64,000 nt of DNA from Planococcus shenhongbingii (lineage in GTDB: Bacteria; Bacillota; Bacilli; Bacillales_A; Planococcaceae), in contig NZ_CP129235.1 of assembly GCF_030413635.1 (NCBI RefSeq), positions 2,480,001-2,544,000 of the forward strand, written 5' to 3'. Positions 1-64,000 of this stretch are shown piece after piece; position 1 is the stretch's first letter; every line of letters begins with the position of its first letter. Made by a program: the position numbers and the translations under genes. The notes below the pieces were generated by a model, which saw nothing but the letters and a program-made list of their open reading frames with translations, was not told the origin of the DNA and made no database searches.

Positions 1-52
1 TCGAGCTCAAGAGGGTAAAATAGATTATATTACGTTTACGGAGGTGCAGAAG

Positions 53-391
53 TTGGAAGAACTGGCTTCTTTACAAGAAACTGAAAAATTTATCACACAA
101 CCCGGCTTGAATTTCCTCTACATCTTAACGCCTTCATGAAGTGTCTGCCACGCCTTGCTTCCTCAGGTTGAGGAAGTTTTAGAAGATTTTCCGCTGATTC
201 GGGCGAAAGAGGCGGATGCAGCACAGATACCGGAACTTGCCGGTTTTTTATCTATTTTCACTGCGCCGGTTTTAATCCTTTTTGCAGATGGAAAGGAAAT
301 GCAGAGGGATGCCCGATTTGTGCACATGGAAGAGTTCAGGGAGAAAACGAGAAAGATGTATGAGGGTTACTATTTACAACATGAAGAATGA
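53..391 (+). CDS. Thioredoxin-fold protein with in-frame UGA in the CxxC position (putative selenoprotein, UxxC)
   Basis: Reading from TTG at 53 (GGAGG at 40-44, 8 nt upstream) gives one 112-residue thioredoxin-fold reading frame with a TGA at 137-139, codon 29. The local sequence is TPS-[UGA]-SVCHALLPQ, so the opal codon stands exactly where the first Cys of a thioredoxin CxxC is expected; Cys32 is the second. A cis-Pro-type motif (TAPVLILF) follows in the C-terminal half. Homologues I remember from Bacillales read C-SVCHALLP here. A perfect hairpin 26 nt after the UGA fits a bacterial SECIS. Such a protein would be a cytosolic thiol or selenol oxidoreductase. The alternative is a one-base nonsense pseudogene (TGC or TGT to TGA); the frame is otherwise intact. 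Automated callers would start at TTG155 and lose the active site. Confidence 0.7.
158..176 (+). promoter_or_regulatory. Candidate bacterial SECIS hairpin for the UGA at 137-139
   Basis: An 8-bp perfect stem (158-165 with 169-176) closes a three-base GGU loop at 166-168. The loop begins 26 nt after the UGA. G as the first loop base, a short loop and this distance all fit the published consensus for bacterial SECIS elements, and the GGU loop resembles the loop recognised by SelB in E. coli fdhF. The element is inside the coding sequence, as bacterial SECIS elements are. Confidence 0.6.
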
Positions 392-410
392 ATTATTCGC
401 CATTAAACGA

Positions 411-435
411 AAAGGCCATGAAAAATGGTCTTTTT
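411..435 (+). terminator. Rho-independent terminator after the thioredoxin-like gene
   Basis: Stem 411-419 pairs with 425-433 (one G-T pair), followed by a T-run. It lies 20 nt after the stop codon at 391. Confidence 0.6.
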
Positions 436-541
436 ATATTTTCTTTTCTCCTTTTTGATGCTCCTAAAAAATATAGATGCCTAGATTTTTTTTAATTGGG
501 TATGAAACAGGAAAAAGATTACTCAAAACAGGAGGTATTAT

Positions 542-1024
542 ATGATCCAAAATTCTGTTCAAAATTTCACTCCCAGCAATGTCGACCAGAAACGATCAAT
601 TTCAATAGGAAAAGTTTTGCTCAGCACAGTTGCTGGGCTAACAGCAATCGGAGGGTTTTTAGCCGATTGGAATAGAACGCATCTGTTCAATCCAAACTGG
701 CCGCCCCATGCCAAATTTCATGATGCCTGGACAATATCAGTCGGTTCTCTTCTTGGTTGCTCTGGCCTTTATTATTTATTGAGAAATAGCAGCCGTCCCC
801 AGGAAGATCTTCATATTGGCACGATGCTGCCGGCTATATTCTGGATTACACAAGGAATCAGTTTCACTTTTCCAGGAGCAAAAGGACTTGAATCAGAGTT
901 TCCGGATCTCGTTCCTCGTGTGAAAGGCGTATGGATCAATGAAATGTTTGCATCTGCAGGCATATTGGCTATAACTGGTACGGGCTATGCACTCGAACGC
1001 AGCAGGCTTTCTAAAACACATTAA
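542..1024 (+). CDS. Small integral membrane protein, DUF6640-like
   Basis: The gene encodes 160 residues starting at ATG542 with an AGGAGG ribosome site just upstream. Hydrophobic stretches around residues 24-42, 65-82, 92-110 and 133-150 suggest four membrane helices. The segment ADWNRTHLFNPNWPPHAKFH between the first two is rich in Trp, Pro and His. I associate that pattern with DUF6640 membrane proteins, from memory only. No enzymatic motif is visible. It stands alone between two terminators, so it is probably monocistronic. Function unknown. Confidence 0.7.
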   Translation: MIQNSVQNFTPSNVDQKRSISIGKVLLSTVAGLTAIGGFLADWNRTHLFNPNWPPHAKFHDAWTISVGSLLGCSGLYYLLRNSSRPQEDLHIGTMLPAIFWITQGISFTFPGAKGLESEFPDLVPRVKGVWINEMFASAGILAITGTGYALERSRLSKTH

Positions 1025-1027
1025 AAA

Positions 1028-1068
1028 AACAGGAAAAAGCAGCAACTTGCGCCTTTTCCTGTTTTTTT
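1028..1068. terminator. Bidirectional terminator between the membrane protein gene and guaC
   Basis: A ten-base stem (1028-1037 with 1054-1063) is flanked by A and T runs on both sides. It sits between two convergent genes and probably serves both. Confidence 0.75.
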
Positions 1069-1098
1069 GTTGTATTTAAAAAGAAACATTTATTACAA

Positions 1099-2082
1099 TC
1101 AATAAACTTTGTCGCCATTGAAAATCGAGTTTTTCACGATAACATAATCCACATTGCGGATTGCTGACAGTTTGTCTCCTCCAGCGTATGAAATCGAAGA
1201 TTGAAGATCTTGTTCCATTTCAATTAATGTGTCTTTCAACGATCCTCTGTATTCAACGTACATTTTCTTGCCTTCAACGTTTTTCTTTTCACCTTTTTGG
1301 AACTCGGATGCAGAACCAAAATATTCTTTAAAAAGCTTGCCGTCTTGTTCCACTGTTTGTCCCGGTGATTCCTCATGTCCGGCGAAAAGAGAACCGATCA
1401 TGACCATAGAAGCGCCAAAACGCACAGATTTCGCGATATCTCCATGAGTGCGGATTCCACCGTCTGCAATAATCGGCTTGCTTGCCGCTTTTGCACACCA
1501 GCGAAGTGCCGCTAATTGCCAGCCGCCTGTCCCAAATCCGGTTTTGATTTTCGTGATGCAGACTTTCCCAGGTCCGATGCCCACTTTTGTCGCATCCGCA
1601 CCAGCATGTTCCAATTCTCTTACCGCTTCCGGCGTGCCGACGTTGCCCGCAATGACAAAGCTTTCCGGCAAGTGTTTTTTGATAAACTGAATCATATTGA
1701 TAACGCCATTTGAATGGCCATGTGCTACATCGATTGTGATGTATTCCGGCGTAACTCCTTCGTCCACCAATTGCTGGACAAAAGTATACTCTTCTTCTTT
1801 AACTCCCACGCTGATCGAAGCATACAGTCCACGGCTCTGCATATCTTTTGCAAAAGCCAAGCGTTTTTCCGGTTCGAACCGGTGCATAATATAGAAGTAA
1901 TTATTTTCTGCTAGGAATAGCGCAATTTTTTCATCGACAATTGTCTGCATATTAGCAGGCACTACCGGCAATTTAAATGTTCGTCCGCCAAACTGCACAG
2001 AAGTATCACATTCTGAACGGCTGTTAACCACTGCTTTTGCAGGAACTAATTGAATATCTTCGTAATCAAACACATTATCCAT
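1099..2082 (-). CDS. guaC: GMP reductase
   Basis: The protein has 327 residues, the usual length of the bacterial GuaC2/YumD type. It reduces GMP to IMP with NADPH and releases ammonia, returning guanine nucleotides to the purine pool. It is an IMPDH/GMPR TIM barrel: the catalytic Cys is C175 in [11 protein letters not shown], and the glycine-rich phosphate loop is [11 protein letters not shown]. The CBS domain of IMP dehydrogenase is absent, as expected. It is convergent with the upstream membrane protein gene and monocistronic. A sigma-A-like promoter and a PurBox-like sequence lie upstream. Very secure identification. Confidence 0.96.
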
Positions 2083-2127
2083 TTAAAACACTCCTAAATA
2101 CGAATATTTTACATTGTTTCTTCTTAC

Positions 2128-2174
2128 ATTGTTCGCCCATATGATAATGTACTTTATTTTAAACTGGATGTCAA
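2128..2174 (-). promoter_or_regulatory. Candidate guaC promoter with PurBox-like sequence
   Basis: On the minus strand TTGACA (2169-2174) is followed after 17 nt by TACATT (2146-2151). Just downstream, GCGAACAAT (2128-2136) matches the PurR PurBox core CCGAACAAT at eight of nine positions. guaC belongs to the PurR regulon in B. subtilis. I did not find a clear second inverted PurBox, so repressor control is tentative. Confidence 0.4.
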
Positions 2175-2305
2175 AGGCTCATTTCTCTTCAATCGCTAAA
2201 TGGACAATACTGATTTAATTATGCCATTTATGAAACCGAAATCACTATCGAAACGTATCCAGAATAGAAGATTCTTGGAAATTTAGTTAGGAGGATGAAT
2301 CATAA

Positions 2306-2626
2306 ATGGCAAGCGCTTTCATAAATTTAATTGTTTTAATCCCTTTCTTGACTTTTGCAATTGCATTATCGAAAGGCAAAGGGGCATTTCTCATTGCTGG
2401 CTATAATACACTGCCCGACAGTGAAAAAGCTCAATACGATGAAACGGCCGTATGTAAATTCATGGGAAAAATTATGTATGGAATTTGTTTTAGCATATTC
2501 TTGTGGTTTCTAAGCGATTTGCTGGAAATTCCGCATTTGTTTGCGATTGGTATGCTGTTATTTATATCATTGATTATTTTCTCATTAGTTTATGTGAACA
2601 CAGGTAATAGATTTAAAAAAGAATAA
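2306..2626 (+). CDS. Three-helix membrane protein, DUF3784-like
   Basis: The protein has 106 residues with three hydrophobic segments (about 5-22, 50-70 and 75-95). After the first comes the conserved-looking segment GKGAFLIAGYNTLP, then charged residues and an acidic DETAVCKF stretch. This layout matches the DUF3784 family of short Firmicutes membrane proteins. The ribosome site is AGGAGG at 2290-2295. No partner gene is evident; it is flanked by guaC on the other strand and by a convergent regulator. Function unknown. Confidence 0.75.
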   Translation: MASAFINLIVLIPFLTFAIALSKGKGAFLIAGYNTLPDSEKAQYDETAVCKFMGKIMYGICFSIFLWFLSDLLEIPHLFAIGMLLFISLIIFSLVYVNTGNRFKKE

Positions 2627-2688
2627 GAGAACCTTTATAAAACAGAAATAAACTTCACTCCAACCATATAATAAGCCTGAAAATAACA

Positions 2689-2734
2689 AAAAGCTATCGA
2701 GCAGGATTATTCATCATCTGCTTGGATAGCTTTT
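2689..2734. terminator. Bidirectional terminator between the DUF3784 gene and the SorC-type regulator
   Basis: A long imperfect stem (AAAAGCTATC with GATAGCTTTT, extended by an inner AGCAG/CTGCT) lies between two convergent genes, with A and T tracts on both sides. Confidence 0.7.
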
Positions 2735-2749
2735 ATCAAACTCAATCGA

Positions 2750-3691
2750 TTACGTAATCAAATCAGCAGTCACATCGTCAATCACCAAAACATCAAAATA
2801 ACCGCCTCTTAATGCCGCTTTGATGCTTTCGACTTTGTGAGTGCCTTCCACAATGCCAATCACTTCCGGAATCTGTTTATACTCGTTGATATCGAGTCCG
2901 ATGACCAGATCATTCAACGGATGCTTAATCTCGTTGCCAGCTTGGTCGTAAAAGCGTGAACCGATATCCCCAACAGCCCCTGCTTGTTTTAAGGAAACGA
3001 GATCATCTTCTTTCAAATATTCCATGGTGGTCATTGTCGATCCTTTGAAAGGGTTGCCGATTCCGACGACTGCCATATCAACATTACGTCCTTCTTCAAG
3101 CACCATCGCAATATCTTCAGACTGGACGAGACGCTTTTTCAATTCAGCAGACTCGACCATCGCAGGAGCATATAAATAGGAACAATTTGAGTTCATCTTC
3201 TGTGCCAGCTGATAAGCGAGCAAATTAGAATGGATTTCCACCAGCTTTCTGCCCATTCCACCGACCAACGGAATAACTTTCAGATTTTGATGCTGTTCAT
3301 AAGGATATTCCTGAACGAATTTTGCCAGCGTGCTGCCCCAGGATATCCCCAATGACTTTTTCCCGTTGATGTTTTTGGATATGTAGAAAGAGGCCGCTTT
3401 CCCCAAGGAGTGCTTGACCATTTCTGAATCTCTGCCCATCGCTGGTACGACAATTGCTTCTTTCAGTTGATATTTTTTTTCAAGCCGATGTTCCAATTCG
3501 ACTGTATGCGCATTTTCATCTTTAATGTAGATCTCAACTATGCCATTTTCCCGGGCTTTGTTTAATAGTTTGGAAATCACAGGCCGGGATACGCCAATTT
3601 TCTTCGCGATTTCCGCCTGTGTCTGCCCTTCAAAATAATACAGCCTCGATACTTTTACGATTTGCCTGCGCTCTTCCCAATTCATCATCAC
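2750..3691 (-). CDS. SorC/DeoR-type sugar-responsive transcriptional regulator
   Basis: The protein has 313 residues. Residues about 5-60 form a winged helix-turn-helix (QTQAEIAKKIGVSRPVISKLL). Residues about 65-310 form the SorC-family sugar-phosphate-binding domain, with LGISWGSTLAKF and VVGIGNPF as recognisable blocks. It is the last gene of a same-strand cluster that includes a sorbitol-type PTS and a 2-oxo-acid dehydrogenase, separated from lpdA by 157 bp. SorC proteins usually bind a phosphorylated sugar from the pathway they control. The shared operator upstream of the two catabolic operons is its most likely target, though direct evidence is lacking. Start: the first three codons are all ATG; the exact one is uncertain. 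Confidence 0.88.
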   Translation of the reverse strand: MMMNWEERRQIVKVSRLYYFEGQTQAEIAKKIGVSRPVISKLLNKARENGIVEIYIKDENAHTVELEHRLEKKYQLKEAIVVPAMGRDSEMVKHSLGKAASFYISKNINGKKSLGISWGSTLAKFVQEYPYEQHQNLKVIPLVGGMGRKLVEIHSNLLAYQLAQKMNSNCSYLYAPAMVESAELKKRLVQSEDIAMVLEEGRNVDMAVVGIGNPFKGSTMTTMEYLKEDDLVSLKQAGAVGDIGSRFYDQAGNEIKHPLNDLVIGLDINEYKQIPEVIGIVEGTHKVESIKAALRGGYFDVLVIDDVTADLIT

Positions 3692-3790
3692 TGCACCTTC
3701 TCATTTTCATCAAAATTGAAAAGCGAATGGATTTCCCCAGTGAACCGCTTTCATTTTTCAGCAGATTCAATTTGAGGCGGCCGCCAATTG

Positions 3791-3836
3791 AGGCCTTTAT
3801 CGCCTATCGCATATTTCTATTATAGGACGCAAAGGC
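3791..3836. promoter_or_regulatory. Imperfect inverted repeat between lpdA and the regulator
   Basis: GGCCTTT near 3792 pairs with AAAGGCC near 3830, with partly matching inner arms. It lies directly downstream of the lpdA stop on the minus strand and upstream of the regulator. It could weaken read-through or act as a processing site. There is no U-tract, so I do not call it a terminator. Confidence 0.3.
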
Positions 3837-3848
3837 CACTTCTGGCAA

Positions 3849-5231
3849 TTAATGGTGAACACCTTGGCCAAGCCAGGAAGCCGCCGCTTCGTATAAGCTT
3901 TCGGACACAGTCGGGTGGGCATGAATCATGGAAGCCAGTTCATCCACGGTTCCTTCCAGGTGAATAAAAGCGGATGGCTCTGCAATCATTTCCGTCACAT
4001 GCGGACCGACCATCAAAACCCCGAGAATTTCTCCATATTTGGTGCCGGCAATCAATTTAGTAAACCCTTCTTTTTCGTCCTGCGCCAATGCTTTGCCATT
4101 GCCTGCATGGTCCACCCTCACCACTTTATAATCAATTCCTTGCTGCTTCGCTTCTTCTTCCGTCATGCCGACACTGGCAATCTCCGGGCTGGTGTAGACA
4201 CAGCGAGGAACGACCGCATAATTGATTGTTTGCTTTTCGCCTGCAGCGTTTGAAGCGGCAATCAATCCTTCTGCGCTCGCCGCATGGGCAAGCTGCCAAC
4301 CGCCGATTACATCCCCGATTGCGTAAATTGCTGGATTGCTTGTCACCATCCGGTCATCCACTATGACAAAACGGCCGTTCATTTTCAGGTTCAAATCAAC
4401 AAACGCAGAAGTATTCGGCGCTCTGCCGACAGCCATTAAGATAGCTTCTGTCTTCAGCACTTCTTTTTTGCCGTTGTCAGTTTCCACATGCACGAGCTGC
4501 CGGTTTTCCTGCTGCTCAATGCTCGCCACTTTTGTGCTGGTCAGAACGGAAATCCCTTTCTTTTTTAAAGCTTTCGCAAGAGCTTTGGAGGCTTCCGGCT
4601 CTTCACTCGGAACGATTCTGCCGCTCATTTCCACAATGCTGACAGGCACATTCAAACTGGCGAAGATGCAGGCAAGTTCTACACCAATGATGCCACCACC
4701 CACGATGACCATAGAATCCGGTATCTTCTCGATATCAAAAATCGTATCGCTTGTGAAATAGGATGCGTCTTCAATGCCGGCAACCGGCGGAACGATTGGC
4801 CGTGAACCTGTTGCCAAAATAATGTTTTTTCCCTGGATGATTTCTTCTTTATCAGCAAGCTGAATGGAAATTGACTGGTCTGCCCTCACTTCACCTAAAC
4901 CATTGAAAACCTCAATATTCCCTTGTTTGAGCAAGTACGAAATTCCGTTTCTGAGTTGCTGGATCACAGCGTCTTTTCGGGCGAGCATTTTAGAAAGGGA
5001 AAAAGTTATGGGACCTGTTTCAATCCCCCAGCTTTTGGCTTTTTCAATGTTTTCAATCACTTCGGCATGCCGGAGCAAAGTCTTTGACGGGATGCATCCG
5101 CGGTTCAAACAAGTGCCTCCCAGTTCACGGGCTTCAATCAGCGCCACCTTTTTTCCGAGCTTGGCTGCCCAGATGGCTGCTACATAGCCACCCGGACCGC
5201 CTCCAAGTACCACAACTTCATAATTCTTCAA
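3849..5231 (-). CDS. lpdA: Dihydrolipoyl dehydrogenase (E3)
   Basis: The protein has 460 residues, normal for an E3. It reoxidises dihydrolipoyl groups on E2 with NAD+. FAD-binding GGGPGGYVAA is at residues 10-19, the redox disulfide C41-C46 is in GGTCLNRGCIPSK, the NAD-binding motif GGGIIGVELA is near 178, and the C-terminal catalytic pair is in HAHPTVSE near 440. It starts 13 bp after the E2 gene and ends the four-gene operon E1a-E1b-E2-E3. Because it is encoded with this E1/E2 set, it is probably the dedicated E3 of this complex and not the housekeeping pyruvate dehydrogenase copy. Confidence 0.95.
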   Translation of the reverse strand: MKNYEVVVLGGGPGGYVAAIWAAKLGKKVALIEARELGGTCLNRGCIPSKTLLRHAEVIENIEKAKSWGIETGPITFSLSKMLARKDAVIQQLRNGISYLLKQGNIEVFNGLGEVRADQSISIQLADKEEIIQGKNIILATGSRPIVPPVAGIEDASYFTSDTIFDIEKIPDSMVIVGGGIIGVELACIFASLNVPVSIVEMSGRIVPSEEPEASKALAKALKKKGISVLTSTKVASIEQQENRQLVHVETDNGKKEVLKTEAILMAVGRAPNTSAFVDLNLKMNGRFVIVDDRMVTSNPAIYAIGDVIGGWQLAHAASAEGLIAASNAAGEKQTINYAVVPRCVYTSPEIASVGMTEEEAKQQGIDYKVVRVDHAGNGKALAQDEKEGFTKLIAGTKYGEILGVLMVGPHVTEMIAEPSAFIHLEGTVDELASMIHAHPTVSESLYEAAASWLGQGVHH

Positions 5232-5244
5232 TGAAATCTACTCC

Positions 5245-6621
5245 TTAAACCAGTAATTTATAAGGATGTTCAAGCACTTCTTTTAATTCGGTCAAAAAGG
5301 CCGCCGCAGGAGCACCGTCAATAACCCGGTGATCAAATGACAAGCTGAGGACCATCATCGGCCGAAGCTCAATGGCGCCGTTTACACCGACCGGCTTTTC
5401 GTTGATTCGCCCTACTCCCAGAATGGCTGATTCCGGCTGATTGATGACCGGTGTAAAAGCATCAATGGCATACATGCCCAGATTGCTGATGGTGAACGTG
5501 CCACCCGACATTTCGTCCGGCTTCAGTTTGCTGTCGCGCGCCGCTTTACCAAGGCGCTTGCATTCTGCAGTCAATTCGGAAAGGCCTTTTTGATCCACGT
5601 TTTTAACCACCGGCACCATTAGGCCGTTGTCGACGGCTACCGCTAAGCCAAGGTTAATTTCTTCGTGAAAGACGATTTCATTGCCTTCTAAGGAAACATT
5701 TATATTAGGGTGCAGCTTCAGCGCTGAAGCTGAAGCTTTTAAAATGATTTCGGTATAGGACAGCCGGAATCCGGTCTGTTGTTCAATCGATCCGAGCAAT
5801 TGCTTGCGCATGCCGATTGCTTCCGTCATGTCAACTTCCGTAGTCAACGTGACGTGAGGTGCCGTTGTTTTGCTTTGATGCATGCGCTGAGCCACAACTT
5901 TTCGGATGCCTTCCATTTTCACGCGTTTGCCGCCGGCTGAAGCTAAAATCGGTGCCGGCTGTTTTGCCCCTTCAACGTCTGAGCGGTATATTTTCCCTTG
6001 CGAACCGGTGCCTTTTATTCCCTGCAACTCTACGCCTTCCGCTTCTGCCACTTTTTTAGCGAGCGGCGTTGCTTTTGGTGCCGTATGGGATGAAGCAAAA
6101 GCCATCACATCTCCTTGCTGGATTCGCCCGTTTGGTCCGGACCCTGGAACTTCTGCAAGCACAATGTTTTCTTCTCTTGCCACTCGTCGTGCAGCAGGAG
6201 TGGCCCGCGGCTTTTCTTCAAGCGGAGAGTTCTCCCCTGCCCCGCTTGTTTCATTAGGGACACTGGTTTCACTGATGCCTTGTTCTTTTAAATCGCTGAC
6301 TTCCGGCTGGCGGGAATCGCTTAAGTCTTCTTCCTCTGCCGCAGCACCGGATTCACCCGGAGGATCGTCTGGAACTCTTTCCCCCGCTTCCCCGATATAG
6401 CCGACTACGTGATTGATTGGGACTTCATCGTCTTCTTCGAAATACTTTTTTAACAGAATGCCTTCTTCGTAGGATTCTACTTCAATGTTGATTTTGTCTG
6501 TCATGATTTCAAAAAGTGGGTCTCCCACTTCAACGGAATCGCCTTCGTTTTTAAACCATTGAATCATTGTCCCGACTTCCATCGTGCTGCTCAATTTCGG
6601 CATGAATATTTCTTTAGCCAT
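5245..6621 (-). CDS. Dihydrolipoamide acyltransferase (E2) with tandem E3-binding domains
   Basis: The protein has 458 residues. An N-terminal lipoyl domain carries the lipoyl-lysine K43 in TDKINIE. An acidic, Pro/Ser-rich linker follows (about 80-138), then two peripheral-subunit-binding domains (139-173 and 183-217), and a catalytic acyltransferase domain from about 230 ending in the active-site motif DHRVIDG. It transfers an acyl group, probably acetyl, to CoA. Most bacterial E2 chains carry one subunit-binding domain, so the tandem pair is notable. It lies 17 bp after the E1b gene. Operon context and E1 similarity point to an acetoin-dehydrogenase-type complex; substrate unproven. Confidence 0.9.
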   Translation of the reverse strand: MAKEIFMPKLSSTMEVGTMIQWFKNEGDSVEVGDPLFEIMTDKINIEVESYEEGILLKKYFEEDDEVPINHVVGYIGEAGERVPDDPPGESGAAAEEEDLSDSRQPEVSDLKEQGISETSVPNETSGAGENSPLEEKPRATPAARRVAREENIVLAEVPGSGPNGRIQQGDVMAFASSHTAPKATPLAKKVAEAEGVELQGIKGTGSQGKIYRSDVEGAKQPAPILASAGGKRVKMEGIRKVVAQRMHQSKTTAPHVTLTTEVDMTEAIGMRKQLLGSIEQQTGFRLSYTEIILKASASALKLHPNINVSLEGNEIVFHEEINLGLAVAVDNGLMVPVVKNVDQKGLSELTAECKRLGKAARDSKLKPDEMSGGTFTISNLGMYAIDAFTPVINQPESAILGVGRINEKPVGVNGAIELRPMMVLSLSFDHRVIDGAPAAAFLTELKEVLEHPYKLLV

Positions 6622-6638
6622 CGGTCTATTCCTCCTCC

Positions 6639-7622
6639 CTACTGGCGGTTTAAGATTTCTTTTGCTGCTGAGACAATATCGCCGACTTGCGGAACTGCCG
6701 CTTTTTCGAGCTCTGGGTTATAAGGAATCGGAACAGCTTTGCCGCCCAGCCGTTTTATCGGCGCATCCAAATAGTCAAATGCTTCACTTTCTGCAATTGT
6801 GCTGGCAATTTCTCCGCCAAAGCCTCCACGCTTAACCGCTTCATGGACAACAATCAGACGGCTTGTTTTCTTAACCGACTGGATAATCGTTTCAGTATCC
6901 AAAGGAACGAGAGTCCGAGGATCAATTATTTCCACGCTGATGCCTTCTTTTTCAAGCTCCGCAGCTGCTTCCAGCGCTTTATGCACCATGATGGCAGTGG
7001 CAACAATCGTCACATCCGTCCCTTCACGTTTAATGTCCGCTTTGCCTAATGGAATGGAATATTGTTCTTCAGGAACTTCCGATTTCGTTTTATAGCACAA
7101 TTTGTGTTCGTAAAAAATGACAGGATTATCATCATCGATTGCCGCTTTTAACAGCCCTTTTGCATCATACGCTGTCGAAGGCTGGACTACTTTTAAACCC
7201 GGGACATGTGCCATCCAGGCTTCCAGGCTTTGGGAATGCTGGGCCGCTGCTCCTGTTCCAGAACCGGCCGGAGTGCGCAGCACCATCGGCACTTTCCCTT
7301 TTCCTCCGTACATATAACGGATTTTCGCTGCCTGGTTGACCATATTATCCATCGCAATGGTGATGAAATCCGAAAATTGCAGCTCCAGTATCGGCCGCAT
7401 GCCAGTTAAAGCTGCACCGACTGCCGTGCCGGAAATGGCCGCTTCTGAAATGGGCGTGTTGCGAATCCGTTCCGGACCGAATTCTTCGATCATGCCGCGC
7501 GTCACACCAAAAGCTCCTCCATAAACCCCGATATCTTCTCCCAAAATGAAAACATCATCGTTTTGGCGCATTTCCTGGCTCAATGCTTCTCTGACCGCTT
7601 CTAGATAAGTTAGCTCTCTCAT
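6639..7622 (-). CDS. TPP-dependent dehydrogenase E1 component, beta subunit (AcoB/PdhB-like)
   Basis: The protein has 327 residues, typical of a separate E1 beta chain. It pairs with the alpha chain to decarboxylate a 2-oxo acid or cleave an acyloin and pass the acyl-TPP unit to E2. Characteristic features are [16 protein letters not shown] near residue 30 and [14 protein letters not shown] near 60, where the Glu is the residue expected to contact the TPP aminopyrimidine, and a C-terminal transketolase domain with DPRTLVPLD. It follows the alpha gene by 24 bp. The look is closer to acetoin dehydrogenase than to branched-chain or pyruvate E1, but I cannot separate these securely by eye. Confidence 0.9.
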
Positions 7623-7646
7623 TGCTTTACTCCCCTTTGCTCCGTC

Positions 7647-8630
7647 TTAAGCGTAAATGTCTTCCATTAAATCATCGAGTGTTGGCATTGGACTATCTTT
7701 TGCAAATTCAACAGATTCTTCAATTTCCTTTTTCGCATCGGCTTTGATCTGGTCCGCTTCCTCTTCTGTCAGCAATCCTTCTTGGATCAGCACATCGCGC
7801 AAGCGTGCAATCGGATCTTTCGCGCGCCATTCCTGTTCTTCTTCGCGTGTCCGGTATTTTTTCGCATCACTCTTGGAATGGCCTTTCCAGCGATATGTTT
7901 TCGCTTCCACAATTGAAGGGCCTTCTCCATTTCGCGCCCGCTCAACCGCTTGCCCTACTCCATTCATCACATCAAAAACATCATTGCCATCCACTACTTT
8001 TCCTGGGATGCCGTAGGCTTCAGCCCGCTGCGCCACGTCTTCAACATTCATCATTTCTTTAGCAGGACCAGACATGCCGTACTGATTGTTTTCACAAATA
8101 AAGACAACTGGCAGTTTCCAAATAGACGCTAAGTTGACTGCTTCATGGAAACTGCCTTCATTTGAAGCACCGTCCCCGAAAAAGCACAGTACAACATATC
8201 CTTCTTTTCTCATCTGGGAAGTTAAAGCTGCACCCGCAGCAATCGAAAAGCCGCCTCCAACAATTCCGTTGGCCCCAAGGTTTCCTTGTTCAACATCGGC
8301 AATATGCATCGAACCGCCTTTGCCTTTGCAATAGCCGGTTGTGCGGCCGAACAATTCTGCCATCATCCGGTTCACTTCTGCTCCTTTAGCGATACAGTGT
8401 CCATGGCCACGGTGAGTGCTTGTGATTTTGTCCCGGTCTTCCAATACTGCAATCGATCCTACTGCTGAGGCTTCCTGGCCAACCGCTAAGTGAGTGGTTC
8501 CATGAATCATCCCTTTAGCAAAAAACTCATCAACTTTCTCTTCAAAATACCGGATTTGCCACATTTGCTTCAACAAGCCTGCCAAATCTGTTTCTTGGAC
8601 ATGCGGCGGTAAATTAAGTGTTTGAGTCAT
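7647..8630 (-). CDS. TPP-dependent dehydrogenase E1 component, alpha subunit (AcoA-like)
   Basis: The protein has 327 residues. The TPP-binding motif runs from GDG (152-154) to NN (181-182). The STHRGHGHC block near residue 71 and HSKSDAKKYR near 240 are typical of acetoin dehydrogenase and pyruvate dehydrogenase E1 alpha chains; the phosphorylation-loop HxxxD form is present. It is the first gene of the operon E1a-E1b-E2-E3, with GAGGAGG upstream of ATG8630. A strong promoter and a palindromic operator shared with the PTS operon precede it. In the proposed pathway it would cleave a methyl-ketone acyloin to an enzyme-bound acetyl unit. Confidence 0.9.
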   Translation of the reverse strand: MTQTLNLPPHVQETDLAGLLKQMWQIRYFEEKVDEFFAKGMIHGTTHLAVGQEASAVGSIAVLEDRDKITSTHRGHGHCIAKGAEVNRMMAELFGRTTGYCKGKGGSMHIADVEQGNLGANGIVGGGFSIAAGAALTSQMRKEGYVVLCFFGDGASNEGSFHEAVNLASIWKLPVVFICENNQYGMSGPAKEMMNVEDVAQRAEAYGIPGKVVDGNDVFDVMNGVGQAVERARNGEGPSIVEAKTYRWKGHSKSDAKKYRTREEEQEWRAKDPIARLRDVLIQEGLLTEEEADQIKADAKKEIEESVEFAKDSPMPTLDDLMEDIYA

Positions 8631-8649
8631 TGAAAATCCTCCTCTGTAT

Positions 8650-8682
8650 TTTACATTTGTTCACATACGTAACATATGTAAA
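8650..8682. promoter_or_regulatory. Palindromic operator of the dehydrogenase operon
   Basis: TTTACAT (8650-8656) and ATGTAAA (8676-8682) bound a palindrome whose core is ACATTTGTT, nine bases, AACATATGT (8653-8679). The same architecture with the same nine-base spacer occurs at 13004-13030 upstream of gutM. It lies directly downstream of the -10 element, a position suited to repression. The SorC-type protein encoded at 2750-3691 is the best candidate binder. Confidence 0.65.
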
Positions 8683-8683
8683 T

Positions 8684-8712
8684 ATCATAAGACTTTTCTG
8701 TCAATTCGTCAA
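8684..8712 (-). promoter_or_regulatory. Sigma-A-type promoter of the dehydrogenase operon
   Basis: On the minus strand TTGACG (8707-8712), a 17-nt spacer and TATGAT (8684-8689) match the sigma-A consensus at five of six positions each. The site is 54 bp upstream of the E1a start codon. No -24/-12 sigma-54 element, as used for acoABCL in B. subtilis, was seen. Confidence 0.6.
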
Positions 8713-8719
8713 GAAATTA

Positions 8720-8762
8720 AAAGGGACAGGCTCCTCTACTAAGTGGAGAAGACTGGCCCTTG
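8720..8762 (-). terminator. Hairpin downstream of the zinc-ribbon gene
   Basis: Stem AAGGG...CAG...CCTCT pairs imperfectly with AGTGGAG...CTG...CCCTT, 13 bp after the stop of the small gene on the right. It would separate that gene from the dehydrogenase operon. Confidence 0.5.
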
Positions 8763-8774
8763 TACAGGAAAATA

Positions 8775-9119
8775 TCATTTTATACTTTTTTTAGTTTTAT
8801 AGGTTTTGATCACTTTTCTGGACGTATTCACATCTTTTAAAATCCGGTATGGCTTTTTCATGGCACGTACAGGAAGAGAAAATAACAAATGGCTCAAATC
8901 ATCGCGGTACTCTTTAGTCATCCGGGTAGGCTTAGTTGCAATGCGTTCATAGATTTCTTTGTAGAACTCTTTTTTGAGATCCACTTTCAATTCCTTCGTC
9001 CGGTTGCATTGCAGGCACCGGATGCTTTTGATGTCGCTGTTGATATAGGTTATTTCATGATTTACTTCTTCTTTGCAGTGAACACAGTACAATCCTGCTT
9101 CCATTTTCTTTACTTTCAT
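8775..9119 (-). CDS. Small protein with a Cys4 zinc-ribbon
   Basis: The protein has 114 residues. Two CxxC pairs, CVHC near residue 12 and CLQC near 35, would bind one zinc ion. The rest is strongly basic, with a C-terminal tail rich in Lys, Arg and Thr. I recall similar Bacillales proteins annotated only as bh protein. It stands between the PTS operon and the dehydrogenase operon, both on the same strand, and is followed by its own hairpin. No shared operator is visible upstream, so membership in the catabolic module is uncertain. A nucleic-acid-binding role would suit its charge, but this is inference. Confidence 0.75.
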   Translation of the reverse strand: MKVKKMEAGLYCVHCKEEVNHEITYINSDIKSIRCLQCNRTKELKVDLKKEFYKEIYERIATKPTRMTKEYRDDLSHLLFSLPVRAMKKPYRILKDVNTSRKVIKTYKTKKSIK

Positions 9120-9202
9120 TATAGAACACCTTCTCGTTTAGTTAATTTACGTTCTAACCGATATTAAAATGTTCCTTCAATCACCGAAGCAATTGGTGAA
9201 AG

Positions 9203-10528
9203 TCATGCTTTTACCGGTTCTACTTTTTCTGTTTTCGCTGCAAATGTATCATCTTGCATGCGGCGCAATCGCCAAATTGTGGATTCTTTCGTTTGGACGA
9301 CATCGTCATATGTGATAATTTCGCCTTTTTTAATGGAGCGTTTCAATTGGACATTCCGGTCAACCAGACCCATTGGCAAAGCGTTCTTTTCTTTCGCTTC
9401 AACTGCAGACAGGATACTGCCGTAAACTGTAAAACCGCCGATGCTGTCAAGGAACTGCCCTTCTTCAAGATCGGTTTTAGCTACAGTCACTGTTTCCGCC
9501 TGGAGGCCCTTCCAAGGGGCGATTGTGGCTTCATTGTAAAAATAGGCTCTGGCAATTGAAATCGGCGTTTCCAGACTTGTTAGATGATATGGACGGTAAA
9601 GCACGTAGTTAGGTCCTTCCCCCATGCTCAAATACTGCATTTCATGATTGACTTCATCTTTTTCTGAAGCCACTATTACAAAAACGCCTGGTGCAATGCC
9701 GTTGATATATTCTACTATCTTCTTATTGCTGACTTGGCCGCCATCTTCTTTCAGTTTAAAAATTTCCGGAAGCCCTTTCACATCGCTGACAAATCCATTC
9801 ATGCCCGGTTTGTCTGGCAGGAATCCTGTGGCATTGGCTACGGCAGTCATTTCTACCATTGTCTTTGTTCCATCCTGAAACGAAGCAAGCATTTTCGGGC
9901 TGGCGCCTTTCCTTGCTGCTTCTTCTGCTGCAGTGTCCGGATTCGCCGCTAAATTCAGCGGATTGTTTTTTCCTTTGCCAACAGCTACCACTTCGAATCC
10001 AAGGGCATCTGCAAAATCATATAATTCCATGATTGCACCCGGCTCGTCTCCAGCTGTCCCGGTATATACGACACCGCTGGCATCCGCCATTTTCTTCAGC
10101 AGCGGCCCGATCGTTACGTCCGCTTCAACATTGAGCATGACTATGTGTTTCTTATTTAAGATGGCATCCCAAGCGATTTTCGCTCCAATATCCGGCACGC
10201 CAGTCGCATCAACCACAACATCCACTTCTGGAAGCGAAGTGACCAGCTGGGCGTCAGTAGTCGCTACAACTTTCCCTGCCTTCACAGCCTCTTCTGCCTC
10301 TTCTTCATTATTCGTCTCAACAATGTCCGAACTTGCCACCCCGGATTTTGAATAGGCATTTTTTACATTATCAATTTGTATATCAGCCGTTACGACAACC
10401 CGCATACCGGCCATATTTTCAATCTGGGAAACCATGCCTCTTCCCATTTGTCCTGCACCGACTAGGCCAACCTTGATAATTGTTCCGCTTTTTTCAAGTT
10501 CTTCTAGTTTTCTATTTATACCAAGCAT
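9203..10528 (-). CDS. NAD(P)-dependent oxidoreductase with homoserine-dehydrogenase-like fold and C-terminal SAF domain (DRL-like)
   Basis: The protein has 441 residues. An N-terminal Rossmann domain begins with VGLVGAGQMG (about 20-30), a catalytic region follows with GTAGDEPGAIMELYDFADALGF, and a SAF-type domain lies near 340-420 (LPMGLVDRNVQLKRSIKKGEIITYDDV). This layout matches the DXR-like (DRL) oxidoreductase family; in Brucella, DRL interconverts 1-deoxy-D-xylulose 5-phosphate and 2-C-methyl-D-erythritol 4-phosphate. It is the last gene of the sorbitol-type PTS operon, 18 bp after srlB, so it probably acts on the phosphorylated PTS product in the cytosol. Substrate is unproven; other branched or linear polyol phosphates are possible. 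Ribosome site GGAG lies upstream of ATG10528. Confidence 0.85.
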   Translation of the reverse strand: MLGINRKLEELEKSGTIIKVGLVGAGQMGRGMVSQIENMAGMRVVVTADIQIDNVKNAYSKSGVASSDIVETNNEEEAEEAVKAGKVVATTDAQLVTSLPEVDVVVDATGVPDIGAKIAWDAILNKKHIVMLNVEADVTIGPLLKKMADASGVVYTGTAGDEPGAIMELYDFADALGFEVVAVGKGKNNPLNLAANPDTAAEEAARKGASPKMLASFQDGTKTMVEMTAVANATGFLPDKPGMNGFVSDVKGLPEIFKLKEDGGQVSNKKIVEYINGIAPGVFVIVASEKDEVNHEMQYLSMGEGPNYVLYRPYHLTSLETPISIARAYFYNEATIAPWKGLQAETVTVAKTDLEEGQFLDSIGGFTVYGSILSAVEAKEKNALPMGLVDRNVQLKRSIKKGEIITYDDVVQTKESTIWRLRRMQDDTFAAKTEKVEPVKA

Positions 10529-10546
10529 TATCCAGTCTCCTCTTTG

Positions 10547-10912
10547 TTAGGCTTTAAAAATCCGGATATCAGCACCCAATGCCAATTCAGGCAAAGGCTT
10601 GCTTTCTACGCACATAGTTCCCGGAAGATCGGCCGAAATATCACCTGTAAACGAGATGGTGCAGTGGCCGAGGTCTTGTAAAGTGTCATTCACTTTATTG
10701 CCGACGAACAAAATTCTGTAACGCTCGCCGTTGATTTCCAGGATGTCTCCAGTTTCAACTTTACCAAGAAGATCCGCTTTTTCATGGATTACTGCGAAGG
10801 AACGGAGTTCTTCAGGTACAGTATTATTAAATATGACCATCATATTCTCTTCTGCAAAGATTTCAACTTCTTCACCGATTTCTGTTATTTTAGCTTCATA
10901 TTTTTTTATCAT
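10547..10912 (-). CDS. srlB: PTS glucitol/sorbitol-type transporter subunit IIA
   Basis: The protein has 121 residues from ATG10912; a GTG at 10924 is also possible, but alignment with E. coli SrlB from memory favours the ATG. It receives phosphate from HPr on the active-site His in the segment FAVIHEKADL and passes it to the IIB domain of SrlE. The conserved segment LGHCTISFTGDISADLPGTM near the C terminus is typical of the family. It sits between srlE and the DRL-like gene in one operon. The family transports sorbitol and related polyols, so the name does not fix the substrate. Confidence 0.93.
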   Translation of the reverse strand: MIKKYEAKITEIGEEVEIFAEENMMVIFNNTVPEELRSFAVIHEKADLLGKVETGDILEINGERYRILFVGNKVNDTLQDLGHCTISFTGDISADLPGTMCVESKPLPELALGADIRIFKA

Positions 10913-10942
10913 AACGTCTTCCACCTAACTGCCCCCTTTTGA

Positions 10943-11995
10943 TTAACTGTATAAGCCAAAGCTGAATAAGTATGCGATTACAACTGCCAACGGACCTGTA
11001 ATCATCCGGGAAATCAAGACAGCCGGGACTCCGACTTCAATCGTTTCCGGATCCGCTTCCCCGAGCGTCAAACCGACTGGCACAAAATCAGCCCCTACTT
11101 GAGGATTGATGGCAAACAATGCTGGTAATGCCAGTGCCGGCGGAATATTGCCTCGCCCGATTTCCACACCGACCAGCACTCCGACGACTTGAGCAATAAC
11201 TGCACCCGGCCCGAGCAGCGGCGATAAAATCGGCAAAGCACAGATAACCGAAAGAATCAGCAATCCGAAAATATTGCCGGCAAGCGGTGTCACGAAATTC
11301 GCAATGAGATCACCAATCCCTGTATAAGTGATAATCCCGATCAGCATACTGACAAACGCCATGAACGGCAGGATGTTTTTTAGGACTTGATCGATTGTTT
11401 CACGTCCTGCTTGGTAGAGGACCCCCACTACTTTACCGGCACCGCGGCCCACCCGTTCAATAAGATTCATTTTCTTTGGCTGCTGGTAATTTCCAGCCGC
11501 TTTCAGCCTTGCTTCTTCTTTTATTTCCTGCGGCGTCTTTCGGACCGCTGGTGCTTCCACTTCATCGACCGCATTTTTCACTTCGTCCTGATCCTCATAA
11601 GGAGCAGCTACTGCACGGATGTCTGAAAGGGTCACACCTGACACAAAATTTTCTTCGTTGATAAATTTCATTAATGGGCCGGATGGTGATGTCGCATTGA
11701 CGTTGATCGTCAAAATATTCATTTTTGGATAAACACCGCACCGCGCTGTGCCACCGCAGTCGATAATGACACAGGCCATCGTTTCTTTTGCATAAGATCC
11801 TTTAAAGCCATCAACAGCTTCGGCGCCTGTCAGACGTGCAATTTCTTCTGCTATCGGATGAATTCCGCCGCCTGTAACTGAGACGATATACCGCTGTTCT
11901 TCGTTTGGCCGAATCGTCAGCGGACCGCCCCAGCCTCCGCGGCCTTTTGTGACGGAAACTGCCTTAAAATTCAATGGTGTTTGAGTACCTGTCAT
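10943..11995 (-). CDS. srlE: PTS glucitol/sorbitol-type transporter subunit IIB with N-terminal part of the membrane domain
   Basis: The protein has 350 residues from ATG11995 (AAGGAGG just upstream). The N-terminal IIB domain includes RGGWGGPL and [12 protein letters not shown] (around residue 85), where a Cys carries phosphate. The C-terminal half has about four to five membrane helices (from about residue 195), with [21 protein letters not shown] and [15 protein letters not shown]. It completes the membrane channel with SrlA. It follows srlA by 39 bp. Sorbitol-type specificity is only by family; its operon partner is an oxidoreductase, not a typical sorbitol-6-phosphate dehydrogenase. Confidence 0.94.
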
Positions 11996-12034
11996 TTTGC
12001 TTGCCTCCTTTTCAACTGAGCGCAACTCTAAGAT

Positions 12035-12583
12035 TTAAACTTCCATTCCTTTTGCCTTCATCATGCGGACTGTAATGAGTTCCGTTACAATACCGCGGAT
12101 CAAAATGACAATCACACCTACCAAAAAGTAACGGATCGCCAATGGCCCGAGCGACAGTCCTAATGTTGTAATCCCTGCGGAAATCCCGAGATACACGAAT
12201 AATTCAGCAGGGTTCGCATGCGGGAACAATCCCGTAATCGGGTGAACGAAAGAAACCGCTGAATCGTAAAAAGCCGGTTTTTGTTTTTCCGGAAGAAACT
12301 TTCCAAAAGTATAGGCCATCGGATTGGTTAAAAAGAAAACAGCCAGTACTGGAAACAGCGTATAGCGCAAAATCATATTTTTGGTGCTTTTCCGTGCTAG
12401 CCGATTTATGCGTTCTTCACCAATCAACCGGATCAGCGCATTGATGGCGGTGATTAACACAACCAGCAACGGAATTATTCCTGTGACCAGTCCGGTAAAC
12501 GTATCGGCACCTGCCTGGAACATTCCAATAAAGCCTTCAGCGAGCCTAACTAAAAAGTTCATGATTGCATCTAAAAAATTCAT
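12035..12583 (-). CDS. srlA: PTS glucitol/sorbitol-type transporter subunit IIC
   Basis: The protein has 182 residues with about four hydrophobic segments. FLVRLAEGFIGMFQAGADTFTGLVTGIIP is the hallmark start of the SrlA family, followed by AINALIRLIGEERI and the polar loop PHANPAELFVYLGI that lines the substrate path. It forms the translocation channel with SrlE. It lies 12 bp after gutM and begins the transport part of the operon. Confidence 0.94.
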   Translation of the reverse strand: MNFLDAIMNFLVRLAEGFIGMFQAGADTFTGLVTGIIPLLVVLITAINALIRLIGEERINRLARKSTKNMILRYTLFPVLAVFFLTNPMAYTFGKFLPEKQKPAFYDSAVSFVHPITGLFPHANPAELFVYLGISAGITTLGLSLGPLAIRYFLVGVIVILIRGIVTELITVRMMKAKGMEV

Positions 12584-12595
12584 CTTTCATCCTCC

Positions 12596-12982
12596 TTATA
12601 CTGCTGGATTTATCTTCTTTTCCATTTGCGTTTCGATTTTTTCGATTGCCATTTTAAAAGCTAAGTCAACAGGTTCGTGATCCAGGCTTTTTTTCAGCTT
12701 CTCTATTGTCAGGCCGTTGTATTTACTGAAATCCTCAAACCGGCTGAATACTGTCACTCCTTTCATCAATTGGCTTTCTACTACTGTGCCTGCATCATCC
12801 GTAACCAAAATAGCAATGACGCCAATCCCCATTTTTTGCTTTTGGACCCCGACCCCCAAATAGCCAGAAGGCCTGTTGCTCATTTTCTTAATAGTCGTTT
12901 GATAATTTTTCAACTGGATTTTCGTCAGCATTATTTGAAGCAGCCAAACTCCAGCAAACACGACTATAAACCACCCCCACAA
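12596..12982 (-). CDS. gutM: GutM-family PTS operon protein
   Basis: The protein has 128 residues. An N-terminal hydrophobic segment (about 3-22) is followed by the conserved GutM region with KMSNRPSGYLGVGVQKQKMGIGVIAILV. In E. coli GutM is described as an activator of the glucitol operon, although the hydrophobic N terminus suggests a membrane-associated role. It is the first gene of the operon gutM-srlA-srlE-srlB-DRL-like, downstream of a promoter with a cre site and of the shared operator. Confidence 0.9.
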   Translation of the reverse strand: MWGWFIVVFAGVWLLQIMLTKIQLKNYQTTIKKMSNRPSGYLGVGVQKQKMGIGVIAILVTDDAGTVVESQLMKGVTVFSRFEDFSKYNGLTIEKLKKSLDHEPVDLAFKMAIEKIETQMEKKINPAV

Positions 12983-13003
12983 ATGAACCCCTCCGTTCCG
13001 TTT

Positions 13004-13030
13004 ACATATGTTCCATGCTGTAACACATGT
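13004..13030. promoter_or_regulatory. Palindromic operator of the PTS operon, copy of the dehydrogenase operator
   Basis: ACATATGTT (13004-13012), nine bases, and AACACATGT (13022-13030) form a 27-bp palindrome. The half-sites and the nine-base spacer match the element at 8653-8679; the flanking TTTACAT is also shared. It lies downstream of the -10 element and upstream of the gutM ribosome site. Confidence 0.65.
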
Positions 13031-13040
13031 TATTAGCTAC

Positions 13041-13069
13041 ATTATAAAAGCGCTTTCACCATAAATCAA
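13041..13069 (-). promoter_or_regulatory. Promoter of the PTS operon with overlapping cre site
   Basis: On the minus strand TTGATT (13064-13069), a 17-nt spacer and TATAAT (13041-13046) form a good sigma-A promoter. TGAAAGCGCTTTTA at 13045-13058 matches the CcpA cre consensus TGWAANCGNTNWCA except at the penultimate base and lies between -35 and -10. This predicts carbon catabolite repression of the operon. Confidence 0.65.
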
Positions 13070-13195
13070 TAGGTATTAAGAGAATATTAAAATTATTTAC
13101 AATATAATGATTTCTCAGTATAGAGATAGGTTTTGTAACTTTTATTGCGAAGTCCGCTTCCGGCCTTGTATAAGGAATTTCTGAAAATAACCATA

Positions 13196-13305
13196 AAAAA
13201 GGAGTTGTCCCAAATTACTTTTGGGACAACTCCTTTGCGACGAAGCTAACGTAGCGGCGGTTTTTTCTGCACCGAAGCTAGCGCAGCGATGCAGGAGCAA
13301 TAGTA
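13196..13305. repeat. Intergenic repeat element with a strong hairpin
   Basis: A perfect hairpin (13199-13236) with the arm GGAGTTGTCCCAAA is followed by CTTTGCGACGAAGC (13233-13246) and, further on, GCAGGAGCA (13291-13299). The same blocks in the same order, inverted, occur at 46294-46360. The element is therefore a dispersed repeat. It fills most of the 400-bp gap between dcyD and gutM. No gene is seen in it. Confidence 0.6.
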
Positions 13306-13328
13306 TTAACCTCCGCTTTATTAGAAGC

Positions 13329-13378
13329 AAGGGGCTGTCCAATAAGTCTAATAACAGACTTATTGGACAGCCCCTTTC
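13329..13378 (-). terminator. dcyD terminator
   Basis: A 21-bp nearly perfect stem (13329-13349 with 13357-13378) ends seven bases from the dcyD stop codon. It is unusually long for a simple terminator and resembles the dispersed GGGGCTGTCC hairpins of Bacillales intergenic regions. Confidence 0.6.
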
Positions 13379-13384
13379 AAAGAA

Positions 13385-14383
13385 TTATTGAAGTAGATTT
13401 GCGAATTCTTTTCCTTGAGGAAATATGCCGTATAGGCCTCCCGTATGGATAAAGAGAATATTATTCAAATGTTCCAGACGACCTTTCTTTATTTCTTCAA
13501 TAAGTCCATAAAATCCTTTGCCGGTATAAACAGGATCCAAGACAAGGCCTTCCAGCATCGCAAGTTCTTTTATGAATGCTCTTTCTTCCGGCCGTCCGAT
13601 GGCGTATCCCAGCCCTACATAACCATCGATAATGCGAATATCCTTAGAACAGATTTCAACAGAACTTTCCAGGTGTTTTTCTGCGTCTTCCAATACCTTC
13701 ATTATTGCTCGGTGAAAATATTCGGCATCGTTGCTGACATTAAAACCAATAATCTCATGTGAAGTCTTAAAAATTTTTTGGGCGAGAAGCAAACCGGCAT
13801 ATGTCCCCCCGGAACCGACTGCCATAACTACTGCATCAAACTGGACGCCCATTTCTTTTTCCTGCTGGATGATTTCTTCCATTGCAGAATAATATCCGAA
13901 CGCTCCGATCCCGTTAGAGGCGCCTTCCGGAATAATGTAAGCATGACTCCCTTGCTGAGCCAGTTCTTCTTTCAATCCCGTCATAATATCATTCCGGCGA
14001 TTTCTATATTCCTCCGGCGTAACCCAGTGGATATCCGCTCCAAAAAGCACATCAAGCAATAAATTGCCATTCGGAGCAGCAGGCTGTTGTCCTCTGAGCA
14101 CCAGTTTTGTTTTCAATCCCAGTTTAGCTGCTGCCGCGGCCGTCGTCCGGCAATGGTTTGACTGGATGCCTCCGCAAGTGATCAGCGTATCCGCTCCTTG
14201 GCTGATTGCTTCGTGGAGGGTGTATTCCAGTTTCCTAATTTTATTGCCAGCCACTTCAGTACCGGTTTGGTCATCGCGTTTCACATATATATTTGGTCCT
14301 CCCAACTTTTCAGACAGCCGATGAAGTTTTTCAATTTTAGTAGGAAGATTTGCCAAATTCAAGCGTTTTGGTATGTTATGCAA
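13385..14383 (-). CDS. dcyD: D-cysteine desulfhydrase / ACC-deaminase family PLP enzyme
   Basis: The protein has 332 residues, the normal length. It would convert D-cysteine to pyruvate, sulfide and ammonia. The PLP-binding lysine is K48 in AGNKIRKLEY, the substrate-binding SNH motif is in GGIQSNHCR near 75, and the glycine-rich phosphate loop VGSGGTYAG is near residue 197. ACC deaminases share this fold; telling them apart needs alignment of the active-site tyrosine and Glu residues, so the D-cysteine assignment is by overall similarity. It is monocistronic and ends in a strong hairpin. Confidence 0.85.
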   Translation of the reverse strand: MHNIPKRLNLANLPTKIEKLHRLSEKLGGPNIYVKRDDQTGTEVAGNKIRKLEYTLHEAISQGADTLITCGGIQSNHCRTTAAAAAKLGLKTKLVLRGQQPAAPNGNLLLDVLFGADIHWVTPEEYRNRRNDIMTGLKEELAQQGSHAYIIPEGASNGIGAFGYYSAMEEIIQQEKEMGVQFDAVVMAVGSGGTYAGLLLAQKIFKTSHEIIGFNVSNDAEYFHRAIMKVLEDAEKHLESSVEICSKDIRIIDGYVGLGYAIGRPEERAFIKELAMLEGLVLDPVYTGKGFYGLIEEIKKGRLEHLNNILFIHTGGLYGIFPQGKEFANLLQ

Positions 14384-14438
14384 CGAATGCCACCTCTTCT
14401 TATAGTATTAAACAAATTATGAAAATCGGAAAGTTTAG

Positions 14439-14897
14439 TTAATCAAGCAAGTTCTTCAACATTTCTTCGATTTCTTTTTCCAAATCATTTTTAGCCGCAT
14501 CAAATAAAGTCCCAAACCTTTTAAAGAAAGTTCCGTGATGATGCCAAATTGTAATGGCCGCTGCGTAAGCATCGTTATCATAGCCCGGGTCATTATAGTC
14601 TATCGCAATCCGAGAACGATATTCTTTGTCCAGGCAGCAGTCTGCAGACAGGCTTTCTAATACGTCTCCATTAAGATCCCTTGAAAGCCAGACGGAAAAG
14701 TTGCGCTTTTTCTGCTCTTCAAATTGAGCCGCATATTGAAGTTGCATCTTCTTAGCCAAATTTTCTGCCAAGTTTTCCATCTCGACAATTCTGTTTTTTA
14801 ATTCTTCGTCTATTCCCTCAGCATCAATAGAGATGTACTTCTGTAGATCAATGAATTTTTCGATGTCATAAAGCCATCTTCTAATTTTCTCACGCAC
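14439..14897 (-). CDS. Uncharacterised 152-residue cytosolic protein
   Basis: I do not recognise a family. The protein is highly charged, with predicted helices at the start (REKIRRWLYDIEKFIDLQKYI) and end (KNDLEKEIEEMLKNLLD) and two adjacent Cys residues (ADCCLDKEY) in the middle. There is no signal peptide or membrane segment. A GAGGAAGAAGGGGA stretch lies a few bases upstream of ATG14897 and can serve as ribosome site. It lies between dcyD and the selenoprotein-like gene on the same strand, 55 bp from dcyD, and may be co-transcribed with dcyD. Confidence 0.65.
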   Translation of the reverse strand: MREKIRRWLYDIEKFIDLQKYISIDAEGIDEELKNRIVEMENLAENLAKKMQLQYAAQFEEQKKRNFSVWLSRDLNGDVLESLSADCCLDKEYRSRIAIDYNDPGYDNDAYAAAITIWHHHGTFFKRFGTLFDAAKNDLEKEIEEMLKNLLD

Positions 14898-15062
14898 ATC
14901 CCCTTCTTCCTCTCTTTATAAATAATTTGGAAGTTTAATCATGTGTTTTCGGGTCCAAAGTAAAAAAGAAAGGAGCATTTCATTTAGATAACTGCATCCT
15001 TCCTTAATCCAGCCTTATTTCTTACTTATTGCTGCAGTTGGTATTCATCAGTTTGGTTTACT

Positions 15063-15815
15063 TTACTCAATATATTCCATGCGCGTTCCAGCCGGCTTCG
15101 CAGCAAGCTCCAGCAATTGATTGATCACTTTTTTCCGTGTCTCGAAATCAAACGGTTCCCCGCATGGACGGCCCAGTTTGAACGGAACATGCAATGTCCG
15201 CGGGACTCCAACTTTTTCAGTGACCTCAGGCAATAACGTAATCATTGCAGTTGCCACTCCTGACGCTTCTAAAGCCCGGGCATACAGCCCGAGTACATTA
15301 TGGCAAGTGCCTCAGCCAGGCACCAGCAAAGCCACATCAATGTCTTTGTTTTTGAACAGCTCCACTACTTTCGGAATCGATTCCTTTTCGACCTGCTCGG
15401 TCTCCATGATGCCGCCATACAATCCGATATGGATGTCTGATACAGAACCGATAACTCCGGACTGTTCCAGCTCTTTCAGCTGTTGGATCGGAAAAACGAT
15501 CGTTGTATCTTTTTTAGCGAATTTCGTATCGTAATACATATGGGTTACCGTCAGCTCTTCTTCCTGGGCCTTTCCAGGGACGATCCGGATGGTGTGATCT
15601 TGAATATCAAGATCAAACGGAATGTCTGTTTTCAAATGGACACCGGCAGTCGATAACAAAGCGACTTTGCATTCAGCCAGCGGTTTAGTCAAGTTCGCTT
15701 CTGGAACACCTGGCTGTTTACTGACATGCTTTAATGTGTAATTGTTATAAGCTTTCGGGAAGTTTTCCAAAAATGCCACAGCCACTTTTGATTTGATTTT
15801 TGTACGGCTTTTCAT
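15063..15815 (-). CDS. GrdB/PrdB-type reductase selenoprotein B family protein with in-frame UGA
   Basis: The frame from ATG15815 (GGAGGAG nine bases upstream) runs to 15063, 250 residues, interrupted only by TGA at 15312-15314, codon 168. The context is LLVPG-[UGA]-GTCHNVLG, the position of selenocysteine in glycine, betaine, sarcosine and D-proline reductase B subunits (U-GTC). The rest aligns with this family in character: an N-terminal TKPLAECKVALLSTAGVHLK and a C-terminal PFKLGRPCGEPFD. A SECIS-like hairpin follows the UGA at 25 nt. True GrdB/PrdB act in anaerobic amino-acid reduction with GrdE/PrdA partners, which are not nearby, so here the substrate is unknown. A caller ignoring UGA recoding would report two separate ORFs. 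The alternative, a pseudogene, is less likely given hairpin and position. Confidence 0.85.
15275..15293 (-). promoter_or_regulatory. Candidate bacterial SECIS hairpin for the UGA at 15312-15314
   Basis: On the minus strand CUCGGGC (15293-15287) pairs with GCCCGGG (15281-15275), seven pairs including one U-G. The loop is UGUAU with G as second base. The loop starts after 25 nt from the UGA. This fits the bacterial SECIS consensus and is almost the same distance as in the thioredoxin-like gene. Confidence 0.7.
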
Positions 15816-15943
15816 TTTCCATAGCTCCTCCATTCGTTAATTTCTTTGGCATTGCCTACATCCCTTTGTTTAATCTCCAAAGCTTTGAGTGACTGATTCT
15901 TTTAGTTGTTTAGTGTATTCGACTGTTTAGTAAATAACCCTTT

Positions 15944-15972
15944 TATTTACCGGCCAGGATATAGTTTGTTAA
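15944..15972 (-). promoter_or_regulatory. Candidate promoter of the reductase selenoprotein gene
   Basis: On the minus strand TTAACA (15967-15972), 17 nt and TAAATA (15944-15949). The match is modest, and the AT-rich setting makes chance matches likely. Confidence 0.3.
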
Positions 15973-16034
15973 CGAAAATTTCAGATTTTAATTTTAAAGA
16001 AAGGATTTGATTTTTGTTCTGAAATTAATGTTGT

Positions 16035-16868
16035 TCAACTATTTTTAGGTCTTGCCCAGCCGGCTTTTTCCATAGCACCGGACATATCTAGCTCAGGATA
16101 AAGAGTTTGTGCCAATTGAAAAACTTCTATAATCAGCCGCTCCAACTCTTTGACGCTTTCCTTCGGTTCTCCAAGCAAGACTGAAGCAAAGCGTTCCGAA
16201 CTGTTTTCCGGCTTTATCTCCATGTTGTCCAGCGAAGCTTTCTGCCATTTAAATGCCGGGTGATGAACATATCGCTGATTGAGCGCAAATAGAATGCCCA
16301 TCAGTTTAACTTCAACGGCCACGATAATTTGGTAGAGCATCAGCCAGTCTTCCCGGGCAAGGAGCGCTTCACGGTTCTGCCAGCGCGTCCCGAGCTCTCT
16401 ATTCTCTTTGACCATCGCCTCGCCAAGCTTTACAGGATACAACTTTATTTTTCCCTTCAGCTCGAATAGCGCCTTCTCGCCTCCAAGCGGAATGCCATCA
16501 TCGATGGATGCTAGTAAGACTTGTTTCTCAAGATCTGTATCATATTTTAAAGTTATGCTTTCAACATACTGAAAGGCAGTACTCACCAGGAAATTGCTGA
16601 TTTCCAGTTTAACGTTCTGGACCGTATAAGTTTCCGACCATTCTTCGTCTTCAAAAGGATGAAAATCAAGTATGTTGCCGCCTAGCTTTTCAATCGGTTC
16701 TTTTCTGTCTTCATCAGTTGGGCTTTCCCTCCAAAAAATAAACAATTCAATATCCGAAAATTCATCAGATAAATTTCGCGCGACAGATCCCCCCAGCATG
16801 ACGGACTCGATTTTAGGATTGTGCATGTATACGTCTGCTATTTCTTTTGCCAGTTCTTTCAATTCCAT
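16035..16868 (-). CDS. Nucleotidyltransferase-fold protein
   Basis: The protein has 277 residues from ATG16868 (AAGGAG upstream); longer starts would run into proS. The N-terminal half is a polymerase-beta-type nucleotidyltransferase domain: MLGGSVARNLSDEFSDIELFIFW contains the GS...(D/E)x(D/E) metal-binding pattern (GGSVARN then SDIEL). The C-terminal half is helical and may be a substrate-binding or DUF4037-like domain. The second acidic position is Glu (DIE), compatible with activity. It follows proS by 30 bp and may be co-transcribed. Its substrate is unknown; antibiotic adenylyltransferases and tRNA-modifying enzymes share the fold. Confidence 0.75.
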   Translation of the reverse strand: MELKELAKEIADVYMHNPKIESVMLGGSVARNLSDEFSDIELFIFWRESPTDEDRKEPIEKLGGNILDFHPFEDEEWSETYTVQNVKLEISNFLVSTAFQYVESITLKYDTDLEKQVLLASIDDGIPLGGEKALFELKGKIKLYPVKLGEAMVKENRELGTRWQNREALLAREDWLMLYQIIVAVEVKLMGILFALNQRYVHHPAFKWQKASLDNMEIKPENSSERFASVLLGEPKESVKELERLIIEVFQLAQTLYPELDMSGAMEKAGWARPKNS

Positions 16869-16897
16869 TTGATTTTCTCCTTTGAGTGGACGGCCAT

Positions 16898-18346
16898 TTA
16901 ATAAGCCTTTGCCCAAATGACCAGCTGTTCTGCTTTTTCGCCGCAGCAAACACAGGTATCTGTTATGAGTTCCTGGTCGAATGGAATGCAGCGTGATGTC
17001 GCTTGGGTTTCTTCTTTTATTTGGTCTTCGCAGGACTCTTTTCCGCACCACATCGCTTTGACAAAGCCACCTTCTGCTAACAGCGTATCTTTAAACTCTT
17101 CCATAGTTGCAGCTGTATTGGTTTTGGTTAAACGGTGCTGCAGCGCTTTATCATATAAATTCTTTTGTATCTCCTGAAGAAGACGCGGGATTTCGGTTTC
17201 TAGGTTCTGTTGTTCAACCGCTATCTTCTCTCCTGTGTCTCTTCTGACAAGGACCACTTTGTTTTCTTCGATATCTTTGGGTCCGATTTCCAGGCGGATC
17301 GGGATGCCTTTCATTTCAGATTCGTTGAACTTCCAGCCCGGCTTTTTATCACTGGCGTCGATCCCGACCCGCATTTTGGATTTCAAGGCATGCTGCAGGG
17401 CATATGCCGCATCGAGCACACCTTCTTTGTGCTGGGCGATTGGCACGATGAGCACTTGTGTCGGCGCCACTTCAGGCGGCAGGACCAGCCCTTTGTCATC
17501 GCCATGCACCATGATCATCGCGCCAATGATGCGCGTAGTGAAGCCCCAGGACGTCTGGTGGACTGTCTGAAGTTTGCCTTCCCGGTCCAAAAATTCAATG
17601 CCGAATGCTTTCGCGAAGCCCGTGCCCAAATTATGTGAAGTCCCGGACTGCAGCGCTTTGCCGTCATGCATTAAACTTTCAATCGTATAGGTATATTCTG
17701 CACCGGCGAATTTTTCTTTTTCTGTTTTCTGGCCTTTTATCACTGGAATTGCCAGCACTCGCTCACAAATGTCTGCATAGACATCCAGCATTTTCACTGT
17801 TTCTTCATGGGCATCCTGTTCCGTTTCATGGCATGTGTGGCCTTCCTGCCATAAAAACTCAAGAGTCCGCAAAAACGGCCGGGTGGTTTTTTCCCAGCGC
17901 ACGACATTTGCCCACTGGTTGTAAAGCTTTGGCAAGTCCCGGTAGGAATGGATGATGTTCTTATAATGCTCGGCAAACAGCACTTCAGAAGTCGGCCGGA
18001 TACATAATCGTTCCGCCAGTTCTTCATTGCCGCCGTGTGTCACCCAGGCCACTTCCGGGGCAAAACCTTCGATATGATCTTTTTCTTTTTGCAGCAGGCT
18101 TTCCGGAATCAATAATGGCATATAGACATTATCGTGCCCGGTCTCTTTAATCTCCGCATCCAACGCATTTTTGATGTTCTCCCAAATTGCGTAGCCATAT
18201 GGACGGATAATCATCGATCCCCGCACACTCGAATAATCGACCAGTTCCGCTTTTAATACCACATCCGTATACCATTGTGCAAAATCCACATCCATATTCG
18301 TAATCTGCTCTACCCTATTTTTCGCCATATCCATTCCCCTTTTCAA
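16898..18346 (-). CDS. proS: Prolyl-tRNA synthetase, short archaeal/eukaryote-like type
   Basis: The protein has up to 482 residues, with [20 protein letters not shown] as likely N terminus (ATG18331). It charges tRNA-Pro. It has the class II motifs: motif 2 [22 protein letters not shown] and the absence of the INS editing domain that bacterial-type ProRS carries between motifs 2 and 3. The C-terminal extension with [10 protein letters not shown] and [11 protein letters not shown] is the zinc-binding-like domain of the archaeal type, ending in a Tyr (KAY) as in that group. It is preceded by a T-box leader. This type is known as the ProRS of many Bacillales besides the long form. Confidence 0.95.
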
Positions 18347-18361
18347 ATGATTTATTGAAAA

Positions 18362-18580
18362 TAAAACAAAAAAGCCCCGCTAAAAATAAGGGACCCAGAA
18401 GGCGGTACCACCCTAATTTAAAGCAAAGCTTTACTCTCGAACATGATAACGGTGTGCACCGCTGCATTTTTCAATACAGATATGAAAGGCAGGTTCGATA
18501 ATTTTCTTTGGGTCCCTCTCAGCCATCGGCACCTTCTCTGAAAAAGAAACTTCTATCTACTGGTCCTTAAAATTTCTGAT
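18362..18580 (-). promoter_or_regulatory. T-box riboswitch of proS
   Basis: On the minus strand the invariant T-box segment AGGGTGGTACCGCC is at about 18398-18414, followed by a terminator-like GC arm and a U-run (18366-18372). Upstream, GGCTGAGAGGGACCC resembles the stem I AG-bulge/GAGA region, followed by AUCGAACCUGCC, where CCU is a proline codon in the place expected for the specifier. This predicts induction of proS when uncharged tRNA-Pro accumulates. Confidence 0.85.
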
Positions 18581-18688
18581 TCTGCTATTTTATATTTTAA
18601 TCAGATTAATTGAAATAGAATATTTAGTCAATAAGAATTAGTATAGTATTAAGTAACGGGTTGAACCGAGAAATGAGAGGTGAAAATG

Positions 18689-19333
18689 ATGAAAGCGATA
18701 CTTTTTGATTTTGATGGCACATTAGCCAATACACTGCCGGTTTGCGATATGGCTTTTCAGCACGTTTTCCGGAAGTATGACCAGCGGGAACTTTCTTCGG
18801 CTGAAGTCCGGGCGATGTTCGGTCCTTCAGAAACCGGGATCATCTACCAAAACCTGAAGCACCGCAACAAAGAAGAAGCGATTGAACAATATTATGACCA
18901 ATACTTGGAACATCATGCTGACATGATTGAACAGAATAGGGATATCCATAGTTTGTTGATGCATTTAAAAGAAAAAGGGCTGAAATTGGGGATTGTCACC
19001 GGAAAAGCAAAAAGAAGTCTCGATATTTCGTTGAAAGCCCTTGGATGGGAACATCTTTTTGATGCCATGATCACCGGAGATGACGTGGTGAACCCTAAGC
19101 CGGATCCGGAAGGGGTGCTAAAAATTCTGCCATTATTAGGCGCCAGAGCTGATGAAGCCATCTTTATCGGGGACAGTGATGCGGATATATTAGCCGGAAC
19201 TGCAGCAAATGTCGTAACGATAGGTGTCCAGTGGCTCCCAGACTATCAAACCTTGGAATTCGCCGCGGCTCCTTCGTTTCTTTTTAAGACAGTCCATGAT
19301 TTTAGAGAAGCGATGGAAGGGGGATTTAAATGA
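18689..19333 (+). CDS. HAD-family hydrolase (phosphoglycolate-phosphatase-like)
   Basis: The protein has 214 residues from ATG18689 (AGAGGTGA upstream; ATG18686 and GTG18680 are in frame but sit too close to the ribosome site). HAD motif I is FDFDGTLANT near residue 7, motif II is the Thr in LGIVTGKAK, and motif III/IV is KPDPEGV with IFIGDSDADILAG. The C1 cap is helical. It is a cytosolic phosphatase of the Gph/PpaX type; the substrate is not determined. Its stop overlaps the NUDIX gene start by four bases (ATGA), so the two are translationally coupled. Confidence 0.9.
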   Translation: MKAILFDFDGTLANTLPVCDMAFQHVFRKYDQRELSSAEVRAMFGPSETGIIYQNLKHRNKEEAIEQYYDQYLEHHADMIEQNRDIHSLLMHLKEKGLKLGIVTGKAKRSLDISLKALGWEHLFDAMITGDDVVNPKPDPEGVLKILPLLGARADEAIFIGDSDADILAGTAANVVTIGVQWLPDYQTLEFAAAPSFLFKTVHDFREAMEGGFK

Positions 19334-19947
19334 GCACGAAATGGCTCCATTGGGCACAAAGAATCCAATCACTGTCCCAAGCAGGATTGGCATTTTCAAA
19401 AAACGTCTATGATTTGGAGCGTTTTGAAGAACTTCGGGAAATCAGTGTGGAAATTATCAACGAGCACACCAACTTGGAAATGCAGAAAATCAAGGACTTG
19501 TTTGCAAATGATGCCGGCTACCAAACCCCTAAACTGGATATTCGCGGAGCCGTATTCAAAGACGGAAAAATTCTGATGGTGCATGAAAACATCGACAACC
19601 GCTGGTCTTTGCCTGGCGGATTCTGTGATATCGGCCTTTCCCCTGCCGAAAACATTGTCAAGGAAATCAAAGAGGAATCCGGATTTGATGCGGTACCGGT
19701 TAAGCTTCTGGCGGTGCTTGACATGAACAAGCATCCGCACTCGCCTCAGCCTTATCATTATTATAAGATTTTTATACAATGTGACATTATCGGCGGAAAT
19801 GCTGAGAATGGGGTGGAAACGAAAGGCGTGGATTTTTATAAAGAAACTAATCTGCCCAAGCTTTCAGAAAGCAGAAATACCAAGTCCCAAATCGAAATGC
19901 TGTTTGAGTTCCTTAACGATCCAAATAAAGAGACCGTCTTTGATTAG
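19330..19947 (+). CDS. NUDIX hydrolase with N-terminal YjhB/DUF4743-like domain
   Basis: The protein has 205 residues. An N-terminal helical region (about 1-65) precedes the NUDIX domain. The NUDIX box reads GGFCDIGLSPAEN...KEIKEESGF; Leu replaces the usual Glu early in the box, as in other members of this subgroup, while the metal-binding EEIKEES-type Glu residues are kept. It probably hydrolyses ADP-ribose or a related nucleoside diphosphate derivative. Coupled to the HAD gene by a four-base overlap. Confidence 0.9.
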   Translation: MSTKWLHWAQRIQSLSQAGLAFSKNVYDLERFEELREISVEIINEHTNLEMQKIKDLFANDAGYQTPKLDIRGAVFKDGKILMVHENIDNRWSLPGGFCDIGLSPAENIVKEIKEESGFDAVPVKLLAVLDMNKHPHSPQPYHYYKIFIQCDIIGGNAENGVETKGVDFYKETNLPKLSESRNTKSQIEMLFEFLNDPNKETVFD

Positions 19948-19970
19948 AAATAAATTCTTGATAAGCTACA

Positions 19971-20018
19971 AATAACCCTCTTCATCTTTCCTTTTCAGGT
20001 TTGATGAAGAGGGTTATT
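19971..20018 (+). terminator. Strong hairpin after the HAD-NUDIX operon
   Basis: A perfect 16-bp stem (19971-19986 with 20003-20018), only 24 bp after the stop codon. A clear T-run is missing, so it may be a convergent-gene stabiliser or a weak terminator. Confidence 0.5.
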
Positions 20019-20054
20019 GAAACTCATAAAATCATTTTGTAACATTGCTTCTTT

Positions 20055-20294
20055 TTAAAACTTATTCCCTTTATCGCCGTGCCGCTCCAGCAGTTCCGCA
20101 AACGACAAGTTCTTTTCCTTCTGTTGTCGTTCAAACACTTTTTGTGCTTCTTTTTCTTCTTCGCGCTGCTGTTCTTCTTTCAGCAGCTCTTTTTTCGTGG
20201 CCTGCAGTTTTGCCAGAATATCTTCAGGCAATATGCTGGCTGTTTCTTCTTTTTTCTTTGGTGAGTTTTTCTTTGAAGTATTTTTCTTAGCCAT
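20055..20294 (-). CDS. yqkK: YqkK-like DUF3886 protein
   Basis: The protein has 79 residues, almost entirely charged. The N terminus is Lys/Ser-rich and the centre is a Glu/Lys/Gln-rich probable coiled coil (KKELLKEEQQREEEKEAQKVFERQQKEKN) ending in LSFAELLERHGDKGNKF, typical of DUF3886. It follows the thiolase gene by 13 bp. Function unknown. Confidence 0.8.
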   Translation of the reverse strand: MAKKNTSKKNSPKKKEETASILPEDILAKLQATKKELLKEEQQREEEKEAQKVFERQQKEKNLSFAELLERHGDKGNKF

Positions 20295-20307
20295 ACCGTG
20301 TCTCTCC

Positions 20308-21492
20308 TTATGGGCGTTTTACAATTGTCGCTACACCTTGGCCTCCGCCGATGCACAATGTGGCAAGTCCTGTCTTCGCGTCACGTTTCTGCATTTCATG
20401 AAGAAGGGAAACGAATACGCGCGCACCGCTGGCACCAATCGGATGGCCGAGGGCAATTGCTCCGCCGTTAACATTCAAAATATCATGGTTGAAATGGAGT
20501 TCTTTGTCGACTGCAATAGATTGGGCAGCAAATGCTTCGTTTGCTTCAATCAATTCAATATCTTCAAGAGATAAATCTGCCTTTTTCAAGGCATTTTTTA
20601 CCGCTTGGACAGGACCGATTCCCATCACTGCCGGATCAACTGCAGCGCTGCCGTTCGCCGCGATTGTCGCAAGCGGCGTAAGCCCCAGTTCATCCGCTTT
20701 CGCTTTTGACATGACCACAACTGCTGCTGCTCCGTCATTGATGCCCGATGCATTGCCAGCTGTTACGCTGCCGTCTTTTTTGAATGCTGGGCGTAATTTG
20801 CTTAACTTTTCAGCAGTGGAATCGCGTTTCACGTATTCATCTGTCTTGAAAATAACCGGCTCGCCTTTACGCTGTGGAATTTCCACTGGCACGATTTCAT
20901 CTTCAAATTTCCCGCCATCAATTGCCGCTGCTGCACGCGCTTGTGAACGGGCTGAAAATTCATCTTGTTCTTCCCGTGTAATTTCGTAGCGGTCACATAG
21001 ATTTTCAGCAGTAATGCCCATGTGATAATCATTGAATGCACACATTAAACCGTCAACCAGCATGCTGTCGACCACTTTTTGGTCGCCCATGCGGAATCCG
21101 CTGCGTGCATTTTGCATCAAATACGGAGCCTGGCTCATATTTTCCATACCGCCGGCAACCACGATTTCTGCATCTCCGGCATAAATCGCCTGATACGCCA
21201 AATGCACGGCTTTTAATCCCGAACCGCAGACTTTATTGATCGACATCGCTGGAACGGTTTCCGGAAGCCCAGCCTGCATTGACGCTTGGCGTGCCGGGTT
21301 TTGGCCGAGCCCTGCCTGAAGAACATTGCCCATGATCACTTCTGATACTTGGTCAGGTGTGATTCCGGCTTTTTCAACCGCTTCTTTGATAACGATTGCC
21401 CCTAATTTGGTAGCCGGCACGTCTTTTAACGCACCTTGAAACGAACCGATTGCTGTACGAACTGCACTGACAATAACGACTTCTTGTGACAC
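20308..21492 (-). CDS. Acetyl-CoA C-acetyltransferase (thiolase)
   Basis: The protein has 394 residues, normal for a type II thiolase. It joins or splits acetoacetyl-CoA. The acyl-accepting Cys is C89 in [10 protein letters not shown], the base is His in GHPIGASG near 350, and the second Cys lies in CIGGGQG near 380. It is divergent from the HMG-CoA lyase gene, 80 bp apart, which suggests a role in ketone-body or leucine catabolism and not only biosynthesis. Family resemblance is to AtoB/PhaA/MmgA; I leave the symbol open. Confidence 0.93.
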
Positions 21493-21572
21493 AATGATTT
21501 CCCCCTTATTTGGTTGTTTACCGTTTGCTCTTTTCTCCCTGCACTGGCTAAAATGGAATCAGGAGGGATACT

Positions 21573-22472
21573 ATGTTCATTTTACCAAATAATGCAACGA
21601 TTATCGAGGTAGGGCCACGGGACGGACTTCAAAATGAAGGAAAAGTTGTTTCAACTGAGCATAAGCTGCAATTTATCGAGAGATTGCAAAAAGCAGGCAT
21701 TCAGGAAATGGAATTGACATCATTCGTATCACCGAAATGGGTTCCCCAAATGGCTGATGCCAAAGACATTATGGCCAATGTAGAAAAAATCGGCCGGCAG
21801 TTCGTCTTGACGCCGAACGAAAAAGGCATCAATGCCGCACTGGAATCCGGAGCTCAAGCTGTCGCGGTATTCGTCGGGGTGTCGAATACGTTCAACAAGA
21901 AAAATATCAATAAAACGACGGATGAAAGCATGGAAGCATTAAAACCGCTTATTTTAAAATTAAAGCAGGATGGCGTTTTTGTCCGTGCCTGCATTTCAAC
22001 AGCCTTCTATTGCCCATTCGAAGGTGCCATTAAACCGGAAGATACATTGGCTTTATGCCATCAATTTGTTGACTGGGGCGTGGATGAATTAAGTGTTGCC
22101 GATACCATAGGCATGGCAACGCCAGCTGAAAGCTACGAATTGTTCCAGCAATTAAAAGAAGCATTTCCGGATGTGCTGCTGACTGCCCATTTCCACGATA
22201 CACGAAAAATGGCGCTGGCGAATATTTTTGCTGCTTTGCAGGCCGGTGTCGACCGCTTTGATTCATCTGCCGGCGGACTTGGAGGCTGCCCGTTTGCTCC
22301 CGGTGCTACAGGAAACGTAGCCACAGAAGATGTGGTCAATATGCTGAACCGCATGGGCATTGAGACAGGCATCAATCTGGATTTATTATGCGAGGCTGTC
22401 CAGTCAATTGAACCGCATGTGACAAATCCGGTTCAAACCGGGATGTACCGGCTTTATCAAAACCAGGCATAG
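21573..22472 (+). CDS. mvaB: Hydroxymethylglutaryl-CoA lyase
   Basis: The protein has 299 residues. It splits HMG-CoA to acetyl-CoA and acetoacetate. HMGL-like TIM barrel: VGPRDGLQNE near residue 13 holds the metal-binding Asp and substrate Arg, HFHDTRKMALAN supplies the two metal-binding His residues, and the active-site Cys is in GGLGGCPFAPGATGN. Together with the divergent thiolase it fits leucine or ketone-body breakdown. AGGAGG lies upstream of ATG21573. Confidence 0.95.
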   Translation: MFILPNNATIIEVGPRDGLQNEGKVVSTEHKLQFIERLQKAGIQEMELTSFVSPKWVPQMADAKDIMANVEKIGRQFVLTPNEKGINAALESGAQAVAVFVGVSNTFNKKNINKTTDESMEALKPLILKLKQDGVFVRACISTAFYCPFEGAIKPEDTLALCHQFVDWGVDELSVADTIGMATPAESYELFQQLKEAFPDVLLTAHFHDTRKMALANIFAALQAGVDRFDSSAGGLGGCPFAPGATGNVATEDVVNMLNRMGIETGINLDLLCEAVQSIEPHVTNPVQTGMYRLYQNQA

Positions 22473-22487
22473 GAAAGGTAGTCTGCC

Positions 22488-23420
22488 ATGAAGAAACGAC
22501 TGCTGCAGGTTTCGGCCATTGTTTCAACTGGTTTAACCTTAACAGCCGCTGTCATTGGCTTTGTCATTAGCAATCGCTTGATGTATATGAAGAAAAAAGA
22601 CGAAAATCTCATTTTAGAGCGTGAAACTTCTGCCAAGCGCTATGATGAAGTGTGGTACGCCCAAGTGAAAAAAAGCGAAAGATGGATCCAGTCTGAAAAC
22701 GGTTATCCCATCAAAGCCATTTTCCTGGAACCGCATGACACGAAACGATACGTTGTCATTTGCCATGGCGTCACAGAAACCAAAGTAAACTCATTTAAAT
22801 ACGCCCGCATGTTCGAACGGCTTGGATTTAATTCGGTCGTCTACGATCATCGCAGGCACGGAGAGAGCGGCGGGAAAACCACCAGTTTCGGCCATTACGA
22901 AAAACTCGATTTAAAAGCTGTAGTAGAAGCATTAAGACTGCACGTGGGACCTGATTTATTTTTCGGCATCCACGGCGAGTCGATGGGCGGGGCTACTACG
23001 CTTTTATACGCAGGCATGGAAGACACGGCAGCATTTTACGTCATTGACTGTGCTTATTCCGATATCTCCAAACAAATCCTGCATGTCATGAAGACCACCC
23101 AGCCAATTCGTTCATCACTGGCATTAAAGCTTGCAGCTGTCTTTATGAAATTGCGCGATGGCTATTCCATTTCAACTGTTTCGCCGATAGAAGCGGTGGC
23201 TCACATCAAAAACCCGGTCCTTTTCATCCACAGTTTGGAGGATGAATTCGTCCTGCCGGAAATGTCACAGGAAATGTTTGATATAAAGCCCGACCCAAAA
23301 GCGATCAATTTTTTTGCTGAAGGAGCGCATGCCCAGTCTTATAATAAATACCCGGAAGAATACGAAAAAACCGTTGCAGAATTTTTAGACGCAAACGGCT
23401 TGATGACTTCAGAAATGTAA
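22488..23420 (+). CDS. yqkD: Membrane-anchored alpha/beta hydrolase (YqkD-like)
   Basis: The protein has 310 residues. An N-terminal hydrophobic segment (about 6-28) anchors or exports it. The hydrolase domain has the nucleophile elbow GESMGG near 167, the acid in SLEDEFV near 250 and the catalytic His in GAHAQS near 280. The length and N-terminal anchor match B. subtilis YqkD. It lies 15 bp after mvaB and probably shares its transcript. Substrate unknown; serine esterase or lipase activity is likely. Confidence 0.85.
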   Translation: MKKRLLQVSAIVSTGLTLTAAVIGFVISNRLMYMKKKDENLILERETSAKRYDEVWYAQVKKSERWIQSENGYPIKAIFLEPHDTKRYVVICHGVTETKVNSFKYARMFERLGFNSVVYDHRRHGESGGKTTSFGHYEKLDLKAVVEALRLHVGPDLFFGIHGESMGGATTLLYAGMEDTAAFYVIDCAYSDISKQILHVMKTTQPIRSSLALKLAAVFMKLRDGYSISTVSPIEAVAHIKNPVLFIHSLEDEFVLPEMSQEMFDIKPDPKAINFFAEGAHAQSYNKYPEEYEKTVAEFLDANGLMTSEM

Positions 23421-23446
23421 AAAGCACTCCATGAGAGTGCTTTTTT
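23419..23446 (+). terminator. Terminator after yqkD
   Basis: AAAAGCACTC pairs with GAGTGCTTTT, followed by a T-run. It begins inside the stop codon region and may also work for the convergent gene on the right. Confidence 0.75.
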
Positions 23447-23454
23447 GCTTCGAC

Positions 23455-23733
23455 TTATTTCTTTTTTTTTAAAACCAGCTTTAGCCCTGCTTCTCCTTCT
23501 GCTCCGATGAAAAACTCAACCATCGGGCCTGTTCTCGCTACACCTCTAACATGCAACTCTATTGTATCCAAAGTATAGTCCGACAACCCTTTCACCATTT
23601 CATTGATCTGCTCCATCGACACGGGCAAAACTTTGCCGACGCCTTCCATTTGCGTAGTGAAACTTTCTTTTTCCTTCGTTTCTTCTTTTTCAATCACTGG
23701 CATGTAGAAAACGAACTCTTCTTGTTCAGGCAT
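23455..23733 (-). CDS. Uncharacterised 92-residue acidic protein
   Basis: I cannot assign a family securely. The N-terminal third is Glu-rich. The last third (LHVRGVARTGPMVEFFIGAEGEAGLKLVLKKKK) reads as beta strands around a Gly-Ala-Glu turn ending in a basic tail, a layout like the short C-terminal beta units of Trypco/CU044_2847-type proteins, but the resemblance is weak. It is convergent with yqkD and monocistronic. Confidence 0.6.
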   Translation of the reverse strand: MPEQEEFVFYMPVIEKEETKEKESFTTQMEGVGKVLPVSMEQINEMVKGLSDYTLDTIELHVRGVARTGPMVEFFIGAEGEAGLKLVLKKKK

Positions 23734-23885
23734 ACTATTCCCCTCCCGTTTTTAGTTGTTTTCTTTTCATATCCCTGTTTTGCTGCTATTTGAAACGCAG
23801 GGAGAAAAAGCGCATCTCTATTGAATACTTTATAATGCGCCATACTTGAAAACCGCTATCTAGATATAAGACAACACTTTTCAAG

Positions 23886-24308
23886 TTATCTCAAATGTTC
23901 TTTTAATGTACGAATAATTTCATCTATGGTTGATTTCTCATTTTCTCCCAGTTGCTTAAATTTAAAAGCAATAGATTCCGATAAAGGATTAATAGATGGT
24001 CCTTTGTTTTTATCACACCGAAATGTTATGATTTTTTCTAAATCATTTTTTAAAGCGTCTGTTAGATTGCTTCTTTTAAACCGAAAACTAACAGTGTGAG
24101 GCTCTTTTTTTGAAAAATCAGCACTTCCTTCATACTGAATGGCACCAAGATAACGTTCTCTCAACAAGAAAGATTTTTCGTTTTTGAAAAATTGAAGCGT
24201 TTCTTTGGCATTTTCATTATGAATCCACAAACCGACAGCAGACAATCGACTTCGGATATATTCATACAAACCAGCCAATTCAAAATTTTTTTCAATAGAA
24301 TTAGTCAT
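23886..24308 (-). CDS. Uncharacterised 140-residue protein
   Basis: The start at ATG24308 has AGGAGGAG six bases upstream; a TTG further upstream overlaps that ribosome site and is rejected. The sequence is rich in charged and aromatic residues without a signal peptide or membrane helix. No motif recognised. It lies at the edge of an AT-rich intergenic region. The composition is a little more AT-rich than neighbouring core genes, which might point to recent acquisition, but this is only an impression. Confidence 0.6.
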   Translation of the reverse strand: MTNSIEKNFELAGLYEYIRSRLSAVGLWIHNENAKETLQFFKNEKSFLLRERYLGAIQYEGSADFSKKEPHTVSFRFKRSNLTDALKNDLEKIITFRCDKNKGPSINPLSESIAFKFKQLGENEKSTIDEIIRTLKEHLR

Positions 24309-24418
24309 GTACTCTCCTCCTTGCAATTTTTTACTGTATTAAATACCATTTTAATTGAAAAGTCAGAAAATTAACAGGACCTAAAGGAAGAGATTTTTTG
24401 TGATAGAATTAAATGAGA

Positions 24419-24524
24419 CTAGCTTTACTTTGAACCAACAGCTAAGCCACTTAAAAGTGTTTTATTACTGAATTAATAAAAAAAATTGTGGGTAATAAAA
24501 CACTATAATTTTATTGTAAGCTAG
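24419..24524. repeat. Nested inverted repeat
   Basis: Outer arms CTAGCTT (24419-24425) and AAGCTAG (24518-24524) enclose perfect 13-bp arms AGTGTTTTATTAC (24456-24468) and GTAATAAAACACT (24492-24504). This could be a small structured RNA, a protein-binding site or the end of a decayed element. Confidence 0.5.
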
Positions 24525-24703
24525 TTGCTTTTGAAGAGCCTTCGGTTATTTATGAATGTATTTATTCTAAATGTATCTAAATATACAAATTAAAATATAT
24601 TTAACTGCTTCATTTCCTGTCACTTGTTAATCATAGTCTATGAGTAAAGTTCTTTGATTCACAGTGACACATATATTACTTCAATACATCTTCTAATTCC
24701 ATA

Positions 24704-24746
24704 GAAAAAACCACCTCTCTGCTTTAGTTTCAACAGAGAAAGTGGT
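24704..24746 (-). terminator. Minus-strand terminator downstream of yneF
   Basis: CCAC-TCTCTG (24711-24721) pairs with CAGAGA-GTGG (24733-24744), with a six-base U-run on the minus strand (24705-24710). It is 165 bp after the yneF stop and may end that transcript or an unannotated one. Confidence 0.6.
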
Positions 24747-24908
24747 CTTGTAGTGGCAAAATGAAGGATAAACCAATGATGAATGAAAAACTTACGAAAA
24801 TTCACCCTAGACGCTCTGAATAGAGATATTCCCATAAATAAAGCTTCCTTCACTTTAACATTAATCAAAAATTAAACTGTCACCCTTGATACTACTTAGT
24901 TTAATAAA

Positions 24909-25142
24909 TTATTTTTTAGCCGGTTTATTAGAAGCTTTATTCATTTGAGCCATCATTTGGTTGATTTTTTTCTGAGACGGTTTTTGTCCCATTTGCATCA
25001 TCATAATGCGCAGCATTTCTTCATTAATCGGTGGATTGTCTTTCAAATACTTCATCATATATTGACGAGCGATGAAAAAGCCAAGCGCAACACCTGCGAT
25101 CAACGCCACGATAACGATTACGATCCAGATCCAAGTAGCCAT
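24909..25142 (-). CDS. yneF: UPF0154 membrane protein YneF
   Basis: The protein has 77 residues: one N-terminal membrane helix (about 4-24), then [42 protein letters not shown], the conserved signature of the UPF0154 family. Function is unknown. It follows tkt in the same order as in B. subtilis. Confidence 0.95.
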
Positions 25143-25233
25143 TCATGTTACCTCCTTCGTGTTGCATAAATAAGTAGTGCACCACAATGGATTATACTAT
25201 AAAATCGTGCACATGACCATAAGATCAAAATAA

Positions 25234-25267
25234 TAAAAGCGGAAGCATCTTACAGCTTCCGCTTTTA
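25234..25267. terminator. tkt terminator
   Basis: A perfect 13-bp stem TAAAAGCGGAAGC/GCTTCCGCTTTTA, eight bases downstream of the tkt stop; the A and T runs would allow termination in both directions. Confidence 0.8.
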
Positions 25268-25274
25268 TGTCATT

Positions 25275-27278
25275 TTATTGTTCGTTAATTAAATTCTTGA
25301 CTTTAGCCACAACATTTTCCGGTGTGAAGCCGAATTCTTTCATGATGCGCTCGCCTGGTGCACTGGCGCCAAAGCGGTCAATAGAAAGGATATCGCCTTC
25401 ATCGCCTGTGTAGCGTTCCCAGCCAAATGAAGTGCCCATTTCAATTGCCAACCGTTTTTTGACTGTTTTCGGAATAACCGACTGTTTGTATTCTTTGTCT
25501 TGTTTTTCGAAACGATCCCAAGACGGCATCGATACAACAGAAACGGAAATTCCTTCGTCAGCCAATTGTTTTTGAGCTGCTACTGCAAGGCTCACTTCAG
25601 AACCGGTTGCCAATAGCAAAGCTTGCGGGTTTTCGGCAGGCGAAACCACATAAGCACCTTTTTCAACTCCGCTTGCTGCCAAGTCATTCGTGTGCTCTAG
25701 TACAGGCAGGTCTTGGCGCGAAAGAACCAATAAAGTTGGAGCCGTTTTCGCAGTCAAAGCCAATCTCCAAGCCGCTTTTGTTTCATTTGCATCCGCAGGG
25801 CGGACAACGCTCAAATTCGGCATAGCGCGCAGCGAAGCCAAATGCTCAACTGGTTCGTGAGTTGGTCCATCTTCTCCTACCGCTACACTGTCATGAGTGA
25901 ATACAAAAGTTACAGGAAGGCCCATCAATGCTGCCAAACGGATTGCCGGGCGTACATAGTCACTGAATACGAAGAATGTGCCGCCGAACACATGCAGGCC
26001 GCCGTGAAGCGCCATACCGTTTAAGGCAGTTCCCATTGCGAATTCGCGTACCCCAAACCAGATATTGCGCCCGGTTGGATTTTCAGCGTCAAAGTCGCCT
26101 CCGCCTTTGATGTTTGTTTTGTTTGATCCGGCAAGGTCCGCACTGCCTCCAAAGAATGAAGGAACAGCTTTCGCGATAGCATTGACCATATCGCCTGAAG
26201 AAGCGCGGGTAGCTTGCTTTTTGCCAACTTCATAAGTCGGGAAATCAGCATCGAAGTTCTCTGGAAGTTCTCCTTTGATTGCTTTTTGAAGCTGTGCAGC
26301 CAGTTCAGGATGCTGCGCTTCGTACTCAGCATACAACTCGTTCCATGCCGCTTCAGCGTTGCCGCCCAGTTCTTCAGTTGCTTGTTTGAACGTTTCGTAT
26401 ACTTCTTCCGGCACGTGGAAATCCTGGTCGAAGGTCCACTCGTAGTATTCTTTTACCAGTTTCATTTCGGCTTCGCCAAGTGGTGCACCGTGCGCATCCG
26501 CTTTACCGGATTTGTTTGGAGCTCCGTATCCGATGACGGTTTTCACTTCGATGATTGTCGGTTTGTCAGATGACTGTTTCGCTTGCGCGATTTTCTCAGA
26601 CAAATCGTCCATTTCGTTACCGTCTTCAACACGCAGATAGTTCCAGCCATAAGACTCAAAGCGTTTCTTAATGTCTTCGGAGAAGCTCATGTGAAGATCG
26701 CCATCTAATGAGATGTCATTGCTGTCATAAAGGACGACCAATTTATTTAATTTCAAATGGCCAGCCAGTGAAATCGCTTCGCCGGCAACGCCTTCCATCA
26801 AGTCACCGTCTCCGCATAAAGCGAATGTATGATGATCAACAATATTCAAGTTTTCTTTATTGTATGTAGCCGCTAAATGGCGTTCTGCCATAGCCATTCC
26901 TACTGCCATCCCAATTCCTTGGCCGAGTGGTCCTGTAGTCGCTTCAACGCCTTCTGTATGGCCGTATTCAGGGTGTCCGGGAGTTTTCGAATCCCATTGG
27001 CGGAAGTTTTTGATTTCATCCAATGTAAGTCCATATCCGCTCAAATGAAGCAAGCTGTATAAAAGCATTGAACCGTGTCCAGCTGATAATACGAAACGGT
27101 CACGGTTGAACCATTTAGGATTTTTAGGGTTATGGTGCATATGTTTCGTCCATAATGTGTAAGCCATAGGAGCTGCTCCCATTGGCAATCCAGGATGCCC
27201 GGAATTAGCTTTCTCGATAGCATCAATGGAAAGTGTGCGAATCGTAGTCACTGCAAGTTGATCTGCATGGTTTGACAT
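25275..27278 (-). CDS. tkt: Transketolase
   Basis: The protein has 667 residues. It moves two-carbon ketol units in the pentose phosphate pathway with TPP as cofactor. TPP motif GDGDLMEG is near residue 155, the N-terminal active-site His pattern is in [12 protein letters not shown] (H27), and the second domain carries the [12 protein letters not shown] block. GAGAGGATG-type ribosome site precedes ATG27278. Monocistronic with its own terminator. Confidence 0.97.
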
Positions 27279-27318
27279 AAAAAAACATCCTCTCTAGAAC
27301 AAAATTTCATCCCTTTCT

Positions 27319-27347
27319 AGTGTAGTCAACAATAGAAAAGAATACAA
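27319..27347 (-). promoter_or_regulatory. Candidate tkt promoter
   Basis: On the minus strand TTGTAT (27342-27347), 17 nt, TACACT (27319-27324). Confidence 0.4.
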
Positions 27348-27349
27348 CG

Positions 27350-27386
27350 AAAAAGAGAACAAGTATTAATTTAAATACTTGTTCTC
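27350..27386 (-). terminator. ynzC terminator enclosing the stop codon
   Basis: Perfect 13-bp arms 27355-27367 and 27374-27386 with a six-base loop, then a U-run on the minus strand. The ynzC stop codon (27366-27368) lies within the hairpin. Confidence 0.8.
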
Positions 27387-27599
27387 CCGGATATTCTTAA
27401 TTTTTTCTGGCGTTACATCGTCGCCATTCGGATCGATCACTTTTACGTTTTCAATGGTTCCGCGCATCGTTTTCCGGAATGTCTGCAAGTATTCTTGACG
27501 CAATAAAGATTGTTCTTTCGCTTCTTCTATCGACAGTCCTGCTCTTTTGGATTTACGCGATAATTCATTAATTCGATTTAATTTATCGGGTGATAACAT
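27366..27599 (-). CDS. ynzC: UPF0291/DUF896 protein YnzC
   Basis: The protein has 77 residues from ATG27599 (AAGGTGGG upstream), exactly the length of B. subtilis YnzC. MLSPDKLNRINELSRKSKRAGLSIEEAKEQSLLRQEYL is the family signature, a two-helix hairpin. It is the third gene of the SOS operon yneA-yneB-ynzC; its role is unknown. Confidence 0.93.
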   Translation of the reverse strand: MLSPDKLNRINELSRKSKRAGLSIEEAKEQSLLRQEYLQTFRKTMRGTIENVKVIDPNGDDVTPEKIKNIRENKYLN

Positions 27600-27656
27600 C
27601 AAATCCCACCTTTCTACTTACATATCGTACAAAAGAAGATGGGTTTCTGCAATATA

Positions 27657-28624
<968 letters not shown>

Positions 28625-28639
28625 ATGAACCGCCTCCTA

Positions 28640-28720
28640 AGAATGTGTGTTCGGAATATATGTTCTTATATTAATGCGAACAGGTGTTTTTGTCAACAAA
28701 GAAATTCGAACCTATGTTTG
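28640..28720. promoter_or_regulatory. Cluster of four LexA-box-like sites between yneA and lexA
   Basis: Compared with CGAACNNNNGTTCG, matches are at 28640-28653 (8/10), 28653-28666 (7/10), 28677-28690 (8/10) and 28707-28720 (9/10). The last is nearest lexA. The arrangement fits SOS control of both divergent genes. Confidence 0.75.
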
Positions 28721-28790
28721 CATTTCATATCCCAAGTTGGTATACTATGGGTAGAAAAACATACTGAATAACTAAAAAGAGGTGAAACTG

Positions 28791-29411
28791 TTGAAAAAGG
28801 TATCGAAACGCCAAGAAGATATTTTGACATTCATAAAAGATGAAGTTCGTGCTAAAGGTTATCCGCCTTCTGTTCGTGAAATCGGAGAAGCAGTTGGCCT
28901 GGCCTCCAGTTCGACTGTCCACGGCCATCTGGCCCGTTTGGAAAGCAAAGGATTGATCCGCCGTGACCCAACTAAACCAAGAGCAATTGAAATTATAAGC
29001 ACCGAAGATGCGTTAATTGAAAGAAACCCGGTGTTGCATGTTCCGTTGATCGGTAAAGTTACTGCAGGGTTGCCGATTACCGCCATTGAAAATGTAGAAG
29101 AATACTTTCCGCTTCCTCAATCCTACGGTACCGAAGATGACCATATTTTCATGCTTGAAATTATGGGTGAAAGTATGATTGAAGCCGGTATTTTGAACGG
29201 GGATTACGTGGTAGTCAGACAGCAGCAGACAGCTAACAATGGAGATATTGTGGTTGCCATGACCGCTGATGACGAAGCAACAGTGAAACGTTTTTTCAAA
29301 GAAGATAATTATTTCCGCTTGCAGCCTGAGAATTCCTCGATGAATCCGATTATCGTCGATCAAGTCTCTATTTTAGGCAAAGTGGTTGGCGTTTACCGCC
29401 AAATCCTCTAA
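28791..29411 (+). CDS. lexA: SOS repressor LexA
   Basis: The protein has 206 residues from TTG28791 (GAGGTG six bases upstream; a GTG at 28782 overlaps the ribosome site). Winged-helix DNA-binding domain at 1-70 ([24 protein letters not shown]), cleavage site Ala-Gly in KVTAGLP, catalytic Ser in MGESMIEAG and Lys in ATVKRFF. Length and motifs match B. subtilis LexA. It represses the SOS regulon and is cleaved with RecA help. Confidence 0.97.
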
Positions 29412-29413
29412 TT

Positions 29414-29446
29414 AAAACGCTGAGAATTTTTTCTCAGCGTTTTTTC
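29414..29446 (+). terminator. lexA terminator
   Basis: AAAACGCTGAGA pairs with TCTCAGCGTTTT, followed by a T-run. Confidence 0.85.
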
Positions 29447-29471
29447 TATGAATGAACCTCTCTTTCCACTT

Positions 29472-30203
29472 TTATTTTTCACAGGAAAACGCAAGCATAA
29501 TAGGAATTCTTTTGCGCCTCTGATACTCTTCCTCATTCCTGAAATTTTCCCGTTTCGGTTCGCCTTCACGCAGCGATACCACATTAAAGCCCGCCTCGAT
29601 GAGAGAGCTAAAATATTGCTCAGTGGTCCGGTGATGCTTTACGACGATTTTATCAATCCACGGCTCTTTTCGTTCGCCTGCGTTAAAATAATCATCCACA
29701 ATCCAATTCCCTTTTCGTTCGCCTTCTTTTTTGCTGACAAAAGAAGAAGTTGTCAGTGGGTGCTGCACGCTAAAGACAAACTTGCCATCTTCTTTCAAGG
29801 ATTGATGCACTTTTATAAACAGCTCTTTTATATCGGCAACATAATGAATGGCAAAGCGGGAAGTCACAAAATCAAATTCATTCGGAGAAAACGCATACGT
29901 TTCCATCGTTTCCTGGAGAATGCTGCTATTGGTGCCTTTCAGGTTATTTTTCGCCATTGTTGCCATCTGCGCAGAACCTTCTACACCCATATAACTCTTT
30001 GCTCCAGCCGTATGCAGCTCTTTCCCAAAGCTGCCGTCTCCGCATCCCAGATCCAGTATGCTTTTCCCTTCTACCTCTCCCAGCAGTTCCATGATCACCG
30101 GTTTTTCAATCGCATTATTCGGGCTTTCTTCCCGGCTTCTCCTTTGTAGATACTGATTTAGAAAATCTTTCTGATCATACGCACTAGCGCCTTTGAATTC
30201 CAC
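29472..30203 (-). CDS. Class I SAM-dependent methyltransferase
   Basis: The protein has 243 residues. SAM-binding motif I is ILDLGCGDGSFGKEL near 50 and the acidic loop is GVEGS near 75; FDFVTSRFAIHYVADI is motif II/III. The C-terminal part (RTTEQYFSSLIEAGFNVVSLRE) is typical of UbiE/type 11 methyltransferases. Substrate unknown. It is convergent with lexA. Confidence 0.9.
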   Translation of the reverse strand: MEFKGASAYDQKDFLNQYLQRRSREESPNNAIEKPVIMELLGEVEGKSILDLGCGDGSFGKELHTAGAKSYMGVEGSAQMATMAKNNLKGTNSSILQETMETYAFSPNEFDFVTSRFAIHYVADIKELFIKVHQSLKEDGKFVFSVQHPLTTSSFVSKKEGERKGNWIVDDYFNAGERKEPWIDKIVVKHHRTTEQYFSSLIEAGFNVVSLREGEPKRENFRNEEEYQRRKRIPIMLAFSCEK

Positions 30204-30250
30204 TTTTCTTCATCCCCTTGTCTTAAAGATCCCTTATTTTCAGGTATAAA

Positions 30251-30279
30251 AAAAGCATTCGCTGCGAGAGCGATGCTTG
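30251..30279 (-). terminator. Terminator of the 64-residue gene
   Basis: AAGCATTCGCT pairs with AGCGATGCTT just left of the stop at 30285; A-run on the left gives U-run on the minus strand. Confidence 0.7.
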
Positions 30280-30284
30280 TTTTA

Positions 30285-30479
30285 TCAAGATGCGTTGACT
30301 ACGATATATTTGACAAGATTAATGGTGATACGATAAATTTTTCCGCTTGCTTCATCTATTACATCGTAAGTTCCGTTTGAAGGAATTTTACCTAAAGCAG
30401 CTTCTTTATCTGTTGCCTGTACAGATAGGACAATTGTATTCCCTTGGTCAAAATAGAATTCTACTTGAAATGTTTTCAT
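30285..30479 (-). CDS. Small beta-rich protein, family shared with the gene at 31461
   Basis: The protein has 64 residues. MKTFQVEFYFDQGNTIVLSVQATDKEAA alternates hydrophobic and polar residues as in beta strands, followed by a short helix. The start, the YF..G.T spacing, the V.A..[KR]E motif and the LVK near the end recur in the 74-residue protein encoded at 31461-31685, which suggests paralogy. GGAGG ribosome site upstream. Function unknown. Confidence 0.7.
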   Translation of the reverse strand: MKTFQVEFYFDQGNTIVLSVQATDKEAALGKIPSNGTYDVIDEASGKIYRITINLVKYIVVNAS

Positions 30480-30526
30480 TCACTGACCTCCTCTGTATAC
30501 TTTCTTCAGTTTACCATAGATAGCGT

Positions 30527-30952
30527 TTATTGTTTTCCGTAGATCTCTTTATAGGCGATGACTTTCAATGCCAGCATCTCTTCTTCCGTCAAGTCCTGTT
30601 CCAGTTTTTGAATGGCTTCCTGATGAGACATTGTTCCGTTTTCGACACCGCTTTTAATATTGTTCAATTCCGTCAGCCCGACTTTTTGGATCAATACCCG
30701 TGTTGCTTGTCCGGTTGAATTGAATGGCAGGGAACTTTCGTCAGCCGCCTTTGCTTCTTCGATATAACCTGACAATTCAGGATCATCTTCCACACGCGAC
30801 TGTATATTTTCCATTTGCCCGCTAGTGTCCAGTTTTTCAGTTGCTTCGTCTACAATTTTTTCTGAAGCCATATTAGTGCCGAAATAATACACACCAATCG
30901 CTCCAAGGAATAATACGATAAGCAGTACAATTAAAACCTTAAGTATCTTCAT
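30527..30952 (-). CDS. Membrane-anchored uncharacterised protein
   Basis: The protein has 141 residues from ATG30952, with TTGGAGGAG eight bases upstream. One N-terminal helix (KVLIVLLIVLFLGAIGVYYFG, about 4-24) is followed by an acidic, helical extracytoplasmic domain without cysteines. No lipobox. I do not recognise the family. It is 47 bp upstream of the 64-residue gene on the same strand. Confidence 0.7.
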   Translation of the reverse strand: MKILKVLIVLLIVLFLGAIGVYYFGTNMASEKIVDEATEKLDTSGQMENIQSRVEDDPELSGYIEEAKAADESSLPFNSTGQATRVLIQKVGLTELNNIKSGVENGTMSHQEAIQKLEQDLTEEEMLALKVIAYKEIYGKQ

Positions 30953-31087
30953 CCAGGGCTCCTCCAATTTTCTTCCTCGTCATTAAGACGTCCGCTATTC
31001 AAAAAAGTTACATTTTTTAGGCAAGACAATACCCCGAACCCGAATTCTTTTCTTGAAAAGGACCCGGCTTCAGGGTGTTGTTAAAAC

Positions 31088-31291
31088 TTAATTATTTTTG
31101 TTCTCCAGTTTCCGCTGTTCTGCTATCCACCAATCAATATGGCTTAAATCAAAAAAAATCGTATCGCCATAAGACTGGTTATGCGGAATCTTCCGTTGGG
31201 CCATGTATTCTTGCACCCGCTCTTCAGTCATCGGATAATCCGCTGCTTCGAGGTACCTCAGTAAACTTTTTACTCCTTGGACCTTTTTCAT
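31088..31291 (-). CDS. Small uncharacterised protein with HTH-like sequence
   Basis: The protein has 67 residues. VKSLLRYLEAADYPMTEERVQEYMAQRKIPHNQSYGDTIFFDLSHIDWWIAEQR reads as two or three helices with a turn near residue 28, reminiscent of excisionase or winged-helix DNA-binding folds. The pattern is too short to be sure. Weak GGGGGTGATTAA ribosome site upstream. Function unknown. Confidence 0.55.
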   Translation of the reverse strand: MKKVQGVKSLLRYLEAADYPMTEERVQEYMAQRKIPHNQSYGDTIFFDLSHIDWWIAEQRKLENKNN

Positions 31292-31460
31292 TTAATCACC
31301 CCCACAAAATCCTCTTGGCAGCGATTGCCATAGAAAATTCAGTACGGATTATTAAATAGAGGTAAAGGCTATCTATTTTATATATACCCTTATTTCAGGA
31401 AAATAATCTTTTCCCATTCAAGAGCTTTCCCAAATAACATAAAATTCTTTGGCATATTTC

Positions 31461-31685
31461 TTAACCGCCTCTTCTAGAAGTGGTGACCGGTTCTGTATAA
31501 TCTTTAACTTTCACCAATTTAACGTCTGCTTTATTAAAAATATTCAGTTCTCCAAAAACGTCTTCATACTGGACGATGCTTTCAGAAAGAGCCATAGTGG
31601 CCACATCTTCTCTCGACTCTGCTTCTACCGTTCTTTCTACAGTAAGGCCTTTTTCCAAAAAGTACTGGATGACGAATTTCTTCAC
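31461..31685 (-). CDS. Small beta-rich protein, likely paralogue of the gene at 30285
   Basis: The protein has 74 residues. MKKFVIQYFLEKGLTVERTVEAESREDV parallels the start of the 64-residue protein encoded at 30285-30479 (aromatic residues after MK, a Gly-x-Thr turn and V.A...[KE]E). The C-terminal tail is basic (TTSRRGG). GGAGGAGG-type ribosome site upstream. Function unknown. Confidence 0.7.
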   Translation of the reverse strand: MKKFVIQYFLEKGLTVERTVEAESREDVATMALSESIVQYEDVFGELNIFNKADVKLVKVKDYTEPVTTSRRGG

Positions 31686-31802
31686 ACTCTCACCTCCTCC
31701 TTTAAAATTTCTTCAGCAACTATGCATAATCCTTTAAAATTTTATGTAAAGACAGCATTTACAGGAATTCAGTTAAAAAGCCACTGCTTTCTTTTTCCTA
31801 TG

Positions 31803-31838
31803 AAAAGACCGCCAGCAGGTGAATGCGGGCGGCCTTTG
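31803..31838 (-). terminator. Terminator of the lipoprotein gene
   Basis: AAAG-CCGCC pairs with GGCGG-CTTT, with a short U-run on the minus strand, 15 bp past the stop. Confidence 0.5.
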
Positions 31839-31852
31839 ACCGGAATTCTTCG

Positions 31853-32299
31853 TTAGTTCCCCAGCTGTTTGATTTGCTCCACAATGCTGGTGATTTCCTG
31901 AAGAGATTTAAATGCTTCCGTATTCTTCAGCACCTCTGAATCCAGTTTTCCATTTTCAATATTCTCTAAGTATAAATCGATCCCTTCAATCGCCCGATTG
32001 TTCTGATTGACCACTTGCTGATGGAGATCCGCACCAATTTCAGGAGCCTCGAGTTTATTGAACTCCTCAATTGTCGCTTTCATTTCTTCCAGCCGTGTTT
32101 CGAGTTCTTGGGCCGCCTGTTCGTCGTTGACTGCCTGTTTTGCCAAATCAGGCACTTCTTTCGCAAAAGCACTCGCCTCATTGGCATATTCCGATGCTTC
32201 AGTTGCGTAATTCAATGTATTGCTGACGCCTTCAAGAGCAGAACAGCCGCTAAGCAACATACCGCTTATCATCAGTAATACCATATATGTTTTCTTCAT
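31853..32299 (-). CDS. Lipoprotein, DUF6376-like
   Basis: The protein has 148 residues from ATG32299 (TGGAGGAC upstream). A lipoprotein signal peptide ends in the lipobox LLSGC (Cys near residue 19). The mature part is helical and acidic, with NTLNYATEASEYANEASAFAKEVPDLAKQA, a pattern I associate with the DUF6376 lipoproteins of Bacillales. It would be anchored on the outer face of the membrane. Function unknown. Confidence 0.8.
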   Translation of the reverse strand: MKKTYMVLLMISGMLLSGCSALEGVSNTLNYATEASEYANEASAFAKEVPDLAKQAVNDEQAAQELETRLEEMKATIEEFNKLEAPEIGADLHQQVVNQNNRAIEGIDLYLENIENGKLDSEVLKNTEAFKSLQEITSIVEQIKQLGN

Positions 32300-32401
32300 C
32301 GATTGTCCTCCATGTAATGCTTTATTGATGGTATCAGTATAGCACGGACGAAAACAACTTCCTAAAAATCGGTCCCCTTGCTTTGTGCTCTTCAAGGCAA
32401 T

Positions 32402-32436
32402 TAAAAAACCGCCGAAGCCTAAAGGTTCCAGCGGGA
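32402..32436 (-). terminator. Weak terminator-like hairpin after the YolD-like gene
   Basis: AAAAACCGCCG...CAGCGG partly pairs and resembles a decayed copy of the glnA terminator at 33247-33281. Confidence 0.35.
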
Positions 32437-32444
32437 TTTATCAT

Positions 32445-32810
32445 TTAGTCAACTGGCATGATCTTGACAATTTCATCAATTGGCAACCGTTTCATTCCAA
32501 AAGGCTCGTCGAAGACGATTGTTCTCGTCTCGGGATCCATTTCCACTATTCTCCCGACATGGTAATGTAGGTCATGGTTTTTCCATAATTGCATCCGAAC
32601 TTGGCATTTGCGTATTAGCGCACTCGTCAATTCCTCCTGGATTAAATGTTTTGCCTCATTATCTAATTCCGGTCTCTTTTCCTGTTTATCTTCTGCATAC
32701 CATTCGCTTAAGAATTTCATATGTTCGGACATCTTTAATCCCTGCCATTTGATATTTCTTTTGCCTATTGGATTGCCTGCTTGCTTCAGCTCTCTATTTA
32801 GTAGTACCAT
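32445..32810 (-). CDS. YolD-like protein under probable SOS control
   Basis: The protein has 121 residues, with GGAGGG nine bases upstream of ATG32810. The N-terminal helical part (LPEHMKFL-like: KMSEHMKFLSEWY) and the beta-rich C-terminal part (HYHVGRIVEMDPETRTIVFDEPFGMKRLPIDEIVKI) match the YolD-like family. These genes usually pair with Y-family polymerase genes (uvrX, yqjW) in SOS operons. No polymerase gene is next to it here. A LexA box lies 46 bp upstream. Confidence 0.82.
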   Translation of the reverse strand: MVLLNRELKQAGNPIGKRNIKWQGLKMSEHMKFLSEWYAEDKQEKRPELDNEAKHLIQEELTSALIRKCQVRMQLWKNHDLHYHVGRIVEMDPETRTIVFDEPFGMKRLPIDEIVKIMPVD

Positions 32811-32855
32811 AACCTTCGCCCTCCTGTCATATCTCTTTGTTGAATAACATTATAC

Positions 32856-32869
32856 AGAACATTAGTTCT
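32856..32869. promoter_or_regulatory. LexA box upstream of the YolD-like gene
   Basis: AGAACATTAGTTCT contains the perfect GAAC-N4-GTTC core and matches CGAACNNNNGTTCG at 8 of 10. Confidence 0.7.
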
Positions 32870-33246
32870 TATTACAAGAAAAATATAAATCTTCGGCCTA
32901 TTTCCAAGATGAGGGCTTTCGATTCCATATTTTCAGTTTGTTGATCAAACCACTTTCATTCTTTTGATGGTCTCTGGTTTTTTTCGGTAATGCCGGAATT
33001 TGTTTGAAAGAGCTATTCGGGTTCCTATTCGACTCATTATTTCCATACCGACAAGAAGTATGTCAGTGAACGTTTGAGTCATGCACATTACCAGATCACC
33101 GTTGACATTTATTATCCCTTTTTTAAGTAAACGAAAGAACAATCCATGGAAAAAGCGGATGAATACATGGAGCGTTTTTAAATTTCCTTGTTCAATAATT
33201 GATCGTATCTCTGAACTTGACCAATTGCCCTCTTTCAACACAACAC
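32870..33246. other. Region between the YolD-like gene and glnA, possible gene remnant
   Basis: A 98-codon open frame (32945-33241, minus, TTG start) lies immediately after the glnA terminator. It has a Phe-rich helical stretch (FIRFFHGLFFRLLKKGIINV) but no ribosome site, and I cannot match it to a family. It could be a decayed gene. I see nothing else in this stretch. Confidence 0.35.
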
Positions 33247-33281
33247 AAAAACCGCTGGAGCCCTAAGGTTCCAGCGGTTTT
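33247..33281 (-). terminator. glnA terminator
   Basis: AAAACCGCTGGA pairs with TCCAGCGGTTTT, nine bases past the glnA stop codon. Confidence 0.85.
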
Positions 33282-33289
33282 GCCTTTTA

Positions 33290-34624
33290 TTAATACATCT
33301 TCAGATACTGTTCGCGTTCCCATGGGTGTACAGCAATGCGGAACATATCCCATTCAATTTCTTTCGCTTCTACAAAGTTGTTAAGGATGTGTTCCCCAAG
33401 TGCTTTGGTCATGACTTCGTCTTTTTCAAGTTCTTGAAGTGCAGCATATAATGTTGGCGGAAGATCCTCGATGCCCACCGCTTCGCGTTCTTTTCTGTTC
33501 ATTGCGTAAATATTGCGGTCTACCGCTTTTGGCGGCGTCATTTTTTTCTTGATGCCGTCAAGGCCTGCACCAAGCAATACTGCCATTGCCAAGTAAGGGT
33601 TCGCCGAAGGATCGACTGAACGCACTTCAACGCGAGTAGACAATCCACGCGAAGCCGGAATACGCACTAAAGGACTGCGGTTTTGGCCTGACCAAGCGAT
33701 GTAGCAAGGTGCTTCGTAACCAGGCACCAATCGTTTGTATGAGTTTACTGTCGGATTAGTGACAGCAGTGAAACCTTTTGCATGTTCAAGAATTCCAGCC
33801 ATGAATTGATAAGCCGTTTCGCTCAATTTCATGTCGCCGTCTTCATCAAGGAATGCATTTTCATTGCCTTTGAAAAGGGACACGTTCATGTGCATACCTG
33901 AACCACTGACACCGAATAACGGTTTCGGCATGAATGTCGCATGAAGTCCATGTTTGCGTGCAATGGTCTTAACGACCAATTTGAATGTTTGGATATCATC
34001 GCAAGCTTTGATCGCATCTGCATATTTAAAGTCTATTTCATGCTGCCCTGGAGCCACTTCGTGGTGGGAAGCTTCGATTTCAAAGCCCATTTCTTCCAAT
34101 TCCAATACGATGTCGCGGCGGCAGTTTTCCCCAAGGTCCATTGGAGCCAAGTCAAAATATCCGCCGTTGTCGTTTAGTTCAAGCGATGGTTCACCGCGCT
34201 CATCCAATTTGAACAAGAAGAATTCCGGTTCTGGCCCAAGGTTGAAATGCGTGAATCCTAACTCTTCCATTTCTTTAAGGACACGTTTTAAGTTATTGCG
34301 TGGGTCTCCTTCAAACGGAGTGCCATCCGCACGGTAAATGTCGCAGATCAAGCGGGCGACTTTTCCTTTCCCGGTGATCCAAGGGAATACGACCCAAGTA
34401 TCCAAATCCGGGAATAAGTACATATCCGATTCTTCGATGCGCACAAAGCCATCTATGGAAGAACCGTCAAACATCATTTTATTGTCAAGTGCTTTGTCCA
34501 ATTGAGATGTTGGAATTTCAACGTTTTTAATGATTCCCAGGATATCGGTGAATTGCAGACGGATAAAGTTTACTTCTTCTTCTTTCACTAATCGTTTAAT
34601 GTCTTCTTTAGTAATTTTCCCCAT
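33290..34624 (-). CDS. glnA: Glutamine synthetase type I
   Basis: The protein has 444 residues, the size of the GSI-alpha enzyme of Firmicutes. It makes glutamine from glutamate, ammonia and [13 protein letters not shown] near residue 50 is the family signature, the metal-binding region includes [21 protein letters not shown], and the ATP/active-site region is [12 protein letters not shown]. No adenylylation-loop extension, as expected where control is by GlnR and feedback inhibition. It lies 41 bp after glnR. Confidence 0.97.
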
Positions 34625-34664
34625 GTTCTCTTCACTCTCCTATGAATTGTTTATGTAACCCGTT

Positions 34665-35048
34665 TCAATGAAAGAAACGGGATAAATCCGCTTGGCGATG
34701 TCCGCCTCTGTCATACGCTTTTAGGCTCATGAATTCTTCCCGCATGATCCGACGCAATTCAGCGTCACTGATGGTTTGCGGTTTGACCTGCTCAGTTTGA
34801 GGCTGCACTTTCATCGCGAAGATTTTCTTGATGCCTGCCATATTGAGTCCTTGGTCTAAATATTCTTTGATCTCCAGTAAGGTCTCCACGTCATTCAATG
34901 AGAACATCCGCTTGTTGCCTTCTGTACGGGCAGGGCTGATTAACTCATGCTCTTCATAGTAACGGATTTGGCGCGCTGTTAGTTCCGTCAGCTGCATAAC
35001 AATGCTGATTGGAAGCAGCGGCATCGTCCGGCGAACCCGATTCGTCAT
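34665..35048 (-). CDS. glnR: MerR-family nitrogen regulator GlnR
   Basis: The protein has 127 residues from ATG35048 (AAAGGGTG upstream; a GTG at 35066 is in frame but lacks a ribosome site). The winged-helix HTH begins with LPISIVMQLTELTARQIRYYEEHELISPAR. The short C-terminal tail senses feedback-inhibited glutamine synthetase in B. subtilis. It heads the glnRA operon and autoregulates it. Confidence 0.95.
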   Translation of the reverse strand: MTNRVRRTMPLLPISIVMQLTELTARQIRYYEEHELISPARTEGNKRMFSLNDVETLLEIKEYLDQGLNMAGIKKIFAMKVQPQTEQVKPQTISDAELRRIMREEFMSLKAYDRGGHRQADLSRFFH

Positions 35049-35082
35049 TTTTTTCACCCTTTTCACTTATTACTACTCTTTC

Positions 35083-35111
35083 AGTTTAACTCATGTCAGT
35101 TTATTTGTCAA
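35083..35111 (-). promoter_or_regulatory. glnR promoter with overlapping GlnR/TnrA site
   Basis: On the minus strand TTGACA (35106-35111), 17 nt and TAAACT (35083-35088). TGTCA-N7-TGTCA at 35094-35110 matches the GlnR/TnrA box TGTNAN7TNACA with one mismatch and overlaps the -35. Confidence 0.65.
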
Positions 35112-35143
35112 CAACACGTTAGGTTTCCTGACACAGAAAATCC

Positions 35144-35162
35144 CCGCATCTCAAGATGCGAG
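35144..35162 (-). terminator. Hairpin after ynbB
   Basis: CGCATCT pairs with AGATGCG eight bases after the ynbB stop on the minus strand, then GGGATTTTC. Short stem, so efficiency is uncertain. Confidence 0.45.
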
Positions 35163-35169
35163 AATCGAT

Positions 35170-36402
35170 TTAAAGTAAATTCATTTTTTTTAAAGCTTCA
35201 ACTGAGTTCAAGACCGCGATTTTCACATGTTCATAGGTTAATCCGCCTTGGACAAAAGCCGTATAGGGTGGACGGATCGGGCCATCCGCTGTCAATTCAA
35301 TACTTGATCCTTGGACAAATGTTCCAGCAGCCATAATGACATCATCTTCATATCCTGGCATATAAGCAGGTTCCGGTTTGAATTGCGCATTGACTGGAGA
35401 GCTCGCTTGAATGGTCTGACAGAACGCAATCATTTGTTCAGCGGTTTTAAAGGACACAGACTGGATTAAATCGGTCCGCTTATCTGCATAATGAGGCGTC
35501 GTTTCCATTCCGGCCGATTCAAGCAAGGCCGAAGTGAAAATCGCTCCTTTCAATGCTTGAGATACAATATGGGGAGCCATAAAAAATCCTTGGTACATAT
35601 CCGGCAGTGCGTTCAACGATGCCCCCGCCTCACCTCCTATACCCGGAGAAGTCATGCGGTAACCGCATTTTTCCACTAAATCTTTTTTCCCCGCGATATA
35701 CCCGCCGATTTTCGCCATGCCGCCGCCAGGATTTTTAATCAGCGAGCCGGCAATCAAATCGGCTCCAGCTTCAATCGGTTCACGTTCTTCCACAAATTCC
35801 CCGTAGCAATTATCAACAAAAATAACGGCATCGGGCTTTAACGTACGAATCCGTCTAACCATTTCTTCAATTTCATCTACGGTGAATGATGGCCGTGTAT
35901 CGTACCCGCGGGACCGCTGGATTGCAATGACTTTCGTTTTTGCATGAACCGTTTCCTCAATAGCCTGCCAATCGATTTGATGAGCCGCTGTTAAAGGCAC
36001 ATGCTGGTAGCTGATGCCGAAGTCTTTCAGTGAACCGGTATCTTTTTCTCCACCGGATACAATGGATTCCAAAGTGTCATATGGCTTTCCGGTAATATAT
36101 AATAATTCATCCCCCGGCCGCAAAACACCAAATAAGGAAATCGTGATGGCATGTGTTCCGGAAATGATCTGCGGCCGTACAAGAGCCGCTTCCGCTTTAA
36201 AAACTTCTGCATAAACCCGCTCCAGTGTATCTCGCCCTTCATCGTCATAGCCATAGCCCGTCGACGGATTGAAATGGTGGTCACTGACTTTTTGGCTATG
36301 AAAGGCGTTCAGCACTTTCTGCTGGTTGAAAAATGCGATGTCATCGGCATTCCGCAATTCGTTTTGTATAATGTCTTCAATTTGTCTAATCATAGTTTGC
36401 AT
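35170..36402 (-). CDS. ynbB: PLP-dependent enzyme YnbB (methionine gamma-lyase/cystathionine beta-lyase family)
   Basis: The protein has 410 residues from ATG36402 (GGAG six bases upstream); ATG36414 adds four residues and is also possible. A PLP fold type I enzyme: VFVDNCYGEFVE holds the PLP-contact Asp and AGSLIKNPGGGMAKIGGYIAG contains the Schiff-base Lys. It has historically been called an aluminium resistance protein and probably acts on sulfur amino acids. It follows the order seen in B. subtilis (ynbB-glnR-glnA). Confidence 0.93.
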   Translation of the reverse strand: MQTMIRQIEDIIQNELRNADDIAFFNQQKVLNAFHSQKVSDHHFNPSTGYGYDDEGRDTLERVYAEVFKAEAALVRPQIISGTHAITISLFGVLRPGDELLYITGKPYDTLESIVSGGEKDTGSLKDFGISYQHVPLTAAHQIDWQAIEETVHAKTKVIAIQRSRGYDTRPSFTVDEIEEMVRRIRTLKPDAVIFVDNCYGEFVEEREPIEAGADLIAGSLIKNPGGGMAKIGGYIAGKKDLVEKCGYRMTSPGIGGEAGASLNALPDMYQGFFMAPHIVSQALKGAIFTSALLESAGMETTPHYADKRTDLIQSVSFKTAEQMIAFCQTIQASSPVNAQFKPEPAYMPGYEDDVIMAAGTFVQGSSIELTADGPIRPPYTAFVQGGLTYEHVKIAVLNSVEALKKMNLL

Positions 36403-36512
36403 GGTATTCTCCATTCTAATTTACTCACTTACTTATTATGCAATTAAACTTGAAATTGCGTCAAATTCTGCTAAAATTCATACAGTTGAAGAAATTAGGA
36501 GAGTGCTGAAAA

Positions 36513-37121
36513 ATGGCGTGGGAGGTTTTAAGTTCTATCGGAACCATCGCTTTTGCGGTATCTGGCGCAATTATAGCAATGGAAGAAGAATATGATATTT
36601 TCGGAGTTTATTTGCTCGGAATCGTGACAGCTTTCGGGGGAGGAGCTGTCCGTAATATATTAATCGGGGTGCCCGTATCGGCTCTGTGGGAACAGGAATT
36701 GTTTTTTCAATTAGCACTTGCTTCAATCACACTAGCATTTTTATTTCCCAATAAGCTGTTAGGCCCTTGGAACCGTTGGGGCCACTTTTTCGATGCGGTC
36801 GGCTTGTCTGCCTTTGCTATTCAAGGTGCGCTTTACGCCGTGGATCTTGCCTTGCCGGTTTACGCAGTAGTTGTGGCAGCCGTATTGACCGGTTCCGGTG
36901 GCGGCATAATCCGTGACTTGCTTGCCGGCCGGAAACCGCTCGTCTTACGGTCCGAAATATATGCGATTTGGGCAGCGATTGCCGGCATTCTTATCAGTTT
37001 CGATCTGGTTCGCTCAGATCTCCTCTTGTATATACTCTTCGTTTGCATTACCGTATTGCGCATTCTCTCCTATCTATATAAATGGAAATTGCCGACACGC
37101 CATATTCATTCAGCTTCATAA
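36513..37121 (+). CDS. TRIC-type trimeric intracellular cation channel family protein
   Basis: The protein has 202 residues with six to seven membrane helices. Two internal repeats each carry a glycine-rich turn, FGGGAVRNILIG near 45 and GSGGGIIRDLLAGRKP near 130, the hallmark of bacterial TRIC (YvgT/UPF0126) proteins, which form trimeric cation channels. AGGAGAG precedes ATG36513. Divergent from ynbB. Confidence 0.93.
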   Translation: MAWEVLSSIGTIAFAVSGAIIAMEEEYDIFGVYLLGIVTAFGGGAVRNILIGVPVSALWEQELFFQLALASITLAFLFPNKLLGPWNRWGHFFDAVGLSAFAIQGALYAVDLALPVYAVVVAAVLTGSGGGIIRDLLAGRKPLVLRSEIYAIWAAIAGILISFDLVRSDLLLYILFVCITVLRILSYLYKWKLPTRHIHSAS

Positions 37122-37124
37122 CTT

Positions 37125-37163
37125 AAAAAAGGCCGGTCAACTTTGAAAGTTGACCAGCCTTTT
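37125..37163. terminator. Bidirectional terminator between the TRIC gene and the rhodanese gene
   Basis: AAAGGCCGGTCAACTT pairs with AAGTTGACCAGCCTTT, between convergent genes. Confidence 0.85.
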
Positions 37164-37166
37164 CAA

Positions 37167-37466
37167 TTAGGCGATGGTTTCGCCGTTCCAATTCATCATT
37201 CCGCCTTCGACATTGACTGTTGCCATGCCGTTCGCTTCCAAAAAGTCGCAAGCCATCGCACTGCGCCCTCCTGCTTTGCAAATCACATGGACGGGTTCTG
37301 CGCTTTCCAATTCCGCGATGCGCTCCGGCAATTGGCCAAGCGGAATATGTTTGGCGCCTGGCACCATGCCATATGCCACTTCTTCATATTCACGGACATC
37401 GATCAACTGAATCTCTTGTCCGGTTTCTACTATTTCAAGCAAATCGTCGGTTGTAATGGACTTCAT
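37167..37466 (-). CDS. Single-domain rhodanese-like sulfurtransferase
   Basis: The protein has 99 residues, one rhodanese domain. The active-site Cys is C63 in CKAGGRSA; LIDVREYEEVAYGMVPGAKHIPL is the CH2A-like region. It transfers sulfane sulfur in the cytosol. It ends at a shared terminator. Confidence 0.93.
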   Translation of the reverse strand: MKSITTDDLLEIVETGQEIQLIDVREYEEVAYGMVPGAKHIPLGQLPERIAELESAEPVHVICKAGGRSAMACDFLEANGMATVNVEGGMMNWNGETIA

Positions 37467-37534
37467 GGTTAATTGCCTCCTGCTTTAAATGGCTTTCAAT
37501 TGAAAATATTATACGGCAAAAGACGTGATGTCAA

Positions 37535-37568
37535 ATAAAAAAACCAACAGGAGCAAGCTCCTGCTGGC
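37535..37568 (-). terminator. hfq terminator
   Basis: CCAACAGGAGC (37544-37554) pairs with GCTCCTGCTGG (37557-37567), with a long U-run on the minus strand (37535-37543), eight bases after the hfq stop. Confidence 0.85.
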
Positions 37569-37575
37569 AATGCAA

Positions 37576-37800
37576 TTATTCCTGGTGTTCAATTGGTACC
37601 GACTTGGCAGGCGAGAAAGTGGAGATTGCATGCTTGTAGATCAATTGCTGTTTGCCGTCTGTTTCAACCAGCACCGTAAAGTTATCATAAGATTTAATGG
37701 TCCCTTTCAATTGGAAACCATTCAGTAAAAAGACCGTAACAAAAATATTATTTTTACGCAGCTGATTCAAATAAACGTCTTGAATATTTACTGGCTTCAT
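37576..37800 (-). CDS. hfq: RNA chaperone Hfq
   Basis: The protein has 74 residues from ATG37800 (GAGGGGG upstream; an ATG at 37815 overlaps it). Sm-like fold: Sm1 with [21 protein letters not shown] and Sm2 with YKHAIST, where the YKHA motif lines the RNA-binding pore. It follows miaA by 25 bp, the common bacterial order. Confidence 0.96.
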
Positions 37801-37825
37801 GAATATCCCCCTCATTACCTCTAGT

Positions 37826-38767
37826 CTAAATTTGTTCTTCTATAATCCCAATTCGACGCTGCCGGTTTTTTTCCTGCATAAACGCTTCTATTTTCTGAAT
37901 GTTTTTTTCCAGATCAGCTAATGCATCAATCCAGAAAATTGGCAGCTTATTTCTGAAATAAGTAAATTGGCGTTTGGCATACTTCCGGGAATTTTGCTTG
38001 AGCAGACTGATTGCTTCTGCCCATTCCAATTCCCCGTCCAGATAAGCGTAAATTTCTCTATAGCCGATCGCCTGAATCGACTGTACATCCCGGATTCCCC
38101 GCTTCCGAAGCTGTTGGACTTCGTCCAGCAAGCCCCGTGCCACCATATCGTCGACACGCCGGTTGATGCGGTCATAAAGGATTTCCCGCTGCATATCAAG
38201 TCCGATGATCACTTCATTGTACATTGGCGACAGCGCTAACTTCCGGTCGGTTTTTTCATGGCCGCTTTTGATGATTTCAATCGCCCGGATGACCCGGCGC
38301 GTATTGTTCGGATGAATATCCGCTTCCGGATCGAGTGCCATCAGCTTTTCATGCATATGGAGCGGACCGCATTCTTCCAGTTCTGCATGCAACTCCGCAC
38401 GCAACTGTTCATCTACTTGCTCTTCTGTAAAGCGGTAGTCGAATAAAACAGCCTGCACATACAATCCGGAACCTCCTACAATGATCGGCAATTTGCCGCG
38501 GGAGCTGATTTCTGCGATTTTTTCCCGCACCAGTGTCTGGTACTCCGCAACCGAGAACGGCTCTTCCGGTTCTTTAATATCTAAAAGATGATGAGGAATA
38601 CCCCGCATTTCCGCCGGCTCGATTTTTGCCGTACCAATCGACATTTCCTTGTAAACCTGCATCGAATCCCCGTTGATGATTTCACCGTCCAACCGCGAAG
38701 CGAGCTCCAGGCTTAAAGCCGTTTTTCCTGAAGCAGTCGGGCCAACGATGGCTAATACGTCAATCAT
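37826..38767 (-). CDS. miaA: tRNA dimethylallyltransferase
   Basis: The protein has 313 residues. It adds a dimethylallyl group to A37 of tRNAs reading UNN codons. The P-loop is GPTASGKT near 9, followed by [17 protein letters not shown] and [13 protein letters not shown]. The product is the substrate of MiaB encoded at 46826. It overlaps the upstream hydrolase gene by eight bases. Confidence 0.96.
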
Positions 38768-39680
38768 ATGCTAACATCCATTCTAAAATTGTTTCAAAAT
38801 GCTGATCCTTATCAATTTCATGGAGCAGCTCGTGGCGTGCACCTTCTGCCAGATAGACTTTTATATCAGTCATTCCCGCATCTTCATACTGCTTGGCAGC
38901 TTTAAAAATCCCTTGGCCATTGCCTCCTACCGGATCATTTGAACCGCTGATCAATAGCACAGGCAAATCCTTGCGAATTTTTGCCACTTCCCCTTTTTTA
39001 TGGATCAAGTCCAGTCCGGTGAACAAGTCTACGTAAAACTGGTTAGTGGTCGGAAAGCCGCACATGGGATCCGCTTCATACTTCGCCACTTCAGAAACAT
39101 CCCGGCTTAGCCAGGCAAAGGCAGATTTCTCACCTTTAAACTGTTTCATAAAACTGCCGAATGTCAATTTACCCAGCAACGCACTTGGCTCGCTTTTGCC
39201 TTTTTTCTTTGAAGCCATCAACGCCATCACAAGACCCGCCTTGCCGGCAGCCCCTGGGTTGCCGCCGCTTCCGGACAATACGACGCGGCTGATGCTGTCA
39301 CCGTATAATTGCATATAGCGCCTCGCAACAAATGATCCCATGCTATGGCCGAATAAAATCAACGGCAATTTGCCGATCTTACTTTGTACCACTCCAATAA
39401 CTTCATGAACATCATCAACTACCCGATCAAAGCCCTTATCTTCTCCAAAAAAACCTTGCGTGCCATTGCGCTCCGCTGTTTTGCCATGGCCTCGCTGGTC
39501 ATGCCCGGATACCGCAAAACCGTTAGAAGCCAAAAAGCGTGAAAATTCTTCGTACCGGGCAATATGCTCCGCCATGCCATGGATGATATGCACATGGGCA
39601 ATTGGCGCTTTCGGTTCATAGAGTTCGCAATATACTTCATGTCCGTCCGAAGCCCGGATGAAATCCTTCACTCTGTTCAA
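38760..39680 (-). CDS. Alpha/beta hydrolase, monoacylglycerol-lipase-like
   Basis: The protein has 306 residues. The nucleophile elbow is GHSMGS near 111, the oxyanion region [14 protein letters not shown] near 34, and the catalytic acid and His lie in [10 protein letters not shown] and [10 protein letters not shown]. No signal peptide. This matches the PldB/monoacylglycerol lipase group (HGxxEH type). It lies between glpD and miaA with four- and eight-base overlaps, so it may help recycle glycerolipids together with GlpD; that link is inference. Confidence 0.9.
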
Positions 39681-41338
39681 TAGAGCACCCTCTTTCCGAA
39701 TCTAGAAGCTTTATCTAATTCCTTCAGCAACTCGCTGCGATACTCATTTTGCTGTGATTCGCTATAAACCAATATGCGGCTCATATAGTGAAGCACCGCT
39801 TCCTGGTACCGCACTACGTCATCGATATGGAAATACAAATCCCCGGTTCTTCTGATAAAGAAATCGGCCGGCGTCAAAGCCATCTCTTCTTCAACCGCAT
39901 AGTCAATCACGGCAGCCAATGTTTTAGGGATGCCTTCCTGGATCTCATCCGGAAGCTTCTGAAAATGGCTAAATACCCGGTAAGCGTTGGTGCCAAAAAA
40001 CTGGGCGAACATTCTTCCTTGCTCGAGCGTCAAGCCGTATTGCTCAGACGCCTTCGCCGCTTGCTGAACAAATTTCGCGAAATTTTCGGAGCCTCCGAAA
40101 TCACCGCCAGACAAAGGCAGACTTTTCGTAACGCTTTTGCCATATTTCTTGCCTGTTTCTTTTTTCAAGCGCTTCGCTACTAGGTCGACAATCGTCTCAG
40201 CCATGATCCGGTAGCCGGTAAGTTTGCCTCCCGCAATCGACACCAAACCATTTTCCGATTCCCAAATTTCATCTTTGCGCGATATTTCTGAAGGGTCTTT
40301 TCCTTCTTCCAAAATAAGAGGCCGAAGCCCTGCCCATGTCGACTCAATATCTTCGGGAGACAAGTTAACACTTGGAAACATCGATTCCACTGCATGAATC
40401 AAATAATTTACATCTTCTTTTGTCGCTGAAGGCTCACTTGGATCTTCTTCATAAAAGGTATCGGTTGTGCCGATATAGGTTTTGGTATCCCGAGGAATCG
40501 CAAATATCATCCGCTGATCCCGCGCATCAAAATAAACAGCTTGACGAAGAGGGAATTTGCTTTGATCCACCACAATGTGAACGCCTTTGGTCAAGCGCAG
40601 CTGCTTTTCCTTGTCGTCAGAATCGAAGCTTCTTACTTCATCTACCCAAGGGCCCGTGGCATTGACCACTTTTTTTCCTTGGATCCGGATTGTTTTGCCT
40701 GACACCATATCGACGGCCTGAACGCCTGAAACTTTTCCTTCGTGATAAAGAAAGCCTGAAGCCTGGACGTAGTTGATGCACACTGCTCCCAGCTCCGCCG
40801 CTTTTTTCAACACCTCAAGCGTCAGCCGCGCATCATCGGTGCGGTACTCAACATAAGAGCCGCCTCCTCTTAAGCCTTCCTTTTTAACCAAAGGCTCTCT
40901 TTGGAGAACTTCTGCTGCTGAAAGCATGACGCGGCGTTCGTTTTTTTTAACGCCTGCCAAAAAATCGTAAAACCGCAGTCCGAGGGAAGTCGTCAACGGA
41001 CCGAACGTGCCTCCTTTATGAAACGGCAGCAACATGTGCTGAGGTTCAGTTACATGTACAGCATTTTCATAAACGATTTCGCGTTCCTTGCCAACTTCGG
41101 CAACCATTTTCACTTCAAACTGCTTCAAATAACGTAAACCGCCGTGGACGAGTTTCGTCGATCGGCTCGAAGTGCCAGCAGCGAAATCCTGCATTTCGAT
41201 CAATGCCACAGACATGCCGCGTGAAACCGCATCAAGTGCGATCCCTGCTCCCGTAATGCCGCCTCCTATCACAACCAAATCGAAACTCCAGGCTGATAAT
41301 AAGCTCGTTTGCATCGCCCGCTGTTTTGCTGAAAACAT
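39677..41338 (-). CDS. glpD: Aerobic glycerol-3-phosphate dehydrogenase
   Basis: The protein has 553 residues from ATG41338 (AAGGGGGAAG upstream; a longer frame to 41386 lacks a ribosome site). It oxidises glycerol 3-phosphate to DHAP with FAD at the membrane. FAD-binding [13 protein letters not shown] near 26, [15 protein letters not shown] near 63 and the C-terminal DUF/Glp_C domain are all present. No glpF/glpK are next to it. It overlaps the hydrolase by four bases. Confidence 0.96.
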
Positions 41339-41404
41339 TGCGCTTCCCCCTTTTTGCAGATAAAAAATCCACTTTTGCTCCCTCACGCTTATCTTTTTCC
41401 CTTG

Positions 41405-43267
41405 TTACATCACGCGCTTAAACATTTTCTCTACATCATAAGTTTTAAAATGAATGATGACCGGGCGTCCATGAGGACAGGTAAACGGCTGTTCCGCTTG
41501 TTTTAAATCTGCCAATAAACGTTCCATTTCATGTTTCTGCAAATAATGGTTTGCCTTAATGGAACGTTTGCAACTCATCATGATTGCTGCGTCTTCTCGC
41601 AGCTTTTTCACATCTATCTTGCGATCGTTCAGCACTTGTTCAATCAAGTCTTCGACTATTTCCTGTTCAAATCCTGCCGGGAACCAAGTGGGGTGCTCAC
41701 GTACGATGAACGACGTGTCTCCAAACTCTTCCAAGAAAACACCGCTTTCCGCCAATACACCGAGAGCGTCTTTTAAGCGCATGGCTTCGTCACGGCTGTA
41801 ATGGAAAGTCAGAGGCAATAAGAGCGCCTGACGTTCGCTGACATCGATTTCCCCAACTTTCTCCCGGAAGAATTCGTATTTGATACGTTCCTGTGCCGCA
41901 TGCTGATCAATCAAATAAAAACCGTCGGTGCTTTGTGCCACGATATAAGTGCCGTGAATCTGGCCTACTACTTCCAGCTCCGGAAATTGCGGACTATCAT
42001 CTTCCAGCGGTTCATTAATTGAAAAATTCACGGTTTCTTGCATTATTTCTTCTTTTATTGTCTCCTCGAACTGGCCGACGGACTGCGGTTCTTCTTTTAA
42101 AACCGGATGAATATTGCCACCGGCTATACTTGGATGATTTTCAAGTGCATGTAAAGATTCCGCAAAAGAACCAGCGGTTTGCTGTTCCACAGGTTCTTTC
42201 ACGGTATAGGAAGTTTTCCATATATCGAGCTGCCTGCTTGGCACTTGTTTTGGGGCTTTCGATTTTTCAATAATCGGCGCCCGCACAGCTGAGCTGATGG
42301 TCTGTCGGATCGTATCATGAATCAATTCCATCAATTCTTTTTCTTTGCTCAACCGGATTTGCTGCTTGGCCGGATGGACGTTTACATCCGTTAAATAAGG
42401 ATCGCCTTCAATATTCAGAATCGTAATGGGTTGCCGCTCAAGAGGCAGGAATGTGTGGTAGGCCCTATGCACGGTGTTAGCTATGGCATAATGCTTTACC
42501 CAGCGCCCATTGACAAATAATGATATATAGTTTTTATTGGCACGGGTCACTTCAGGAAGAGAAGTGAAACCCGATACTTTATAGTCATGCGACTCCGCTT
42601 CAAAAGGAATCATTTTCTTGGCAATGGAGACACCGTAGATGTCCGAAATGACACGCTTGATTTCTCCGCTGCCGGATGTCTGCAAAATCGTTTTGCCGTC
42701 ATGGACCAGTTTGAAAGATATGGACGGATAACTCAGCGCAAGCCGGTTCATTAAATCTATCGAATGGCCGAGCTCAGTCTGCAATGTTTTCAAATACTTC
42801 AGCCGTGCCGGGGTATTGAAGAACAATTGATCGATTTTGATATCAGTGCCTTTTCGCAGCGAACCCGCCCGGTGCTCAATCAAGCGCCCCCCTTCCAGTT
42901 GGACAAAAGTGCCGCTTTCCCCGTTTGAGGTGTGGAGCGTTACTTTGGAAACCGAAGCGATACTGGCAAGGGCTTCTCCGCGGAAACCGAGTGTCCGGAT
43001 CCGGAACAAATCGTGCTCGTTGGAAATCTTGCTTGTCGCATGGCGCGAAAATGACAATAACGCATCCTCCGTATCCATGCCGGCTCCATTATCGACAATT
43101 TGGATAGAGGTAAGACCAGCTTCAATCAGCAAAACTTCAATGGCAGTGCTTCCCGCATCAATGGCGTTTTCCACTAATTCTTTGACGACGGAAGTGGGAC
43201 GTTCGACCACTTCACCCGCAGCTATTTTATTGGATAACGGTTCATCCATCAATCGAATGACTCCCAT
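41405..43267 (-). CDS. mutL: DNA mismatch repair protein MutL
   Basis: The protein has 620 residues. N-terminal GHKL ATPase: ENAIDAGST, DNGAGM and RGEALASI. A linker of about 100 residues (residues 330-435) precedes the C-terminal dimerisation/endonuclease domain with DQHAAQERIKYE, SCKRSIKANHYL and CPHGRP, the metal-binding motifs of nicking MutL proteins. It starts four bases after mutS ends (overlapping ribosome site). Confidence 0.97.
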   Translation of the reverse strand: MGVIRLMDEPLSNKIAAGEVVERPTSVVKELVENAIDAGSTAIEVLLIEAGLTSIQIVDNGAGMDTEDALLSFSRHATSKISNEHDLFRIRTLGFRGEALASIASVSKVTLHTSNGESGTFVQLEGGRLIEHRAGSLRKGTDIKIDQLFFNTPARLKYLKTLQTELGHSIDLMNRLALSYPSISFKLVHDGKTILQTSGSGEIKRVISDIYGVSIAKKMIPFEAESHDYKVSGFTSLPEVTRANKNYISLFVNGRWVKHYAIANTVHRAYHTFLPLERQPITILNIEGDPYLTDVNVHPAKQQIRLSKEKELMELIHDTIRQTISSAVRAPIIEKSKAPKQVPSRQLDIWKTSYTVKEPVEQQTAGSFAESLHALENHPSIAGGNIHPVLKEEPQSVGQFEETIKEEIMQETVNFSINEPLEDDSPQFPELEVVGQIHGTYIVAQSTDGFYLIDQHAAQERIKYEFFREKVGEIDVSERQALLLPLTFHYSRDEAMRLKDALGVLAESGVFLEEFGDTSFIVREHPTWFPAGFEQEIVEDLIEQVLNDRKIDVKKLREDAAIMMSCKRSIKANHYLQKHEMERLLADLKQAEQPFTCPHGRPVIIHFKTYDVEKMFKRVM

Positions 43268-43271
43268 AACT

Positions 43272-45797
43272 TCACTCCTTTTTGCTTAACTTGACTTGCA
43301 GGTCGTTCAATAATTGCAGTGATTGCAGCGGCGTCATCGCTGCAATATTAATATCCGCGATTGCTTGCAATACTTCTTCGCCTTCAGTGTCCCGCTCATC
43401 AAAAAATGACAGTTGTTCCACTTGGCTGACGTGTTTTTTATTTTCAGCTTCAAAACTGGCAAGCAATTCACGCGCCCGTTCTAAAATCGGCTGCGGCAGC
43501 TCCGCAAGTTCAGCGACATGAATGCCATAGCTTTTATCAGCCGGCCCTTTCTTCACTTTATGCAAAAATACCACTTTTCCGGATTGCTCCATTGCCGCAA
43601 CATGGACGTTGCTCAATTTATCCAATGATTGGTCGAGTGCCGTCAATTCATGGTAATGCGTGGAAAACAAGGTATTGGCGCCGATATGTTCATGAATGTA
43701 CTCAATCATCGACTGAGCGAGTGCCATACCGTCGTAAGTTGATGTGCCTCTCCCGATTTCATCGAATAGCAGCAGACTGCGCTCAGTCGCATGCGTGATG
43801 GCGTACTGCGACTCAAGCATTTCCACCATAAATGTACTCTGGCCCGACACAAGATCATCAGCGGCGCCAATGCGCGTGAATATCTGGTCAACTATAGGCA
43901 AGTTTGCCGATTCTGCCGGTACATAGCTCCCGATTTGCGCCAGCACGATTGTCAAAGCGACTTGCCTCATATATGTACTTTTACCAGACATATTGGGCCC
44001 GGTGATCAACAGCATATTTTGGCTGTTCGTTAACACACAATCATTCGGTACGTAGAGCTGCTTATTGAGCATTTTTTCAACTACCGGATGGCGGCCTTCG
44101 ATAATTGATATTTCACGGGAATCGTTGAATGCCGGCTTAACAAAACGGTATTTCTCGGCGACATTGGCAAAACTCATAAATACATCCAGTTCACTGAGTG
44201 TGGACGCAAGCTGTTGGATTCGGCCGATATACTGTTTCACTTCTTCACGGATCTTAACGAATAATTCATATTCCAGATGCAGGCTTTCTTCTTCCGCAGT
44301 CAAAATCAGTGTTTCTTTTTCTTTCAGTTCCGGTGTAATGTAGCGTTCAGCATTGGCAAGCGTCTGTTTTCGCTCATAGCGGTCAAGATCGGCCAAGTGC
44401 ATGTTGGCTTTGGATATTTCAATGAAGTAGCCGAAAATGCGGTTATAGCCGATTTTCAATGACTTAATGCCAGTCTTCACACGTTCTTCCTGTTCCAGCT
44501 GAGCAATCCAGTCTTTGCCGTTGCGGGAAGCATAACGGTATTCATCCAACTTTTCGTGGAAGCCATCACGGATGACTCCGCCTTCTTTCGAAGACAGCGG
44601 CGGATTTTCACTGATTGCTTCCAGAAGCTCGCATACTTCCCCGCAGCGGTCGAGCTTATCGCTGAAATTAGCGAGGGTTCCGTGTCCGGAATTTGCCAGC
44701 TCCGCAATGATGGTCGGCACTTTTTCAAGTGAACTTCTGAGCTGTGCTAAATCACGTCCACTGGCGCTGCCAAAAGCGATGCGGCCGCTCAAGCGTTCCA
44801 AATCATAAACTTCTTTTAATAATTCCTGCAACTCTACCCGGACAAAATACTGCTCGATCAGCACTTCAACCAGTTGCTGCCGCTTTTCAATCAGATGGCG
44901 ATTCGCCAGCGGCTGATGCAGCCACTGCTTCAGTTTGCGGCTGCCCATTGCGGTCACCGTTTCATCGAGCAGCCAAAGAAGCGTGCCTTTGGTTTCGCCT
45001 CCTCGAATCGACTGCAGCAATTCCAAATTGCGCTTTGAATGGAAATCAATCGACAGCAATTGACCATTTTCATTAAAAACGAACGGCTGTATATGTTCGA
45101 GTGATTGCTTTTGAGTCCGTGAAATATAAGTTAACAGTCGCTGAATGCTTAGCTTCAAATCTTCCGGACAAGTGGACAACAGCCGCTCATCTGCATTGTA
45201 TATGAAGTCCATCGGTTCAATTGACAGTACCAAGTCCTGGGAATCTTCGTTCAGCAATAAAAATAATTGCTCGGAAACCACCAGCTCTTTGATATTTAAT
45301 GACTGCAGTTCCTGAAGCAGCGCTTTTTCTGTTCCTGCTATGTACATGGCGCTAGCTTCCCCTGTGCTGATGTCGACGTATGACAAAGCAAAGCCATCCG
45401 CAAGCTGTTCAGCGGCTGCCAAAAACATATTCGATTTAGAATCGATGCTTTTGCCTTCGGTATGGGTGCCTGGAGTGATCAGCCGAACCACTTCGCGTTT
45501 GACCATCCCTTTTGTGGTTTTAGGATCTTCCACTTGCTCGCAAAGCGCCACTTTATGGCCTTTGGAGATCAACTGATCGATATAGTTCTGCGCCGCATGA
45601 TGAGGGACCCCACACATTGGAATGCGGTCATCACCGGTGCCTCCTCGGCTTGTTAATGTAATTTCAAGGATTTGGGATGCTTGTAACGCATCGTCATAAA
45701 ACATTTCATAAAAATCGCCCAGACGGAAAAATAAGAAGGCGTCCTGGTAATCGGATTTTACTTGCATATATTGTTGCATCATTGGTGTAGGTGCCAT
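43272..45797 (-). CDS. mutS: DNA mismatch repair protein MutS
   Basis: The protein has 841 residues. It recognises mismatches; the N-terminal FYEMF motif near residue 28 is the mismatch-intercalating Phe-x-Glu. Walker A is GPNMSGKST near 605, Walker B and the signature are LLFDEIGRGTSTYDG, and the HTH ends the core. Downstream of it mutL is translationally linked. In B. subtilis cotE would precede it; here repeats do. Confidence 0.97.
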   Translation of the reverse strand: MAPTPMMQQYMQVKSDYQDAFLFFRLGDFYEMFYDDALQASQILEITLTSRGGTGDDRIPMCGVPHHAAQNYIDQLISKGHKVALCEQVEDPKTTKGMVKREVVRLITPGTHTEGKSIDSKSNMFLAAAEQLADGFALSYVDISTGEASAMYIAGTEKALLQELQSLNIKELVVSEQLFLLLNEDSQDLVLSIEPMDFIYNADERLLSTCPEDLKLSIQRLLTYISRTQKQSLEHIQPFVFNENGQLLSIDFHSKRNLELLQSIRGGETKGTLLWLLDETVTAMGSRKLKQWLHQPLANRHLIEKRQQLVEVLIEQYFVRVELQELLKEVYDLERLSGRIAFGSASGRDLAQLRSSLEKVPTIIAELANSGHGTLANFSDKLDRCGEVCELLEAISENPPLSSKEGGVIRDGFHEKLDEYRYASRNGKDWIAQLEQEERVKTGIKSLKIGYNRIFGYFIEISKANMHLADLDRYERKQTLANAERYITPELKEKETLILTAEEESLHLEYELFVKIREEVKQYIGRIQQLASTLSELDVFMSFANVAEKYRFVKPAFNDSREISIIEGRHPVVEKMLNKQLYVPNDCVLTNSQNMLLITGPNMSGKSTYMRQVALTIVLAQIGSYVPAESANLPIVDQIFTRIGAADDLVSGQSTFMVEMLESQYAITHATERSLLLFDEIGRGTSTYDGMALAQSMIEYIHEHIGANTLFSTHYHELTALDQSLDKLSNVHVAAMEQSGKVVFLHKVKKGPADKSYGIHVAELAELPQPILERARELLASFEAENKKHVSQVEQLSFFDERDTEGEEVLQAIADINIAAMTPLQSLQLLNDLQVKLSKKE

Positions 45798-45864
45798 TTT
45801 TTTACCTCTTTCACAAACTTTTCGTTGTCATTCCATTATAACAAAAACAAAGGGAGAAAAGAAA

Positions 45865-45894
45865 AAACTGAAAGAGCCGGAGCCCTTTCAGTTT
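45865..45894 (-). terminator. Terminator between the repeat cluster and mutS
   Basis: AAACTGAAAG pairs with CTTTCAGTTT, with U-run on the minus strand. It probably ends the miaB-ymcA transcript after it has passed through the repeats, and it insulates mutS. Confidence 0.75.
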
Positions 45895-45929
45895 AATTTC
45901 ATTATTTCTTAATTTCTTAGCGGTCAAAG

Positions 45930-46394
45930 CTGAACGGCCGCTTCCGCTTTTCTTATTGTCCAGCTGCAACGGCCAACTCCTCGGGTCATAAGCCGTCTTG
46001 GCTGTGCGGCAAAAATCGCCGCTTCGCCAATCCGTCTTATGCCTTTCGGAGCTGAGCGGCCGCTTCCGCTTTTCTTATTGGCTAGCTCCGGTGGCCAGCC
46101 CCTCGAGGTCGCTTCGGTCTTGTCCCGAATGGCCAAGTACGCCATTCATGCCAAACCCTCCAGCGCTTGTCGGGGCTAGATGGCCACCTGCGCTTTTCTT
46201 ATTGTCTAGCTGCAGCGCCTAGTCCCTCGGGGTCTTAAGACAGCCCACCTGTACGGCAAAAATCGCCGTTTCGGTGTTCTGCCTTAAAACATATGCTCCT
46301 GCAGCACTTCGTGCTTCGTCGCAAAGTCATGTCCCAAATTTCCTTTGGTCCATAACTTGCCTGTCGGGACTAATCAGGCGCTTCCGCTTTTCTT
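45930..46394. repeat. Cluster of about 120-bp structured repeats (inverted relative to the 59.6-60.1 kb cluster)
   Basis: Read on the minus strand, three units begin with GAAAAGCG at 46394, 46197 and 46076, and a truncated unit at about 45953. Unit 46076-45955 is nearly identical to the unit at 59574, and unit 46197-46080 to those at 59816 and 59936. The unit from 46394 is longer (about 190 bp) because it carries an extra block (46290-46365) shared with 13196-13305. Each unit ends in AGCTAG(A/C)CAATAAG or similar. The stems covary between units. The cluster lies in the 3' part of the miaB-ymcA transcript, where cotE is found in B. subtilis. No gene is seen. Confidence 0.85.
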
Positions 46395-46833
46395 AAGATA
46401 GTTTAGTCGGTTTGCTGGCTTCCACTTTTGAGCCGGTTTCACCGCGAAGCAGGTCTCCGCCAGTTGAAGTGATGATGTTGTTTGTCACTTGGTTCGCGAT
46501 AGCTGTTGAAACCATTTGCAAAAGTGCATTGACATCGCTTTGTGATTGTTTGAATTCCTGGACAATCGGCACAGCGTCGATTTCTTCTTCGATTTTTCGG
46601 ATTTTTCCTTCGATCAATCCTAAAGCGCGCTCTTTTCCGTATGCCTGGAAGTTGACCGCTTGTTTTTGAAGGCTCTTCATGCTGGCAATTTTCTCACGGA
46701 TTTTTTGGTTTTCATTTATTTGAGCTTCCGCACGTTTGAAGAATTCCACTTCTTCTGTTTCGGCGATCATGTCCGCCACTTCGCGTGCTTTTGCAATAAT
46801 TTCTTCTTTTGAATACGTCATGTAATTAGACAC
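46393..46833 (-). CDS. ymcA: RicA/YmcA-family regulator
   Basis: The protein has 146 residues, the length of YmcA. It is all-helical, with [25 protein letters not shown] at the start and [21 protein letters not shown] in the middle, as in the RicAFT (YmcA-YlbF-YaaT) complex that promotes RNase Y-dependent mRNA processing in B. subtilis. It overlaps miaB by eight bases. RNase Y is encoded nearby. Confidence 0.92.
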
Positions 46834-48358
46834 CCATTTCTTGGCCTGCTCCGGTTTCTACTAGCTCACCGTTCAAAGACCATGTTTTTGTTGTTGTAAT
46901 CTTTACTTTTACCAATTGGCCGATAATCGACTTGGAGCCGACAAAATTGACGAGTTTGTTTTTCGCTGTATATCCCGATAATACATCGGGGTTTTTCTTG
47001 CTTTCACCTTCAACAAGCACTTCGACAATCTGCCCTTTATATGCAGTCATTGCATTTAAAGCGTATTCGTTCACAACTGCATTTAGACGCTGAAGCCGCT
47101 CTTTTTTCACTTCCATCGGGACATTGTCTATCATCTTCGCTGCTGGCGTGCCTTCGCGTGGAGAATAGATATACGTAAACGCCATTTCAAAACCGACTTC
47201 TTTGAATAAAGACAAGGTTTCTTCAAACTGCTCATCTGTTTCGTTCGGGAATCCGACGATGATGTCCGTTGTCAGCGATACAGTGGGAATGGCTTCCCGG
47301 ATTTTCCGGACCAGTTCCAAATAATGTTCTCGTGAATATTTGCGGGCCATGATTTTTAACATGCTTGTCGAACCTGATTGTACAGGTAAATGGATATGGT
47401 CGACAAGATTTCCGCCTTTTGCGAGTACTTGGATCAAATAATCATCGAAATCGCGCGGATGGCTGGTCGTAAAACGGATGCGCGGCAAATCGATCGCGCG
47501 CAGCTCATCCATCAAGTCACCAAGCCCATATTTTAAATCGGCAAAGTCTTTGCCGTAGGCGTTGACATTCTGGCCCAGCAGCGTGACTTCCTTATACCCT
47601 TGTGCTGCCAAGTGGCGCACTTCCTGGATAATGTCTTCGGGACGGCGGGAACGCTCTTTACCGCGTGTATACGGAACAATGCAATACGTACAGAATTTAT
47701 CGCAGCCATACATGATATTCACCCAAGCCTTGATTTTGCCTTTGCGGACTTTTGGCAAGTTTTCAATGACATCGCCTTCTTTTGACCAGACGTCGATGAC
47801 CATTTCTTTCGATAAGTACGCTTCATTCAAAATTTCAGGCAGCCGGTGGATATTATGCGTGCCAAAAATCATATCTACTTGATCGTAGGTTTTCAGGATT
47901 TTATTGACCACGGATTCTTCTTGCGACATACAGCCGCAAACCCCAATCAGCAAATCCGGTTTTTCCAATTTCAAAGGCTTCAAATGTCCCAGTTCCCCGA
48001 ACACTTTGTTTTCAGCATTTTCACGAATGGCACAGGTATTTAACAGGATAACATCTGCATCGTTGACCGATTCAGTAATATCATAGCCCAATTGCATAAA
48101 TATGCCGGCCATCACTTCGGTGTCATGTTCGTTCATCTGACATCCATAAGTGCGGATATAGAACTTGCGGCCTTCTCCCATCTTTTCAAAACGGGGATCA
48201 ATTTTGAAATTATCGAAATAGGAGACTTGTTCTTTCCCTCGCTTTTTTGCTTCCTTCAATGAAGGCGGTGTATAAACACTCTGAAAGTATTGGCTATAGT
48301 CCTTTTCTGATGGCGCAGCCGTTACTTGAGTTGTTTGCATTCGCTGTTCCTCATTCAT
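46826..48358 (-). CDS. miaB: tRNA-2-methylthio-N6-dimethylallyladenosine synthase MiaB
   Basis: The protein has 510 residues from ATG48358 (GAAAGGGG upstream; an ATG at 48382 overlaps it). N-terminal UPF0004 domain with [14 protein letters not shown], then the radical-SAM cluster in [23 protein letters not shown], and a C-terminal TRAM domain near 445-510. It adds the methylthio group to i6A37 made by MiaA (encoded at 37826). Confidence 0.96.
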
Positions 48359-48462
48359 GAAAAAACCCCTTTCAATCATCACTTTATTATACTGAATACA
48401 GCAGCCTTACTACAAGGCAGGTGTATCAATTGTCGGAGAATCGACAAGAACGGGAAGTAAAA

Positions 48463-49260
48463 TCAGTTCTGGAACGGGTAATCGTCATTAATGTAGACTC
48501 GTTCGAATGAAACAGCTTTTCCGGTTTCATCATCGACTTCCGTGAAAAAGCCGCTTACGACAGAACGCCCGCGTTTCGGCACTTCAAAACGAGTCGGCAT
48601 ATTTGTTTTGAACCGGTAAAGCACCGATTCTTTCGTCATGCCCAATATTTCATCGTAAGGGCCGGTCATCCCGACATCCGATATATAAGCGGTGCCATTC
48701 GGCAAGATGCGCGCATCGGCGGTTTGGACATGGGTATGGGTCCCTACGACGACGGAAGCCCGGCCATCCAAATGCCAGCCCATTGCAATTTTTTCGCTTG
48801 TCGCTTCAGCATGGAAATCGACAAAGACCAGCGGGGAAATGGCTTTCGCTTCTGCTAAAAGCTCATCCGCTTTTTGGAAAGGATCGTCATGCGGCGGCAA
48901 AAAGACCCGGCCATGCAAGTTGATTACGGATAAGGTCTTGCCATTTTTCGTGATTGTAGCCATTCCGCGTCCAGGAGCTTCCGGAGAAAAGTTAGCGGGA
49001 CGGATCAAGTAATCGACATCATCGATAAAGTCGAAAATCTCTTTTTGGTCCCAGGTATGGTTGCCCATCGTAATGACGTCGACACCCATGAATAACAGAT
49101 CCTGATAAATTGATTGGGTGATGCCGCGCCCTGCCGCTGCGTTTTCGCCGTTAGCGATGACAACATCGGGGGCATACTTCCGCTTCAGCCTTGGCAAATA
49201 TGACTCTAACGCTTCCCTGCCGATAGAACCGACAATATCTCCAATAAATAAAATTTTCAA
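48463..49260 (-). CDS. ymdB: YmdB-type metallophosphoesterase
   Basis: The protein has 265 residues. Metal-binding motifs GDIVGSIGREAL, ANGENAAAGRG, GNHTWD and FHAEATSEK/GTHTHVQTAD are those of YmdB (TIGR00282). In B. subtilis it is a phosphodiesterase for 2',3'-cyclic nucleotides or cAMP that affects biofilm and motility gene expression. It follows rny, as in B. subtilis; spoVS is missing after it. Confidence 0.95.
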   Translation of the reverse strand: MKILFIGDIVGSIGREALESYLPRLKRKYAPDVVIANGENAAAGRGITQSIYQDLLFMGVDVITMGNHTWDQKEIFDFIDDVDYLIRPANFSPEAPGRGMATITKNGKTLSVINLHGRVFLPPHDDPFQKADELLAEAKAISPLVFVDFHAEATSEKIAMGWHLDGRASVVVGTHTHVQTADARILPNGTAYISDVGMTGPYDEILGMTKESVLYRFKTNMPTRFEVPKRGRSVVSGFFTEVDDETGKAVSFERVYINDDYPFQN

Positions 49261-49282
49261 TTTTGTTCACCTTTTCCCATAA

Positions 49283-49321
49283 GAAAAAGGCTTCTTTGAA
49301 TAGACATTCATCGAAGCCTTA
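49283..49321 (-). terminator. rny terminator
   Basis: AAGGCTTC pairs with GAAGCCTT around a 19-base loop with U-run on the minus strand, seven bases from the rny stop. ymdB begins 23 bp further on, so part of the transcript may read through. Confidence 0.65.
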
Positions 49322-49327
49322 CTCTTA

Positions 49328-50887
49328 TTATTTTGCATATTCAACTGCTCGTGTTTCTCTAATAACCGTCACTTTGATATGGCCAGGATAATCAAGCTCT
49401 TCTTCAATCCGTTTCCGGATATCGCGTGCCAGACGATGCGCTGTCATATCATCAATTTGTTCCGGCCGGACCATAATCCGAATTTCACGGCCTGCTTGAA
49501 TGGCGAATGATTTCTCAACACCTTCATACGATTCGGAAATTTCTTCGAGTTTTTCGAGTCTGCGAATATAATTTTCGAGAGTCTCGCTTCTTGCGCCAGG
49601 ACGTGCTGCAGACAAAGCATCTGCTGCTGCGACAATCACTGAAATGATCGATGTCGCTTCTGTATCCCCGTGGTGGGAAGCAATACTGTTGATAACAACA
49701 GGATGTTCTTTATATTTCATGCCAAGTTCTACGCCGATTTCAACATGGCTGCCTTCAACTTCATGGTCAATGGCTTTCCCGATATCATGCAGTAGACCGG
49801 CACGTCTTGCCAAGGTTACGTCTTCGCCCAGTTCCGCAGCCATTAAGCCCGAAAGGAATGCAACTTCCACGGAATGTTTTAAGACATTTTGCCCATAGCT
49901 TGTACGGTAACGAAGGCGGCCTAGAATCTTGATCAAGTCTGGATGCAGGTTATGGACGCCAACGTCAAATGTGGTTTGCTCACCAATCTCACGAATTTGT
50001 TCATCCACTTCCCGTCTTGACTTCTCAACCATTTCTTCAATGCGTGCTGGATGGATACGCCCATCAGACACCAATTTCTCAAGAGCTAATCTGGCTGTTT
50101 CACGTCTGATCGGATCGAATCCGGATAAAATAACCGCTTCCGGTGTATCATCAATGATTAAATCGATTCCGGTCAAGGTTTCCAACGTACGGATGTTGCG
50201 TCCTTCGCGGCCAATAATGCGGCCTTTCATCTCATCATTCGGCAAGTTGACTACGGAAACAGTCGTTTCTGCCACGTGGTCTGCTGCAAAACGCTGCATA
50301 GCCAATGATAAAATGTTTTTCGCTTTTTTGTCTGATTCTTCTTTCGCACGCGCTTCAGTTTCTTTGATCATTGCAGCAATATCTGTAGAAAGTTCATTTT
50401 CAACTTGCTGCAAAATAATCGATCTTGCTTCTTCGCGTGTCAAAGATGAAATGCGTTCCATTTCGGATTGTTGCTGCCGGACTAATTCCTCAGCTTTGCT
50501 CTCCATCTGTACAATATGCTGTTGTTTTTCTGCGAGCGCTTCGTCTTTGCGTTCTAGACCAGCTTCTCTTTTGTTTAATGCATCATCCTTGCGATCCAAA
50601 TTTTCTTCTCTCTGCAACAACCGATTTTCTTGTCTTTGAAGTTCTAATCGGCGTTCCCGAATTTCAGATTCTGTTTCAGTACGCAATTTATGATTTTCGT
50701 CTTTCGCTTCCAATAATGCTTCTTTTTTCAGGGCTTCAGCTTCTCTTTTCGCATCTTCAACTATTTGCTCCGCAGAATTTTTAGCGCCTGCTATATTGGA
50801 ATCGTTAGCTTTTTTTAACGCATAATACCCAACAACTACACCGACGATGATACCAAGCAAAGCGAAGATGATCTCGTTAATATACAT
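49328..50887 (-). CDS. rny: Ribonuclease Y
   Basis: The protein has 519 residues from ATG50887 (AGGAGGTG upstream), the normal length. N-terminal membrane helix (about 4-24), a long coiled coil (about 30-200), a KH domain with [12 protein letters not shown] near 220, and an HD domain with [12 protein letters not shown] near 365. It is the endonuclease that starts mRNA decay in Bacillales, anchored in the membrane. Confidence 0.96.
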
Positions 50888-51125
50888 TCGGACACCTCCT
50901 CTTGCTATTCTTTTAACATTTTTCAAGAACGAAATAATAAAACCATTGTTCTACATCAATCGTTGTAAAAATAGTAAATTATACAATTTTAATTGTATAG
51001 ATGGACTTATGTCGTGTCAACCCATTGACAAGCGGGAAAACCTGTACAATCAAGCATTGGCGATAGATTTACGGCTTCTATCCACCCTTTATTTTCCAGT
51101 ATTTTGAAAAAATAGAGCTATAAGA

Positions 51126-51158
51126 AAAAACCGCTCAGCAAAAGCTGGGCGGTTTTTC
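51126..51158 (-). terminator. recA terminator
   Basis: AAAACCGCTCAGC pairs with GCTGGGCGGTTTT with flanking A and T runs, 13 bases after the recA stop. Confidence 0.85.
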
Positions 51159-51170
51159 ATACGAAGCATA

Positions 51171-52226
51171 TTATTCCTCATCAATCAGTAAATTAAACTC
51201 TTCCGGTTCTTCTTCACGTGCAGCAATCGTATAGTTTGCTGCTTCCATGCCAAATGATTCCCGGATTTTGTTTGAAATTTCATGGCGTATTTCTGGATTG
51301 CTAATCAGGAATTGTTTGGCGTTTTCACGGCCTTGTCCAATACGTTCCTCATTATACGAATACCAAGAACCGCTTTTCTGGATAATCTCCATCTCTGAAC
51401 CGATATCAACGATTTCACCTTCACGGGAAATCCCTTTTCCGTACATAATATCCACTTCAGCTGTACGGAACGGCGGAGCCACTTTGTTTTTGACGACTTT
51501 GATCTTCGTTCTGTTCCCGATGATATCCGTGCCGGATTTCAATGCTTCAGCGCGTCTTACTTCCAAACGGACAGACGAATAGAATTTCAATGCACGGCCG
51601 CCTGGAGTCGTTTCCGGGTTACCGAACATAACGCCGATTTTTTCACGGATTTGGTTAATAAAAATCACAATTGTGTTCGATTTATTGATGACGCCTGATA
51701 GTTTACGAAGCGCCTGAGACATTAAGCGTGCTTGCAGACCCATATGCGAGTCGCCCATTTCGCCTTCAATTTCCGCTTTTGGCACTAATGCTGCTACTGA
51801 GTCAACTACAACAATATCAACAGCGCCGCTTCGAACTAAAGCTTCTGTAATTTCAAGTGCCTGCTCGCCTGTATCCGGCTGAGACAGGAGCAACTCATCA
51901 ATATTAACACCTAGTGCTTTAGCGTACATCGGATCTAATGCGTGCTCAGCATCGATAAATGCTGCTGTTCCGCCTATAGCCTGCACTTCCGCAATGGCGT
52001 GAAGCGAAACAGTCGTTTTACCCGAACTTTCAGGTCCATATATTTCAATAACCCGTCCGCGCGGGTATCCGCCTATTCCTAGAGCAGTATCTAGCGCCAA
52101 TGAACCGCTGGAAACTGATGATACATTCCGGTCGCTTTTTTCTCCTAATTTCATGACCGAACCTTTACCGAATTGCTTTTCTATACTCTTTAACGCCATG
52201 TCTAATGCCGCTTTACGATCGCTCAA
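51171..52226 (-). CDS. recA: Recombinase RecA
   Basis: The protein has 351 residues. TTG52226 has AGAGGAGGA at the right distance and gives [21 protein letters not shown], the usual RecA start; the ATG at 52253 lies upstream of that ribosome site. Walker A is [10 protein letters not shown]2-loop and the C-terminal acidic tail ([14 protein letters not shown]) are typical. It mediates strand exchange and LexA cleavage. LexA box and promoter lie upstream. Confidence 0.98.
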
Positions 52227-52270
52227 AAGAAATCCTCCTCTAATTAAAACCATTTTTTCTACCTGTCTCT

Positions 52271-52299
52271 ATTATACTAGGTTATTGAGAAATACACAA
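52271..52299 (-). promoter_or_regulatory. recA promoter
   Basis: On the minus strand TTGTGT (52294-52299), 17 nt and a perfect TATAAT (52271-52276). Confidence 0.65.
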
Positions 52300-52307
52300 C
52301 AAAAAAG

Positions 52308-52321
52308 CGAACGTTTATTCG
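52308..52321. promoter_or_regulatory. LexA box upstream of recA
   Basis: CGAAC-GTTT-ATTCG matches the consensus CGAACNNNNGTTCG at 9 of 10 positions and lies just upstream of the -35. Confidence 0.75.
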
Positions 52322-52383
52322 TGTTCGTATTTTTAAATTTGTGATTTGTTCACCCTATAAATAGCAAATTCCCTTTTTGAGAA

Positions 52384-52415
52384 CAAAAAAACACGCAAAA
52401 TTAAATTTTGCGTGC
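52384..52415 (-). terminator. cinA terminator enclosing the stop codon
   Basis: CACGCAAAAT pairs with ATTTTGCGTG; the cinA stop codon (52401-52403) is in the loop, and a U-run follows on the minus strand. Confidence 0.85.
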
Positions 52416-53654
52416 ATTTCCTTCTGTCAGTGTTCGTATGATATAAGAAAGCGCCAATTTTACCGCTCTCAGACGGTTCGTATTGCGCATTCCCGATAAT
52501 TGAAGCCGGTAAGCTTTGGTTTCCTCGGCTGTCGCGATGCCGATCCAGACGGTTCCAGCCGGCTGATTGCCATGAGCATCCGGCCCTGCAGCCCCTGTCA
52601 AGCCGACACTGATATCCGTGCTGAACTTCTCACGGACTGCTTCAGCCATCGCAATGGCAGTTTCTTCACTGACTACGCCGTATTCTTTAAGCAGCTCAGG
52701 AGACAACCCAAGCTGAGTAATTTTCATTTCTTCGTTATAGGCAATCACTCCGCCTGAAAGAACCGCACTCGCTCCAGCTACTGCTGCCAGCTCTGATTGG
52801 AAAAGTCCAGCTGTTAAACTTTCAGCAGCTGAAATTGTTTTCGATTGCTCATTCAATAATTCAATCGTTTTGGAAGCAAGTGAATCGTCATCATAACCAT
52901 AGAGATATTCCCCTACATCATCTAAAATCTCTTTTTTCGCTTTGTTGATCAATTCCCAAGCCTGCTCTTCTGTGGCCGTTTTCGCGGTAATGCGAAGCGT
53001 CACTTCTCCGTCAGATGCTAGCGGGGCAATAGTCGGATTGGTTTGCCGGTCCAGCAAATCCTGCAGGCGGTCTTCCAGTTCCGCTTCCCCAATGCCGTAA
53101 AAACGCAAGACATGAGATAAAATGACATCCGCTTGATTCAATAAACGAGCCAATTTCGGTTTACCTTCAAACTGGAACATCGGTTCCATTTCTTTTGGCG
53201 GTCCCGGCAGCAAAATATACACCCGGCCATCATTTTTATACAGCATTCCCGGAGCCATCCCATGGTTATTGACCAGCACTTCACTGTCTTTTAAAACAAG
53301 CGCCTGTTTCTTATTGTTTTCCGTCATTACCCGTCTAGCCCGCTCAAAAAATGCCTCAATGGATTCCAGGGCATATGCATCCATTTCAAGTGTTGTCCCT
53401 AAATGGCGGGCTATGGTTTCTTTTGTCAAATCATCTTTTGTCGGGCCAAGGCCACCGGTAAAGATGATTAAATCAGCGCGCTCTTCAGCAATTTTAATGA
53501 CATCCTCCAAGCGGCCGGCATTGTCGCCGACAACAGTGTGGTAGTACACATTAATGCCAAGTTCCGCCAAATGGCTGGATAAAAAACGCGCATTCGTGTT
53601 TGTGATTTGACCAAGCAAAAGTTCCGATCCCACTGCAATAATTTCCGCATTCAT
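52401..53654 (-). CDS. cinA: CinA competence/damage-inducible family protein
   Basis: The protein has 417 residues from ATG53654 (GGAG seven bases upstream). N-terminal MoaB/MogA-like domain (AEIIAVGSELLLGQITNTNARFL, TGGLGPTKDDLT) and C-terminal nicotinamide-mononucleotide deamidase-type domain (SAAESLTAGLFQSELA, GLTGAAGPD). Active NMN deamidase would help pyridine nucleotide recycling. Order pgsA-cinA-recA as in B. subtilis. Confidence 0.95.
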   Translation of the reverse strand: MNAEIIAVGSELLLGQITNTNARFLSSHLAELGINVYYHTVVGDNAGRLEDVIKIAEERADLIIFTGGLGPTKDDLTKETIARHLGTTLEMDAYALESIEAFFERARRVMTENNKKQALVLKDSEVLVNNHGMAPGMLYKNDGRVYILLPGPPKEMEPMFQFEGKPKLARLLNQADVILSHVLRFYGIGEAELEDRLQDLLDRQTNPTIAPLASDGEVTLRITAKTATEEQAWELINKAKKEILDDVGEYLYGYDDDSLASKTIELLNEQSKTISAAESLTAGLFQSELAAVAGASAVLSGGVIAYNEEMKITQLGLSPELLKEYGVVSEETAIAMAEAVREKFSTDISVGLTGAAGPDAHGNQPAGTVWIGIATAEETKAYRLQLSGMRNTNRLRAVKLALSYIIRTLTEGNARKI

Positions 53655-53684
53655 CTGACTCCACCCCTTCTCAAACTGCAATCA

Positions 53685-54263
53685 TTATTTAGATGCGAGT
53701 AATCCCCGGCGGTTGGCATAGAAATAATCCCATCCAGACCAAACCGTGAAAATAAGCGCTATATAAAGCATAATTTCCCCGAATGGAATATTAACTAAAG
53801 CAAAAATCGTATTATGGAGCAATAGCGCGGCAATGGCCAGAATCTGCGCAGTTGTTTTAATCTTGCCTAAATTACCGGCTGCCACCACTTCCCCTTCTCC
53901 TGCCAATACCAGACGAAGTCCTGTAACCGCGAATTCCCGGCTGATAATGATAATAACAATCCATGAAGCGGCAAATTCAAGCTCCACTAAAATAATCAAG
54001 GCTGCTGAAACAAGCAATTTATCAGCAAGTGGATCTAAAAATTTCCCAAAAGTAGTAACTAGATTATATTTACGGGCATAGTAACCGTCGACCCAGTCTG
54101 TCAGTGAGGCAATAATAAAAATCAGTCCTCCGACAAAGTGTCTAACCGGCATTTCCGCTCCGAAAAGCGTCATGTCTCCCCATCCAAAATCGACTAGCAT
54201 GATCACCATAAAAATTGGAATCAATAAAATTCTGGAAATGGTGATGCGGTTTGGAATGTTCAT
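53685..54263 (-). CDS. pgsA: CDP-diacylglycerol-glycerol-3-phosphate 3-phosphatidyltransferase
   Basis: The protein has 192 residues with six membrane helices. The CDP-alcohol phosphotransferase motif D-G-x2-A-R-x8-G-x3-D-x3-D appears as DWVDGYYARKYNLVTTFGKFLDPLADK. It makes phosphatidylglycerophosphate. It follows the RodZ-like gene and precedes cinA. Confidence 0.96.
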   Translation of the reverse strand: MNIPNRITISRILLIPIFMVIMLVDFGWGDMTLFGAEMPVRHFVGGLIFIIASLTDWVDGYYARKYNLVTTFGKFLDPLADKLLVSAALIILVELEFAASWIVIIIISREFAVTGLRLVLAGEGEVVAAGNLGKIKTTAQILAIAALLLHNTIFALVNIPFGEIMLYIALIFTVWSGWDYFYANRRGLLASK

Positions 54264-54287
54264 AGTGTTTCTCCTTTCGTCCTATCA

Positions 54288-54316
54288 AGAAAAATAGCCA
54301 TCAAAAGATGGCTATT
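54288..54316 (-). terminator. Terminator overlapping the rodZ stop codon
   Basis: AATAGCCATC pairs with GATGGCTATT around AAAA, with U-run on the minus strand. The rodZ stop codon (54312-54314) is in the stem. Confidence 0.8.
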
Positions 54317-55202
54317 CCACGTCTTTAAATTGAATAACAATATTTTGAGTAAGAAGATCTTGCGTATATTTAACCGGTTCGCCGTTAAGTGTCAATACCA
54401 CATTCGGGGTCGCCCCAAGCCGTATAGAAATTTTTGAAAGGCCAGTTACATCGATGTTTTCGGCATCATTTTTAGCCATTGTGCGTGCGGGTATTAAATC
54501 TTTTTGGTTGGGCCCCATTGCCTGAACCCATGACGGTCCCCCGCTCGCTTTGATGACAAGCTCTCTTTTAGCCGGACCTGTCCATGCATAGGTTGTTGTT
54601 TCGCCTTTGCTTCCTTTAACATCTAAGCTTGCCTTAGGTTTTGCCGGCTCTTTTTCTACAGGCTCTTTGGCTGGTTCTTCTTTAGCGGGCTCTTTGGCGG
54701 GCTCTTTGGCCGGCTCAGCTGGAGTTTGTTCCTCAGCAGCTTCTTCATACTGTACTCCGCCTTCATTTTCTGTTCCTTCTTCAATCGGATCATTGGTATC
54801 AAGGTTTGAATAAAAGAAGACCACTACAGCCAAAATGACTACGATAAACAAAGCCACAATCACTTTCGGCATTATTTCACCTGTCCGATTAGAGGAATGT
54901 TTAGCGAAAGTTTCCCGGCGTGACGGTGTTGGCGGCGCAATCAATGCTCCCGACTCGTCTCTGGCTGGCACCGGCAATTCTGATTTATATTGTTCAAACA
55001 ATTCATCCGACTGGAGTCCTACTGCTTCCGCGTATTGCTTGATAAAAGCACGCGCGTAAAACGGCCCTGGCATCATACTGTAATTGCCTTCTTCAATACC
55101 GGCTAAGTACCGTTTTTGAATTTTTGTTACCTCTTGTAAATCCTCTATACTATAACCTTTTGCGATTCTCGCTTCTTTCAAACGAGTACCTAATTCACTC
55201 AA
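54312..55202 (-). CDS. RodZ-like protein with HTH and DUF4115 domains (YmfM-type)
   Basis: The protein has 296 residues from TTG55202 (AGGTG six bases upstream; GTG55211 would leave that ribosome site inside). N-terminal Cro/CI-type HTH (LGTRLKEARIAKGYSIEDLQEVTKI), one membrane helix (about 110-130), a low-complexity linker of Pro-Ala-Lys-Glu repeats (about 160-190), then an extracytoplasmic DUF4115 domain. It would link MreB and cell-wall synthesis to cell shape. Order matches ymfM before pgsA. Confidence 0.9.
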   Translation of the reverse strand: MSELGTRLKEARIAKGYSIEDLQEVTKIQKRYLAGIEEGNYSMMPGPFYARAFIKQYAEAVGLQSDELFEQYKSELPVPARDESGALIAPPTPSRRETFAKHSSNRTGEIMPKVIVALFIVVILAVVVFFYSNLDTNDPIEEGTENEGGVQYEEAAEEQTPAEPAKEPAKEPAKEEPAKEPVEKEPAKPKASLDVKGSKGETTTYAWTGPAKRELVIKASGGPSWVQAMGPNQKDLIPARTMAKNDAENIDVTGLSKISIRLGATPNVVLTLNGEPVKYTQDLLTQNIVIQFKDVE

Positions 55203-55219
55203 TACGATCACCTGCCTGC

Positions 55220-56017
55220 TTAAAAGTTAAAACCGCCGAACATATCCGCTTGGTTCCGGTCGTCCATGAAGTTGTTTTTCTCTAAAACTTCATATGTAAT
55301 CTTCTCGTCTGGATGATGGCGCAATTCGATAATATAATCGAAATCTTCGATGTTGTACTCAGACTGCTGGACAAACAAATCGGGATGTTCCACCACTTTA
55401 ATAGTAGGCATGCGCATCATTTCCCGTACCAGTTGCTGATGGCGCTCATCTGCGGAACGGCGTGTTACAATGCCATCCAATATAAAAATATTATTGGAAT
55501 TGTGCTCATCGCCCATCAGACTGTTCCGCACTGTTTGTTTGATCATCGTGGAAGAAAGGAAAATCCACTTTCTATTGGCGCTAACACTGGCAGCGACAAC
55601 CGATTCTGTCTTGCCAACCCTTGGCATCCCCCGGATTCCCACCAATTTATGGCCTTCTTGCTTGAAAATTTCAGCCATGAAATCAACCAGCAAGCCAAGT
55701 TCATCGCGGACGAAACGAAATGTCTTGCGGTCATCTGCATCGCGCTGGATATACCGTCCGTGCCGGACAGCTAAAATATCACGCAATTTGGGTTCGCGGA
55801 ACTTCTTCACTGCAATCGTTTCAATAGTTGAAACGATTTGTTCAAAACGTTCCAGCTGAACATAATGTTCAGCACGTAAGAGCATTCCTCGCCTGCCTTG
55901 GTCAACCCCATTAATCGTCACAATATTAACTCGCAACATCCCAAGAAGTGAAGCTATATCCCCTAATAAACCCGGACGATTCACTTGAATTTCGTATTCA
56001 AAATACCATTCGATCAT
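55220..56017 (-). CDS. ymfK: YmfK-like DUF3388 protein with ACT-like domain
   Basis: The protein has 265 residues. The N-terminal 75 residues (YEIQVNRPGLLGDIASLLGMLRVNIVTINGVDQGRRGMLLRAE) resemble an ACT fold; the rest holds a P-loop-like GMPRVGKTES and the DUF3388 region with IIELRHHPDEKITYEVLEKNNF. Ligand and role are unknown. It lies eight bp before the RodZ-like gene. Confidence 0.85.
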   Translation of the reverse strand: MIEWYFEYEIQVNRPGLLGDIASLLGMLRVNIVTINGVDQGRRGMLLRAEHYVQLERFEQIVSTIETIAVKKFREPKLRDILAVRHGRYIQRDADDRKTFRFVRDELGLLVDFMAEIFKQEGHKLVGIRGMPRVGKTESVVAASVSANRKWIFLSSTMIKQTVRNSLMGDEHNSNNIFILDGIVTRRSADERHQQLVREMMRMPTIKVVEHPDLFVQQSEYNIEDFDYIIELRHHPDEKITYEVLEKNNFMDDRNQADMFGGFNF

Positions 56018-56106
56018 TCATCATCCGACCTTTCATATCAGTATATGGCGTTCGAAGTCCCTACCTCTTATGATAGCTGATTTACAACTACAAGAAAAGG
56101 GGCAAT

Positions 56107-56150
56107 AAAAAGGAGTTGGCTTGAAAACTTAAGCTGGCCAACTCCTTTAG
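56107..56150 (-). terminator. Terminator after ymfI
   Basis: AAAGGAGTTGGC (56109-56120) pairs with GCCAACTCCTTT (56137-56148). It lies 75-115 bp after the ymfI stop. The small ymfJ gene of B. subtilis is not present in this gap. Confidence 0.7.
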
Positions 56151-56222
56151 TACTATTTGTTCACATTAAAAACCAGCCAACTTAGACAATAGACCTTTTT
56201 TCATTAATTTTTGATAGCTTCC

Positions 56223-56942
56223 CTACATATGCCATCCTCCATTGATATGAAGAGTTTGACCTGTCATATAATCCGCTTTGCCGCCTACCAGAAATTCGAC
56301 TGCATTTGCTATGTCTTGGCAAGTGCCCAGCCCCAGCGGTATTTCTTCTGCAATAGCCAAAAGCTCTTCATTGTCAAAAGCGTTATTCATTTTCGTTTGG
56401 ATAAAGCCTGGAGCAATTGCATTAACACGTGTTCCTGACGCCGCCATTTCCTTGGCATAAGCTTTCACAAATGCTGTTTGTGCCCCTTTGACTGACGAAT
56501 ACATCGTCTCAAGCGCCGCTCCGGTTTGCCCCCAGATTGATGTGATAAAGACAACATACGTCTTCTGGTGGCGGTGGAAGTATGGAGAAATCAATTTGAT
56601 AGCGGCGACAGGATTTCGGACATGGACACGCCATAACGCATCCATCTCCTCTTCAGATGTATCTATCAGCATTTTCAAAAGTGCATGGCCGCTTGCTACT
56701 ACGATGCAGGAGGCATCATAGACATTTTCGGCGACTTTTCGGGCTCCGTCCGGCTGGCTAAAATCAGCCTGGATGCCAATGAATTCCTGGTATGGATATT
56801 TTGCTTCTAATTTTCCAGTAAGCTCCGCAACCGGATTGGTATTCCAGTGAAGATAAAGCGACCAGCCGGTTTCGGCCAGCTGCTGGGCTATCGCTTCTCC
56901 GATTTCTCCTGAAGCGCCCAAAATTACTGCAAATCGTTTCAC
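56223..56942 (-). CDS. ymfI: Short-chain dehydrogenase YmfI (EF-P 5-aminopentanone reductase type)
   Basis: The protein has 239 residues. Rossmann start VILGASGEIGEAIAQQLAETG, catalytic Ser-Tyr-Lys with Y and K in MYSSVKGAQTAFVKAYAKE, and C-terminal GQTLHINGGWHM. In B. subtilis YmfI reduces the 5-aminopentanone group attached to elongation factor P. It overlaps ymfH by four bases. Confidence 0.92.
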   Translation of the reverse strand: MKRFAVILGASGEIGEAIAQQLAETGWSLYLHWNTNPVAELTGKLEAKYPYQEFIGIQADFSQPDGARKVAENVYDASCIVVASGHALLKMLIDTSEEEMDALWRVHVRNPVAAIKLISPYFHRHQKTYVVFITSIWGQTGAALETMYSSVKGAQTAFVKAYAKEMAASGTRVNAIAPGFIQTKMNNAFDNEELLAIAEEIPLGLGTCQDIANAVEFLVGGKADYMTGQTLHINGGWHM

Positions 56943-58249
56943 ACAGTTTCCTTCTTAGGAGGCACGATGGTAAAGACAGAACGCTGGCTGTCCAGACTGG
57001 CCGTAGCAAAAGCGGCTTGCAAATCAGGAACTTCTAAAGCTTCAAGGAAAGGCACCACATCGAAAAGATTCATTTGGTTGAACGTGTAGCGTGTAAACTG
57101 ATTGGCAATATACTCAGGCGAATTCAAGGCTCTTAAGAAAAAGCCGATCTTTTTCCGGCGCACGCGGTCCAGGTCTGCCTGGCCAAATGGCCATTTTTCT
57201 ATCGCTGCATCCAATGTATGCTGGATTTCTTTGGCCAGAACTTCAGGTTCAGACGTATCGGATCCAATCAATGCATAACCAAAGCCATTTTCCAGCGAGT
57301 AATCAAACGAATACGATTCATCAATCCAGCCATTTTCATAAGCACGGTGATAAAAATCGGAAGTACGCCCGAATAATAATTCGAAAGCCAATTGTGATGC
57401 CAATTCATGTTTGAGCATCGGAGTGCCGGATAAATTCAAAACCTCGGGTTTGATGCCTACAAATACTTTCGGTTTTTGAACACTCATTTCCAATGTCCGT
57501 TCTTTGATTGCCGCTTCAATTGGCTCTTCCGGATAAATCCGTTTGATTTCTTTCGGCTCTTCAAACGTTTTTTGGCTTTGGTTTGTTCTGATAAAATCCA
57601 TCATGCTTTCCGGCTCAACCGCTCCAACGACGAACAAGACCATATTCGAAGGATGATAGAACGTGTTATAGCAAGTATATAAATGCTCTGCCGTGATTTC
57701 CTGGATTGAATCGACTGTTCCGGCAATATCGATTTTCACCGGATGGTTTTTATACAGGTTCTCGATCATGCCAAAGTACAGGCGCCAGTCCGGCTGATCG
57801 TCGTACATCGTAATTTCCTGTGCGATGATCCCTTTTTCTTTTTCGACTGTCTTTTCAGTAAAATATGGACTTTGAACGAAATCCAACAAAGTTCCGACAT
57901 TTTCAGTAATTTGATCGGTTGCCGAGAATAAATAAGCCGTCCGTGTAAAAGAAGTGAACGCATTCGCAGAAGCGCCTTGTTTGCTAAACTGCTGGAATAC
58001 ATCGCCGTCTTCTTTTTCAAACATTTTATGCTCAAGGAAATGAGCAATGCCATCCGGTACTTTGACTGGTTCCTGCCCGCCAAATGGAACAAAATGATTG
58101 TCGATTGAACCGTATTTAGTGGTGAATGTCGCAAAAGTTTTCGAGAATCCTTTTTTCGGTAAGATATAAACTTCCAGCCCGTTAGGCAATTGCTCCTGAT
58201 AAAGTGTTTCATCCAATTGATCAAAATGTACTTTATTCAACTGAATCAT
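56939..58249 (-). CDS. ymfH: M16 zinc metallopeptidase YmfH
   Basis: The protein has 436 residues. The inverted zinc motif HxxEH appears as HFLEHKMFE near residue 71, with the downstream Glu in KEKGIIAQEITMYDDQP. It is the catalytic partner of YmfF. Cytosolic, no signal peptide. Start overlaps ymfF by 17 bases. Confidence 0.93.
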   Translation of the reverse strand: MIQLNKVHFDQLDETLYQEQLPNGLEVYILPKKGFSKTFATFTTKYGSIDNHFVPFGGQEPVKVPDGIAHFLEHKMFEKEDGDVFQQFSKQGASANAFTSFTRTAYLFSATDQITENVGTLLDFVQSPYFTEKTVEKEKGIIAQEITMYDDQPDWRLYFGMIENLYKNHPVKIDIAGTVDSIQEITAEHLYTCYNTFYHPSNMVLFVVGAVEPESMMDFIRTNQSQKTFEEPKEIKRIYPEEPIEAAIKERTLEMSVQKPKVFVGIKPEVLNLSGTPMLKHELASQLAFELLFGRTSDFYHRAYENGWIDESYSFDYSLENGFGYALIGSDTSEPEVLAKEIQHTLDAAIEKWPFGQADLDRVRRKKIGFFLRALNSPEYIANQFTRYTFNQMNLFDVVPFLEALEVPDLQAAFATASLDSQRSVFTIVPPKKETV

Positions 58250-59507
58250 CCTCCTTGCCTGATAGGAAGTAAGTCATTTCCAATGATAATTGCTGTGCAG
58301 CCTGTGCAATATCCTCTTTGGTGATGCTCTTCCATTTGCTGATTAAATAATCCGGTTCAAATGAATCCGTCAATTCCATGTACTGGTCATAGATATCAAT
58401 CTGGCCCCTTGCTGAATCCAGTGCTTCTCTCAATTGATTGATCAGCAATGCTTTTGTCTGTTCCAGTTCCGTATCGGAAATATTGCCTTTTTTCACTTCT
58501 TCCAATTGCTCAAGAACAAGTTTAACTGCCTTTTCTTCCAATTTGGAATCAATGCCTGCAAGTACGAACATCAAGCCAAACTGGGAAGCGTACGAGCTGG
58601 ATACATAATAAGCCATGCTCTCTTTTTCGCGTATATTGACGAACAGTTTGGAATGCGCATAACCGCCGAGAATCCCGTTCATCAACTGCATAACTGGAAA
58701 CTTCTCATCATAGAATGTAATCGGGGTAAAGAAAGCCATATGAAGCTTTCCTTGTTTCATATCTTCATATTCAACAACCCGTGATTGAGCCGGCTGCACC
58801 AACTCTACTGATGGTGCATCAATGGACTTTTCCCGGTCTTTGAAATGGAAAAATTCTTTTATATACGCTGCAATCGTCTCCGACTGAATATCTCCAACTG
58901 CATAAATCTCAATTTCGTTGTCATCGATCATTGCTTGATATTCCTCGAGCAGCTTTTCGTTTGTCACCCGCTCTACTTCTTCAAGAGTTCCATTCGCTTG
59001 AATGGAAGCCGGATGTTCAGGAAGCGTCAGTTCCATCATCCGCTGCTGGGCATAACGCGTCTTCTCATCAAAAATGGATTCGATGCGCTGTTTGACCGCT
59101 TCTTTTTCACGGTTAAAAATGGTTTCTTTAAACAGCCCATTTTCAAAATTCGGTTTAAACAATACGATGTACATTAAGTTCAGAACTTTTTCGAGTACAC
59201 CTTCTTCAGACAAATACTGGTCGTTCACCGTTTCCACATTCAATGTCACAATATGCTCATTGCCCCGTTTAGAAGAATCTATGTACAGAGACGTGCCGTA
59301 TAAATCATCAAGCACCATGCGAAGCGCAGTATGAGAAGGGTACACTTCATTGCTGTGCTGCAGGACATTCGCCAGAATCGACCGGGCAGACGCCTTTTCT
59401 TTTGTTAATTTATCTTTAAATTTCAACGAAAAATTTATCGTTTTGAATTGCGTCGTTTCGTTAACATGCACATTGACGCCTTTTGCAATACTAGTTGTTT
59501 GAAACAT
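58233..59507 (-). CDS. ymfF: M16-like protein YmfF, non-catalytic partner
   Basis: The protein has 424 residues with the M16 fold throughout (LKFKDKLTKEKASARSILANVLQHS and MELTDSFEPDYLISKWKSI). The zinc motif HxxEH is missing at the expected place (NVLQHSNEV), which is the rule for the inactive partner of the pair. It is the first gene of ymfF-ymfH-ymfI. Confidence 0.92.
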   Translation of the reverse strand: MFQTTSIAKGVNVHVNETTQFKTINFSLKFKDKLTKEKASARSILANVLQHSNEVYPSHTALRMVLDDLYGTSLYIDSSKRGNEHIVTLNVETVNDQYLSEEGVLEKVLNLMYIVLFKPNFENGLFKETIFNREKEAVKQRIESIFDEKTRYAQQRMMELTLPEHPASIQANGTLEEVERVTNEKLLEEYQAMIDDNEIEIYAVGDIQSETIAAYIKEFFHFKDREKSIDAPSVELVQPAQSRVVEYEDMKQGKLHMAFFTPITFYDEKFPVMQLMNGILGGYAHSKLFVNIREKESMAYYVSSSYASQFGLMFVLAGIDSKLEEKAVKLVLEQLEEVKKGNISDTELEQTKALLINQLREALDSARGQIDIYDQYMELTDSFEPDYLISKWKSITKEDIAQAAQQLSLEMTYFLSGKEDDSVE

Positions 59508-59538
59508 ATGGAAATCCCCTCTCTTCGTTCATAGTCTA

Positions 59539-59568
59539 ACTATACCGAACCTTTTCGGCTAAATGCAA
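59539..59568 (-). promoter_or_regulatory. Candidate promoter of the ymfF operon
   Basis: On the minus strand TTGCAT (59563-59568), 18 nt and TATAGT (59539-59544), next to the end of the repeat cluster. Confidence 0.45.
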
Positions 59569-59573
59569 ATAAT

Positions 59574-60085
59574 GAAAAGCGGAAACGGCCGTTCAGCTCC
59601 GAAAGGCATAAGACGGATTGGCGAAGCGGCGATTTTTGCCGCACAGCCAAGACGGCTTATGACCCGAGGAGTTGGCCGGTGCAGCTGGACAATAAGAAAA
59701 GCGGAAGTGCCCGTCTAGTTCCGACAAGCGCTGGAGGCCTCGTCGGTAATGGCGTCTTTTGCCATTGCTGGCGAGGCTGAAGCGACTCGAGGAACTGGGC
59801 ACTGTAGCTAGACACGAAAAGCGCAGGTGGCCATCTAGCCCGACAAGCGCTGGAGGGTTTGGCAGGAATGGCGTACTTGGCCATTCAGGACAAGACCGAA
59901 GCGACCTCGAGGGGCTGGCCGCCGGAGCTAGACACGAAAAGCGCAGGTGGCCATCTAGCCCCGACAAGCGCTGGAGGGTTTGGCATGAATGGCGTACTTG
60001 GCCATTCAGGACAAGACCGAAGCGACCTCGAGGGGCTGGCCGCCGGAGCTAGACACGAAAAGCGGAAACGGCCGTTCAGCTTTCC
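59574..60085. repeat. Tandem array of four about 120-bp structured repeats
   Basis: Units begin with GAAAAGCG at 59574, 59696, 59816 and 59936 (spacing 122, 120 and 120 bp), and a truncated unit begins at 60057. Units 3 and 4 are almost identical. Each has an outer stem joining start and end (for example GTGCCC...AGTTCC with GGAACT...GGGCAC in unit 2) and an inner hairpin (GCGGC/GCCGC, AATGGC/GCCATT, GAATGGC/GCCATTC). Stems change in both arms between units. The array lies between the nupQ terminator and the ymfF promoter. No gene is seen; short frames inside are artefacts. Confidence 0.88.
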
Positions 60086-60090
60086 AGGCA

Positions 60091-60131
60091 AAACAAAAAA
60101 GAGCCGTCGAAACGGCTCTTTTTTGTTTTCT
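60091..60131. terminator. Terminator after nupQ
   Basis: AAAACAAAAAAGAGCCGT pairs with ACGGCTCTTTTTTGTTTT, strongly bidirectional, ending at the nupQ stop. Confidence 0.85.
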
Positions 60132-61090
60132 TATCGCTGTCCTTTGATGTACGGAATTCCGTTCGCTTTAGGCGCATTGGCACGGCCAATGAAGCCTGCT
60201 AAAGCCAGGATTGTCAGTACGTATGGAAGAATCAGCAGGAAAACATTCGGAATGTCTTGGATATAAGGGATGGATGGTCCAACAATACTCAATGATTGGG
60301 CGAAGCCGAAGAACAAAGCTGCCCCCATGGCGCCCAGCGGATGCCATTTCCCAAAGATCATGGCTGCAAGAGCCATAAATCCTTGTCCATTGATCGTCGC
60401 ATGTCCAAAGTCTCCAGAAATCGTCTGTGCATAAATGGCTCCGCCAATACCGGCTAAAGCACCGGATATCATAACTGCGACATAACGCATTCTCGCAACA
60501 TTGATGCCCATTGTGTCTGCAGCCATCGGGTGTTCTCCAACAGAACGCAAACGTAAGCCGAATGGCGTCTTATAAATGACAAACCAAGCAAGAATTGCTA
60601 TGGCAATTGCCAGGATGGACGTATTGTAAACCGAACTGAAGAACATTGGCCCGATGACCGGAATATCCGACAATACCGGAATATCATAGCGCCCAAAACG
60701 TTCTGTAATAAAATCGGTCTGGCCTTTGCCAAATATTTTTTTAACCAAGTATATAGCTAAAGCAATCGCCAATAAGTTTATGGCTACCCCAGAGACAGTT
60801 TGATCCGCACGGAAAGAAATAGAAGCGACCGCATGGACCAGCGACAACAATAATGCAGCAATCATAGCTGCTACCAATGCAAGCCACGGAGTCGCATTGC
60901 CGAACGTATCTGCATAAAACAAGTTAAACAAAATCCCCACAAATGCACCGATAACCATCAACCCTTCGAGGCCGATATTGATTACACCCGATCTTTCGGA
61001 AAACACGCCACCGATTGCTGTTAGGATAAGCGGGGCTGCATAAAATATCGCTGAAGGAACGATGAAATACAAAACTTCCAAGAAACTCAT
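60131..61090 (-). CDS. nupQ: ABC transporter permease, nucleoside type
   Basis: The protein has 319 residues with eight to ten membrane helices. INIGLEGLMVIGAFVGI and the cytosolic loop FGLRLRSVGEHPMAADTMGINVARMRYVAVMISGALAGIGGA are the family signature (BPD_transp_2, YufQ/NupQ type). It forms the channel with NupP. Likely substrate guanosine or other nucleosides by analogy with B. subtilis nupNOPQ. Confidence 0.92.
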   Translation of the reverse strand: MSFLEVLYFIVPSAIFYAAPLILTAIGGVFSERSGVINIGLEGLMVIGAFVGILFNLFYADTFGNATPWLALVAAMIAALLLSLVHAVASISFRADQTVSGVAINLLAIALAIYLVKKIFGKGQTDFITERFGRYDIPVLSDIPVIGPMFFSSVYNTSILAIAIAILAWFVIYKTPFGLRLRSVGEHPMAADTMGINVARMRYVAVMISGALAGIGGAIYAQTISGDFGHATINGQGFMALAAMIFGKWHPLGAMGAALFFGFAQSLSIVGPSIPYIQDIPNVFLLILPYVLTILALAGFIGRANAPKANGIPYIKGQR

Positions 61091-61091
61091 A

Positions 61092-62138
61092 TTACTTCGC
61101 CTCCTTCTTCTTAGCTGCGCGCAGCAGGAATAAGCGGATTACATAACCTGATGCTACAAAGAAAATAATAACGGCAATAACGATTTCAACGATTTCAAGC
61201 GGGATGCCCGCAGCATTCGGCATATTCAAAGCACCGTATTTTAAAGAACCAAATAGCGTTGCACCGAAAATAACACCAAGCGGCGTATTCATCCCAAGCA
61301 AGGCAACCGCAATACCATCAAATCCGATTCCCGTAAACCCGGCTTTTGATGACACATACTCAAACGTTCCAAGAGCTTCCATCGCTCCGCCAAGACCGGC
61401 AAAAGCGCCCGAAATAACCATAGCCAAAATGATGTTTTTATTCACATTCATGCCGGCATACTTTGAAGCGTTTTGGTTAAATCCTACCGCTTTCAATTCA
61501 AAGCCCAATGTTGTTTTCTCTAATATAAACCACATGACTCCCACCATTAATAAAGCAATAATGATACCGTAATGAAGGCGGGAAAATTCAGTCAAGTTCT
61601 GAAAAAATTCAGAGCGCAACGATGCACTGGCAAAGATCGATTCTGTACGGTCTCCACCGCCAGAAACAGTTTTAATCAGCGCATTTGTCACGTGAAGGGC
61701 GATATAGTTCATCATGATGGTGACGATAACTTCGTGCACATGAAATTTCGCTTTCAATAAACCAGGTACGAATCCCCACAACGCACCAGCTGCAGCTGCA
61801 GCTAAAATTGCCAAAGGCAAATGAATGATTTTTGGCAATTCAACAGCTACTCCAACATAGGCAGCTGCAAACCAGCCTACAATCAATTGCCCTTCTACAC
61901 CGATATTGAACAATCCGGAACGAAAAGCAAATGCCACTGCTAAACCGGCTAATAGGTAAGGCGTAATTTGACGCAAGGTTTCCCCAATTGTATACATGTC
62001 ACCAAAAATCCCATTCCAAAGGGCTGCATAACCAATTACCGGATTGTATCCACTAATGAGCATGATAATTGCCCCAACAAGCAATCCGAGAATTACTGAA
62101 ATGACGGGGACCAGAATATTTGTTGCTCTAATCGACAT
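61092..62138 (-). CDS. nupP: ABC transporter permease, nucleoside type
   Basis: The protein has 348 residues with about nine membrane helices. FRSGLFNIGVEGQLIVGWF and the loop LGFELKAVGFNQNASKYAGMNVNKNIILAMVISGAFAGLGGAM match NupP/YufP. It is one base from nupQ and overlaps the ATPase gene by 11 bases, so the operon is tightly coupled. Confidence 0.93.
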   Translation of the reverse strand: MSIRATNILVPVISVILGLLVGAIIMLISGYNPVIGYAALWNGIFGDMYTIGETLRQITPYLLAGLAVAFAFRSGLFNIGVEGQLIVGWFAAAYVGVAVELPKIIHLPLAILAAAAAGALWGFVPGLLKAKFHVHEVIVTIMMNYIALHVTNALIKTVSGGGDRTESIFASASLRSEFFQNLTEFSRLHYGIIIALLMVGVMWFILEKTTLGFELKAVGFNQNASKYAGMNVNKNIILAMVISGAFAGLGGAMEALGTFEYVSSKAGFTGIGFDGIAVALLGMNTPLGVIFGATLFGSLKYGALNMPNAAGIPLEIVEIVIAVIIFFVASGYVIRLFLLRAAKKKEAK

Positions 62139-63690
62139 GCTGATCCTCCTTTACGCTATTTTCTTTTAGATTATCCTTTGAACGAACATGATGGCCGGCC
62201 ATCAATAAGCCAAGTTCTTGTTCTGTTGTTTCTTCCGGAGTGACGATATCGACTATTTCGCCGTCATGAATAACAGCAATTCGGTCTGACACATTCATGA
62301 CTTCATCCAATTCAAATGAAATCAACAGAACCGCTTTTCCGTTATCCCGCTGCTCAATCAAACGGCTATGGATAAATTCAATGGCTCCAACGTCCAAGCC
62401 GCGTGTAGGCAAGGCGGCAATCAATAACTCTGGATTACGGTCCACTTCACGACCGATTATGGCTTTTTGCTGATTTCCTCCAGATAAAGCGCGTGCCGGT
62501 TCATGCGGCCCTTGTGTGCGGACGTCATAAGCCTCGATAATATCCTTCGCTTTTTGATCAATTTTGTCGTAATCAATGATTCCGGATTTCGAAATTGGAG
62601 ATCCGTAATAAGTCTGCAACGAGATATTATGGCCAATTGGGAAATCCAGCACCAAGCCATGTTTATGGCGGTCTTGCGGTATATGCCCAACTCCCGCTTC
62701 GGTAACTTTTCGGGGTTTTAAATTTGTAATATTTTTCCCGTGTATTGAGATGATTCCATTTTTGACTTTGCGAAGTCCCGTAATTGCTTCAATTAGTTCT
62801 GTTTGGCCATTTCCATCGATTCCTGCAATTCCGACAATTTCACCTTGGCGGACGGATAAACTCAAGTTTTTCACTTTATCTACTCCGCGGTAATCTTCTA
62901 CCACCAAATCTTTAATATCCAAAATCACATCTTTTGGAGTTGCCGCTTTTTTCACAGTTTTAAATTCTACTTGGCGGCCAACCATCAGTGAAGCCAGCTC
63001 AGCTGGATTCGTTTCAGAAGTAATGACCGTTCCGACACCCTTCCCTTTACGGATAACCGTTACCCGGTCAGAAACATCCATGATTTCTTTTAATTTATGG
63101 GTGATTAAAATAATCGATTTGCCTTCTGCAATCAAGCGTTTCATGATCTGGATCAACTCGACGATTTCCTGCGGCGTCAATGAAGCTGTCGGTTCGTCGA
63201 AAATCAGGATTTCAGCGCCTCTGTACAATGTTTTCAGGATTTCCACGCGCTGCTGCATCCCAACTGAAATATCTTCAATAATGGCATGTGGATCAACGTT
63301 TAATCCATACTGTTCCGATACTTCCTGAACCCGTCTGGCCGCATCTTTTTTATTTGTGATGCCGAATTTTGTAGGCTCACTTCCCAGAATAATGTTTTCG
63401 GTTACCGAGAAATTCTCGACAAGCATAAAGTGCTGGTGCACCATTCCGATTCCCAAGTCATTGGCGACGTTAGGATCTGTGATATCGACTTTTTTTCCGC
63501 GCACACGAATTTCCCCGCCATCCGGCTGGTACAAACCGAAAAGAACGTTCATCAATGTTGACTTGCCTGCTCCGTTTTCCCCAAGCAATGCGTGAATTTC
63601 ACCCTTTTTCAACTGCAGAGTGATATTGTCATTGGCGACAAAATTCCCGAATACTTTACGGATATTGAGCATTTCGATTACATATTCCAC
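62128..63690 (-). CDS. nupO: ABC transporter ATP-binding protein with two ATPase domains, nucleoside type
   Basis: The protein has 520 residues from GTG63690 (AAGGAG upstream); upstream in-frame codons lack a ribosome site and read as AT-rich leader. First domain: Walker A GENGAGKST, signature ISVGMQQRVEIL, Walker B ILIFDEPTASL. Second domain: GIDGNGQTEL, ALSGGNQQKAIIGREVD; its Walker A lacks the Lys, usual for the second domain of this sugar/nucleoside class. Confidence 0.95.
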   Translation of the reverse strand: MEYVIEMLNIRKVFGNFVANDNITLQLKKGEIHALLGENGAGKSTLMNVLFGLYQPDGGEIRVRGKKVDITDPNVANDLGIGMVHQHFMLVENFSVTENIILGSEPTKFGITNKKDAARRVQEVSEQYGLNVDPHAIIEDISVGMQQRVEILKTLYRGAEILIFDEPTASLTPQEIVELIQIMKRLIAEGKSIILITHKLKEIMDVSDRVTVIRKGKGVGTVITSETNPAELASLMVGRQVEFKTVKKAATPKDVILDIKDLVVEDYRGVDKVKNLSLSVRQGEIVGIAGIDGNGQTELIEAITGLRKVKNGIISIHGKNITNLKPRKVTEAGVGHIPQDRHKHGLVLDFPIGHNISLQTYYGSPISKSGIIDYDKIDQKAKDIIEAYDVRTQGPHEPARALSGGNQQKAIIGREVDRNPELLIAALPTRGLDVGAIEFIHSRLIEQRDNGKAVLLISFELDEVMNVSDRIAVIHDGEIVDIVTPEETTEQELGLLMAGHHVRSKDNLKENSVKEDQHVD

Positions 63691-63798
63691 TGTTTTCACT
63701 CCTTCGAAAACTGCTGACTTCTTTTTTTTAAGTAATACAGGAAAGGTTTTTATTACTAAAAACCTTTCATCTATTACTAATTTTCTAAAAATAGACGT

Positions 63799-63838
63799 AA
63801 AAAAAATCATAAAGACCGGATAGCCCGGTCTTTATGAT
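63799..63838 (-). terminator. Terminator between the BMP lipoprotein gene and nupO
   Basis: ATCATAAAGACCGG (63806-63819) pairs with CCGGTCTTTATGAT (63825-63838) with a U-run on the minus strand. It would make binding-protein mRNA more abundant than transporter mRNA. Confidence 0.8.
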
Positions 63839-63914
63839 GACCGTATCAACATATGTTTTATCACGATTGATTCAACTGACAATCAACGAGAATGCCCCAC
63901 TGATCAAGTTTTTC

Positions 63915-64000
63915 TTATTCAGACAAAGTTTCTGGCACTTTGATTTCGCCGCTGGCAATTTTCTCTTTGTATTCTTCGATTTTAGCCATCACGTCTTCAG
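63915..64000 (-). CDS. nupN: BMP-family nucleoside-binding lipoprotein, C-terminal end only
   Basis: Only 28 codons are inside the window. They read EDVMAKIEEYKEKIASGEIKVPETLSE and a stop, the usual end of BMP/PnrA-type binding proteins. The gene continues beyond the window; the lipobox cannot be seen. Order binding protein, ATPase, two permeases matches nupNOPQ. Confidence 0.8.
   Translation of the reverse strand, partial: EDVMAKIEEYKEKIASGEIKVPETLSE

Follow-up and report, generated by a model that had tools for sequence, protein, structure and literature searches.

A predicted two-operon regulon in Planococcus shenhongbingii for the breakdown of 2-C-methyl-D-erythritol through 1-deoxy-D-xylulose 5-phosphate

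Between positions 2750 and 12982 of the window (the whole stretch of 64,000 nucleotides analysed here), the minus strand carries the genes gutM-srlA-srlE-srlB-DRL, a small gene, E1a-E1b-E2-E3 and a gene for a SorC regulator. We propose that they probably constitute two operons of one regulon for the catabolism of 2-C-methyl-D-erythritol, which would be converted via 2-C-methyl-D-erythritol 4-phosphate (MEP) and 1-deoxy-D-xylulose 5-phosphate (DXP) to acetyl-CoA and glyceraldehyde 3-phosphate. Conserved and co-regulated, the set seems to bring in a five-carbon, branched sugar alcohol, on which the first steps of the isoprenoid pathway, run in reverse, would act to yield ordinary fuel for the cell. 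The first-pass annotation had put forward this interpretation, and the placement of DRL, the placement of E1 and the conserved linkage all speak in its favour, the substrate and both reactions being predictions from sequence. Growth on methylerythritol has not, to our knowledge, been reported, and no description of a pathway for its catabolism was found in the open-licence literature, where absence is weak evidence.

Each open reading frame of the first-pass annotation was found at its place and on the minus strand, and Pfam and NCBIfam searches assigned domain identities to all of them except the small gene. The first operon opens with a GutM-like protein (12596-12982; NF007592, 2.9e-12, below the cut-off), followed by a SrlA-like PTS IIC (EII-GUT, 12035-12583; NF049923, 249.8 bits, cut-off 150), a SrlE-like IIB (EIIBC-GUT, 10943-12025; NF049924, 494.8 bits, cut-off 400), whose domain match starts at residue 22 so that its true start may be downstream, a SrlB-like IIA (gutA IIA, 10547-10924; PF03829, 4.9e-36) and DRL, or DXR-II (9203-10528; DRL_cat, PF21135, 1.3e-68). 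DRL had been called the last gene of this operon, a place it may or may not hold: it does follow the PTS genes, but a gene for a protein of 114 residues (8775-9119), with two CxxC pairs and no Pfam match in the domain search, lies between DRL and E1a. The second operon encodes E1 alpha (7647-8630; PF00676), E1 beta (6639-7622; PF02779/PF02780), E2, a lipoyl acyltransferase with a 2-oxoacid_dh catalytic domain (5245-6621; PF00198, 3e-88; PF02817; PF00364), and E3, dihydrolipoyl dehydrogenase (3849-5231; TIGR01350, 547.5 bits, cut-off 408.8). The SorC/DeoR-type regulator (2750-3691), predicted to repress both operons, has HTH and Sugar-bind domain matches (PF04198, 1.4e-81) and matched a DeoR model below the cut-off; in relatives, too, SorC genes are found close to the cluster.

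All four components of the sorbitol (glucitol) PTS, gutM-srlAEB, are thus found in the window. Unlike the sorbitol operon, however, this one is accompanied by a SorC-type regulator, and no gene for sorbitol-6-phosphate dehydrogenase (srlD) was found among those of 2750-12982. GutM (46.7 bits) and IIA (90.1 bits) also score below the NCBIfam cut-offs for the canonical sorbitol proteins (148 and 189.55, respectively), so the PTS of the window is divergent. According to the accessible part of work by Testa from 2004, methylerythritol is reportedly transported by the sorbitol PTS of Salmonella. This report, which the first-pass annotation had not used, strengthens the case for methylerythritol.

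An operator shared by the two operons had been proposed, and it is real: one pattern precedes both, ACATGTGTTAC-N6-GAACATATGTAAA upstream of gutM (copy 1, 13000-13030) and ACATATGTTAC-N6-GAACAAATGTAAA upstream of E1 alpha (copy 2, 8649-8679), each on the minus strand. A scan of the 3.98-Mb genome gave these two exact places and two places with 3 mismatches, the single 2-mismatch match being the reverse strand of copy 2, and the reversed-pattern control gave 0 matches. In relatives, 34 of 60 copies of gutM and 32 of 58 of E1a have the operator (at least 20 of 22 positions) upstream, against 0/73 for srlA, 0/74 for srlE, 0/58 for E2 and 0/57 for E1b, counts that are not blind because the consensus was drawn up after the sites had been seen. 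In G143 and G110 it precedes both operons even though 177 and 215 kb, respectively, separate them. We also observed a promoter-like TTGACG-17-TATGAT by copy 2 (8712-8684) and, on the minus strand at 13041-13069, a promoter-like TTGATT-17-TATAAT with a cre-like site in its spacer (13044-13058, 1 mismatch). Cre-like sites occur before gutM in 39 of 60 copies, compared with 3.0 in mononucleotide shuffles; across the whole window the pattern does not exceed chance expectation (31 vs 26.5), and the enrichment is seen only upstream of gutM across relatives. Counts of promoter-like and terminator-like patterns were close to those in shuffles (9 vs 8.1 and 7 vs 5.1).

The oxidoreductase had been described as DRL-like. 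Its closest solved structure is Brucella DRL (3upl/3upy, residues 2-427; 351.9 bits with 3upl), it is 79% identical to BH0774, and in a tree it groups with both proteins inside the DXR-II clade, the DLO outgroups branching separately. In Brucella numbering G121, the substrate-anchoring K191, K193 and T229 and the interface residues E174, F178, R320 and Y322 are all present, which bears out the assignment. In the DLO-like outgroup, by comparison, T229 is changed in 4 of 5 rows and K193 is absent from all 5; these rows are proteins of plasmid records chosen for their lower identity, instead of members listed in PMC3847144, and their join to the tree is weak (77/14; 74). Complementation assays found 11 DXR-II members functional, whereas four DLO members failed (PMC3847144). 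Two positions conserved in most DXR-II differ in the window protein, H250 being N and V351 being Q; BH0774 has the same N and Q, and the other 27 Bacilli proteins sampled have H at 250. Neither residue defines DXR-II, and H250 is missing from four members (PMC3847144). Tree and residue comparison covered 49 loci, of which L094 and L096 gave no row, having been dropped by the ORF filter. From a second tree 12 rows had been removed beforehand (near-copies, two non-DXR-II, one long DLO branch and one duplicate), and its group 'PTS_or_E1_linked' is a default label that takes in L195, which has no E1. The window protein therefore shares clade, domain and key residues with Brucella-type DXR-II (PMC3847144; PDB 3upl/3upy), but it lies in a catabolic-looking regulon with a DXR-I elsewhere in the genome, and it is predicted to run in reverse.

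For the complex, a quick tree placed the window E1 apart from the E1s compared with it, both PDH-type and sigma-54-linked (acetoin-type), and in a clade with E1s of DRL genomes. A PDH-type or branched-chain-type E1, either of which would have told against the first-pass annotation, is rejected on this tree and on the three further E1a-like proteins of the same genome, which are 29-41% identical to the window E1a. The active-site signature of the latter, T45 with GHS-K253-SD, differs from that of pyruvate dehydrogenase E1, a member of the same superfamily and the source of the highest-scoring solved relatives of E1a: all 8 rows taken as PDH/BKD-type have F at position 45. The sigma-54-linked E1s have F and E in place of T45 and K253; in their clade, 3 of 4 rows have a sigma-54 signature next to them, and we infer these E1s to be AcoAB. 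The window complex has the E1a-E1b-E2-E3 gene order of acetoin dehydrogenase AcoABCL, and the predicted cleavage of an acyloin to acyl-CoA and an aldehyde, in common with it, but its E1 belongs to another clade and its regulator is of the SorC type instead of the sigma-54 activator AcoR. Because the window E1 clade also holds rows without DRL (L152 and L153; L189 and L190; L188, from G073, in which no DRL was found), the specificity of E1 is not readable from the tree, for which L012 was left out (no E1 ORFs) and in which L052 and L162 are identical. L189 and L190, from SDR operons, resemble the window E1a in having T45 and, at 253, a basic residue.

The linkage of DRL to the complex, which the first-pass annotation had wanted checked in related genomes, holds in relatives across classes and a phylum boundary. 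Among 299 Bacilli genomes, 28 have DRL and 28 have E1b at 72% identity or more (next best 59%); both occur together in 25, spread over 11 family codes. Close E1b was found in 25 of the 26 genomes with a residue-intact DRL against 3 of 273 others (Fisher p ~5e-32, kinship ignored), the DRL-like proteins of G138 and G262, two of the three genomes with DRL only, being without K193, R320 and F178, which the other 26 retain. Clostridia and Alphaproteobacteria also have the DRL-E1-E2 core, frequently alongside a different transporter plus a kinase: on alphaproteobacterial plasmids, DRL-E1a-E1b-E2 is accompanied by a gut-PTS and its own EI (L091, L092, L094, L192) or by an ABC transporter and a PfkB kinase (L093, L193). 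No sugar PTS or kinase was found next to the DRL-E1 genes of L090, and L096 and L195 have DRL and an ABC transporter and no E1. PTS-DRL without E1 within the stretch examined was seen in Listeria (L088), Enterococcus (L095) and Ligilactobacillus (L089), and G435 had no E1a match anywhere in its genome; DXP would need another fate in these carriers.

Read from sequence in this way, methylerythritol would enter the pathway as MEP, which the window DRL would turn into DXP. The E1-E2-E3 complex would then cleave DXP as an acyloin, C1-C2 passing via hydroxyethyl-ThDP and acetyl-lipoyl to acetyl-CoA with formation of NADH, and C3-C5 being released as glyceraldehyde 3-phosphate. SorC would hold both operons repressed until a sugar phosphate, MEP or DXP, builds up, and CcpA may add glucose repression at the PTS operon.

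The same architecture could serve another substrate, the PTS importing a different branched or deoxy polyol (another 2-methyltetrol isomer or a 1-deoxypentitol), whose phosphate DRL would oxidise to a 1-deoxyketose phosphate for cleavage by E1. We consider this unlikely, although the sequence does not reveal the substrate and the transporters differ among relatives, EIIC-GAT PTS included. Moreover, a distant DLO-like relative adjoins a 3-oxo-tetronate kinase, which shows that other substrates occur within the wider family. Against this, the window DRL retains the residues described for DXR-II activity. In addition, five clostridial genomes (G317, G381, G408, G314 and G522) have GcpE, no match to DXR-I, and the PTS-operon DRL as their sole DRL at E<=1e-60; this only DXR found presumably interconverts DXP and MEP.

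It is improbable, in our opinion, that the locus serves salvage or back-up biosynthesis, with methylerythritol brought in as MEP for isoprenoids, DRL as a second DXR and the complex as an accompanying pyruvate or acetoin dehydrogenase. The uptake by Salmonella, as far as the accessible part of that source goes, would suit such a role, as would the clostridial DRL genomes, in which GcpE is present in 23 of 23 and no DXR-I was found in 18 of 23, DRL being the only DXR found in many of them. However, 27 of the 28 Bacilli DRL genomes also have DXR-I, and DRL is thus not required for biosynthesis there, while G004, a member of the Bacilli with DRL, PTS and E1a-E1b-E2, gave neither DXR-I nor GcpE. 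The complex, furthermore, accompanies PTS-linked DRLs and not others: among the 23 clostridial genomes, 9 of the 10 whose DRL is PTS-linked have E1a with the GHSKSD loop, against 0 of the 13 with only other DRLs, these 'stand-alone' DRLs being judged on stretches of at most 19 kb, several ended by contig ends (e.g. G597, G481, G459, G375). The shared operator and the cre-like sites also argue against salvage. A housekeeping DXR role is likely for clostridial DRLs outside PTS operons and not needed in the DXR-I-bearing Bacilli.

Read as a conventional pair, the locus would consist of a sorbitol PTS that has an unusual dehydrogenase, next to an operon for acetoin dehydrogenase. The database names and the gut-type PTS would fit, but we reject this very improbable reading because no srlD was found among the genes of 2750-12982, GutM and IIA score below the canonical cut-offs, E1 lies outside the sigma-54-linked clade, and the two gene sets co-occur even when unlinked and carry one operator.

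If methylerythritol catabolism is indeed the role, it would directly answer why DXR-II occurs beside DXR-I or without the MEP pathway. PMC3847144 left unexplained the occurrence of DXR-II in bacteria that already have DXR-I, in Finegoldia magna, whose DXR-II was active although neither isoprenoid pathway was found there, and in Chloroflexus, which has the mevalonate route only. The MEP-less state that it gives for two Firmicutes is absent from our clostridial sample, and G004, from the Bacilli sample, is the sole case. The plasmid DRLs of Alphaproteobacteria, among which Brucella DRL nests, lie beside E1 genes in 8 of 9 cases. We find the chances evenly balanced that a 'reverse-MEP' catabolism is widespread in Bacilli, Clostridia and Alphaproteobacteria, with DXR-II at root its oxidising enzyme and the biosynthetic DXR-II of Brucella and many Clostridia recruited several times; this would account for DXR-II in bacteria without the MEP pathway. 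A catabolic role would also link methylerythritol to central carbon, make DXP a new substrate for the 2-oxoacid/acyloin dehydrogenase superfamily, and serve as a warning that DXR-II proteins annotated as isoprenoid enzymes may be misnamed. Methylerythritol is reportedly also one of the 2-methyltetrols formed by photo-oxidation of isoprene, in the accessible part of the source, and the pathway, if real, could let microbes consume methylerythritol of plant and isoprene origin.

EIIC-GAT PTS genes lie in 27 of 149 stretches of relatives, a hint at a second substrate. Homologues of the gene for the 114-residue protein also lie near DRL or SorC in relatives.

The cluster is proposed to serve catabolism of 2-C-methyl-D-erythritol (ME): a gut/srl PTS would import ME as its 4-phosphate (MEP), a DRL (DXR-II) would convert MEP to 1-deoxy-D-xylulose 5-phosphate (DXP), and an E1-E2-E3 complex would yield acetyl-CoA and glyceraldehyde 3-phosphate. 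In the window (G000:C1:2480001-2544000, from a single-contig genome of 3.98 Mb), ORFs and family searches, which concur with the gene names of the first-pass annotation, place on the minus strand gutM (12982-12596), then srlA, srlE and srlB, and then DRL (10528-9203). E1a (8630-7647, minus) is followed by E1b, E2 and E3, and a SorC regulator gene (3691-2750, minus) ends the cluster. The whole genome holds one DRL match, and further E1a-like proteins are 41, 35 and 29% identical to the window E1a, with a partial match at 33%. We also observed, between DRL and E1a on the minus strand, a gene (8775-9119) for a 114-aa protein with two CxxC pairs and no Pfam family, whose homologues recur adjoining DRL or SorC in relatives, and, between the upstream gene and gutM, two long hairpins of 20 and 17 pairs (13374-13331 and 13236-13198).

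Judged by tree and residues, the window oxidoreductase is a real DRL, as had been proposed. Its closest named relatives are from Planococcus, and a phmmer search of the PDB matched its residues 2-427 to 3upl/3upy (4.5e-104). In a 56-row tree, of which the outgroup join is weak (77/14), it groups with BH0774 (row P0181, 79% identical), operon-linked DRLs and Brucella 3UPL, and the DLO-like outgroup rows stand apart. Locus numbering suggests that BH0774 is the B. halodurans protein listed in PMC3847144 (Table 1, NP_241640.1). In Brucella DRL numbering, G121, E174, F178, K191, K193, T229, R320 and Y322 are all kept in the window protein, with N in place of H250 and Q in place of V351; DLO-like rows have lost K193 in 5/5 and T229 in at least 4/5. 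E174, F178, K191, K193, T229 and R320 are kept in 26 of the 28 Bacilli DRL proteins, and Y322 is F in five. The exceptions are genomes G138 and G262, in which the DRL-like proteins (L168, L181) lack K193, R320 and F178 and no close E1b is present. A distant DLO-like protein (L202:1459-4329) adjoins a 3-oxo-tetronate kinase and an aldolase, which suggests a sugar-acid substrate for that branch.

Conserved linkage of DRL with the acetoin-dehydrogenase-like genes, suggested earlier as a check, was borne out by their co-occurrence in Bacilli. Around the nearest DRLs, 60 of 80 loci carry an E1a or E1b ORF of >55% identity. The remaining 20 correspond to 18 searched genomes, L035 and L053 being second loci of genomes already searched; E1b at 63-93% was found beyond the locus edge or elsewhere in 16 of the 18, and not in G308 and G309. 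The E1a adjoining that E1b has the motif GHSKSD in 15 of the 16 genomes; for L239, the stretch contains no E1a. Of 299 genomes sampled from the class Bacilli, 28 have DRL, 28 have close E1b and 25 have both, the 25 being spread over 11 family codes (in family f1, both occur in the same 4 of 28 genomes). DRL lacks a close E1b in G138, G262 and G180, the last with DRL adjoining an EIIC-GAT gene (L173), and close E1b lacks DRL in G073, G066 and G160. Close E1b is present in 25/26 genomes with a residue-intact DRL vs 3/273 of the others (Fisher p ~5e-32, kinship ignored).

In a quick tree of concatenated E1a and E1b (63 rows), one clade (SH-aLRT 99) unites the window, 30 rows labelled as DRL genomes and nine alphaproteobacterial rows; the 30 include L188 from G073, where no DRL was found. 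The DRL-free L152/L153 and L189/L190 fall inside the same clade (SH-aLRT 99), and sigma-54-linked and PDH-type E1s lie outside it, so that the window E1 indeed does not group with the pyruvate-dehydrogenase type. E1a position 45 is T in all 40 window, DRL-genome and alphaproteobacterial rows, and F in 8/8 PDH-type, 4/4 sigma-54-linked and 5/7 other rows; L152/L153 have M there, and L189/L190 have T. At position 253 the same 40 rows carry K (38) or R (2); the residue is E in the sigma-54-linked rows, S in seven and M in one of the PDH-type rows, S in L152/L153, R in L189/L190 and mixed in the other rows. T45 aligns to chain residue F65 of human PDH E1a (1ni4), and K253 comes directly after the His-Ser of the loop aligned to 'ghsmsd' (1ni4). 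From the roles that we take the aligned PDH residues to have, we infer that T45 widens the pocket and K253 meets the DXP phosphate. L189 (G066) has a KduD-type SDR, further genes of similar size, an MFS transporter and a sigma-54 activator alongside, and L190 (G160) resembles it in gene sizes and order, the activator having been identified in L189; their complex, the closest one that is DRL-free, perhaps serves a related pathway in which a different diol or acyloin is used.

A shared operator, noticed in the first reading, precedes gutM and E1a in the window and in relatives. Over the whole genome at 0-2 mismatches, it is found before these two genes only, besides its own reverse strand. Across relatives (≤250 bp upstream, at least 20/22 positions), it lies upstream of gutM in 34/60 copies, E1a in 32/58, DRL in 2/79, and srlA (0/73), srlE (0/74), E2 (0/58) and E1b (0/57) in none; shuffles gave 0.0. 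In G110 and G143, of the same genus code as G073, the PTS-DRL and E1 operons are 215 and 177 kb apart, each with its own operator (21 and 22 of 22; best shuffle 18); in G014 a clear operator precedes the E1 operon only. The window PTS operon has a promoter-like TTGATT-17-TATAAT, and a cre-like site falls within its spacer. Such cre-like sites occur upstream of gutM in 39/60 copies vs 3.0 in shuffles, SorC in 25/100 vs 5.0, E1a in 8/58 vs 2.5 and, as a control, E2 in 4/58 vs 2.0. With the catabolite control predicted from these sites, a carbon source would fit better than isoprenoid synthesis.

DXR-I is also present in 27 of the 28 Bacilli DRL genomes, and G004 has DRL, PTS and E1a-E1b-E2 with neither DXR-I nor GcpE found. 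According to PMC3847144, DXR-II is active from Finegoldia magna, where neither isoprenoid pathway was found, and from Chloroflexus aurantiacus, assigned to mevalonate only; words starting 'catabol' or 'sorbitol' are absent from its main text.

We sampled 291 genomes from the class of Tissierella simiarum (Clostridia). DRL is present in 23, all with GcpE and only 5 with DXR-I found. It lies in a PTS operon in 10 (G434, G381, G408, G593, G579, G522, G435, G317, and G314 and G315, read from L078 and L080), and in 13 every DRL lies in a stretch that lacks PTS genes. An E1a with GHSKSD occurs in 9/10 of the former vs 0/13 of the latter (p = 1.2e-5). G579 and G435 each combine a PTS-linked DRL with one that is not, and neither genome gave a DXR-I match. 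The PTS-linked DRL is the only DXR found in G317, G381, G408, G314 and G522, which argues, subject to genome completeness, that the operon enzyme would handle DXP/MEP. In a quick 67-row tree, from which no direction was inferred, the PTS-linked DRLs are intermingled with the others, their key residues being nearly identical.

DXR-type reactions are reversible, and DXP contains the acyloin core CH3-CO-CHOH. The Salmonella sorbitol PTS is reported to carry ME (Testa 2004). The substrate could also be a close relative of ME. For the proposed ME pathway itself, no description was found in searches of an open-licence library, and its novelty is claimed within that scope.

Transporters vary around the core. 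Alphaproteobacterial plasmids carry either a gut-PTS with its own EI and DRL-E1a-E1b-E2 (L091, L092, L094, L192) or ABC genes, a PfkB kinase and DRL-E1a-E1b-E2-E3-LipA (L093, L193). In Metabacillus (L039) and Ectobacillus (L041), MFS and FGGY kinase genes flank DRL, with E2, E3 and SorC but no gut-PTS seen on the locus; in Priestia (L087, L046) this MFS-kinase pair is accompanied by gut-PTS genes lying at the edge of the stretch. These arrangements would supply phosphorylated substrate. Not every locus agrees with this scheme: in L090, the stretch that holds DRL-E1a-E1b-E2 shows neither a sugar PTS nor a kinase.

L088, L089 and L095, with PTS-DRL and no E1 in the stretch, do not agree with it either; where the complex is missing, DXP must have another use. 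Fructose-6-phosphate aldolase and transketolase genes lie downstream of the PTS-DRL genes in L089 (12916-15578) and ≤7 kb from them in G435 (L316, about 14345-15002), the aldolase being possibly an E1-free way of cleaving the product; it is also near PTS-DRL on L063, L068, L069 and L074. In Eubacteriaceae and in the clostridial G434 and G381 (L076:11342-13336, L078, L080, L296, L297), the genes after DRL encode a phosphatase of the HAD type (Hydrolase_6) and an iron-ADH_2 protein, which we take to be AraM-like. In Phyllobacterium (L096, L195), DRL is the last gene of an operon for ABC sugar transport that includes an aldose epimerase and lacks E1, which may reflect another substrate or another DXP fate.

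EIIC-GAT, of galactitol-type PTS, is near DRL or E1 genes in 27 of 149 stretches >7 kb from Firmicutes and Alphaproteobacteria, some from one genome (they include L166, L170, L188, L160, L179, L092, L094, L050 and L066). This PTS may bring in another substrate for the same pathway, such as 1-deoxyxylulose; in L166, L170 and L188 an operator-like site (20/22 positions) precedes it.
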